A stretch of 40,367 nucleotides of DNA, taken from positions 1 to 40,367 of the forward strand of contig CALBCY010000134.1 in assembly GCA_937927195.1 (NCBI GenBank), read 5' to 3'. The notes under the pieces are model-generated. The model was not told where the DNA came from and did no database searches. It saw nothing but the letters and a program-made list of their open reading frames with translations. Position numbers and translations under genes: made by a program. The stretch's first letter is position 1. Every line of letters starts with the position of its first letter. This DNA comes from an uncultured Chitinophagales bacterium. Its GTDB lineage: Bacteria > Bacteroidota > Bacteroidia > Chitinophagales > UBA2359. Below, piece after piece: positions 1 to 40,367 of this stretch.

Positions 1-14
1 TCATACACCTTTTT

Positions 15-120
15 TAACGGCGTGGTCTAATGGATAAGGCACAGGGTTTCGATCGCACCGGCGACCCGGCCCTGCAGATGCGATTTCGACCGGGCTTGCG
101 TCCAAGTCTTGTCGCCGTTA
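15..120 (+). pseudogene. tRNA-Arg(TCG)-like gene, interrupted or degenerate
   Basis: The 5' half reads as a tRNA: acceptor strand AACGGCG (16-22), a D-arm GTCT/AGGC (25-28 with 37-40), then an anticodon stem CAGGG (42-46) and a 7-nt loop TTTCGAT (47-53) giving anticodon TCG (Arg, codon CGA). The matching CCCTG does not follow at once. It appears at 70-74, after 16 extra bases. The 3' acceptor strand CGCCGTT (113-119) pairs perfectly with the 5' strand, but no proper T-arm can be formed in between. I therefore see a tRNA-shaped outer frame with an enlarged anticodon loop and a lost T-arm. A small intron is possible, but the missing T-arm argues for a broken gene. Confidence 0.5.
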
Positions 121-303
121 CAATAATCTAAGCGGTTTCGATCGCACCGGCGACCCGGCCCTGCAGATGCGATTTCGACCGGGCTTGCGTCCGAGTCTTG
201 TCGCCGTTACAATAATCTAAGCGGTTTCGATCTCACCGGCGACCCGGCCCTGCAGATGCGATTTCGACCGGGCTTGCGACCGAGTCTTGTCGCCGTTGCA
301 ATT
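45..303 (+). repeat. 89-bp tandem repeat, about 2.9 copies
   Basis: Copies start near 45, 134 and 223, with an exact 89-bp period and only a few differences (for example at 104/193 and in the third copy at 232-233). Each copy starts at the anticodon loop of the broken tRNA-like gene and runs through its 3' acceptor strand, so the unit is a duplicated 3' half plus about 18 bp of spacer. Each copy contains CGGCGAC paired with GTCGCCG, an inner CCCGG/CCGGG, and a short CTTG/CRAG hairpin. It is much more GC-rich than the genes around it. Confidence 0.9.
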
Positions 304-307
304 TTTT

Positions 308-379
308 AGACCCATAGCACAAAGGCTAGTGCACCGGATTTTGATTCCGGGGATCCAGGTTCGAATCCTGGTGGGTCTA
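308..379 (+). tRNA. tRNA-Gln(TTG)
   Basis: A complete cloverleaf. Acceptor AGACCCA (308-314) pairs with TGGGTCT (372-378) and the discriminator is A379. The D-stem is GCAC/GTGC. The anticodon stem CCGGA/TCCGG (334-338, 346-350) encloses TTTTGAT with anticodon TTG at 341-343. The T-arm is CCAGG-TTCGAAT-CCTGG (355-371). CCA is not encoded. A T-run follows directly. It decodes CAA. Confidence 0.96.
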
Positions 380-511
380 TTTTTTTGTTATTGTGTGAAT
401 TGAATTTGCGTATGAGCTATAAATAAAATTTGTATCTAAGGAACTAATACCAATTCACTATTGTATATAAATTGAACAACGACTTGTAGATTATTTCAAA
501 AGAATAGAACA

Positions 512-592
512 ATGGGCAATACTAATTTAAACATGAATTCATTCCTTGGTTTTAGATTCAATTCTAATCATAAGGAGGCTGTGTTTATTTGA
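512..592 (+). CDS. possible 26-residue small ORF
   Basis: An ATG at 512 opens 26 codons ending in TGA at 590-592, 20 bp before a strong terminator hairpin. The peptide starts MGNTNLNMNS and has no recognisable motif. The terminator shows that some transcript ends here, but the ORF is short and may be chance. The rest of 380-703 is AT-rich and shows nothing else. Confidence 0.18.
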   Translation: MGNTNLNMNSFLGFRFNSNHKEAVFI

Positions 593-612
593 ATATAACT
601 ACACATTTTTTT

Positions 613-645
613 AAAAGGCCTCTTTGAATCTCAAAGAGGCCTTTT
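613..645 (+). terminator. Rho-independent terminator
   Basis: A perfect 15-bp stem (613-627 with 631-645) encloses a 3-nt loop, and its right arm runs into a T-tract (642-648). It lies downstream of tRNA-Gln and the small ORF and upstream of the kinase-like gene at 704. It probably ends a transcript from the 380-600 region. Confidence 0.75.
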
Positions 646-703
646 TTTATTCTAATTCTGTACGGTTTTAGGTTTTAAAGGTTGAGTTGCTAAAAAAAAT
701 GAT

Positions 704-1273
704 ATGAAACTAGTAATTGTTTGTGGACCACCCGCTGCTGGTAAAATGACAGTTGGGCGAGAATTGGGGAAATTAACAGGCTATAAATTGTTTCACAATC
801 ATATGTCTTTAGAATTGGTCAATCAATTTTTTGATTGGAGTACTCCTCCATTCAAGCGATTGGACAAGCTTATTCGTTTCGGAATTTTTAAAGAGGTTGC
901 CAAGAGTGATTTGTCAGGTTTGATTTTTACAATTGTCTGGGCATTTGACCAAAAAGAAGACAATGAATACATCAATGAAATTGAAGCAATTTTTGAGGCA
1001 GAAGGTGCAGAAATTTGTTTTGTGGAATTGAAAGCTGATTTGACGGTAAGACTGGAAAGAAACAAACATCCAGATCGTCTGAAAGAGAAAGAATCAAAGC
1101 GAAATGTCGAGCGTTCGGAAAAAGGTTTATTGTTGCATGAAAAGCAATATCGCATGAATTCATTAGAGGATGAATTTTTGGAAAAGAAGATTTATAAAAT
1201 TGACAATACTGATTTGTCTGCAAAAGAAGTGGCTATGAAAATTAAAGAGCATTTCTTATTGGAAATGAATTGA
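704..1273 (+). CDS. AAA/shikimate-kinase-like P-loop NTPase
   Basis: This 189-residue soluble protein starts with a beta strand and Walker A motif GPPAAGKMT at residues 8-16, as in small nucleoside or antibiotic kinases and shikimate-kinase-like P-loop proteins. A conserved-looking HNHMSLELV follows near residues 31-39, and a charged region with several Arg/Lys (about residues 120-150) could be the lid. The ATG at 704 is the only sensible start because the P-loop follows within eight residues. It stands alone between tRNA genes, with a hairpin downstream at 1326. The family is recognised, but the phosphorylated substrate cannot be told from sequence. A chloramphenicol-phosphotransferase-like or nucleotide kinase role is possible but unproven. 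Confidence 0.8.
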   Translation: MKLVIVCGPPAAGKMTVGRELGKLTGYKLFHNHMSLELVNQFFDWSTPPFKRLDKLIRFGIFKEVAKSDLSGLIFTIVWAFDQKEDNEYINEIEAIFEAEGAEICFVELKADLTVRLERNKHPDRLKEKESKRNVERSEKGLLLHEKQYRMNSLEDEFLEKKIYKIDNTDLSAKEVAMKIKEHFLLEMN

Positions 1274-1325
1274 AAACAATTAAAAGATTGAGATAATAAT
1301 ACATCGTTATTTCATTGAACTCTTT

Positions 1326-1354
1326 AGGGGGGATGATTTGTTAACATTCCCCCT
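1326..1354 (+). terminator. possible terminator after the P-loop gene
   Basis: AGGGGGGATG (1326-1335) pairs with CATTCCCCCT (1345-1354), ten pairs with one G-T wobble and a 9-nt loop. There is no clean T-tract after it, so termination is only likely. It lies 52 bp after the stop of the kinase-like gene and 20 bp before tRNA-Phe. Confidence 0.45.
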
Positions 1355-1374
1355 TATCAATAAGAATTCGATTT

Positions 1375-1447
1375 GGAAGTTTAGCTTAACAGGTAAAAGC
1401 GGTCGGTTGAAGCCCGACAGTTCGAGGTTCGAGTCCTTGGGTTTCCA
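1375..1447 (+). tRNA. tRNA-Phe(GAA), with a wobble-rich acceptor
   Basis: Acceptor GGAAGTT (1375-1381) pairs with GGTTTCC (1440-1446) using three G-T wobbles, and the discriminator is A1447. The D-stem is GCTT/AAGC. The anticodon stem GTCGG/CCGAC (1402-1406, 1414-1418) encloses TTGAAGC with anticodon GAA at 1409-1411. The T-arm is CGAGG-TTCGAGT-CCTTG (1423-1439). G at position 37 is unusual for tRNA-Phe, which normally has a modified A, so the identity rests on the anticodon alone. Confidence 0.8.
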
Positions 1448-1563
1448 CAAGATACCTTCTTCGGTCACGGTGTTTGGTGTTAGTTTTTTTGTTTGAATTG
1501 TTGTGAAGCACTTTTTTGTTGAGTTCTGTTATTCATTATTCGGTGCTTAGAATTTTTACAAAT

Positions 1564-1635
1564 TGATCTGTAGCTCAGTGGCAGAGCAGCCGCCTGTTAA
1601 GCGGCAGCGCATTGGTTCGAATCCAATCAGATCAG
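1564..1635 (+). tRNA. tRNA-Asn(GTT)
   Basis: Acceptor TGATCTG (1564-1570) pairs perfectly with CAGATCA (1628-1634) and the discriminator is G1635. The D-stem is GCTC/GAGC. The anticodon stem GCCGC/GCGGC encloses CTGTTAA, anticodon GTT. The T-arm is ATTGG-TTCGAAT-CCAAT. A short T-run follows. All cloverleaf positions are regular. Confidence 0.96.
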
Positions 1636-1661
1636 CTTTTTTATAAAAGTTTTTTGAGTCT

Positions 1662-2084
1662 TTATTCTTTTCTAAAATGTAATGAAAAATCATTCAAATC
1701 TCCAGATATGATTTTGAAAGGCCCTTCATTAAAATCTACATAGCGTGAGTGGACAATACAATTTGCTACTATTTCAACCCATCCATTTAATGAACATGGT
1801 TCAATAAATGTAAACTCCGAAACTTCCAAATTTTCATTTTCATCCAACACATAATAACCACTTCCTAATAATAGATCACAAGCAACCAATTGAACGGAGT
1901 CAGTGGTGAATTCTATTTTTATTTTAGAATCTAAAGAATCAGGATAAATTTCAATATTCCCATTAGAAATGTCTTCTTTTGAGATTAACTCTCAGTTTCC
2001 AATCACACTGTTTTCTTGATTACCGTCAGTCTTTTTACAGGCCATCAATATTAAGCATAGCACTATTAAAACAAATGTTTTCAA
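1662..2084 (-). pseudogene. small lipoprotein gene interrupted by one in-frame TGA
   Basis: On the minus strand, a single frame runs from TTG at 2084 to the stop at 1662 (141 codons with stop), broken only by TGA at 1994-1992. The N-terminus is a lipoprotein signal ending LILMACKK (Cys about residue 16). The stop falls in the context VIGN-stop-ELISKE. Many Bacteroidota lipoproteins have a G-x-W-E-L motif just there, so TGG to TGA is the simplest reading. Downstream the frame continues for 110 residues with no other lesion. It lies 15 bp after the ABC exporter gene, so it was probably co-transcribed. A TTG start inside the frame at about 1887 would give only a truncated, signal-less product. 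The function is unknown. Confidence 0.7.
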
Positions 2085-2099
2085 TTTTATTATGAATAT

Positions 2100-3917
2100 T
2101 TATCTGTAACCCTCGGCTTGCAACTGAAACAATTCAGCGTATTTTCCATTGAGTTCTACCAACTCTTCATGGCTTCCAAGTTCAAGGATGTTGCCGTTCT
2201 CTAAGAACAAAATTCTATCCGCCATTCTGACTGTTGAAAATCTATGTGAAATCAATACAGCCATTTTCCCCTCGATCAACTTTGTGAATCTTTGAAAAAC
2301 TTCATGCTCCGCACGGGCATCCAATGCAGAAGTTGGTTCATCTAATATCAGCAATTGTGCTTCTTTCATATAGGCTCTTGCCAAAGCGATCTTTTGCCAT
2401 TGCCCTCCAGATAAATCGACAGCTCCTTCAAATCTTTTTCCCAGCATTTGATTGAATCCGTCCGGTAATGTTTCAACGACATCGGCTGCCAAACTTTTGT
2501 TAGCCGCATCTGCAATTCGGTCTTCTTCTTTTAAAGACTCAATTTTACCAATCGCAATATTTTCATTGGCTTTCATTTCAAAACGTACATAATCCTGAAA
2601 AATAATTCCAATGCTTTCTCGCAACTCTTTCAGCTTATAAGATTTGATGTCTTTTCCATCCAATAAAATTCTTCCTTCTGTCGGTTCATACAATCTTGCA
2701 ATCAATTTTACCAAAGTAGTTTTACCAGCTCCATTCTCGCCAACCAATGCCAACTTTTCTCCTTGTCTCAATTTGAAACTCAAATTCCTTAAAACCCAGT
2801 TGTCAGAATTGGGATATTGAAATCCTACATTTTCAAACTCTATTCCTGTCTGAATGGGTTGGGGGAGTGGCAAGCTGCTTAAATCCCCAATGATTTCAGC
2901 ATCCATTTCAAAGAAATCAAAAAGATCTTGTAAGTACATTGTTCGATCTGCAATGAAGGAAAAACGATTCATAATTCCTTGCAGCATGTTTCGCATTCTA
3001 TTAAAAGAACCCGCCAGAAAAGTCAAGGTTCCAACTGTTATAAAAGCAGATATGGTTTGAAGAATAATAAAGACATAAGCGCCATAATATGCTACCGTTC
3101 CAACTCCAGACAACAGACTGCCCCAAATAGATCTTTTTACTGATAGTGATTTATTAGCCGCATAATATTCATCTGATATTTTTTCAAAACGGTTGGCCAG
3201 AAAGTCTGAAAGTCCAAATGACTTAACTTCTTTCGCTGTTAAATTACTAGCACCGATGAAACGAAGGTAATCAAGCTCTCGTCTTTGTGGGGTCCAGTTT
3301 CTTGTGAGTGAATAAATTCTTTGGTTAAATATACTTTCATTTAAAAAGCCAGGAATGACTGCAAAGAAAAATATCAAAATCAACCAAGGACTAAAATAGA
3401 CCAAACCAATAGATAGCAATACAATACTTATGATATCTTGAACTTGAACAAGTACCATCGTTAAAAGCTGGGTTCGACCATTGGTCTGTCGCCTGGCTCT
3501 TTCCAGCTTGTCATAAAATTCAGAATCTTCAAATTGATACAAGTCTAATTTTGCAGCATGCTTAATCAATGCAACAGAAGTTTTGTTGGCAAATAAATCT
3601 CCCAACAAGGAATCAAACAAATTGGTTACTCGGTTGATTAACTCGGAGCTGAAGGCCAAACCGAACTCAATTGCCAAATAAATCCATAGGGCAGTTTTAT
3701 CAGCATCAGGAGCGTCAATCAAGAAAATCACTTCATCTATAATCAATTTTCCAACGTATAATATTGCCAAAGGGATACCAGAGCGAATGAGTCGTAGGAA
3801 TACATTGACAACGGTATAAGTCTTACTGGTATTCCATACCAACATAAAAAACTTGGGTAGATTTCGGTACGATAAAAATTGTTCTTTAAAACTTGGTTTG
3901 TCTGTTTTTTGACTCAT
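2100..3917 (-). CDS. ABC exporter, fused membrane and ATPase domains
   Basis: A half-size ABC exporter: six likely transmembrane helices in the first 330 residues, then a full nucleotide-binding domain. In a count from the upstream ATG at 3986 (628 residues), Walker A GENGAGKTT is at 416-424, signature LSGGQ at 525-529, Walker B LLILDE at 545-550 and the switch His at 581. I prefer the ATG at 3917, which gives 605 residues starting MSQKTDKPS, because the 23 residues before it are a hydrophobic stretch unlike this family's N-terminus. The upstream start at 3986 remains possible. It should work as a homodimer in the inner membrane, exporting a lipid, peptide or drug; the substrate is not readable from sequence. 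A broken lipoprotein gene follows 15 bp downstream. Confidence 0.9.
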   Translation of the reverse strand: MSQKTDKPSFKEQFLSYRNLPKFFMLVWNTSKTYTVVNVFLRLIRSGIPLAILYVGKLIIDEVIFLIDAPDADKTALWIYLAIEFGLAFSSELINRVTNLFDSLLGDLFANKTSVALIKHAAKLDLYQFEDSEFYDKLERARRQTNGRTQLLTMVLVQVQDIISIVLLSIGLVYFSPWLILIFFFAVIPGFLNESIFNQRIYSLTRNWTPQRRELDYLRFIGASNLTAKEVKSFGLSDFLANRFEKISDEYYAANKSLSVKRSIWGSLLSGVGTVAYYGAYVFIILQTISAFITVGTLTFLAGSFNRMRNMLQGIMNRFSFIADRTMYLQDLFDFFEMDAEIIGDLSSLPLPQPIQTGIEFENVGFQYPNSDNWVLRNLSFKLRQGEKLALVGENGAGKTTLVKLIARLYEPTEGRILLDGKDIKSYKLKELRESIGIIFQDYVRFEMKANENIAIGKIESLKEEDRIADAANKSLAADVVETLPDGFNQMLGKRFEGAVDLSGGQWQKIALARAYMKEAQLLILDEPTSALDARAEHEVFQRFTKLIEGKMAVLISHRFSTVRMADRILFLENGNILELGSHEELVELNGKYAELFQLQAEGYR

Positions 3918-4098
3918 AAAAGAATTTAAATGAAGAATTGATGGAAAGATTAGAACAACACAAAGGTAAAAATAGTTCTCGATCAATCGATTAGATAAAA
4001 ATTCGTACTTTGAATTGTATTTTGGAAAATGGTCTAATTAGCTGATAGGATAACAATTATAGAGACAAACAGCATAATAATTACAGAAAACCTAAAAC

Positions 4099-7000
4099 AT
4101 GCATTTAAAATTTCAAAAGATTTCTGTTCCTCTTTCTATTTTGACTTTGGTCTTTTTTTATTTAGGTGAAATGAATTTCATCAAAGCACAAAGTCAAGCG
4201 GGCGGATTTGACTACAATTGGACAAACTATCCAACAGGTGAATTTGGACCGATTCCAATTTCCTTTGATTATACTGGAATACGATCTATTGAGCATGCAC
4301 CCGCAACTGGGATTCATCCTAGAATCTTTTTTGGTCCCACGGAGTTTTCTGAAATTCAAAATAGAATGTTGAATACAACAAGTGGGCAGGCTGCCATGGC
4401 TCAAATTCACGCCTATACAACCTTACAGCACAAGGGCTATGTTGCAGGGGGATACAACCACAACACAAGCTACGGTTTAGACAGTTTTGGAAACCGATAC
4501 ATTGGCAATGCTGGAAAGTGGGATTCACACAATTATTATTACGATTTAATAAATGAAGTTCCTGGAGCCTTATCTACAGCCGATAACAAGCGACGTTATT
4601 TGCTATGCAGTATAATGGCATGTGAAGCGTTTGAATGTATGGTTTATGCTGGACAAACAGACCCTGATACTGGTTTAGCTTACGATGATAGAGCTTTGGA
4701 TCTGGCAAAGGCTATGACTTTTTGGGCAGGGACAATTTTGGCAGATCCAAACATTGATTGGACAGATTATTTATGGTTTGGTGGGGAGCACATGGCGCAT
4801 TGTTACGATTTGAATTTCAATAATATGACCACGACTCAGCAAGACACGGTGAGAATGGCTTTGGCTCAAGTAATTCCACCTTCACCGCGCTACGGAAGCC
4901 AAACAGATCATTATTCTACAACCAGTAATTGGGTTGGATTAAATACATTTGAGTTGATCATGAACTTAGCCATTGAAAATGAGCCAGGATACAATGCGAG
5001 TCTAACGGAAGAATACATGAGATCGTATAGAAATTTTCTAACTTATGGATGGTATGAATCTGGTGTTCCATATGAGGGCATGGGCAAAAATTATCAGTTT
5101 GTTTCAATGTTGGTTGCCGCTTCCAAAAGGGGTTACAGTTTGTTGGGACATCCCAATGTAAAAAGTTATGGAGAGAATTTTTTGCCTGCCATTACTCAAC
5201 CATATGGACATGCTTTTATAGGAACAGATGTTTGGGGCGGTACAGGTTGGGATGCAACTGTCGGGGGGTATAAATTCAACCCGAATGATGTTGTTGGATT
5301 GAAATGGGCTTTTCCCAATTCCAGTAAAATAGATTTTGTTTGGAGAAACTTTATTGAAAAATCGTATGATTTAAGTTCAAGTGGTTATGTTTATCAACAA
5401 GTGGAACCCAGCTCCAATGGTTATCATACACACTTGTTAGTGGCTGCAATTTTTGCACAGGATTATACAGCAGGTGATTGGGAAACTCAAAATCAGAGTG
5501 CATTAGGCAGCGAGAGTTTTTATGGTGAAGAAAGAGGCTTGGGAATCATCAGAAGTGGGTATGAAGAAGAGGACTTGTTGTTGCATTTTCATTGCCGACA
5601 AGACATGGGGGGACATACACATGGAGATAGGAACTCTATCGCTTTTAGTGGATTGGGTCGCATATGGTTTCCTTATTCCTTTGGAGGAAACTATCAAGAA
5701 ACAGCATACCATTCTTGTATTTTAGTTGATGATGTTGGAATTTCAATCAATAACAGAGATGGAAGAAAGGCAAGGATGCCAGGTACAATTCTCAACTTTA
5801 ATGAGCAAGCAGATTTTGCTGAAATTTCAGGAGATGCCACTTATGCTTATACTTGGGAGTACGATTGGGAATCTAGGTCGCCCACTCAGGATCATTCACA
5901 ACTGGGAATTAATGGATGGGAAAAAGAATTGAATACATGGAATGATTTTAGATCTGTGGATGGAATTTATCCATACCACAATATTCCCCTTTACGATTTT
6001 GCACATTGGAACAATGCTGGGAATTTGGAAAGGATTGTGAAACGCCAATACAATTCGATGCAAAGAGTTTATAGGACTGCGGCAATGTTCAGAGGTGATT
6101 ATCCTTTTGCATTGATCATCGACGATGTTCAAAAAGACAATACTATTCACAACTATAAGTGGCTTGGGCAAATTGCCAAGGATCTTGAAATTGAATCGAC
6201 CGATGTAAATTTAGATGATTGTGATTATCGGAACGATGTAATTGTTTCCGCTCCTGGCGAAACTAGAAAAATGTTGTTAAGGGTTTTGAACTTTTCAGGG
6301 ACAAATGTAAATGGTCCAGCTTATAAAGATACTGTTTATCAGGGGACAAATTCTTTGCACAGATTGGTCGTTGAGTCCAATGCAATAGCTCCTGATTTTA
6401 AAATATTATTGTATCCATTCAATCAAGGGGACCCTTTGCCAATTACCACATGGAATGCAGCGCATGATTCCTTGTTAGTAAGCATTGGTGGAGAGGATAG
6501 GCTCATTGATTTTACTACTGCGAACGGTTTAACAAGCTTTAACCATGACAATACAATACTTGCAGACATAGACATGGATGCTGTTCCGAATCTTTGTGAT
6601 ATTTGCCCGGGAGGAAATGATTTCACAGATACCAATTTCAATAACCTTCCAGATGATTGTGAACCAATGGATTTGGATTTGAATGTAATGCTGGAAGGAC
6701 CTTTTATGTCCAGTTCGAATTTGATGCGAACAGAATTGGCAGCCAATGGATTAATACCCATGGCTCAGCCTTACAATGCGGCTCCCTACAATTATGCAGG
6801 TACTGAAATGCTTTCAGCTATTCCTTCAGATATGGTCGATTGGATTTTGGTTGAGGTAAGGAAAGATTCTTCCAATAATTCTGTCATTCACCAGCAAGCG
6901 GCTATTTTGTTATCAGATGGTCGAATCAGAGATTTGGATGGCAGCTCTTTATTGAGGATGTCGATCCCAGCCAATTCTTCTTATTTTTTTGTTGTGCGAC

Positions 7001-7326
7001 ACAGAAACCATCTCGATGTTATGTGCAAGCAGGCGCTTACGAGATCGCTGGCTATAAGCTATGATTTTAGGACAACAGTCAATCAAGCATTTCAAACCAA
7101 TCAACAAAAATTATTGTCCAATGGTCAGGCGGCTATGTTTGCTGGTGATATAAACCATGATCACGTTCTTCAAACCACCGATTACAATCAATGGAAAAGC
7201 GGACCGTCGATATTAAATACTTACAACGATTCAGATTTGAACCTAGACGGGACAGTTCAAACCACCGATTACGATTTGTGGTATTCCAATAAGTCCAAAA
7301 ATGGACCACCAGAATTGGATTATTGA
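4099..7326 (+). CDS. secreted heparinase II/III-like polysaccharide lyase with Ca-binding tail
   Basis: This 1075-residue protein starts with a signal peptide (cleavage near residue 31, after KAQ). HPRIFFGPTEF at about 73-83 is typical for the start of the alpha-toroid in heparinase II/III-type lyases. A His-rich block FHCRQDMGGHTHGDRNS (about 496-512) matches the start of their beta-sandwich domain. After about residue 823 comes a thrombospondin-3-like Ca motif (DIDMDAVPNLCDIC), then a module around VDWILVEVRKD and VVRHRNHLDV. The end (about 1014-1065) has two EF-hand/dockerin-like loops, GDINHDHVLQTTDY and DLNLDGTVQTTDY. No typical T9SS sorting sequence was seen. It should cleave an acidic polysaccharide at or outside the surface; the substrate is unknown. 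DUF547 follows closely and may be co-transcribed. Confidence 0.75.
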   Translation: MHLKFQKISVPLSILTLVFFYLGEMNFIKAQSQAGGFDYNWTNYPTGEFGPIPISFDYTGIRSIEHAPATGIHPRIFFGPTEFSEIQNRMLNTTSGQAAMAQIHAYTTLQHKGYVAGGYNHNTSYGLDSFGNRYIGNAGKWDSHNYYYDLINEVPGALSTADNKRRYLLCSIMACEAFECMVYAGQTDPDTGLAYDDRALDLAKAMTFWAGTILADPNIDWTDYLWFGGEHMAHCYDLNFNNMTTTQQDTVRMALAQVIPPSPRYGSQTDHYSTTSNWVGLNTFELIMNLAIENEPGYNASLTEEYMRSYRNFLTYGWYESGVPYEGMGKNYQFVSMLVAASKRGYSLLGHPNVKSYGENFLPAITQPYGHAFIGTDVWGGTGWDATVGGYKFNPNDVVGLKWAFPNSSKIDFVWRNFIEKSYDLSSSGYVYQQVEPSSNGYHTHLLVAAIFAQDYTAGDWETQNQSALGSESFYGEERGLGIIRSGYEEEDLLLHFHCRQDMGGHTHGDRNSIAFSGLGRIWFPYSFGGNYQETAYHSCILVDDVGISINNRDGRKARMPGTILNFNEQADFAEISGDATYAYTWEYDWESRSPTQDHSQLGINGWEKELNTWNDFRSVDGIYPYHNIPLYDFAHWNNAGNLERIVKRQYNSMQRVYRTAAMFRGDYPFALIIDDVQKDNTIHNYKWLGQIAKDLEIESTDVNLDDCDYRNDVIVSAPGETRKMLLRVLNFSGTNVNGPAYKDTVYQGTNSLHRLVVESNAIAPDFKILLYPFNQGDPLPITTWNAAHDSLLVSIGGEDRLIDFTTANGLTSFNHDNTILADIDMDAVPNLCDICPGGNDFTDTNFNNLPDDCEPMDLDLNVMLEGPFMSSSNLMRTELAANGLIPMAQPYNAAPYNYAGTEMLSAIPSDMVDWILVEVRKDSSNNSVIHQQAAILLSDGRIRDLDGSSLLRMSIPANSSYFFVVRHRNHLDVMCKQALTRSLAISYDFRTTVNQAFQTNQQKLLSNGQAAMFAGDINHDHVLQTTDYNQWKSGPSILNTYNDSDLNLDGTVQTTDYDLWYSNKSKNGPPELDY

Positions 7327-7377
7327 TTGGACTAATAATATTTAGAAATGCACTACTTTGTGAAAAACTATTCGATT

Positions 7378-8175
7378 ATGATTGCAAAAAGGCAATTTTG
7401 TTTTACAAGTCTTTTATTATTATTATCTCTTTTGATTTTATTGCCACAATGTTCTACAAAACATCGGCAGGTGAAATCAGTTTCGAAACCCGTTCAACAC
7501 AAGCTGTGGGATTCTTTGTTAAAAACGCATGTGAATGACAATGGTGGAGTCAACTATCAAGGGTTTATCAGTGACTCGCTTACACTCAACAAATACTTAG
7601 ATTTGCTTAAGCAAAACCATCCAAATGAGGCCAATTGGTCGAGAGAAGAACAATTGGTTTATTGGATCAATGCTTACAATGCTTTTACGGTAAAATTGAT
7701 AGTTGATAATTTTCCCGTTAAAAGTATCAAAGATATTGGCGGGGCTATTCCATTTGTCAATTCAAGCTGGGATGTCAAGTTTATTGAAATTGAAGGGCAG
7801 ACCTATGATTTGAATAATTTGGAACACAGCATTTTAAGAAAAGACTTTGAAGAGCCAAGAATTCACTTTGCCGTCAATTGTGCATCTGTTTCATGTCCTG
7901 CATTGAGAAACGAGGCTTTTGTGGCAAATAGAGTGGAAGAACAATTAGCAGATGCAGCAAGCCAATTTATCAATGACTCTTCTAAGAATAAAATTGCTGC
8001 AGAGGAAATAAAAATTTCAAAAATATTTTCTTGGTTCAGTGGTGATTTTACCAGTGCAAATCCCAAGGGGATAAAATCTTTTTTAAACAAGTACAGCAAA
8101 GTAAAAATCAATGACGAAGCCTCAGTAGATTACCTTGATTACAATTGGGGATTGAATGACGAGAAGGCTTTGTAA
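7378..8175 (+). CDS. DUF547 lipoprotein
   Basis: A 265-residue protein from the ATG at 7378. An in-frame ATG at 7348 would add ten residues, but the later start gives a standard lipoprotein signal: MIAKR, a Leu-rich core, then LLPQCSTK with Cys near residue 25. The body is a DUF547 domain: EQLVYWINAYNAFTVKLI (about 95-112) and IHFAVNCASVSCPALR (about 167-182) are hallmark motifs. The conserved Cys and His hint at a hydrolase-like or metal site, but the function of DUF547 is not known. It follows the lyase-like gene by 51 bp (21 bp for the upstream ATG), so they may be one transcript. It converges with the minus-strand SRPBCC gene. Confidence 0.85.
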   Translation: MIAKRQFCFTSLLLLLSLLILLPQCSTKHRQVKSVSKPVQHKLWDSLLKTHVNDNGGVNYQGFISDSLTLNKYLDLLKQNHPNEANWSREEQLVYWINAYNAFTVKLIVDNFPVKSIKDIGGAIPFVNSSWDVKFIEIEGQTYDLNNLEHSILRKDFEEPRIHFAVNCASVSCPALRNEAFVANRVEEQLADAASQFINDSSKNKIAAEEIKISKIFSWFSGDFTSANPKGIKSFLNKYSKVKINDEASVDYLDYNWGLNDEKAL

Positions 8176-8217
8176 TTTTATCCCAATCACCTTTTTGGTA
8201 AAGGCTAAAGTGATAGG

Positions 8218-8631
8218 CTATTCTTCTAGATACTTCTTTAAATAGACGAGTGCTTCTCCCCAGGCACAAGCATTTGCTATGCAGCGTTGAATACTGCGTT
8301 TAGAATTGGGATAGCCATATTCTTCAAGCCTTAACAAGCAGTTTCCTGATTGAGCACTAAAGTGAAAACTAACTTGAGTTGGAGTGTCAGACCACCATTG
8401 AAAGATCAGTTTTTTGCCCTCATCCATTTCAAGAATGGGGCAAGTGCTGGTATCTATCATCGGCCCATCCTCCCAGCCTTCCCAAGTGAGTTTTATTAAA
8501 TGGCCTTTTCTCAATTCTGAAAATGACCCTTTTAAAAACCATTCTTTTTGATGCTTTGTATTTGAAATGGCATTGAAGACTTTTCCTCTGTTGGCCTTAA
8601 TTATTATGGAGTGTGAAATCGGATCTAGCAT
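8218..8631 (-). CDS. SRPBCC/AHSA1-like domain protein
   Basis: A 137-residue single-domain protein of the START-like (AHSA1, activator of Hsp90 ATPase homologue) superfamily. The opening SHSIIIKANRGKVFNAISN is the first strand and helix of the fold. LIFQWWSDTPTQVSFHF (about 76-92) and a C-terminal long helix with CAWGEALVYLKKYL fit the family, which binds hydrophobic ligands in a helix-grip cavity. There is no signal peptide, so it is cytosolic. It starts only 4 bp after the idi stop, so the two genes are surely one transcript. The ligand is unknown. A link with isoprenoids is suggested only by the neighbour. Confidence 0.85.
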   Translation of the reverse strand: MLDPISHSIIIKANRGKVFNAISNTKHQKEWFLKGSFSELRKGHLIKLTWEGWEDGPMIDTSTCPILEMDEGKKLIFQWWSDTPTQVSFHFSAQSGNCLLRLEEYGYPNSKRSIQRCIANACAWGEALVYLKKYLEE

Positions 8632-8635
8632 GTTT

Positions 8636-9166
8636 TTATTTCACTAAATTAATTTCATTGGTAATTTTCGGTAAAAACTCTTTAAACCAAAAAGTAAAAA
8701 TGGCTGGTTCTGATTTTATCCATTGTTTTAAATCATTCAGTGAAATCCATTTTACCGCATTGACTTCTTCTTCTGAAAAATTTATTGGACCATTGTAAAT
8801 TCCTGTAAACACAGTATCATGCTCGTGTTCCCAAAGCAAGCTTTTGTTGTCTTGAAATTTGTAGACAAATGAAAATTGTTCCTTTACTTCTGTAGAAAAC
8901 CCCAATTCCTCTTGCAATCTCCTTTGTACTGCCGATGGCAAGGTCTCCCCTTCTCTTGGATGACTGCAACAACTGTTGCTCCATAGACCTGGAGTGTGAT
9001 ATTTAGCAAAACTCCTTTGTTGTAGTAAAATTTCACCAGCATCATTAAAGATTAATACACTAAATGCTTTGTGTAATAGGCCCAACTGGTGGGCTTTTAG
9101 TTTCTCTTCAAGCCCTGTTGGCTTTCCTTCCTGATCTACCAGGACAACATATTCTTGCTTTTGCAT
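8636..9166 (-). CDS. idi: isopentenyl-diphosphate delta-isomerase, type I
   Basis: A 176-residue Nudix-fold enzyme that interconverts isopentenyl and dimethylallyl diphosphate, the entry step for isoprenoids such as quinones and carotenoids. The hallmark motifs are present: HKAFSVLIFN with the metal His near residue 32, GLWSNSCCSHP at 60-69 with the catalytic Cys at 66/67, REGE with metal ligands, and EHEHDTVF at 113-120 carrying the catalytic Glu. The length fits the family (about 170-200). It is cytosolic and needs Mg/Mn. It is the first gene of a two-gene minus-strand operon with the SRPBCC protein and shares a 257-bp divergent promoter region with ligA. Few other assignments are possible. 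Confidence 0.95.
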   Translation of the reverse strand: MQKQEYVVLVDQEGKPTGLEEKLKAHQLGLLHKAFSVLIFNDAGEILLQQRSFAKYHTPGLWSNSCCSHPREGETLPSAVQRRLQEELGFSTEVKEQFSFVYKFQDNKSLLWEHEHDTVFTGIYNGPINFSEEEVNAVKWISLNDLKQWIKSEPAIFTFWFKEFLPKITNEINLVK

Positions 9167-9414
9167 TCTTATGGCTTAATTATGATTCTAGTTGTTTTTA
9201 CTTAGATAATGTAAAAAAGTCAGATTTGGTTCTTGATTTTATACTATTTCATCATTTTAACGTAGATAATCAAGTATTATTAAAAATGGCTTAAAAAAGG
9301 TGAAATGCATATCAAATCTATTTCAATTCTATTTTAAATTGACCGTTTAATGAATTGTTTTAGTAAACATTTTCATTCTGGTATTATTGTCTTTATTTTG
9401 CCTCTCGATTCTAA

Positions 9415-11577
<2,163 letters not shown>

Positions 11578-11621
11578 TTAAATTTCCATATTCTCTATAA
11601 AAGATTGTAAATGTTTTATTT

Positions 11622-11629
11622 TACTTTTG
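11622..11629 (+). promoter_or_regulatory. possible Bacteroidota -7 box before the biotin carrier gene
   Basis: TACTTTTG fits the Bacteroidota consensus TAnnTTTG exactly and lies 61 bp before the ATG at 11691. I do not see a good -33 TTTG at the usual distance, so the call is tentative. Confidence 0.4.
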
Positions 11630-11690
11630 TTCAGTTTCTGACAAAAGCTTCGGTAACATCTAAATTCTAGAATCTAATATCTTTTTTGAA

Positions 11691-12167
11691 ATGTACAAAT
11701 TGAAAGTAAACGGTAAGGAAGAGTTTGACTTGGATCCCAAAACTGGGACCGATTGGTCTATTGAACATACAGGAGGAGATAGTTATCATATCATTAAAAA
11801 CTCCAAATCTTTCAATGCTGAAATAGTTGATTTCAACAAAGAGGAAAAACTATTCAAAATAAAAGTCAACAACAATATTTACGCTATTGAGGTAAAGGAT
11901 AAAATGGATTTGTTGTTGGAAAAACTGGGAATGAGTAACCAGTTGACTAGTAAAGTAAACGAAATTAAAGCACCAATGCCAGGTCTTGTTCTTGAGATTA
12001 AAGTTCAAGTCGGAGATGAATTGAGCAAAGGTGATCCTGTATTGATTTTGGAAGCCATGAAAATGGAAAATATGATTAAAGCACCAGGTGAAGGGATCGT
12101 AAAATCAATAGAGGTCAAAACAGGCGAAGCCGTTGAAAAGAATCAGGTGATGATTCACCTCGCGTAG
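11691..12167 (+). CDS. biotin carboxyl carrier protein of an acyl-CoA carboxylase
   Basis: A 158-residue protein with a C-terminal biotinyl (biotin/lipoyl-type) domain at about 90-158. The motif EAMKMEN at 121-127 carries the Lys124 that would be biotinylated, and IKAPMPGLVLEI begins the domain. The first 85 residues form the less conserved N-terminal region seen in biotin carriers of propionyl- or acetyl-CoA carboxylases and decarboxylases of Bacteroidota. Its partners, the carboxylase and transferase subunits, are not in this window; the gene is flanked by ligA and a repeat region. Which acyl-CoA it serves is not shown. A GC-rich hairpin starts directly at the base after the TAG stop. Confidence 0.9.
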   Translation: MYKLKVNGKEEFDLDPKTGTDWSIEHTGGDSYHIIKNSKSFNAEIVDFNKEEKLFKIKVNNNIYAIEVKDKMDLLLEKLGMSNQLTSKVNEIKAPMPGLVLEIKVQVGDELSKGDPVLILEAMKMENMIKAPGEGIVKSIEVKTGEAVEKNQVMIHLA

Positions 12168-12186
12168 AGCCGCATCTCATGCGGCT
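12168..12186 (+). repeat. 8-bp-stem, 3-nt-loop palindrome directly after a stop codon
   Basis: AGCCGCAT (12168-12175), loop CTC, then ATGCGGCT (12179-12186) is a perfect hairpin that abuts the TAG stop of the biotin carrier gene. No T-tract follows, so it is not a classical intrinsic terminator. It may protect the mRNA 3' end or belong to the palindromic repeat families seen elsewhere in the window. Confidence 0.8.
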
Positions 12187-12189
12187 ACA

Positions 12190-12301
12190 CAATCCATCCG
12201 CGTCAATCCATCCTATTCTATCCATCCGCGTCAATCCATCCACGTCAATCCACCCACGTCAATCCAACTGTCCCAATCCACCTGGCCAAATCCATTTGGT
12301 T
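12190..12301 (+). repeat. 14-bp minisatellite, eight units
   Basis: Eight head-to-tail 14-bp units start at 12190, 12204, 12218, 12232, 12246, 12260, 12274 and 12288. The consensus is CAATCCATCCRCGT; the later units diverge. It sits between the biotin carrier gene and the GH92 gene. The remaining stretch to 12502 has a further loose ATCCATTCGCAT copy near 12322 and a promoter-like pair of boxes. Confidence 0.9.
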
Positions 12302-12384
12302 ACCATGCACATCCTGCGGAAATCCATTCGCATCACAAGGTAACATTGGCTTCAAGCAAGATCCACAGTTCTTACAAGCCTGAA

Positions 12385-12416
12385 TTGCATGTCTTTTCAA
12401 TAATAGCCCTACTTTG
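12385..12416 (+). promoter_or_regulatory. possible promoter of the GH92 gene
   Basis: TTG at 12385-12387 and TACTTTG at 12410-12416 are separated by 22 bp and resemble the Bacteroidota -33 and -7 boxes, with the -7 box one base short. The start codon at 12503 would then have a leader of about 80 nt. Confidence 0.35.
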
Positions 12417-12502
12417 CAGATGGCAAGGGAAGATTTAAACCATTTTTAAACCATTTTACTTTGGCCTAACAATTGCGTATATTCAAGCATATAAATGAGC
12501 CT

Positions 12503-15412
12503 ATGCGTTGCTATTCATTACTTTACATTGCAGTCTTTATTTTGTTTTCTGGTTCTGCTATTGCCCAGATTGAATTTGTAAATCCGTTCATCGGTACTGG
12601 TGGTCATGGACATACCTATCCAGGAGCTACAGCACCCTTTGGCATGGTGCAACTTAGTCCAGATACTAGATTGACGGGTTGGGATGGCTGTTCAGGTTAT
12701 CATTATACCGATTCCTTGATTTACGGCTTTAGTCATACTCATTTGAGTGGAACGGGTGTTTCGGATTATGGTGATGTTTTGCTAATGCCGATGGTCGATA
12801 AATTCAGTTACAACAACGGCGCAGATGGCGACTTTGGCTATGGCTCAAATTTCAAAAAAGAAAATGAAAAAGCTGAGGCGGGATTTTACTCTGTCTATTT
12901 AGAAGATTGTAAAACTCAGGTAGAATTGACGGCTACTGAAAGAGTCGGATTTCACAAATACACGTTCCCTGAAGAGAATAAACCCTATATCATACTTGAC
13001 CTTGAACATCGCGATCAAGTTTTGGATGCTCAAATTAATATGGTTTCCAATAATCGAATTACTGGCTATCGAAAGTCTAAAGCTTGGGCTGAAGATCAAA
13101 GAGTATACTTCGTAATAGATTTTTCAGAAGAAATTTATTTCAGTGATTTTGATTTTTCAGTCTCTGGCCAAAAACCTAGAAAGGCTTATTTTGAGTTTTT
13201 GTCTGGAACAGAATTAAAAGTAAAAGTAGGAATTTCAGCAACAAGCATCAAAGGCGCTATTGCCAATCTGGATGCTGAAATTCCCCACTGGGATTTTGAA
13301 AAAACAAAAGCTGAAACGCAGGCCAAATGGACCAAACAACTTGGAAAAATAGAAGTTGAAGGAGGGACAAAAAATGATAAAAGCATTTTTTATACGGCGC
13401 TTTATCACAACATGATCGCACCGAATATATTCAATGATGCCAATGGAAATTATCGTGGTATGGATGCAAAGAATCATCAGACAGATGGAGATCACTACAC
13501 CATCTTTTCTCTTTGGGATACTTATCGGGCCACTCACCCGCTCTATACTTTGATTGAACAGGATCGAACAAATGATTTTATAAACACCTTTTTGAGGCAA
13601 CATCAAGATGGAGGCATTCTGCCTATTTGGGAATTGGCAGGAAACTATACGGGTTGCATGATCGGTTACCATTCTATCCCAGTTATTGTTGATGCCTACT
13701 TAAAAGGTATAAATTCATTTGATGCTGAGCTTGCTTTAGAAGCAATGGTTCATGCAGCAGACCAAGATCATTTGGGTTTGGATTCTTACAAAGAGCTGGG
13801 TTTTGTTTCTGGAGATAAAGAGTCTGAATCAGTTTCCAAAACTCTTGAATACGCCTATGATGATTGGTGTATTGCTCAAATGGCAAAGGCCATGGATAAA
13901 ACAGAAATTTATGAACGTTTTATCAGAAGGGCACAAAATTATAAAAATATTTTTGATCCTTCAACAGGATTTATGCGCGCAAAGCAAAACAACAATTGGT
14001 TTGAACCTTTTGTTCCTGAGGAGGTTAATTTTCATTTTACCGAAGCCAATGCCTGGCAATATTGTTTCTATGTTCCTCAGGATGTAAGTGGTTTGATGGA
14101 TTTAATGGGAGGTCAAGAAGCATTTGCAAATAAACTCGATACCATGTTTAGCACCAATTCGGATTTGGCTGGAAGAGAACAAGTTGATATTACCGGTTTA
14201 ATCGGACAGTATGCTCATGGAAACGAACCGAGTCATCACATGGCTTACCTTTACAATTATGCAGGTCAGCCCTGGAAATGTCAAGAGAAGGTTCGTCAAA
14301 TAACCAGCACGCTTTACAGCAATGAACCAGATGGTTTGTCTGGGAATGAAGATTGTGGTCAAATGTCTGCTTGGTATGTTTTTAGTGCAATGGGCTTTTA
14401 TCCAGTTACTCCAGGGAGCAATATTTATGCAATTGGATCCCCTGTTTTTTCCAAGGTCCATGTTAATTTTGAAAACGGAAATCGTTTTACGATTGAAGCT
14501 CCTAGTAACTCAAGTGAAAATATTTACATTAGATCGGCGACACTGAATGGGTCTGAATGGGTCAATTCATATCTTGAACACAATACCCTTCTCAATGGCG
14601 GAATTTTAAGATTGGAAATGACGAATGAGAAAAATGAGGATTGGGCTTCTAGTGAAATTTGTCGCCCGATCTCAAAAATAACAGACAACTTGATAAGTGC
14701 GACTCCATATTTTCATGGAAAAAAAGCATTCGAAGACAGCACATTAGTTGAGATAAAGGGATTGGCTTCAGATTCGCCAATATTCTATACAATTGATGGT
14801 TCTATTCCAACCTTGAAATCGACAATCTATTCAGAACCAATAAAAATAAAGGAATCGACTAAAATCAAGGCCTATGTCGTTCATCCTGATAATGGTTCCA
14901 GTTCAATCGTTTCTTCGAATTTTTATAAGATTCCCGAAAAGAGAAAAATTGAATTGAATAGTGAGTACGCTTCGCATTATTCGGGTGGAGGAGACATGGC
15001 CCTAATTGATTTTATCAGAGGCGGAAGAGATTTTAGAACTGGTCAATGGCAAGGCTATGAAGGAAAGGATATAGAGGCCATTGTTGATTTGGGTGAAATG
15101 AAAATGGTTAGTGAATTGGCTGTGGGTTTTCTTCAGGATGAAAATTCTTGGATTTTCATGCCGGAATGGGTTGAGTTCTTAGGGTCTGAGGATGGAATAA
15201 CATTCAGTTCAATTGGAGTGATCGAAAATGAAATTTCACCAAAGAAGAAAGGAAGCATTCTCAATGAATTGGGATTGAAGCTAGAAACTGAACTTAGATT
15301 CCTTAAAGTGAAGATTAAAAGTCTCGGAGTTTGCCCACCATATCATAAGGGGGCTGGCAATAAATGTTGGGTTTTTGCCGATGAAATAATTATTAAAACT
15401 GCCAAACAATAG
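12503..15412 (+). CDS. GH92 alpha-mannosidase, secreted
   Basis: A 969-residue protein from the ATG at 12503; a TTG at 12473 is also in frame, but the ATG gives a clean signal peptide ending SGSAIAQ. The start VNPFIGTGGHGHTYPGA, GWDGCSGYHY and GFSHTHLSGTG are GH92 hallmarks. HGNEPSHH (Glu near 575) and GNEDCGQMSAW (Asp near 617) carry the acidic residues of this Ca-dependent exo-mannosidase family, which trims alpha-mannose from N-glycans. After about 730 come a chitobiase-C-like strand domain (FYTIDGSIPT) and a discoidin-like module (about 815-965) also found in the GH20 protein here. It should act in the periplasm or at the surface. Linkage preference is not readable. Confidence 0.95.
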   Translation: MRCYSLLYIAVFILFSGSAIAQIEFVNPFIGTGGHGHTYPGATAPFGMVQLSPDTRLTGWDGCSGYHYTDSLIYGFSHTHLSGTGVSDYGDVLLMPMVDKFSYNNGADGDFGYGSNFKKENEKAEAGFYSVYLEDCKTQVELTATERVGFHKYTFPEENKPYIILDLEHRDQVLDAQINMVSNNRITGYRKSKAWAEDQRVYFVIDFSEEIYFSDFDFSVSGQKPRKAYFEFLSGTELKVKVGISATSIKGAIANLDAEIPHWDFEKTKAETQAKWTKQLGKIEVEGGTKNDKSIFYTALYHNMIAPNIFNDANGNYRGMDAKNHQTDGDHYTIFSLWDTYRATHPLYTLIEQDRTNDFINTFLRQHQDGGILPIWELAGNYTGCMIGYHSIPVIVDAYLKGINSFDAELALEAMVHAADQDHLGLDSYKELGFVSGDKESESVSKTLEYAYDDWCIAQMAKAMDKTEIYERFIRRAQNYKNIFDPSTGFMRAKQNNNWFEPFVPEEVNFHFTEANAWQYCFYVPQDVSGLMDLMGGQEAFANKLDTMFSTNSDLAGREQVDITGLIGQYAHGNEPSHHMAYLYNYAGQPWKCQEKVRQITSTLYSNEPDGLSGNEDCGQMSAWYVFSAMGFYPVTPGSNIYAIGSPVFSKVHVNFENGNRFTIEAPSNSSENIYIRSATLNGSEWVNSYLEHNTLLNGGILRLEMTNEKNEDWASSEICRPISKITDNLISATPYFHGKKAFEDSTLVEIKGLASDSPIFYTIDGSIPTLKSTIYSEPIKIKESTKIKAYVVHPDNGSSSIVSSNFYKIPEKRKIELNSEYASHYSGGGDMALIDFIRGGRDFRTGQWQGYEGKDIEAIVDLGEMKMVSELAVGFLQDENSWIFMPEWVEFLGSEDGITFSSIGVIENEISPKKKGSILNELGLKLETELRFLKVKIKSLGVCPPYHKGAGNKCWVFADEIIIKTAKQ

Positions 15413-15637
15413 AATAATAGAGTATCCATACTTATTCGATGGTTATGTTGAGCTTGAAAATGACACTCGCAAGACTTTTTTAAACACAATTGTAAACCTT
15501 TTTAGATTTAATAGCTAATTTAAAACTCATTCATTGTTTTCTCGTATAATTTGATACAGCATTTCTATCCTCTTTATTACAGGCTATAGCATTCAGCTAT
15601 TGGTTTTTATTTTTTAACTTTTTAGGAATTGAGTTTT

Positions 15638-16033
15638 ATGGATTTGTTTAAATGTATCTTTTTTATAGACGATGATTACCCAACCAATTATTATCATGAA
15701 ATAATAGCCAAGGATTCTTCAGTTGTCGAAGAAACCAAATCTTTTCTATCGCCAAAAAACGCCTTGAAATATTTTAAAGATGTTGAAATAGGCGTGGAAG
15801 AAATTCCAGACGTGATTTTTCTGGATATAAATATGCCTGAAATAAATGGTTGGGAATTCTTGAATCATCTGAAAGATTATAATTTGGATACTCCTCCTGT
15901 TATTATAATGTTGTCTACTTCTTTGAATCCAAAAGATCGAGAAAAATTTCAAGAAAATCCTATGGTAATGGAATTTATAAACAAACCTTTGACCATTGAG
16001 TATTTAAAATCTTTAAATGAAAGGTTGTCTTAA
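15638..16033 (+). CDS. single-domain response regulator
   Basis: A 131-residue REC domain with no output domain. Acidic residues FFIDDD (8-13) and the phospho-acceptor Asp63 in IFLDINMP are in place, as are a Ser/Thr switch in MLSTS and a conserved Lys in NKPLT. I choose the ATG at 15638; a TTG at 15629 would add three residues. It precedes the FIST and histidine kinase genes by 66 bp on the same strand, so it is probably part of their operon and receives phosphate from that kinase. With no DNA-binding part, it must act through protein contacts or as a phosphate relay. The 216-bp gap before it shows no clear signal. Confidence 0.9.
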   Translation: MDLFKCIFFIDDDYPTNYYHEIIAKDSSVVEETKSFLSPKNALKYFKDVEIGVEEIPDVIFLDINMPEINGWEFLNHLKDYNLDTPPVIIMLSTSLNPKDREKFQENPMVMEFINKPLTIEYLKSLNERLS

Positions 16034-16099
16034 AATCCCATCTTGTTTACAATAATCGTTTCTTAACAGTCTACCCATCCGCATCTAATTTCATAAATT

Positions 16100-17230
16100 A
16101 TGAATGTTCGAATTATAGATGGCCAATCCACCAATGATATTCAATCTCAAATTGAAATATTACAGATGGACGGGTTTAAACCTACGCTTTGTATTGTTTT
16201 TGCCAATAATGTCGAGTACGTCTCAGAATTATTGAATCACTTATCCTCTGTTTCATTAGAGGTTATTGGCTGTTCAACAGCTGGTTCTATTTTTAACGAT
16301 GAAATTGTAGAGGACTCTACAATATTAATGTTATTGGATTTACCTAAATCATTATTTGAAATTCAAAACTTTTCATTTTCCGAATGTGAAAATGAGTTTC
16401 ATGCTTCAGAAAAAATTGCGGAGCATGCACTTCAAAGTTTCTCCAATCCTGGGGTAATATTCTTTTCTTCTGGACTTTCACGAGATGGAGCCCAGGTAGT
16501 AGAAGGATTAAAGAGCAAGTTGAGACTAAATGCTGGAATATTTGGCGGTTTAGCAGGAGACGGAACCAGATTCGAAAGAACATTAAGTTTTACAAAAAAC
16601 CAAATTCATGAAGATGGCATTGTAGCATTAATTTTGGATGAGGATAAAATTCAAATTGATGGTCGTGCTGTAAGTGGATGGGAAGGCTTGGGTAGAAAAA
16701 ATGTGATGACAAAAGCGAACGGAAACATACTATATGAAATAGATAATAAACCAGCTTTGGAGGTGTTCAATAAGTTTTTTAATACCAATGTTGGAATAGA
16801 AACAGTGCCATGGGAGTACCCATTGGAAATCATTAATGAAAAAAATGGGACTACAAAGCTAAGGTCGATTTTACAATTGAATTCAGAAGATAATTCATTG
16901 GTTCTAGCTGGTGGTGTGGATGAAGGCGATGTTTTTAAGTTTTGTAATCCACCTACTTTCCAAGAAGTGGATAACTCAATCAATAATTTTCAAGAGTTTT
17001 CAAAAACAGTAGAAGATGCAGAAGCTTTGATTATGGTTTCTTGCAAAGCCAGACATACAGCCTTTGGTCCTATATTACAAGATGAAATTAAAGGGATTCG
17101 CTCGCATTGGAATTTACCCATGGCTGGAATGTTGGCTTATGGTGAAATAGGTAAATCAAGAAACTCTGTTGCCTGTGATTTTCACAACGCAACCACTTCC
17201 TTAATAACCTTAAAACAAATTGAAAATTGA
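16100..17230 (+). CDS. FIST-domain sensor protein
   Basis: A 376-residue cytosolic protein made of FIST N and FIST C domains. LEVIGCSTAGSIFNDEIVED (53-72), IFFSSGLSRDGAQVVEGL, and GIFGGLAGDG are typical of FIST N. The second half, with VSCKARHTAFGP and LAYGEIG near the end, is FIST C. FIST domains are predicted to bind small ligands such as amino acids in signalling proteins. Usually they are fused to a kinase or to a methyl-accepting protein; here the domain is a separate gene overlapping the kinase gene by 4 bp (TTGA). That overlap implies coupled translation and a physical partnership. The ligand is unknown, and no membrane segment was seen. Confidence 0.88.
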   Translation: MNVRIIDGQSTNDIQSQIEILQMDGFKPTLCIVFANNVEYVSELLNHLSSVSLEVIGCSTAGSIFNDEIVEDSTILMLLDLPKSLFEIQNFSFSECENEFHASEKIAEHALQSFSNPGVIFFSSGLSRDGAQVVEGLKSKLRLNAGIFGGLAGDGTRFERTLSFTKNQIHEDGIVALILDEDKIQIDGRAVSGWEGLGRKNVMTKANGNILYEIDNKPALEVFNKFFNTNVGIETVPWEYPLEIINEKNGTTKLRSILQLNSEDNSLVLAGGVDEGDVFKFCNPPTFQEVDNSINNFQEFSKTVEDAEALIMVSCKARHTAFGPILQDEIKGIRSHWNLPMAGMLAYGEIGKSRNSVACDFHNATTSLITLKQIEN

Positions 17231-18249
17231 ACGAGGTAGTAGATGATCTTTTTGAAAGGTTATTAAATGATCCTAATACAACAATTGATCAATCATTGTT
17301 AATTTATGAAATCATAAAGGAGTCAAAAATTAAATGCTCCAAGTATGATTTTATGCTTAAGAGGCTAAACAAGGATATCAATGTAACTAAAAATTATTTA
17401 AATGCCTCAATTGAAGATCTTCAAGAGGCCAATGAGGAAATATCAAAAGTTAACAATGAGCTTTCTAAAATGAATAGAAATGCTCATGAAAATTTAAATA
17501 AATTAGAGATCGCTTATACCGATTTAGAACAGTTTGCCTACATCACCACCCACGATCTAAAACAACCTTTAAGAACCATACTAAATTTTGTTGGATTACT
17601 AAAGTCAAAAAAAGGCGATCAATTGGATCTTGAAGCCAAAATGTTTATTCGTTTTATTCTTGATTCAGGGAACAGGTTGGATAATTTGATCAACGATATG
17701 CTGGCCTATAGCGTAATTGGAAAATCAGGAAATTCAAAAGAGTTTATTGATACTCAAAGTTTGATTTCAAATGTACTTAAGGATATAGAAACTCAAATCA
17801 ATGACTCTAATGCTGAAGTTACTTTTGATAAAGTTTCAGAAATATTTGGATTTCAATCTGATTTAAGATCCTTGTTTCAAAACCTCATCTCAAACGCAAT
17901 CAAATACAGCAAACCGGATGTTGCTCCTAAGGTGCATATTAGTTTTATAGAAAATAAAAACGCTTGGTTTTTCTCTATTGAAGACAATGGAATCGGCTTT
18001 GATTCCAATCAAAAAGAAAAAATATTCAATATATTCCAACGTCTTGAAAATGCGAGGCATGTCAGTGGTACCGGTATCGGCCTAGCTCATTGCAAAAAAA
18101 TTGTTGAACTGCATGGAGGTAAAATATGGGCAGAATCAGTACCTGACAAAGGAAGTAAATTCTCGTTCTATATTCCAAAATTTGAAATGAAAATTATGGT
18201 TTCTCAAAGTGTAAAGAACAATTCTATGAAATGTAATATTTCAGCATAA
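17227..18249 (+). CDS. soluble sensor histidine kinase
   Basis: A 340-residue kinase without transmembrane segments. Residues 45-105 form a coiled coil (KDINVTKNYLNASIEDLQEA onward). The H-box is FAYITTHDLKQPLR with phospho-acceptor His109. N-box NLISNAIKYS is at 219-228, G1 DNGIGFD at 253-259 and G2 GTGIGLA at 281-287, so it should be active. The start is a TTG at 17227 that overlaps the FIST stop as TTGA; the first in-frame ATG would remove the first 40 or so residues. It lacks a sensor domain of its own, so the FIST protein probably gives the input. The upstream REC protein is the likely phosphate receiver. Confidence 0.92.
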   Translation: MNEVVDDLFERLLNDPNTTIDQSLLIYEIIKESKIKCSKYDFMLKRLNKDINVTKNYLNASIEDLQEANEEISKVNNELSKMNRNAHENLNKLEIAYTDLEQFAYITTHDLKQPLRTILNFVGLLKSKKGDQLDLEAKMFIRFILDSGNRLDNLINDMLAYSVIGKSGNSKEFIDTQSLISNVLKDIETQINDSNAEVTFDKVSEIFGFQSDLRSLFQNLISNAIKYSKPDVAPKVHISFIENKNAWFFSIEDNGIGFDSNQKEKIFNIFQRLENARHVSGTGIGLAHCKKIVELHGGKIWAESVPDKGSKFSFYIPKFEMKIMVSQSVKNNSMKCNISA

Positions 18250-18291
18250 GGTTTTTTGCCTCTTTAGTCTTAATCACTTATAATCGTGTAC

Positions 18292-18717
18292 TTAATTCCA
18301 AATTCCCAACGCGATTGCTCCAAGTAATAAATACCTGAAAAATTTACCTAGAAACATCCAAAAAGTAGATCGTGCTACTGGTAATTTTAAAGCGCCACCA
18401 ATACTTACAATAGCATCACCAAATAGCGGAATCCATGAAATCAGCATAGAGACCGGACCAAAGCGATGAATGAAGTTTACTGCTTGATCATACCTGGCCT
18501 TGTTCTTATCCGAGGCCCTCTTTACAATTATCTCTCCGCCTTTTCTACCGATCAAAAATGTTGTCAATCCTCCCAAAGTATTTCCAATAGTGGCAATAAT
18601 CAAAGGCAAATACATACTTTGATATTTTACCACTACACTCATATAATAAGGCTCTGATGATATCGGAACTATACTTGCTGATAAAACACACCACAAAAAT
18701 ACTAACAGATAATCCAT
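18292..18717 (-). CDS. YqaA-family (SNARE-associated/DedA-like) membrane protein
   Basis: A 141-residue integral membrane protein. The first helix is followed by SASIVPISSEPYYM, then IIATIGNTLGGLTTFLIGRKGG (about 40-61), FIHRFGPVSMLISWIPLFGD (about 88-107) and a C-terminal helix. This is the layout of YqaA, a small relative of the DedA/VTT family of membrane lipid scramblase-like proteins. Gly- and Pro-containing re-entrant segments and the Arg in IGRKGG are characteristic. It stands alone and converges with the kinase gene. The transported lipid or role is unknown for this subgroup. Confidence 0.88.
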   Translation of the reverse strand: MDYLLVFLWCVLSASIVPISSEPYYMSVVVKYQSMYLPLIIATIGNTLGGLTTFLIGRKGGEIIVKRASDKNKARYDQAVNFIHRFGPVSMLISWIPLFGDAIVSIGGALKLPVARSTFWMFLGKFFRYLLLGAIALGIWN

Positions 18718-18962
18718 CTAAATTAATTAATCATCAATGTGAAATTGCGTAATAAAAATTTCAGGCGATACATTTAAATTAATAAAAATTTGCATGCATT
18801 GTTGATTCTTTAATGCCAAGTTATTTCTTTTACTTAACTTAATGTCTATAATTAGTATTTTTATCAAACAGTTGATAAAGTACGATATGTTTAATTATGC
18901 TAAAATGCTTCTCATTAAACTAAGGCACCATTTCTGAAGTCAATTTCCTTAATTTTATCACC

Positions 18963-19949
18963 ATGGCAAATCGTAGAAAATTTTTGACAAATTCAATGTT
19001 AACAGGACTTGGTCTTAGTTTAGGCAAATATGGCTATGCTCAGAAATCTCCTAACATGGCTGGACCTATTCAACCTAAAACAAGCCCCATCGTTTTGTCC
19101 ACTTGGAATCATGGAATCCCAGCCAATCAGGCCGCTTGGAATATATTGAAAGCAAATGGCAAAGCAATTGACGCGGTAGAAGCTGGTGTGAAAATTCCAG
19201 AAGCTGATCCCAATGTCAGTTCCGTTGGCTTAGGTGGATTGCCTGATAGAGATGGAAACGTAACACTTGATGCCTGTATTATGGACCAAACTGGTAATTG
19301 TGGCTCAGTCTCCTATTTGCAACACATAAAGCATCCAATTTCTGTAGCAAGAAAAGTTATGGATAACACCCCTCATGTAATGTTAAGCGGAGAGGGTGCC
19401 TTGAGATTTGCACTCGAAAATGGCTTTGAAAAAGAAAACTTGCTGACTGCTGAGGCAAAAGCGAAATGGATGGAATGGCAAAAAGATGCCAAATACAAAC
19501 CTTGGATTTACGATGATAGCAATCATGACACCATTGGTTTACTAGCACTGGATTCTTTTGGTGACTTATCTGCAGCTTGTACCACTTCTGGCCTTGCATA
19601 TAAAATGCATGGTCGAGTAGGGGATTCTCCCATCATCGGTGCTGGATTGTTTGTTGATGGTGAAATTGGAGCAGCAACAGCAACAGGCGTTGGTGAATTG
19701 GTGATGAAAACTCTAGGATCTTTCCTTATTGTAGAATTAATGCGTCAAGGAAGATCACCACAAGAAGCTTGCGAAGAAGCCATTTTGCGAATTGCCAAAA
19801 AAGAAGATATTAAAAATGTGCAGGTTGGCTATTTAGCATTGGACAAGGAGGGTAATTATGGAGCCTATGCACTCAAACCAGGATTTCAATATGCCATCAT
19901 GGTCAACGGTGAAAACAAACTGATTGATTCAGATCACCTCGAAAGATAA
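18963..19949 (+). CDS. N4-(beta-N-acetylglucosaminyl)-L-asparaginase, exported
   Basis: A 328-residue Ntn hydrolase that cuts the bond between GlcNAc and asparagine, the last step of N-glycoprotein breakdown. It matures by self-cleavage before Thr190 in NHDTIGLLALD, and the substrate-binding GRVGDSPIIGAG (217-228) follows as in glycosylasparaginases. STWNHGIPANQAAW (46-59) and GLGGLPDRDG (89-98) are family motifs. The N-terminus NRRKFLTNS followed by a hydrophobic stretch is a twin-arginine signal, implying export in folded form. It works downstream of the GH92 and GH20 enzymes in this window. A TAATTTTA box lies only 5 bp before the ATG, so the mRNA may have almost no leader. Confidence 0.95.
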   Translation: MANRRKFLTNSMLTGLGLSLGKYGYAQKSPNMAGPIQPKTSPIVLSTWNHGIPANQAAWNILKANGKAIDAVEAGVKIPEADPNVSSVGLGGLPDRDGNVTLDACIMDQTGNCGSVSYLQHIKHPISVARKVMDNTPHVMLSGEGALRFALENGFEKENLLTAEAKAKWMEWQKDAKYKPWIYDDSNHDTIGLLALDSFGDLSAACTTSGLAYKMHGRVGDSPIIGAGLFVDGEIGAATATGVGELVMKTLGSFLIVELMRQGRSPQEACEEAILRIAKKEDIKNVQVGYLALDKEGNYGAYALKPGFQYAIMVNGENKLIDSDHLER

Positions 19950-20021
19950 CAACCAACTCGAAAAAATACAAAAAAAGTGGCAAAGCGATTTGTTGCATCT
20001 CTCCCAAACCCATAAAAAAGC

Positions 20022-20045
20022 CTCCCGTTTAAAAAAAAACGGGAG
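20022..20045 (-). terminator. terminator of the first cargo paralogue
   Basis: CTCCCGTTT (20022-20030) pairs with AAACGGGAG (20037-20045) around a 6-nt loop. Read on the minus strand, the hairpin is followed by GC and then a run of six T, so it ends transcription of the minus-strand gene that stops at 20125. In the plus direction there is no T-tract. Confidence 0.75.
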
Positions 20046-20124
20046 ACTTAGTAGAGGGACAATTATTTGCAAAGATATTTTATCTGGCAGTTCTAATATT
20101 CAAACTTTGAATTTAGAAACATCA

Positions 20125-21903
20125 TTATTTACCTTTGAAAAACTTTCCATTCACCATTGTTTCTCGCATTTGGATGCGAGCAAAATACATGGATGGAATT
20201 AATGGGGAAACATCTAATTCGAAATGATTGAGGCCTTCATAAACTTCAACTCCTTGTTCAATCACCAATTGGCCGTTTGCCGAAAATACTTGAAGAATTG
20301 CCTCATGAGATTCATTGGCAACAAAAGTAATTTGGGTTGTGCTATTGGCTACTGTTGGGCTGATTTTTATATTACATAAAGCATCACCGCCAACACAAAC
20401 ATCTTCAAAATCAGAACGATTGTCAACTTCACAAGGATTGTTACACAAGTAATATCCTTGGTTTATTTGAGCAACAGCTGTAGCAATATATCCCAGCGGA
20501 ATATTCACCAAGCCACTCAATCCGTCATGAGCATAATTTAATAAATCAGAAACACTAGGATTGGCCGAATAGGCATCTAAATCATTTAGTACATTTTGTG
20601 GAAAAGTCAAGCAACTTTCCGAAAGTATGATATCCAATATTGATGGATCAAGTCTGCTGTTTATAATCAATGTTAGGGTTTGAGAAGCAATATTGTTATT
20701 TAATTTTGTACAAAAACTACCGGTAGTCAAATCAGCTCCAGGCAATGGATGTGAAGGTCCTGGGCCAGGTAACATTCCTATAATACAATCTGCATCAGAA
20801 ATTGTTAATGAACGACCAGGACGTCCTAAAACTATTGGGTCGTTCTGTTCATTTTGGTCAGTCAAGGCTTTTTTAATGTAATCAACACTGAACATATTGT
20901 CATGTTGATTGTATTTTGTTCCCAAAAATTGTTGAGTCAAAGTACAGGCATTTGGCCTAGCTCTGTTGTCACATGCATCAGTAATACAAATTGTTTGGGT
21001 ATGTGAAGAACTGTTGCCACACTCATCATGTGCTATCCATTCATAGGTGATTTCATCATTCTCACAATCTACTTGACCAATAATATTAGGCCCCTCAATT
21101 TCAACAGAACCACAATTGTCAATAACGTTTCCAATATTAGGTTCATATGCATCTAGCTCTGCTATAGTTATTGCATTTTCACCACATAAGTCAGAAGGTG
21201 GATTTTGAAAAAATGGAGCAGTCTCATCAACAACATGCATGACAAATCCAAGAGTGCTTGTGTTGCCACAATGATTGCTTACCTGCCAGTAACAATACAA
21301 CTTTTGAATGTATCCATCGCTCTCACAAACACCATTGTCCAATAGCAATTCTCTAAAGGTAACATTGGCTATTTTACAATCTTCTGCAAGAATAAATGAT
21401 TCGTCAAAAAATACAGGCGAATTACAGGCTGTATAAAATTCCTCGCCTTGGGTGATGTCTAAATATCCAATCCCTTCTGGCCAATTAGCATTTTGATCAA
21501 ATACAATTTCCGGAAACTCATCTTCATCGCAAGCAATGGGAGTATTGATGCATTCGCAAGTATTCTCATCATATGAATCTACAGTGCAATCATTGTTGTC
21601 ATCGCAATTTCCATTGGCTGAATAATTAACGCACTCACAAGTATTGTTATTGAAATAATCAATTGTACAATCAGAGCCATCATCACAATTAGGTTGTGCT
21701 CCCAAATGCACACATTCACAAGTGTTGCCATTGAAGTAATCAATGGTGTAACAAATGCCATCGTCACAATTGATTTCATTGTTACATGGAGTATCTTGAG
21801 CCATTAAAAAACCAATGTTGAATAATAGGGCAAGAAAACACAAACAAAATTTTACCCGCCTTTTTGCTCCAATCATCTTTGGAGAGAATAAATAAGATTT
21901 CAT
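20125..21903 (-). CDS. T9SS cargo protein with Cys-rich repeats and HYR-like domains
   Basis: A 592-residue secreted protein. A signal peptide ends near LMAQ (36). Three Cys-rich repeats of about 20 residues follow at 46-65, 73-92 and 100-119 (pattern CDDG-x-CTIDYFN-x-NTCEC), then HYR-like beta domains around CGNTSTLGFVMHVVDETAPF and CGNSSSHTQTICITDAC. Next comes a conserved region of about 180 residues starting CTLTQQFLGTK, with LGRPGRSLTISDADCIIGML in it. The end (about 515-592) is a T9SS sorting domain closing FFARIQ-like strands. It should be secreted and fixed to the surface, perhaps as an adhesin or matrix protein. The next gene upstream is a paralogue with the same order. No enzyme motif is visible. 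Confidence 0.8.
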   Translation of the reverse strand: MKSYLFSPKMIGAKRRVKFCLCFLALLFNIGFLMAQDTPCNNEINCDDGICYTIDYFNGNTCECVHLGAQPNCDDGSDCTIDYFNNNTCECVNYSANGNCDDNNDCTVDSYDENTCECINTPIACDEDEFPEIVFDQNANWPEGIGYLDITQGEEFYTACNSPVFFDESFILAEDCKIANVTFRELLLDNGVCESDGYIQKLYCYWQVSNHCGNTSTLGFVMHVVDETAPFFQNPPSDLCGENAITIAELDAYEPNIGNVIDNCGSVEIEGPNIIGQVDCENDEITYEWIAHDECGNSSSHTQTICITDACDNRARPNACTLTQQFLGTKYNQHDNMFSVDYIKKALTDQNEQNDPIVLGRPGRSLTISDADCIIGMLPGPGPSHPLPGADLTTGSFCTKLNNNIASQTLTLIINSRLDPSILDIILSESCLTFPQNVLNDLDAYSANPSVSDLLNYAHDGLSGLVNIPLGYIATAVAQINQGYYLCNNPCEVDNRSDFEDVCVGGDALCNIKISPTVANSTTQITFVANESHEAILQVFSANGQLVIEQGVEVYEGLNHFELDVSPLIPSMYFARIQMRETMVNGKFFKGK

Positions 21904-22479
21904 GATTTGTTCTTTTTAGATAAAAAAATCCTGTTGACCTTTTTACAAGAAAAAGGAATGACGAAAATTCAAAAGGCCAATTGATAAAATCAAATGTCTT
22001 CAGAATGAACTATGAAAAAATTACAACAATAGAGAAAGGTATTTTCTCATTCTTAATTGGAGGGAAAAATTAAAAATTGTTAGTAAAAAAAATAAAGTGA
22101 AATGTGTAGAGGGGAATTAAATTATCATTAGAAATAAAATTTTGAAAAAAAATATGCCTAATAATGAAACAAAGTTAGCTCAGAAAAGTATGGAATACAA
22201 TTTTAGAATGAAAAAAAAATCTCAAATTGGGAAAATAGCCTTCTAATTATTGCAATAAATCAAATTTTATTTGTGGAATAATATTAGAAATATCGATCAA
22301 GTAACTAGTAGTCAATTTTATAGAAATGTCAAAAATTATAAATTTCCCAAAAGAGATTTTTTGTCTCATTTTGGGAAATTTATTCTAAGAATTCAATTTT
22401 TGGTGAGCTTTTTTCAGCTTTTAGCCTTCTTTACCTCTTTTTGCCAACAACAATATGGTTTGGGATATCTGGTATAAAA
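21904..22479. other. 576-bp AT-rich gap between the two paralogues
   Basis: Very AT-rich, with A- and T-runs. It holds the upstream region of the 20125-21903 gene and the downstream region of the 22480-24330 gene. The only structure seen is the hairpin at 22340-22381. ORFs in it are short and have no family features. Confidence 0.6.
22340..22381 (-). terminator. possible terminator of the second cargo paralogue
   Basis: A 17-bp stem, AAATTTCCCAAAAGAGA paired with TCTC-a-TTTTGGGAAATTT (one bulged A), encloses a 7-nt T-rich loop. It lies about 100 bp beyond the minus-strand stop at 22480, and the minus-strand exit is AT-rich. The distance and weak T-tract leave some doubt. Confidence 0.5.
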
Positions 22480-24330
22480 CTAGTTTTTGATAAACTTAAC
22501 CGTTTCCACTGCTCCTTTAATTTGAATCTGGATCAAATACATCGAAGCCGGTAAATTGGAAATATTCAATGTTTGATTATTGTAGTATTGTGACGCTTCA
22601 AAATTTACGAGATCCACTAGTTCACCTTTTGAGTTGTAAACTAAGAATTGAGCATCAGAATTTATATTTGACTCAAACTCAATTTTTACAAAGTCTTTCG
22701 CAACTGTTGGAATGGCTCTTGGTTGGCAAATTATTTTAGAACTACAATCACTTTCCTCACCAAAAAATATCTCTCTGTTGGTTTGACATGGGATTTCGCA
22801 TCCATAAAAGGAATGATTAATACTTGCCAAGGCGGCAGCAATAGTACCGAGCCCACTTTCCAATTGTCCTCCAAGTCCCTGATTAGCAAAATCCATTAAA
22901 TCGGCTACTGTTGCCCCCATCCCCAATGTATTCAAAACGTTAGAATTAAAGGTCAAACAAGTCTCTGATAATACAAGATTTGCCAAGGCTGGATAAAGTC
23001 GAATGTTTAACTCCATGGTCAATGCCTGACTAACCAAATTGTTGTTAAGAGGATTGCAAATACTTCCTTTTATTTTGTCACCAAATGGAAGCTGTGTTGA
23101 CATACCAGAAGCAGGCAACATTCCAAAAATACAAGATGATTGTGAAAGCGTCAAAGATCTTCCGGGCAATCCAAGCACAACAGGTGTCGCCAACAGTTGA
23201 TTAAGCAAACTTAAAGAACTTTCACCATTGTGAACGTTGTTTGAATTGCCATAAAATTGCTGAGTCAATGTGCAATAAGGTTCATTTTCTTCGGGACAAG
23301 CATCGACTATGCAGATAGTTTGTATATAGCTGCTGCTATTGCCACAGTCATCTATTGCCAGCCACTTATAATAAACTTCATAATTATCACAATTGTCATT
23401 GCTATTGACATATGGACCGTAAACAATATGAGAACCACAGCTGTCCGCGAATTGCAAAGGCGCTGGAACATAATTATCAAGTTCTTCTAATGTCATGGCC
23501 TCAGAACCACAAAAGTCATCAGGTGGATTTTGTACAACTGGTCCCTGAGTATCAACAAGATTAACAACCATGCCAAAAGTAGAGGAATTACCGCAATCAT
23601 CCACTGCATACCAATAGCAATATAATTTCTGAAGGTATCCATCCTCCTCACAATCTCCAACATCTAAAAGCAACTCTCTGAAAATAACATCTGTTTCACT
23701 GCAATCTACCACAGTTACGAAAGACTCGTCAAAATAGGTGATTTGATTACATTCCATTTCAACCGTCATTCCGTGATATGCTGTAGCTGGATCTATATTT
23801 GATGGCCAGTTTGCCTGACCATCAGCCATAATGGATGGGCAGATATTGTCGTTTGAACAATCAACTGGTGTATAAGAACAATCGCAGCTTACTGGATCGC
23901 TTATATCTATTGTACAAGGATCACCATCACTGCAAATATTGCAACATGGCCCTTCTCCATTGACCAGAAAAGTTCCACAATCATTTCCACTCCCAGTCAT
24001 TTCAACATTGTAATCCACCCCGCCATTATACCTTACCAAAATATAAGCAGAACCATATTCATCGAAGTTAACCGGCGAAGGATAAGAAACAATACTTAAT
24101 GCATTGGGATCATTTGCCTCCAAGGTTCCTGAGTTCCCAGTAGCATAAATAATCAAAGTGTAAGTGCCGTTGTCCTGACAAAGTGCATCGGCACTAAAAC
24201 TACAACTTCCGTTTTGTGCTGAGGCTGAAATACTTATTAGGGAAAAGAAGATTCCAAACAGTAAAAGACAAGATCTTTTAATGAATTGATAGCTTGGACA
24301 AATTTCAGGAGGGATGAAATTGAAGTTCAT
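22480..24330 (-). CDS. T9SS cargo protein, paralogue of the preceding one
   Basis: A 616-residue secreted protein with the same domain order as the 20125-21903 product. The signal peptide is long, ending near ISASAQ (39). The N-terminal part differs: a beta domain (about 40-130), then one Cys-rich unit CSDGDPCTIDISDPVSCDC. HYR-like segments CGNSSTFGMVVNLVDTQGP and CGNSSSYIQTICIVDAC, the CTLTQQFYGNS region with LGLPGRSLTLSQSSCIFGML, and a C-terminal T9SS sorting domain follow. Several blocks such as TFRELLLD/IFRELLLD and LQKLYCYW are nearly identical between the two, so a gene duplication is clear. The role is probably structural or adhesive at the surface. The 576-bp gap and a hairpin suggest separate transcripts. 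Confidence 0.8.
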   Translation of the reverse strand: MNFNFIPPEICPSYQFIKRSCLLLFGIFFSLISISASAQNGSCSFSADALCQDNGTYTLIIYATGNSGTLEANDPNALSIVSYPSPVNFDEYGSAYILVRYNGGVDYNVEMTGSGNDCGTFLVNGEGPCCNICSDGDPCTIDISDPVSCDCSYTPVDCSNDNICPSIMADGQANWPSNIDPATAYHGMTVEMECNQITYFDESFVTVVDCSETDVIFRELLLDVGDCEEDGYLQKLYCYWYAVDDCGNSSTFGMVVNLVDTQGPVVQNPPDDFCGSEAMTLEELDNYVPAPLQFADSCGSHIVYGPYVNSNDNCDNYEVYYKWLAIDDCGNSSSYIQTICIVDACPEENEPYCTLTQQFYGNSNNVHNGESSLSLLNQLLATPVVLGLPGRSLTLSQSSCIFGMLPASGMSTQLPFGDKIKGSICNPLNNNLVSQALTMELNIRLYPALANLVLSETCLTFNSNVLNTLGMGATVADLMDFANQGLGGQLESGLGTIAAALASINHSFYGCEIPCQTNREIFFGEESDCSSKIICQPRAIPTVAKDFVKIEFESNINSDAQFLVYNSKGELVDLVNFEASQYYNNQTLNISNLPASMYLIQIQIKGAVETVKFIKN

Positions 24331-24686
24331 AATTATGTTTAATTAGTATAATCTAAAAAAACAAACGCACGAAGGCATTTACTTTCTTAAATAACGTGGT
24401 TAGACTTCGACTTCGCCGAAATACAAAAAATACAATATTATGATTTTAAAAGAAAGACCAACAATACAATTTTAAATGCGACATTCTCTGTTACAATTGT
24501 ATGCATTGATTTCTAAAAAATCTTTACTTGAAAGGGAGTTGAGTAAAGATTTTGAACCTGGAAGGCCCAAGGATTGTTAATTGATTTCTGATTATCTTTA
24601 GTCAAGTGACTTAATTTCAATATCTTATGATGGATATGATTTTTTTTCACATAATAGATAAACAGAAGAACCATAAAGTAAGCAAA
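24331..24686. other. AT-rich divergent intergenic region
   Basis: The divergent space between the second cargo gene (minus) and the GH20 gene (plus). Apart from a short TTCG/CGAA inverted pair near 24407-24421 and the promoter boxes at 24688-24718, nothing was seen. Any regulator site shared by the two genes would lie here. Confidence 0.5.
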
Positions 24687-24687
24687 T

Positions 24688-24718
24688 TTTGCGGTCAATA
24701 CCCAATAAACTAAATTTA
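24688..24718 (+). promoter_or_regulatory. promoter of the GH20 gene
   Basis: TTTG (24688-24691), a 19-bp spacer and TAAATTTA (24711-24718) fit the Bacteroidota -33/-7 consensus except for the last base. The ATG at 24723 lies where transcription should start, so the transcript may be leaderless or nearly so. Confidence 0.5.
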
Positions 24719-24722
24719 TATT

Positions 24723-27095
24723 ATGAGCAATTATGCGTTAAATAAACTTGTTGTGGCCTTGTTGTTTACATTGCTGTCAACTTTAGGGTTAAACGGAATG
24801 GGCTCGAGGAATTTGAAATGTTTAGAAAATTCACAGGAGGATAATATAGAAAAAACTGTTGATCAGTTCTCGATTATTCCAAAACCAACCTCCATTGTCT
24901 ACTCCAATCAATATTTTACATTTAACAAAGAAACTCAGATTTGTTTCAATTCAGAATCCATAAGTAAGGAAGCATTTTTCTTTCAAGAAAAACTAGAAGG
25001 AATCAGTAATTGTAAAATAAAGATGCCTGCTATTTCGGATAAAAAAAATATCGAGGGAAATGTAATTCGTTTAACGATTAGCCCCAAAGGAGATTTAGAA
25101 GAAAATCAGGAATCTTATAGGATAAATATTGCTGAGAATGAAATTGAAATTTTAGCTCCGTCCCCAAAAGGCATTTTTTATGGAATTCAAAGTTTGCTTC
25201 AAATTTTACCAACGACCTTTTTAAAATCTGTAAAAATAAAATCTGTAAAAATAAAAACTGCAATAATCAATGACGAGCCTTACTTCCCATGGCGGGGACT
25301 CTTGCTAGATTGTTGTCGTCATTTTATGGAAAAGGATTTTGTAAAAAGATACATTGATTTGCTTGCCTTCTATAAAATGAATACACTTCATTGGCACTTA
25401 ACCGAAGATCAAGGTTGGAGAATTGAAATCGATCAGTATCCCAAATTAACTGAGATAGCTGCTTGGAGAATCGAAAAAGATGGAAGCCGATATGGCGGAT
25501 TTTATTCTAAGGAGGATATTCGTGAAATTGTTGCTTATGCTGAAAGTAATCACATCAATATTATTCCTGAAATTGAATTGCCTGGACATTCACAAGCGGC
25601 TCTAGCAGCCTATCCTGAATTTTCTTGTACAGGTGGTCCATTTAAAGTAGAAACAGAATGGGGAGTTTTTCGTGAAATTTATTGTGCAGGGAACGAAGCC
25701 ACTTTCATGTTTTTGGAAAATGTAATAGATGAAGTTTTGGAATTGTTTCCCTCGAAATACATTCACATCGGTGGTGATGAAGCTCCAAAATATAGATGGG
25801 AAAATTGTTCCAAATGTCAAAATAGAATCAAAAAGGAAAACTTAAAAGATGAACACGAATTACAAAGTTATTTCATAAAAAGAATCGCACAATACCTGGA
25901 AAGCAAGGATAGAATTTTAGTAGGTTGGGATGAAATTCTTGAAGGTGGATTAGCCGAAAATGCCATGATTCAATCTTGGCGAGGGTTCGATGGGGCAACA
26001 GAAGCTGCCAATCATGATCACTATGCAGTGGTCTCTCCAACTTCACATGCTTATTTCGATTACGACCTCAAAGCCATTGATCTGGAAAAAGTTTATTCTT
26101 TTGATCCTATTCCTAAAGACCTCAATCCTGGGAAAGAAAAATACATTCTAGGTGGCGAATGCAATATGTGGTCAGAACGTGCTCCTCAGGAAAAAGTCGA
26201 TTCGAAGGTTTTTCCGAGAATCCTTGCTATGTCAGAAGTACTTTGGTCTTATCCACACAAACAAAAAAAGGAATCAATCAATCAAGCCATAGATAATGGA
26301 AATGGCTTTGATGAATTTCACCAAAGGGTGCAAAATCATTATCCCATTCTCGATGAAATGAAAGTTGATTATGGTTTGGAAAAAACTCCGATAAGCCTTA
26401 CAAATCAACTCAAGGCTGAAAAAAAATCTATCCAATGCAAACTTACACCTGCCAATGAGCAGTTGAAATTGTTTTATACAATGGACGGCACAGAACCCAA
26501 CATCTATTCTTTGCCCTATCAGGACGAAATTCTAATAGACCAATCATTGACAATAAAAGCAAGAGCATTCAAAGGAGAAGAAGCCTTGGGCAAAGTAACC
26601 ATTCAAAAATTTCACTTGCACAACAACCTCGGTCAATCTGTAGAATACAAATTTCAATACAGTCCTTTTTATACTGGCGGTGGAATCTCTGGCTTGAGCA
26701 ATGGGCTAAAAGGTGGCCTTGATTTTAGAGACGGAAATTGGCAAGGATTTCAATTTGACAATGTTCATGTAACAACTGATTTGGGTAGCGTGAAATCTAT
26801 TAATAAAGTAACCAGTTCTTATTATCAATACAACAATTCTTGGATTTTCCTTCCAACCGAAGTAATTTATCAAATTTCATCCGACGGAATAACTTTCACC
26901 AATCTTGCAACGATAAAAAACGAAACGGATCCAAAGACGAGAGGAAAGTTTATACAGGATTTCGTAGCCGAATTTACGGATGTCAAGGCTAGATATGTCC
27001 GACTCGTCGCCAAAAACATTCAAAATTGCCCAGACTGGCACGAAGCAGCTGGCAGCAAAGCATGGTTATTCATCGACGAAATTGGGATAGAATAA
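24723..27095 (+). CDS. GH20 beta-N-acetylhexosaminidase, exported
   Basis: A 790-residue exo-hexosaminidase that removes terminal GlcNAc/GalNAc. After an N-terminal signal (about 1-25) comes the GH20b domain (about 48-185), then the catalytic barrel from WRGLLLDCCRHF (190-201), with LHWHLTEDQGWRIEI (222-236) and the catalytic Asp352-Glu353 pair in HIGGDEAPK. The mechanism uses the substrate's own acetamido group. From about 545 a chitobiase-C-like domain (YTMDGTEPNI) and a discoidin-like module (about 645-790) match the tail of the GH92 protein in this window. It should act on N-glycan or chitobiose-type ends. It is divergent from the cargo paralogues. Confidence 0.95.
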   Translation: MSNYALNKLVVALLFTLLSTLGLNGMGSRNLKCLENSQEDNIEKTVDQFSIIPKPTSIVYSNQYFTFNKETQICFNSESISKEAFFFQEKLEGISNCKIKMPAISDKKNIEGNVIRLTISPKGDLEENQESYRINIAENEIEILAPSPKGIFYGIQSLLQILPTTFLKSVKIKSVKIKTAIINDEPYFPWRGLLLDCCRHFMEKDFVKRYIDLLAFYKMNTLHWHLTEDQGWRIEIDQYPKLTEIAAWRIEKDGSRYGGFYSKEDIREIVAYAESNHINIIPEIELPGHSQAALAAYPEFSCTGGPFKVETEWGVFREIYCAGNEATFMFLENVIDEVLELFPSKYIHIGGDEAPKYRWENCSKCQNRIKKENLKDEHELQSYFIKRIAQYLESKDRILVGWDEILEGGLAENAMIQSWRGFDGATEAANHDHYAVVSPTSHAYFDYDLKAIDLEKVYSFDPIPKDLNPGKEKYILGGECNMWSERAPQEKVDSKVFPRILAMSEVLWSYPHKQKKESINQAIDNGNGFDEFHQRVQNHYPILDEMKVDYGLEKTPISLTNQLKAEKKSIQCKLTPANEQLKLFYTMDGTEPNIYSLPYQDEILIDQSLTIKARAFKGEEALGKVTIQKFHLHNNLGQSVEYKFQYSPFYTGGGISGLSNGLKGGLDFRDGNWQGFQFDNVHVTTDLGSVKSINKVTSSYYQYNNSWIFLPTEVIYQISSDGITFTNLATIKNETDPKTRGKFIQDFVAEFTDVKARYVRLVAKNIQNCPDWHEAAGSKAWLFIDEIGIE
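25223..25252 (+). repeat. in-frame 15-bp duplication inside the GH20 gene
   Basis: AAAATCTGTAAAAAT occurs twice in a row, giving KSVKI-KSVKI in a loop just before the catalytic barrel. The reading frame is kept. It looks like a recent slippage event. Confidence 0.85.
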
Positions 27096-27356
27096 TTATA
27101 GCTTCATCGAAAGGAGCTGTGCTGGAGCACAAACAGACATTTTAACAAAAAATACTTCAACTTTGACTTAATCTTCCTTCTTAAACTTTTGTTTGGGAAA
27201 CTTTTCTGTTTACCAAAACGTTCAATTTATTGAAGTATTGAGTGCTAAAATCTAAAGTCTAGCATCTAAATTCTAGTATTTGGTTAAAAATGCTTTATTT
27301 TTTCTCAAATCCTTCGATATTTTAGACCAATATTTTTTAGCAGCACATTAATAGTG

Positions 27357-27364
27357 TAATTTTG
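27357..27364 (+). promoter_or_regulatory. -7 box directly before the 27373 gene
   Basis: TAATTTTG fits TAnnTTTG exactly and ends 8 bp before the presumed TTG start at 27373. The -33 side is only a T-run (27333-27338). Confidence 0.45.
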
Positions 27365-27372
27365 CAGAAGTT

Positions 27373-27756
27373 TTGAAACACGTACAAATAAATATCAGGT
27401 TTGCAATTGCTTTTTTGGCAGTTATGGCGGGAACATCTGTTGGTGCCACCACTGTTGAAGTATATTTAAGCCTCGCTGAGTTTCAAAAAGAATGCAGAGT
27501 AAATGAGGAAAAAATTGAAGCTTCTGTTGATTTAAGCAAAGAAAAACCTTCTCTCAAAAATTCTCATCAAAGAACCTGGAATGGGTCAAATAAACAGCAC
27601 AACCCAGCCGCTCACAAAAAGAACTATGATCTTTGGAGCGAAACCAGTCTGACAAAAAAAGCCTCAAGAAAGGAATTAAGCCTTTTTGAGACCGATCTCA
27701 AAAAACTACTTTCTATAAAATTAAATAGTTCTTCTCTCAAAAGATTGTACCACTGA
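27373..27756 (+). CDS. small exported protein of unknown function
   Basis: A 127-residue protein, not recognised. The N-terminus, KHVQINIRF followed by the hydrophobic AIAFLAVMAGTSVGA, is a standard signal peptide with cleavage near residue 25. There is no ATG before this peptide, so TTG at 27373 is the most likely start; an ATG at residue 18 would destroy the signal. The mature part is rich in Lys, Ser and Asn, with no Cys except one near residue 41, and is probably partly disordered. It has no clear partner: GH20 lies upstream and secA downstream, both with their own spacing. A -7 box 8 bp before the start hints at a near leaderless message. Confidence 0.6.
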   Translation: MKHVQINIRFAIAFLAVMAGTSVGATTVEVYLSLAEFQKECRVNEEKIEASVDLSKEKPSLKNSHQRTWNGSNKQHNPAAHKKNYDLWSETSLTKKASRKELSLFETDLKKLLSIKLNSSSLKRLYH

Positions 27757-27932
27757 TCTTTTTGCACAGTAATTTTCATCTTACAATTTTATTAGATAGC
27801 CTGATACTCGATTAAAACAAACGAATATTGGCTGTCCCTCTTTTATTTTATAATCCTACTCTATTGAGTTTTGGAAATGTTTTTCATTTCCAATTCATGC
27901 AATTGATTTGATTATTACAAAAAACAAAAACA

Positions 27933-30900
27933 ATGTTAAAGTTTTTCAATAAGGCCATGAAGGTCATCATGGGAGATAAGAAGAAAAAAGATATCAAAGA
28001 TATTTCTCCTTTCGTTTCAAAAATCAATCAACAGTTTTCTTTGCTTTCAGGTTTATCAAACGATCAACTTAGAAATAAAACAAATGAGTTTAAAGCAAGA
28101 ATCAAAGATTTCTTAAGTGAAATCGATGCGCAAATAGCTGAAATTACAGATCATGTCAAAAACAATCCAAACATGGATGTCGATGAAAAAGACAGATTGT
28201 ATACGGAGCAGGACAAACTTGCAAAGAAGCGTGACGAAGAATTGGAAAAAGTCTTATTAGATCTTTTGCCAGAAGCATTCGCGGTGGTAAAAGAAACAGC
28301 TAAGAGATTCAAAGAAAACACTTCTTTATCTTGTACCGCTACAGACCGCGATAGAGAATTGGCGCTTAGTCAAACACACATCACCATTGAAGGAGATCAA
28401 TCTGTTTTCAGTAATACTTGGGAAGCTGCTGGAAATATGATCACTTGGGACATGATTCACTATGATGTCCAATTGATCGGTGGTGTTGCTTTGCATCAAG
28501 GTAAAATTGCCGAGATGCAGACAGGGGAAGGAAAGACCTTGGTTGCAACCCTACCATCTTATCTTAATGCTTTGGCTGAACAAGGCGTCCACATCGTTAC
28601 TGTAAACAACTACTTAGCCAAAAGGGATTCCGAATGGATGGGGGGACTGCTTAACTTCCTTGGAATGACAGTCAGTTGCATAGACAATTTTAAACCCAAT
28701 TCTCAGGAAAGAAGAAACGCTTATTTGTCAGACATCACTTACGGAACCAACAACGAATTTGGTTTCGATTATTTGAGAGACAATATGACTCGTAATGCGG
28801 ACGAACTTGTCCAAAGAAAGCACCATTACGCAATGATCGATGAGGTCGATTCAGTTTTGATCGATGATGCAAGAACCCCATTGATTATTTCTGGACCAGT
28901 TGAAAGAGGAGATCAGCATGAGTTTCATGAATTGAAACCAAGGATCCAAAAATTAATGGATGCTCAGAAAAAAATCGTGAATCAAGAAATTGCTCTAGCA
29001 AAAAAAATGATGAACGAAGGTCAAATCGATGAACAGACTGGAGGTTTACATTTACTAAGAGCTTTCAGAGGGCTTCCTAAAACCAAGCCTTTGATCAAAT
29101 TCATGAATGAGCAGGGAATTAAATCTCAACTGTTAAAGGTAGAGTCTCATTACATGCAAGAGCAAAATAAAAACATGCACATTGTTGATGATGAGCTGTA
29201 CTTTACCATCGATGAAAAACAAAATACGATTGATCTTACTGAAAGAGGAATCAACCTGATCACTGGCTCCGGAGATGATCCAAACTTCTTTATTGTTCCA
29301 GATATTGGGTCAGAAGTTGCCGAAATCGAACGTTCTGATTTAGGGCCAGAAGAAAAACAGCAAAAGAAAGATAAAATGATTCAAGACTTTTCCATAAAGT
29401 CTGAAAGAATCCATTCGGTCCAGCAATTGCTCAAAGCTTATGCATTGTTTGAATTAGACATTGAATACATCATTGATGAAGGCAAAGTTAAAATTGTTGA
29501 TGAAAGTACGGGTAGGGTAATGGAAGGTCGTCGTTATTCAGACGGCTTGCATCAAGCCATTGAGGCGAAGGAAGATGTAAAGGTTGAATCAGCAACCCAA
29601 ACTTTTGCAACAGTTACTTTACAGAACTATTTTAGAATGTATCACAAGTTGGCCGGTATGACTGGTACAGCAGAAACAGAAGCAGGCGAGTTTTGGGACA
29701 TTTATAAATTGGACGTTGTTGTTATTCCAACCAACAGACCAATTGCAAGAGATGATCGTGAAGATTTAGTTTACAAAACGGTTCGTGAAAAGTTCAATGC
29801 CGTTATTGAAGAGGTCATTCGTTTGAAGGAAAAAGGCCGCCCAGTTTTAATTGGTACAACGACCGTAGAAGTATCTGAGCTTCTTAGCCGATTCTTGCAG
29901 TCAAAAGGTGTCGAGCACAATGTATTGAATGCAAAGCAGCATTTAAGAGAAGCTGAAATAGTTGCAATGGCTGGACAATCTGGTCAGGTTACAATCGCAA
30001 CAAACATGGCTGGTAGAGGAACCGATATTAAATTGTCAGATGAAGTCAAAGCAGCTGGTGGTTTGGCCATCGTTGGTACGGAAAGACACGATTCCAGAAG
30101 AGTTGACCGTCAGTTAAGAGGTCGTTCTGGTCGTCAGGGAGATCCGGGAACTACTCAGTTTTTCGTTTCACTTGAAGACAAACTGATGCGTTTGTTTGGT
30201 TCTGATAAAATTGCAGGACTAATGGATAAAATGGGTTATCAAGATGGTGAAGTTCTTCAACACTCTATGATTACTAAGTCCATTGAGAGAGCACAGAAAA
30301 AAGTGGAGGAAAACAACTTCGGAATCAGAAAAAGACTACTTGAATATGATGATGTAATGAATTCACAAAGAGAAGTGATTTACAAACGTCGTCGTCATGC
30401 ATTGTTTGGAAAAAGATTATCAGTCGATCTGTCCAATTCCTTCTATGACCTTGGTGAAGAATTAGCTGAAATCCACAAAACTGCTGAAGATTACGAAGGA
30501 TTTAAGTACGATGCCACTCGATACTTCTCAATTCAAACAGATATTAGTGAAGACGATTTTATCGCACTTCCTTCTCCTCAATTGGCTTCAAATTTATTTC
30601 AGGAAACTTCTGAGTATTACAAGAGAAAACAAACTGCATTGGCTGCCAAATTGGTCAGTGGAATGAATCGTCTCTACGAAGAAAAAGGCGAGACAATCAA
30701 ACGAGTAGTTATTCCATTTACAGATGGTAAAAGAGGCCTGCAAATTCCAGCCAACCTTGAACAAGCGGTTCAATCAGAATGCACAAGTGTACCTAGAGAA
30801 CTGGAGAAAAACATTGCCCTTGCATTCATCGATGACAAATGGAAAGAGCACCTTCGTGCAATGGACAACTTGAAACAATCGGTTCAATTAGCGGTCCATG

Positions 30901-31262
30901 AACAAAAAGATCCGCTCTTAATCTACAAATTCGAATCTTTCGAATTGTTCAAAAGCTTATTGAATGATGTAAACAGAGATATTACTTCATTCCTTTTCAA
31001 AGCTGATCTTCCACAACAACAAGTGGATGAGACACAAGTGAAAGAAGCTGTTCAAAGGAAAACAGATATGAGTAAAATGAGAGCTGGCAGATCGGAAGTA
31101 ACTTCTGGATCAGACCAAGTTGAAAGAGCTAGACAAAGTTCTGCCACACAAGGAGAGCCAAGACAGAAACCTGCACCAGTTCGTGTTGGTCCCAAGGTAA
31201 AACGAAATGACCCTTGTCCATGTGGAAGTGGTAAAAAATACAAGCAATGCCACGGTAACTAA
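27933..31262 (+). CDS. secA: SecA, preprotein translocase ATPase
   Basis: The 1109-residue motor that pushes preproteins through SecYEG. Walker A MQTGEGKT is at 195-202 and the DEAD-like box DEVD at 303-306. VPTNRP, GTTTVEVSE and NMAGRGTDI mark the second ATPase lobe with QLRGRSGRQGDPG as motif VI. The C-terminus DPCPCGSGKKYKQCH (Cys1095, 1097, 1106, His1107) is the zinc-binding SecB/ribosome site. It is about 200 residues longer than E. coli SecA; the additions are a charged stretch at about 57-110 and an insertion near 330-400, as is common in Bacteroidota. A very strong terminator follows. It serves every Sec-exported protein in this window. Confidence 0.98.
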   Translation: MLKFFNKAMKVIMGDKKKKDIKDISPFVSKINQQFSLLSGLSNDQLRNKTNEFKARIKDFLSEIDAQIAEITDHVKNNPNMDVDEKDRLYTEQDKLAKKRDEELEKVLLDLLPEAFAVVKETAKRFKENTSLSCTATDRDRELALSQTHITIEGDQSVFSNTWEAAGNMITWDMIHYDVQLIGGVALHQGKIAEMQTGEGKTLVATLPSYLNALAEQGVHIVTVNNYLAKRDSEWMGGLLNFLGMTVSCIDNFKPNSQERRNAYLSDITYGTNNEFGFDYLRDNMTRNADELVQRKHHYAMIDEVDSVLIDDARTPLIISGPVERGDQHEFHELKPRIQKLMDAQKKIVNQEIALAKKMMNEGQIDEQTGGLHLLRAFRGLPKTKPLIKFMNEQGIKSQLLKVESHYMQEQNKNMHIVDDELYFTIDEKQNTIDLTERGINLITGSGDDPNFFIVPDIGSEVAEIERSDLGPEEKQQKKDKMIQDFSIKSERIHSVQQLLKAYALFELDIEYIIDEGKVKIVDESTGRVMEGRRYSDGLHQAIEAKEDVKVESATQTFATVTLQNYFRMYHKLAGMTGTAETEAGEFWDIYKLDVVVIPTNRPIARDDREDLVYKTVREKFNAVIEEVIRLKEKGRPVLIGTTTVEVSELLSRFLQSKGVEHNVLNAKQHLREAEIVAMAGQSGQVTIATNMAGRGTDIKLSDEVKAAGGLAIVGTERHDSRRVDRQLRGRSGRQGDPGTTQFFVSLEDKLMRLFGSDKIAGLMDKMGYQDGEVLQHSMITKSIERAQKKVEENNFGIRKRLLEYDDVMNSQREVIYKRRRHALFGKRLSVDLSNSFYDLGEELAEIHKTAEDYEGFKYDATRYFSIQTDISEDDFIALPSPQLASNLFQETSEYYKRKQTALAAKLVSGMNRLYEEKGETIKRVVIPFTDGKRGLQIPANLEQAVQSECTSVPRELEKNIALAFIDDKWKEHLRAMDNLKQSVQLAVHEQKDPLLIYKFESFELFKSLLNDVNRDITSFLFKADLPQQQVDETQVKEAVQRKTDMSKMRAGRSEVTSGSDQVERARQSSATQGEPRQKPAPVRVGPKVKRNDPCPCGSGKKYKQCHGN

Positions 31263-31288
31263 CATAAAGATTATCAACAATGAAATAC

Positions 31289-31328
31289 AAATTCCGCCTG
31301 CTGATTTTTAAATCAGCAGGCGGAATTT
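31289..31328 (+). terminator. Rho-independent terminator of secA
   Basis: A perfect 18-bp stem (31289-31306 with 31311-31328) with a GC-rich core, a 4-nt loop and a T-tract at 31326-31331. It begins 27 bp after the secA stop. Confidence 0.93.
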
Positions 31329-31746
31329 TTTGTTTGTCCATACCAAAGACCGCAGATTAACGATCCATCTGCCAACCATGAATTTTCAAGCTTGGCTACT
31401 TTTTGTGAAATTTACAATAGAACTATGGTAAAATATCAATTGATGGCTAAATTGAAAAGTTTGAAGCATAATTCAGGTTTACTACGTAGTTAAGGACAGA
31501 TGTATAAGTTATCTTATAAGACAAAATAAATATTTTTTCGAACGTGCTGGCGGCCCCTGTTAAAAAGTTAAAAAGTAAAAAAGTAAAAAAGTTGAGCATA
31601 GCATGGCAACGATTAACCTTTTTTGCTGCATTAAAACGGAAAAAGATAATTTTTGAATAGATGAATACTTTTACTTGAGTACTTAAAGTTAATTTACTAC
31701 TCGCTTTCACAAATTTTGACGAAATTAGTTCCAAATAATCGGAAAC
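31329..31746. other. intergenic region with a short A-rich tandem repeat
   Basis: No gene was seen. Positions 31559-31590 hold four 8-bp units, GTTAAAAA twice then GTAAAAAA twice. Such A-tracts in phase with less than one helical turn may bend DNA or change in length. The gap otherwise contains the upstream region of the SPOR-like gene. Confidence 0.6.
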
Positions 31747-32214
31747 ATGAAAAATCAATTGTTGCTTGTTTTATTGATGTTCTGCAGTTTAGTCGTTTAT
31801 AGTCAAGATTCCAATGACTTAAAAGTTAGCGATGAAGTCAAGAAAAACTTTGTCAAACCCATTCAAAAAAAAGCGCCTGGATACATCAATTTAATGGTTC
31901 CATCTTCTATAGAAGTTTTGGTTGGCAAAAACAGGTACGTCAATCAACAAAAAAGTCAAATGGAAGGATTTAGAATCCAATTGATGCAATCAACCGACAA
32001 ATCAAAAGTACTCAATACCCGAGCATCTTTTAGTAGAAATCACCCAGGAATACCAATGTATTTCGATTATGTTCAACCCTATTTTAAATTGAGAATAGGA
32101 AATTTTGGAACAAGGATTGAAGCTTATCGGTTCTATATAAACATCAGAGGAGATTATACAAGTGCTTTTATTGTGAAAGAAAACATTCCTAAAAATCTTG
32201 TTTATACATTCTAA
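31747..32214 (+). CDS. exported SPOR-like domain protein
   Basis: A 155-residue exported protein. The signal peptide ends near VVYSQ (20). The second half, GFRIQLMQSTDKSKVLNTRA (74-93) through PYFKLRIGNFGTRIEAYRFY (about 111-130) and AFIVKENI near the end, has the beta-alpha-beta pattern of a SPOR domain, which binds septal peptidoglycan lacking stem peptides. The similarity is by pattern, not by close identity. It is followed 139 bp later by an M20 amidohydrolase. It would act in the periplasm, perhaps at the division site. Confidence 0.65.
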   Translation: MKNQLLLVLLMFCSLVVYSQDSNDLKVSDEVKKNFVKPIQKKAPGYINLMVPSSIEVLVGKNRYVNQQKSQMEGFRIQLMQSTDKSKVLNTRASFSRNHPGIPMYFDYVQPYFKLRIGNFGTRIEAYRFYINIRGDYTSAFIVKENIPKNLVYTF

Positions 32215-32353
32215 TTTTTAATGAATATTATGTTTATTTATTTTGGACATTGTGTGGTTTAAATCGTATAAATTGTATAAAATACAATTTAGTTTAACCA
32301 CCAAATTTCTCTATCACTGTTGACATCATTATGCTTCTTATAATAGTACAATC

Positions 32354-33550
32354 ATGAATCATTTAAAAGATAAAATCAAAAAGCTAGCTTCAGAAAATTA
32401 TAAAGAAGTCATTAAGTTTAGAAGACATCTTCACGCCAATCCTGAATTGTCTTTCAAGGAATACAAGACCTCAGCCTATGTGCAAGAAAGATTGACTGAC
32501 ATGAATGTTTCATTTCAAAATGGAGTGGCAGATACAGGTGTAGTCGCAATGATAGAAGGAAAAAATCCATCTAAAAAGGTTTTGGCCTTGAGAGCAGATA
32601 TGGACGCTTTACCGATTTTAGAGGAGAATGAAATCGAATACAAATCAACCAATGAAGGCATTATGCATGCTTGTGGTCATGATGCTCACACGGCCAGTTT
32701 GCTAGGAGTCTGTGGCATCTTAAATGAAATCAAAGACGATTTTGAAGGAACCATCAAATTCATTTTTCAACCAGGTGAAGAACAAGCTCCCGGAGGAGCA
32801 TCTTTAATGATTCGCGATGGAGTACTTGAAAATCCTTCCCCATCAAGTGTGATAGGGCAACATGTACATCCTCCATTAGTTGCTGGTAAAGTTGGTTTTA
32901 GACCAGGACTCGCAATGGCTTCCGCCGATGAAATTCGAATGACCATAACTGGCAAAGGGGGGCATGCTGCAGTTCCTCAAAAATTCATTGATCCCATTCT
33001 TATCACCTCTCATATTTTAGTCGCCCTTCAACAGGTCGTTAGCAGGCGAGCCGATCCAACCATTCCTTCAGTGTTGTCTTTCGGTAAAATAAATTCTGTT
33101 GGAGGATTCAATAATGTAATTCCCAATGCTGTAAAAATAGAAGGAACTTTCAGAACGATTGATGAAAAATGGCGTTTCAAAGCCCATGAGAAAATAAAAA
33201 AAATCGCGGAAGGACTTGCCGAAAGTATGGACGCAAAATGTGAAGTAAATATATTAGTTGGTTATCCCTGCTTATTCAACAACGAAGCATTAACTCACAG
33301 ATGTAGACAAGCCGCAGAAGATTTCTTGGGCAAAGACAATGTTGTTGATATTCCTTTGAGAATGGGTGCAGAAGATTTTGCCTACTATTCTCAAAAAGCA
33401 GATAGCTGTTTTTACAGATTAGGAATTCGAAATGAGGGGCAAGGCATTATTCATAATTTGCATACTCCTAAATTCAATATCGATGAAACAGCACTTGAAA
33501 CCAGTATAGGATTAATGACATGGTTGGCCGTTCGCGAATTGTCTAGTTAA
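32354..33550 (+). CDS. M20-family amidohydrolase
   Basis: A 398-residue metal-dependent hydrolase of the M20D type (N-acyl-amino-acid or IAA-amino-acid amidohydrolases). RRHLHANPELSF (23-34) and ADMDALP (81-87) are the entry motifs. Metal ligands lie in HACGHDAHT (105-113, with Cys107 and His109) and QPGEE (139-143), in GQHVHP, and in the terminal His of IIHNLHTPKF. The dimerisation domain starts near ITGKGGHAA. There is no signal peptide, so it is cytosolic. It would release an amino acid from an N-acyl conjugate; the exact substrate is not readable. The NAT gene starts 6 bp after its stop, so the two are co-transcribed. Confidence 0.93.
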   Translation: MNHLKDKIKKLASENYKEVIKFRRHLHANPELSFKEYKTSAYVQERLTDMNVSFQNGVADTGVVAMIEGKNPSKKVLALRADMDALPILEENEIEYKSTNEGIMHACGHDAHTASLLGVCGILNEIKDDFEGTIKFIFQPGEEQAPGGASLMIRDGVLENPSPSSVIGQHVHPPLVAGKVGFRPGLAMASADEIRMTITGKGGHAAVPQKFIDPILITSHILVALQQVVSRRADPTIPSVLSFGKINSVGGFNNVIPNAVKIEGTFRTIDEKWRFKAHEKIKKIAEGLAESMDAKCEVNILVGYPCLFNNEALTHRCRQAAEDFLGKDNVVDIPLRMGAEDFAYYSQKADSCFYRLGIRNEGQGIIHNLHTPKFNIDETALETSIGLMTWLAVRELSS

Positions 33551-33556
33551 CAAAAA

Positions 33557-34336
33557 ATGGATTTCAAAAAGTACTTGAAAAGAATAAATGTTGAAGAGCC
33601 TCTTCAAGCAGACATCTATTCTTTACGAAAGCTTCAAACCAATCACTTATTAAACATTCCTTTTGAGAATTTGGATATTCATTTTAATCGTGAAATTAAA
33701 TTGGATAATGATGAGATATTTAATAAAATAATCAACCACAATCGTGGCGGATTTTGTTATGAGTTAAATTCCCTGTTTTTTAATTTACTGCAACATTTGG
33801 GCTTTGAAGCCAAAATGATTTCAGCAAGAGTTCATAAAGCCGATGACGTTTATGGTCCTGACTGTGATCACCTAAGTATCATTGTGAAATTAAACCAAGT
33901 TGAATACCTGACGGATGTAGGATTTGGAGATTTTGCATCAGAACCTTTAAAAATTTCGATTAATGAAATTCAAAATGATCCGAATGGAGACTATAAAATA
34001 GAAAAGTTGGAAAATGATTGGTTAAGGGTCAGTAAGCTCAAATCAATGCTTTGGAAAGCCGATTATATTTTTGAATTACAACAAAGACATTTTCATGAGT
34101 TTAGTGAAATGTGTCAATTCCACCAATCCTCGCCAGATTCTCATTTCACAAAAAAAAGAATCTGCTCAAAGTTAACTCCAACAGGAAGAACATCAATAGT
34201 AGGGAGCAAACTAAGAATTAAAGATCAGAATGGGCTACAATTGATTCCAATTAAAACCAACAAGGAATTTCACGATGTTTTGCTAAAATACTTTTCTATA
34301 GTTCTACCTCCTTCTAAAGCCAAATCTGTTTCTTGA
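33557..34336 (+). CDS. arylamine N-acetyltransferase
   Basis: A 259-residue enzyme of the NAT family, which moves acetyl groups from acetyl-CoA to arylamines and hydrazines. The catalytic triad is Cys67 in RGGFCYELN, His105 in CDHLSIIV and Asp120 in LTDVGFGDF. IPFENLDIHF (34-43) is the N-terminal family motif. The length is near the usual 260-280. It is cytosolic. It lies 6 bp after the M20 gene, so an amidohydrolase and an acetyltransferase are made together; this suggests handling of acylated aromatic amines, which is only inference. Confidence 0.93.
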   Translation: MDFKKYLKRINVEEPLQADIYSLRKLQTNHLLNIPFENLDIHFNREIKLDNDEIFNKIINHNRGGFCYELNSLFFNLLQHLGFEAKMISARVHKADDVYGPDCDHLSIIVKLNQVEYLTDVGFGDFASEPLKISINEIQNDPNGDYKIEKLENDWLRVSKLKSMLWKADYIFELQQRHFHEFSEMCQFHQSSPDSHFTKKRICSKLTPTGRTSIVGSKLRIKDQNGLQLIPIKTNKEFHDVLLKYFSIVLPPSKAKSVS

Positions 34337-34561
34337 TTGGTAAAATCAATAATTTCCAACAAGGCTTGAATGAACCACTAGGCATCTTGTTCTAAGCCAA
34401 TATGGTCGTCGATAAGTATTTAGTTGACAGTTCAAATGAAGCAGATAAACAAAAGCCAAAACACTAATTATCTTTTGTTAACTGGAAATTCTAATAGTTG
34501 CTGTAATTTAGTAAGAATCAATTTCCTCGAATCCATTAACCAAATTGTTTACCTTTAATGT

Positions 34562-35929
34562 ATGAGTAAACTCAAATCAATACCCAAAGTTCCTTGGCTT
34601 AATTCTATTGCAAATTTGCTTCGCTTTGTTGAGAATCCCATTCCAGTGGTTACGGAAACTATTGAAAAATATGGAGATACCTATGCTTTCTATTTGGGTG
34701 GAATCCGTTATGGTATAATTTCAATTGATCCTGAATTCAACCAACATGTTCTTCAAAAGAACAACCGAAATTATGGCAAAACGAATCTTCAGTTGGACAT
34801 TCTTGGGAAATATGTTGGGAAAGGATTGTTGACCTCGGATGGCGATTATTGGTTAAAGCAAAGACGATTGATCCAACCAGGTTTCCATCGATCCAAATTG
34901 GCTTTGTTAACAGAGATTATGCAAGGGGTTTGCGATGATTTTGTTCAGGAATTAAACATTGAAATAGACAGTGGTAAAGAAGATTTTGAAATAGATGAAA
35001 AAATGATGGAACTAGCTTTTCGAATGGTAGCAAAATCACTGTTTAGTACTAACTACAACGACGAAATGCTCAACGCATTAAGTGGAAATATTACCATTCT
35101 TCAAAAGTTTATTATTCGCGAAGTAAGACAACCTTATTTAAATTGGTGGTTTAAACTTTCTGGTAAAATTAACAAACATCTAGATATTGCTAAAGATTCC
35201 GATAACCTACTATTGGAGATTATCAATGAAAGAAAAAGAAGTGGCGAGCAGAAAGACGATCTACTTGACATGCTGCTTTCTTCAAGATATGAGGATACAG
35301 GTGAAGGAATGGGAGATCAGCAACTCTTGGCTGAAAGCCTTATTTTGTTTGTCGCTGGACACGAAACAACTGCAAATGCACTAGCCTGGTTAATGTATTT
35401 ATTGTGGAAGAATCCAGAGGTACTTCAAAAACTTAGGAATGAAATAGATCAAAAATTAGGAGATTCAAAAGCGGGTTTTGAAAAATTACGTGAAATGAAT
35501 TACGCTTCTCAAGTAATCAAAGAATCAATGAGGTTGTATCCTCCAGCATGGATTATGGACAGAGTCGCACTCAATGATGATGAAATCATGGGCTATAAAA
35601 TTCCAAAAGGAGCGATGATAAATTGCTTTATTTATGGGGCACATCATTCAGAAAAATACTGGCCCGATGCTGAGAAATTCGATCCTGATAGATTTGAACC
35701 TGAGAATGTAAAGGCTCGACCAAACTTTACTTACTTTCCATTTGGTGGAGGTCCCAGACTTTGCATAGGTCAAAATTTCGCTATGATGGAAATGCAATTA
35801 ATTTTAATAGAATTAACCAGAAACTTCGATTTCGAATTAGTCGAAGACAAGGAAATTGTTCCTCAACCACTAATTACGCTTAGACCAAAAAATGGAATAA
35901 GAATGAAATTAAAAAAGCGTCAACCTTAA
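34562..35929 (+). CDS. cytochrome P450
   Basis: A 455-residue heme monooxygenase. AGHETT (265-270) is the oxygen-binding I-helix, ESMR (321-324) the ExxR pair of the K-helix, and FGGGPRLCIG carries the heme thiolate Cys401. WLKQRRLIQPGFHR is the C-helix. The sequence resembles CYP102/CYP4-type class E enzymes, which often hydroxylate fatty acids, but no reductase domain is fused and no ferredoxin or reductase gene is seen here. There is no membrane anchor, so it is probably soluble. A TACCTTTA box ends 4 bp before the ATG. The substrate is not known. Confidence 0.94.
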   Translation: MSKLKSIPKVPWLNSIANLLRFVENPIPVVTETIEKYGDTYAFYLGGIRYGIISIDPEFNQHVLQKNNRNYGKTNLQLDILGKYVGKGLLTSDGDYWLKQRRLIQPGFHRSKLALLTEIMQGVCDDFVQELNIEIDSGKEDFEIDEKMMELAFRMVAKSLFSTNYNDEMLNALSGNITILQKFIIREVRQPYLNWWFKLSGKINKHLDIAKDSDNLLLEIINERKRSGEQKDDLLDMLLSSRYEDTGEGMGDQQLLAESLILFVAGHETTANALAWLMYLLWKNPEVLQKLRNEIDQKLGDSKAGFEKLREMNYASQVIKESMRLYPPAWIMDRVALNDDEIMGYKIPKGAMINCFIYGAHHSEKYWPDAEKFDPDRFEPENVKARPNFTYFPFGGGPRLCIGQNFAMMEMQLILIELTRNFDFELVEDKEIVPQPLITLRPKNGIRMKLKKRQP

Positions 35930-35939
35930 TTACATTGGT

Positions 35940-36432
35940 TACAAAACTGCACATTGGTTACGATTCTGCGCATTTGTTACGTACGTAGCTGCGCATTGCA
36001 TGCGCAGAATCGCATTGCATGCGCAGAATTGATTGCATGCCATTTACGAAATTGCATTGGTTACGTACGTAGCTGCGCATTGCATGCGCAGAATCGCATT
36101 GCATGCCCAGATTTACATTACAAGCGCAGAATTGATTGGATACCATTTACGAAACTGCGCATTTGTTACGTAGCTGCGCATTGCATGCGCAGATTTACAT
36201 TGCATGCGCAGAATTAAATTTGTTACGAAATTGCACATTGGTTACGTAGCTGCGCATTGCATGCGCAGAATCGCATTGCATGCGCAGAATCGCATTGCAT
36301 GCGCAGAATCGCATTGCATGCGCAGATTTGCATGCATGCCATTTACGAAATTGCACATTGGTTACGTAGCTGCGCATTGCATGCGCAGATTTACATTGCA
36401 TGCGCAGAATCGCATTGCATGCGCAGAATTGC
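35940..36432. repeat. nested hairpin repeat array between convergent genes
   Basis: About 490 bp built from some 13 copies of a 19-bp unit (GCATTGCATGCGCAGAATC, with variants), arranged in five larger blocks. Each block opens with TTACGTAG and the hairpin CTGCGCATTGCATGCGCAG: stem CTGCGCAT/ATGCGCAG, loop TGC. The block hairpins start at 35989, 36073, 36174, 36250 and 36370. Blocks differ in length because they hold different numbers of 19-bp units. The array fills the space between the P450 gene and the minus-strand gene at 36443. Long ORFs on both strands are a by-product of the repeat and are not genes. Confidence 0.93.
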
Positions 36433-36442
36433 ATCCACAGAT

Positions 36443-37720
36443 TTATGTCTTCTGCTTCCTTTTTTTAGCAGCTGGAAACAATACATTGTTTAGGATCAAT
36501 CGGTACCCAGGAGAATTTGGATGAAGATTCAAATCCGTCTCAGGCTCCCCAACATAATGTCTATAATCTTCCGGATCATGGCCACCGTAAAAAGTGAAAA
36601 AGCCCATCCCATACTCACTGTGAATATATTTGGCATCACCTGTAGCAGAACTTTCACCCATGATCAAAATATTCGACTTGATTAAATTCTTTCTGTAAGA
36701 GGTCGTTTGCCCCATAAATCCTTTAATCACTTTTTTATGGCTTTGAGTCAACATTGTTGGAACTGGATCCCATTTGGCAGAGAAATCAAACAGTGTGAAA
36801 AAGTCAATGTTCTCAGGAACCTTGCTTCTAATATCTGTTGCATCAACTGAAGAGAATTCATATTCCATAGGATTCATTTTTAGCTTGTAATCCTTGAAAG
36901 CAAGTGTCTTACTATAATCCAGTTTTGATTGAGCATCTCGATCTGGACCATCTCCATCAAACATTCTGTCGCAAATATCAACACCCTCTGCTGAAAGAGC
37001 AATGTCATAGGTGTCCGTAGCAGAACACATAGCAAACATGAATCCTCCGCCGATTACATAATCCCTAATTTTATGAACCACATCCAATTTCATCTTTGAA
37101 ACTTTACCATATCCAAGCTTTACAGCTTTTTCTTCTTCATATTTCACTTGATCCTGATACCAAGGACGGTTTCTATAAGCCTTATAAAAACGACCATACT
37201 GTCCTGTGAAATCCTCATGATGCAAATGCAACCAATCATACTCAGCAAGCTTGTCAAGCAATACTTCATCATCATATAATTTATCGAATGGAATTTCAGC
37301 ATAATTCAATGCCAATGTAACAGCATCATCCCAAGGAAGGTCAGGATGTCTAGGTTTTTCACTTGGCGTATAAACAGCTATTTTAGGAGCTTTCTCTAAT
37401 TTGGCAATATCCATGTTTTTCTCAGGACTTGCAATTTCAGTTAGAATCAAAGTATATTGCGCATCAGCAATTATGTCAAAACTAACACCTTTGATTAAAC
37501 ATTCATCCGCAATAGCTTTGACATTCTTAACCGCAAAACTCCCTCCTTTGTAATTGAGCAGCCAATCAACAGTACCTCCTTCATTCAGTATCCAAAACGC
37601 AATTCCGTAGGCTTTCAAGTGGTTCTTTTGTCCATCATCCATAGGTATCAAAAGATAGGATGCATGGGCCAATTGACCAACGAACAAAAACAGGCAAATA
37701 ATAAATAGCTTTCTCATCAT
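36443..37720 (-). CDS. conserved exported protein, amidotransferase-like fold
   Basis: A 425-residue protein with a signal peptide (cleavage near residue 20, after AHA). It starts SYLLIPMDDGQKNHLKAYGI, a pattern I recall from a widespread Bacteroidota family often labelled asparagine synthetase B. That label fits badly: the protein is exported and has no ATP-pyrophosphatase motif (SGGxDS). The middle, KIAVYTP, DAVTLALNYAEIPFDKLYDD, EYDWLHLHHEDFTGQYG and GGGFMFAMCSATDTYD, resembles a class I glutamine-amidotransferase/ThuA-like fold with a Cys in FAMCSA. ESSATGDAKYIHSEYGMGFFTFYGGHDP (in two parts, near 370-395) is strongly motif-like. I infer a periplasmic or surface protein of unknown function. 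Confidence 0.7.
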   Translation of the reverse strand: MMRKLFIICLFLFVGQLAHASYLLIPMDDGQKNHLKAYGIAFWILNEGGTVDWLLNYKGGSFAVKNVKAIADECLIKGVSFDIIADAQYTLILTEIASPEKNMDIAKLEKAPKIAVYTPSEKPRHPDLPWDDAVTLALNYAEIPFDKLYDDEVLLDKLAEYDWLHLHHEDFTGQYGRFYKAYRNRPWYQDQVKYEEEKAVKLGYGKVSKMKLDVVHKIRDYVIGGGFMFAMCSATDTYDIALSAEGVDICDRMFDGDGPDRDAQSKLDYSKTLAFKDYKLKMNPMEYEFSSVDATDIRSKVPENIDFFTLFDFSAKWDPVPTMLTQSHKKVIKGFMGQTTSYRKNLIKSNILIMGESSATGDAKYIHSEYGMGFFTFYGGHDPEDYRHYVGEPETDLNLHPNSPGYRLILNNVLFPAAKKRKQKT

Positions 37721-38184
37721 AAAATTTTTAACTACAATTCCTCAAAATTGTTTCGGTAAGCCGGCAAATTCGTAAATATTTAAACGTGAAATTAACCATT
37801 AACTTGTTAGAATATACTGCATTGCCAATCAAATTAACCAATATTAACCACGAATTCCCTATAACACCTGTCGACACACGTACCTCAACCCGTTGGCTCG
37901 CGTGCCTCGCCTCGGTACGCACGCGACGCTCGCGTGCCTCATGACGCTCGCTCAAGCCTCATGAATCTCGCGTGCCTCATGACGCTCGCTCACACCTCAT
38001 GACGCTCGCTCAAGCCTCATGACGCTCGCGTGCCTCATGACGCTCGTTAACACACCAAAAGAAATCATTCTGTCAAAAAGAGGACTTTTCTACCACTAGA
38101 AAGGAGCAGTTTCTTAAGTGAAATGAATCTTTTCCACCCCTAAATCAGTATATAAAACTTACTGGAATAATAAATGACCCTCTT
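37721..38184. repeat. intergenic region with GC-rich 18/20-bp tandem repeat (37899-38050)
   Basis: Divergent space between the gene at 36443 (minus) and the cargo gene at 38185 (plus). Six units start at 37938, 37958, 37976, 37996, 38016 and 38034. They are 20 bp (CTCATGACGCTCGCTCAAGC type) or 18 bp (ending CTCGCGTGC) long. The stretch before them, 37899-37937, holds the palindrome GCACGCGA-CGC-TCGCGTGC (37919-37937), which also occurs at 40286. The rest, 37721-37898 and 38051-38184, is AT-rich and contains the promoters of both genes. Confidence 0.9.
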
Positions 38185-39591
38185 ATGAATAAGTTATACG
38201 TTTTAGCCTTTGCTTTCCTTTTCTTCTGTTCTACTTCCATTGAAGCTCAATGGTCAAATGCAGAATTTCATTTCGTTACTGAAAACAATATGCCCAAAGC
38301 ACTTAGTCTTAGTGCAATGGATCAGGATGCCAATGGGGATCTACACATGATATTTCAGCAGGACAACCAAGGAATGCAGGAATTATGGTATGCCCAAAGA
38401 AAGGCCGATGCTTCCTTTACAGAACCAACTTTGGTAGAAGGAATAACAGAATCTGTTTACGAAGCCAAACTCAAAGTGCTTGACAACGGAAAAGTTGTGG
38501 TGAGCTACTTAAAAGGTGCAGAATCCAACCAACAACTTTACATAAATACCATCGGTGAGGCTGATTCAGAAACTATGATTTCAGGTTTAACACAATCAGT
38601 TCATACTCCAGATGTAGAAATTGATGCCAATGGAATGGTTCATTATACTTATGTTACAACAAACGAAGATGGAGATTATAGAGTTTATTATGGAAATGTA
38701 AACCACGACAATCCTGTCAACCCATTCATCGAAGAATTACTTTATTCCAACGTTGATGATCCACAAAAAGCGAATCCGCAGATAGCAATCAGTAACAACA
38801 ATACACCGCACATATTTTATGCTGGTCCATCGGGAATCAGTGGATTCAAAATTCAATATGCTTACAGGCAAAATGATGGCCTTTGGTACTATACATCAAT
38901 TAATCAAACACCAAATCAGTTCGATGAAGAATGTGTAGTCAGCATAAAAGATGGCTGGATTCACTTGGTTTATTCTGGAAATGACGGAATTCAAACCAAT
39001 TCAAGAGTTGTTTACATCAAAAAACCAGTAGAGGGCGGATCGTCCACTTGGTCTTCAAATGTAGTAGTAGCTGATGAAAGCAACGTAAAGTCTCAATCAA
39101 TTTTCGTTGATAACAATGACATTGTCCATATTTCACTTTTAAAAGAAGAAGACAAATGGCTTTATGTTACCAATTCGGAGGGCAACTGGAATAATTCAGC
39201 TTTGTTAGATGACTATTCTTTAAAGCAAATAAACTTATTGATAGATGATCAAGGAAATGGTTTTATTCTCGCCGAGCACTTAACCGGTAGTGGAGAAGAG
39301 ATTGTACTGTGGGGAAACAAAGATGTTGAGGATCCAGGAACAGGATTAAATGATTTGTTCTTTGCAGATTTAAAATTGTACCCAAATCCAGCCTCAAGTT
39401 ATGTTAATATAGAAACCAATCAGGTCATTCAAAGCATCCAGATATTTGATACTCAATCTAGATTGATCTTTAATCAAGAAGTCCATAACAATCAGCTTGC
39501 AATTGACCTAACAGACTGGAGCAAAGGGATTTATTTCGTGAAATTAAACGATGGAATAAACCAAAGAACTGAAAAGATTATAATAAGATAA
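38185..39591 (+). CDS. T9SS cargo protein with beta-propeller-like repeats
   Basis: A 468-residue secreted protein. The signal peptide ends near SIEAQ (22). Residues 40-380 show repeated blades: DQDANGDLHMIFQQD, VEIDANGMVHYTYVT, IAISNNNTPHIFYAG, VSIKDGWIHLVYSGND, FVDNNDIVHISLL and LIDDQGNGFILAE. This D-x-NG-x-x-H-x-x-Y pattern is like BNR/sialidase-type six-bladed propellers but has no visible catalytic Arg triad, so it is probably a binding protein. The C-terminus from LKLYPNPASSYVNIE to the end is a clear T9SS type A sorting domain. It stands alone; a long inverted repeat follows 42 bp downstream. Ligand unknown. Confidence 0.85.
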   Translation: MNKLYVLAFAFLFFCSTSIEAQWSNAEFHFVTENNMPKALSLSAMDQDANGDLHMIFQQDNQGMQELWYAQRKADASFTEPTLVEGITESVYEAKLKVLDNGKVVVSYLKGAESNQQLYINTIGEADSETMISGLTQSVHTPDVEIDANGMVHYTYVTTNEDGDYRVYYGNVNHDNPVNPFIEELLYSNVDDPQKANPQIAISNNNTPHIFYAGPSGISGFKIQYAYRQNDGLWYYTSINQTPNQFDEECVVSIKDGWIHLVYSGNDGIQTNSRVVYIKKPVEGGSSTWSSNVVVADESNVKSQSIFVDNNDIVHISLLKEEDKWLYVTNSEGNWNNSALLDDYSLKQINLLIDDQGNGFILAEHLTGSGEEIVLWGNKDVEDPGTGLNDLFFADLKLYPNPASSYVNIETNQVIQSIQIFDTQSRLIFNQEVHNNQLAIDLTDWSKGIYFVKLNDGINQRTEKIIIR

Positions 39592-39633
39592 ACATACCTT
39601 TTGGTATTTTTTCGATATTGATTAGACCATCCA

Positions 39634-39687
39634 TTGGACATTATTCATTTTTGAAGCTTTCCTAGCTCTAAAATGAATAATGTCCAA
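39634..39687. repeat. perfect 18-bp inverted repeat
   Basis: TTGGACATTATTCATTTT (39634-39651) and AAAATGAATAATGTCCAA (39670-39687) are perfect inverted copies with an 18-bp loop. It lies between two convergent genes, so it may serve as a bidirectional terminator, but no T-tract follows on the plus strand. Confidence 0.8.
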
Positions 39688-39755
39688 TCTGGCAAATCAT
39701 TTGTATAAGAATTAACTGTTTTCAGAAATAAAAAACTTGTTTTACAAAACAATCA

Positions 39756-40244
39756 TTAAAACAAACTCTTCGAAAACAACCTACTCAAAAAAGCAGTATA
39801 AACCTCATAATCCTTATAGCCCAACTCTCTAATAGAAATATTATACTTGTTGTGTAAATCTTCTGGTGATTTATCCGATGGCAAACAAATATACCTTGTA
39901 TCTCGATTTCGCTTACCTGAACCAACGATGGAAGATTGCATTCTGTCTATCTCCATTTCTATCAAAAGAGAATTTGCAGAATTGTCTCCTGATTTCTTTA
40001 GCTTATAGGCCACCAGTTTATAATTAGCTGGTTGCTGTTTGTAAGACTCCTGATAACTTTTCTCCAGTACTTTTTCCAGCTCATATCCTTCCTTCGGATT
40101 ATCCCCAGAAAATGTTTTTGTGAAATAGGTATAATCACTAGAATTAAATGGTGAAATTTTCTTTTCAGCCGTACTCTCAGATTGTTCTTGACAAGAAAAA
40201 AATGAAAGAAAAAAAAATGATAATAAACAGATTCTAAAAATCAT
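39756..40244 (-). CDS. small lipoprotein of unknown function
   Basis: A 162-residue protein whose signal is that of a lipoprotein: MIFRICLLSFFFLSFFSCQE, with the acylated Cys at residue 18. The mature part is polar and rich in Lys, Ser and Tyr (SSDYTYFTKTFSG, YELEKVLEKSYQESYKQ) and contains no motif I recognise. It should be anchored to the inner or outer membrane. It converges with the propeller-like gene, and its upstream side is a GC-rich repeat cut by the window end, so its promoter must lie within about 40 bp or beyond the repeat. Confidence 0.75.
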   Translation of the reverse strand: MIFRICLLSFFFLSFFSCQEQSESTAEKKISPFNSSDYTYFTKTFSGDNPKEGYELEKVLEKSYQESYKQQPANYKLVAYKLKKSGDNSANSLLIEMEIDRMQSSIVGSGKRNRDTRYICLPSDKSPEDLHNKYNISIRELGYKDYEVYTAFLSRLFSKSLF

Positions 40245-40285
40245 TATTGTATTTTAAATGGTGAAACATTACAAACCCCCTGTAT

Positions 40286-40367
40286 GCACGCGATGCTCGC
40301 GTGCCTTGCGTGCCCCTCGCGTGCCCCCGAGTGCCTTGCGCCCATTGCAATGCCCCGCAAATGCCCT
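40286..40367. repeat. GC-rich repeat island, cut by the window end
   Basis: It starts with GCACGCGA-TGC-TCGCGTGC (40286-40304), the same palindrome as at 37919-37937 with one loop change. Degenerate GTGCC-rich units (CTCGCGTGCC, CCGAGTGCC, CAAATGCC) follow to the end. Confidence 0.85.

What the first reader, a model, noticed from the sequence alone, without database searches (positions are those of the whole stretch)
15..303. Broken tRNA-Arg(TCG) whose 3' half is tandemly repeated three times
The sequence shows a tRNA 5' half, a 16-base insertion in the anticodon loop, a perfectly matching 3' acceptor strand, and then two more copies of everything from the anticodon loop onward with an 89-bp period. 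Each copy can fold CGGCGAC with GTCGCCG, or alternatively GGT-ttcg-ATCGC with GCGAT-ttcg-ACC, and the two folds exclude each other. It could be a decayed tRNA, a scar of repeated integration at a tRNA 3' end, or a structured RNA that grew from a tRNA. Integration at tRNA 3' ends is established; the rest is inference.
Basis: partly seen in the sequence, partly recalled or inferred. Interest (0 to 1): 0.7.

Follow-up and report, generated by a model that had tools for sequence, protein, structure and literature searches.

The report
Split tRNA-Arg with repeated 3' half
At the end of a contig from an uncultured Bacteroidota-type bacterium lies a tRNA gene for arginine interrupted twice by 16-base inserts, with its second half copied two more times; it resembles the poorly understood intron-bearing tRNA genes of phages, but whether the cell still makes a working tRNA from it is not known.

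Summary
Removing both gives a sequence that ARAGORN calls tRNA-Arg(tcg). The part from the anticodon stem onward is then repeated twice in 89-bp units, ending at an intact tRNA-Gln. No relative was found in the own genome, 60 related genomes, 394 other genomes of the phylum, or the phage, plasmid and viral collections. The closest phenomenon is phage tRNAs with 'enigmatic introns' (Lak megaphages). I found further such genes in IMG/VR contigs, and in a prophage-like region of the same genus and a same-family genome. The window element differs: shorter inserts, no shared motif, one insert in the T loop. No splicing endonuclease gene or bulge-helix-bulge motif was found. Best reading: an extra, insert-bearing tRNA gene whose 3' half was tandemly duplicated. 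Whether the inserts are spliced, or the gene is dead, cannot be told from sequence.

The parts
16..120 (+). tRNA-Arg(UCG)-like gene with two 16-nt inserts
   Evidence: cmscan RF00005 28.5 bits; doubly excised sequence called tRNA-Arg(tcg) by ARAGORN; anatomy
54..69 (+). insert 1, anticodon loop (position about 37/38-39; exact edge ambiguous by a few bases)
   Evidence: removal restores CAGGG-TTTCGAT-CCCTG; score 16 of 17, reached by 0.3% of shuffles
91..106 (+). insert 2, T loop (position about 59/60; edge ambiguous by a base or two)
   Evidence: removal gives GCGAT-TTCGACT-CTTGT
45..133 (+). repeat unit copy 1: 3' part of the tRNA from the anticodon stem on, plus 13-nt spacer
   Evidence: the repeat finder
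134..222 (+). repeat unit copy 2, 99% identical to copy 1, no 5' half
223..311 (+). repeat unit copy 3, 90% identical; its spacer runs into tRNA-Gln
   Evidence: variable sites
307..380 (+). intact tRNA-Gln(TTG), a second copy in this genome
   Evidence: ARAGORN and Rfam; the other copy is at C156
613..645 (+). terminator-like hairpin followed by T run, possible end of a transcript
   Evidence: consensus match only, 1 found against 2.0 expected in shuffles
1375..1636 (+). tRNA-Phe (1375-1448) and tRNA-Asn (1564-1636), also second copies

Best explanation
An extra tRNA-Arg(UCG) gene, at the head of a small cluster of redundant tRNA genes, carries two short intron-like inserts, one in the anticodon loop (about 37/38) and one in the T loop (about 59/60). 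Its 3' part, with both inserts and a 13-nt spacer, was later copied twice by local tandem duplication. If it works, the inserts must be removed from the precursor by an unidentified activity to give a 73-nt tRNA reading CGN arginine codons, and copies 2 and 3 would be spacer fragments trimmed away. If they are not removed, the RNA cannot decode. Shown: the anatomy, the restored tRNA on excision, the tandem copies. Inferred: that the inserts arose as intron-like elements rather than random damage; the order of events; any transcription or splicing.
For: Excising both 16-nt inserts gives an ARAGORN tRNA-Arg(tcg). Acceptor, D and anticodon stems are intact, which random damage would not spare. 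Both inserts are the same length and sit at positions where archaeal introns occur, 37/38 and 59/60 (PMC4090602). Of the four sites that differ between copies in the tRNA body, three lie in inserts and one at the discriminator, none in tRNA stems. Insert-bearing tRNAs occur in a prophage-like region of the same genus (L104), in a same-family genome (L062) and in many viral contigs.
Against: No PF01974 splicing endonuclease in 20 family genomes although all four archaeal controls ring; no bulge-helix-bulge; inserts lack the hairpin-ACAGCAA motif of one phage group. No T-loop-enlarged tRNA was seen elsewhere. T stem is weak, with T instead of the usual G at position 53. No homolog shows conservation. 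The clustering of differences in inserts is not significant (p 0.3).
Confidence: 0.45

Rival explanations
1. A dead tRNA gene. A redundant tRNA-Arg gene took two insertions and a T-stem mutation and, free of selection, its 3' part was tandemly duplicated. Nothing is made from it, or only an unstable RNA.
For: No splicing machinery or motif; weak T stem; repeat without 5' half; no homolog in relatives; the neighbouring tRNAs are second copies; short T-arm inserts in eukaryotic tRNA genes are mostly taken as pseudogenes (PMC4090602).
Against: Two inserts of equal length at intron positions with all other stems intact is an unlikely way to decay; no other tRNA for CGU/CGC/CGA codons was found in this genome or its two congeners, though the genomes are incomplete.
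Confidence: 0.35
2. Scar of mobile-element integration at the anticodon loop: each copy of the 3' half is a displaced fragment left by an integrated element that was later lost.
For: Islands leave a tRNA plus a displaced 3' fragment in the same orientation, and crossover at the anticodon loop is common (PMC4383910); the duplicated part starts in the anticodon stem and reaches the 3' end.
Against: Exact 89-bp period with the same 13-nt spacer and 99% identity of copies 1 and 2 indicate tandem duplication; no integrase noticed in the ORF lists of the window. Does not explain the two inserts.
Confidence: 0.08
3. A structured RNA made from the repeats, comparable to the tandem repeats that follow tRNA-Tyr in E. 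coli tyrT.
For: Units are 95-100% conserved in the 76-base body while the spacer of copy 3 differs at 5 of 13 sites (p 0.003), if those spacers are homologous.
Against: No folding signal above shuffles; no Rfam family other than tRNA with a convincing match; no relatives.
Confidence: 0.07
4. Assembly artefact at a contig end.
For: The contig starts 15 bases before the tRNA, in a fragmented metagenome assembly of 372 contigs.
Against: Copies differ from one another at nine unit positions, and the 5' and 3' halves have matching stems.
Confidence: 0.03

Closest known systems
'Enigmatic' introns in phage tRNA genes (Lak megaphages, PMC6784885)
   Same: Bacterial-type tRNA gene with a short insert whose removal restores a normal tRNA; splicing mechanism not given
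   Different: Here two 16-nt inserts, one in the T loop, on a bacterial contig, with tandem 3' halves; no shared motif with the phage inserts I could align
Archaeal and nucleomorph tRNA introns (PMC4090602)
   Same: Same positions (37/38, 59/60), several short inserts per tRNA
   Different: No bulge-helix-bulge, no splicing endonuclease family in this taxon
E. coli tyrT with its tandem repeats and rtT RNA (from memory)
   Same: tRNA followed by tandem repeats that contain the tRNA 3' end
   Different: There the tRNA is intact and the repeat holds only a short tRNA piece; no rtT match here
Displaced tRNA 3' fragments of genomic islands (PMC4383910)
   Same: tRNA followed by same-orientation copies of its 3' part from the anticodon on
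   Different: No island between tRNA and fragment; regular 89-bp tandem spacing

Membership tests
tRNA gene (RF00005) | Model score above the gathering threshold | tested here: not met
   28.5 against 29 bits for 16-120
tRNA gene (RF00005) | Paired acceptor, D, anticodon and T stems | tested here: met
   7/7, 4/4, 5/5, 4/5 pairs, once loops of 23 nt are allowed
tRNA gene (RF00005) | 7-nt anticodon and T loops in the RNA that is used | not testable with these tools
   needs RNA data; met only after both 16-nt inserts are removed
Archaeal/eukaryotic protein-spliced tRNA intron | Bulge-helix-bulge at the splice sites | tested here: not met
   best central helix 3 of 4 pairs without the flanking helices, both inserts
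Archaeal/eukaryotic protein-spliced tRNA intron | Splicing endonuclease PF01974 in the genome | tested here: not met
   absent in 20 family genomes, present in all four archaeal controls; genomes incomplete
Phage tRNA intron-like inserts | Excision of one stretch restores a canonical anticodon arm | tested here: met
   score 16 of 17 for the anticodon insert
Phage tRNA intron-like inserts | Hairpin followed by ACAGCAA (one phage group) | tested here: not met
   absent from both 16-nt inserts; motif scan gave no window hit
Group I/II self-splicing intron | Recognisable ribozyme core | tested here: not met
   16 nt only; no intron family among Rfam matches
Genomic-island tRNA fragment | Integrase and island between tRNA and displaced fragment | tested here: not met
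   89-bp spacing, no room for an island; no integrase noticed in the ORF lists; upstream of the contig start unknown
E. coli tyrT / rtT RNA | Match to the rtT RNA family | tested here: not met
   no such match up to E 10 in 1-320

The most novel reading that the evidence does not exclude
A bacterial chromosome encodes a working tRNA-Arg(UCG) with two 16-nt introns, one in the T loop, removed by a splicing activity that is neither group I/II nor the known tRNA splicing endonuclease; the tandem 3' halves would offer three alternative 3' exons for one 5' exon.
Probability: 0.15. Interest if true: 0.9.

Novelty: new variant of a known kind. Interest (0 to 1): 0.5.

Why it matters
Short intron-like inserts in bacterial and phage tRNA genes have no splicing mechanism that I could find described. 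A case with two equal inserts, one outside the anticodon arm, on a bacterial contig, widens the phenomenon and gives a simple test (is a 73-nt product made?). If it is only a dead gene, it is an unusual record of how a redundant tRNA gene breaks and duplicates.

Tried and rejected
Homology of the repeat: none in own genome, 60 relatives, phages and plasmids (short weak matches taken as chance), viral contigs; the one genome-contig hit lies in sequence that looks protein-coding and is taken as chance. Covariance model of the element: only its own three copies in 395 genomes of the phylum, and no significant match in the 20 of the family. Group I/II intron: inserts far too short and no Rfam match. 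Bulge-helix-bulge introns. Essentiality argument (no other tRNA for CGU/CGC/CGA in three congeners): suggestive but inconclusive, since tRNA-Cys, tRNA-Ile(GAT) and tRNA-Ala(TGC) were also not found in this incomplete genome. The ACG-pattern hit in the own genome (L203) is not a tRNA. Alternative folds as a switch: not above shuffles. Weak twister, miRNA and atpB matches are noise. The many viral hits with a 46-nt spacing look like tRNA-Ile(TAT) with a long extra arm, not introns. Literature searches for tandem tRNA 3' repeats found nothing.

Full report
What is there. The window is the whole of contig C134 of a fragmented genome (372 contigs, 93.5% complete). Its first bases are TCATACACCTTTTTT, then a tRNA-like gene. 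ARAGORN reports only tRNA-Gln 307-380, tRNA-Phe 1375-1448 and tRNA-Asn 1564-1636, but cmscan aligns 16-120 to the tRNA family end to end with 28.5 bits, half a bit below the threshold, with long extra stretches in two places: the anticodon loop and the T loop. Written out: AACGGCG TG GTCT AATGGATA AGGC A CAGGG TTTCGAT [CGCACCGGCGACCCGG] CCCTG CAGAT GCGAT TTCGAC [CGGGCTTGCGTCCAAG] T CTTGT CGCCGTT A. Both bracketed inserts are 16 nt. Acceptor, D and anticodon stems are fully paired; the T stem has a T at position 53. The doubly excised 73-mer is called tRNA-Arg(tcg) by ARAGORN, the intact gene is not.

Is it chance? Given the 5' half, dinucleotide shuffles of the following 76 bases contain both partner strands in the right order in 0.05% of cases. 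A cloverleaf scan of all DNA then held found 78 normal tRNAs, 24 with enlarged anticodon loops, and one element with both loops enlarged: this one (counted eight times because overlapping loci hold it). The tRNA identity of both halves is therefore solid.

The repeats. The 89-bp unit starts in the anticodon stem (base 45) and runs 13 bases past the discriminator; it occurs three times, the last ending inside tRNA-Gln. Copies 1 and 2 differ at one base. Across the three copies four sites of the 76-base body vary (three in inserts, one at the discriminator), and copy 3 differs at five of the 13 spacer bases. Exact period and high identity indicate tandem duplication. Copies 2 and 3 have no 5' half, so they cannot form a cloverleaf alone, although each offers the same acceptor 3' strand to the single 5' strand.

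Context. The tRNA cluster is made of second copies: the genome has another tRNA-Gln(TTG), tRNA-Phe and tRNA-Asn. The neighbouring ABC transporter gene has relatives in other family genomes without any tRNA beside it, as far as the fetched flanks reach, so the cluster looks acquired or relocated (inference). The rest of the window reads as ordinary chromosomal genes from the ORF lists; only five proteins were searched. The element itself has no match in any relative or collection searched. The genome and its two congeners show tRNA-Arg(CCG), with TCT in two of them, but not ACG or canonical TCG, which most other family members have; incompleteness prevents a conclusion.

What it resembles. Insert-bearing tRNA-like genes turned up in a prophage-like region of a congener (L104, with ERF, HNH and S24 repressor genes) and in a same-family genome (L062). 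A pattern scan of IMG/VR gave 87 stretches; of 55 parsed candidates with paired acceptor stems, 27 give a canonical anticodon arm when one stretch is removed, against 0.8 expected from shuffles. Lak megaphages were reported to have such 'enigmatic introns' (PMC6784885). Archaeal introns occur at the same two positions as here, 37/38 and 59/60 (PMC4090602). But the splicing endonuclease family was not found in this taxon, no bulge-helix-bulge is present, and the hairpin-ACAGCAA motif of one phage group is absent. The element looks like an intron-bearing tRNA gene but meets no defined intron family.

Judgement. Origin as an insert-bearing tRNA gene with a tandemly duplicated 3' half is the best fit (0.45); a plainly dead gene is close behind (0.35). 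Function cannot be decided without RNA.

Noticed in passing
L142, L131, L117, L184, L122, L159, L192, L166, L197, L118 (IMG/VR contigs; positions): Phage tRNA genes with roughly 27-55 nt inserts in the anticodon arm, often inside the stem near 29/30; removing one stretch restores a canonical arm in 27 of 55 (0.8 expected). Fourteen inserts aligned as a group mostly share a hairpin followed by ACAGCAA; in 13 of them all 7 hairpin pairs show two-sided compensatory changes. Possibly a widespread family of tiny phage tRNA introns, more interesting than the window element.
   Followed up: partly
L104 3148-3261, about 3382-3445, 3540-3642 (G001:C211): Prophage-like region of the same genus with two tRNA-like genes bearing roughly 30-40 nt anticodon-loop inserts and a short one apparently lacking a D arm.
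   Followed up: partly
L062 1494-1620 (G012): tRNA gene in a same-family genome with a 53-nt insert in the anticodon loop.
   Followed up: partly
L047 253-728 (G000:C23), L048 141-226 (C302), L053 1282-1431 (C266), window 307-1636: The genome carries second sets of several tRNAs (Tyr, Leu, Met, Ser-GCT, Gln, Phe, Asn) unlike its main copies, and one with a 4-base anticodon call (cttc).
   Followed up: no
L204, L205, L208 and about 40 more viral contigs: Apparent tRNA-Ile(TAT) genes with a long hairpin between anticodon arm and T arm.
   Followed up: no
L105 2836-3323 (G001:C239): Array of six similar tRNAs with unusual anticodons (Ile-AAT, Cys-ACA).
   Followed up: no
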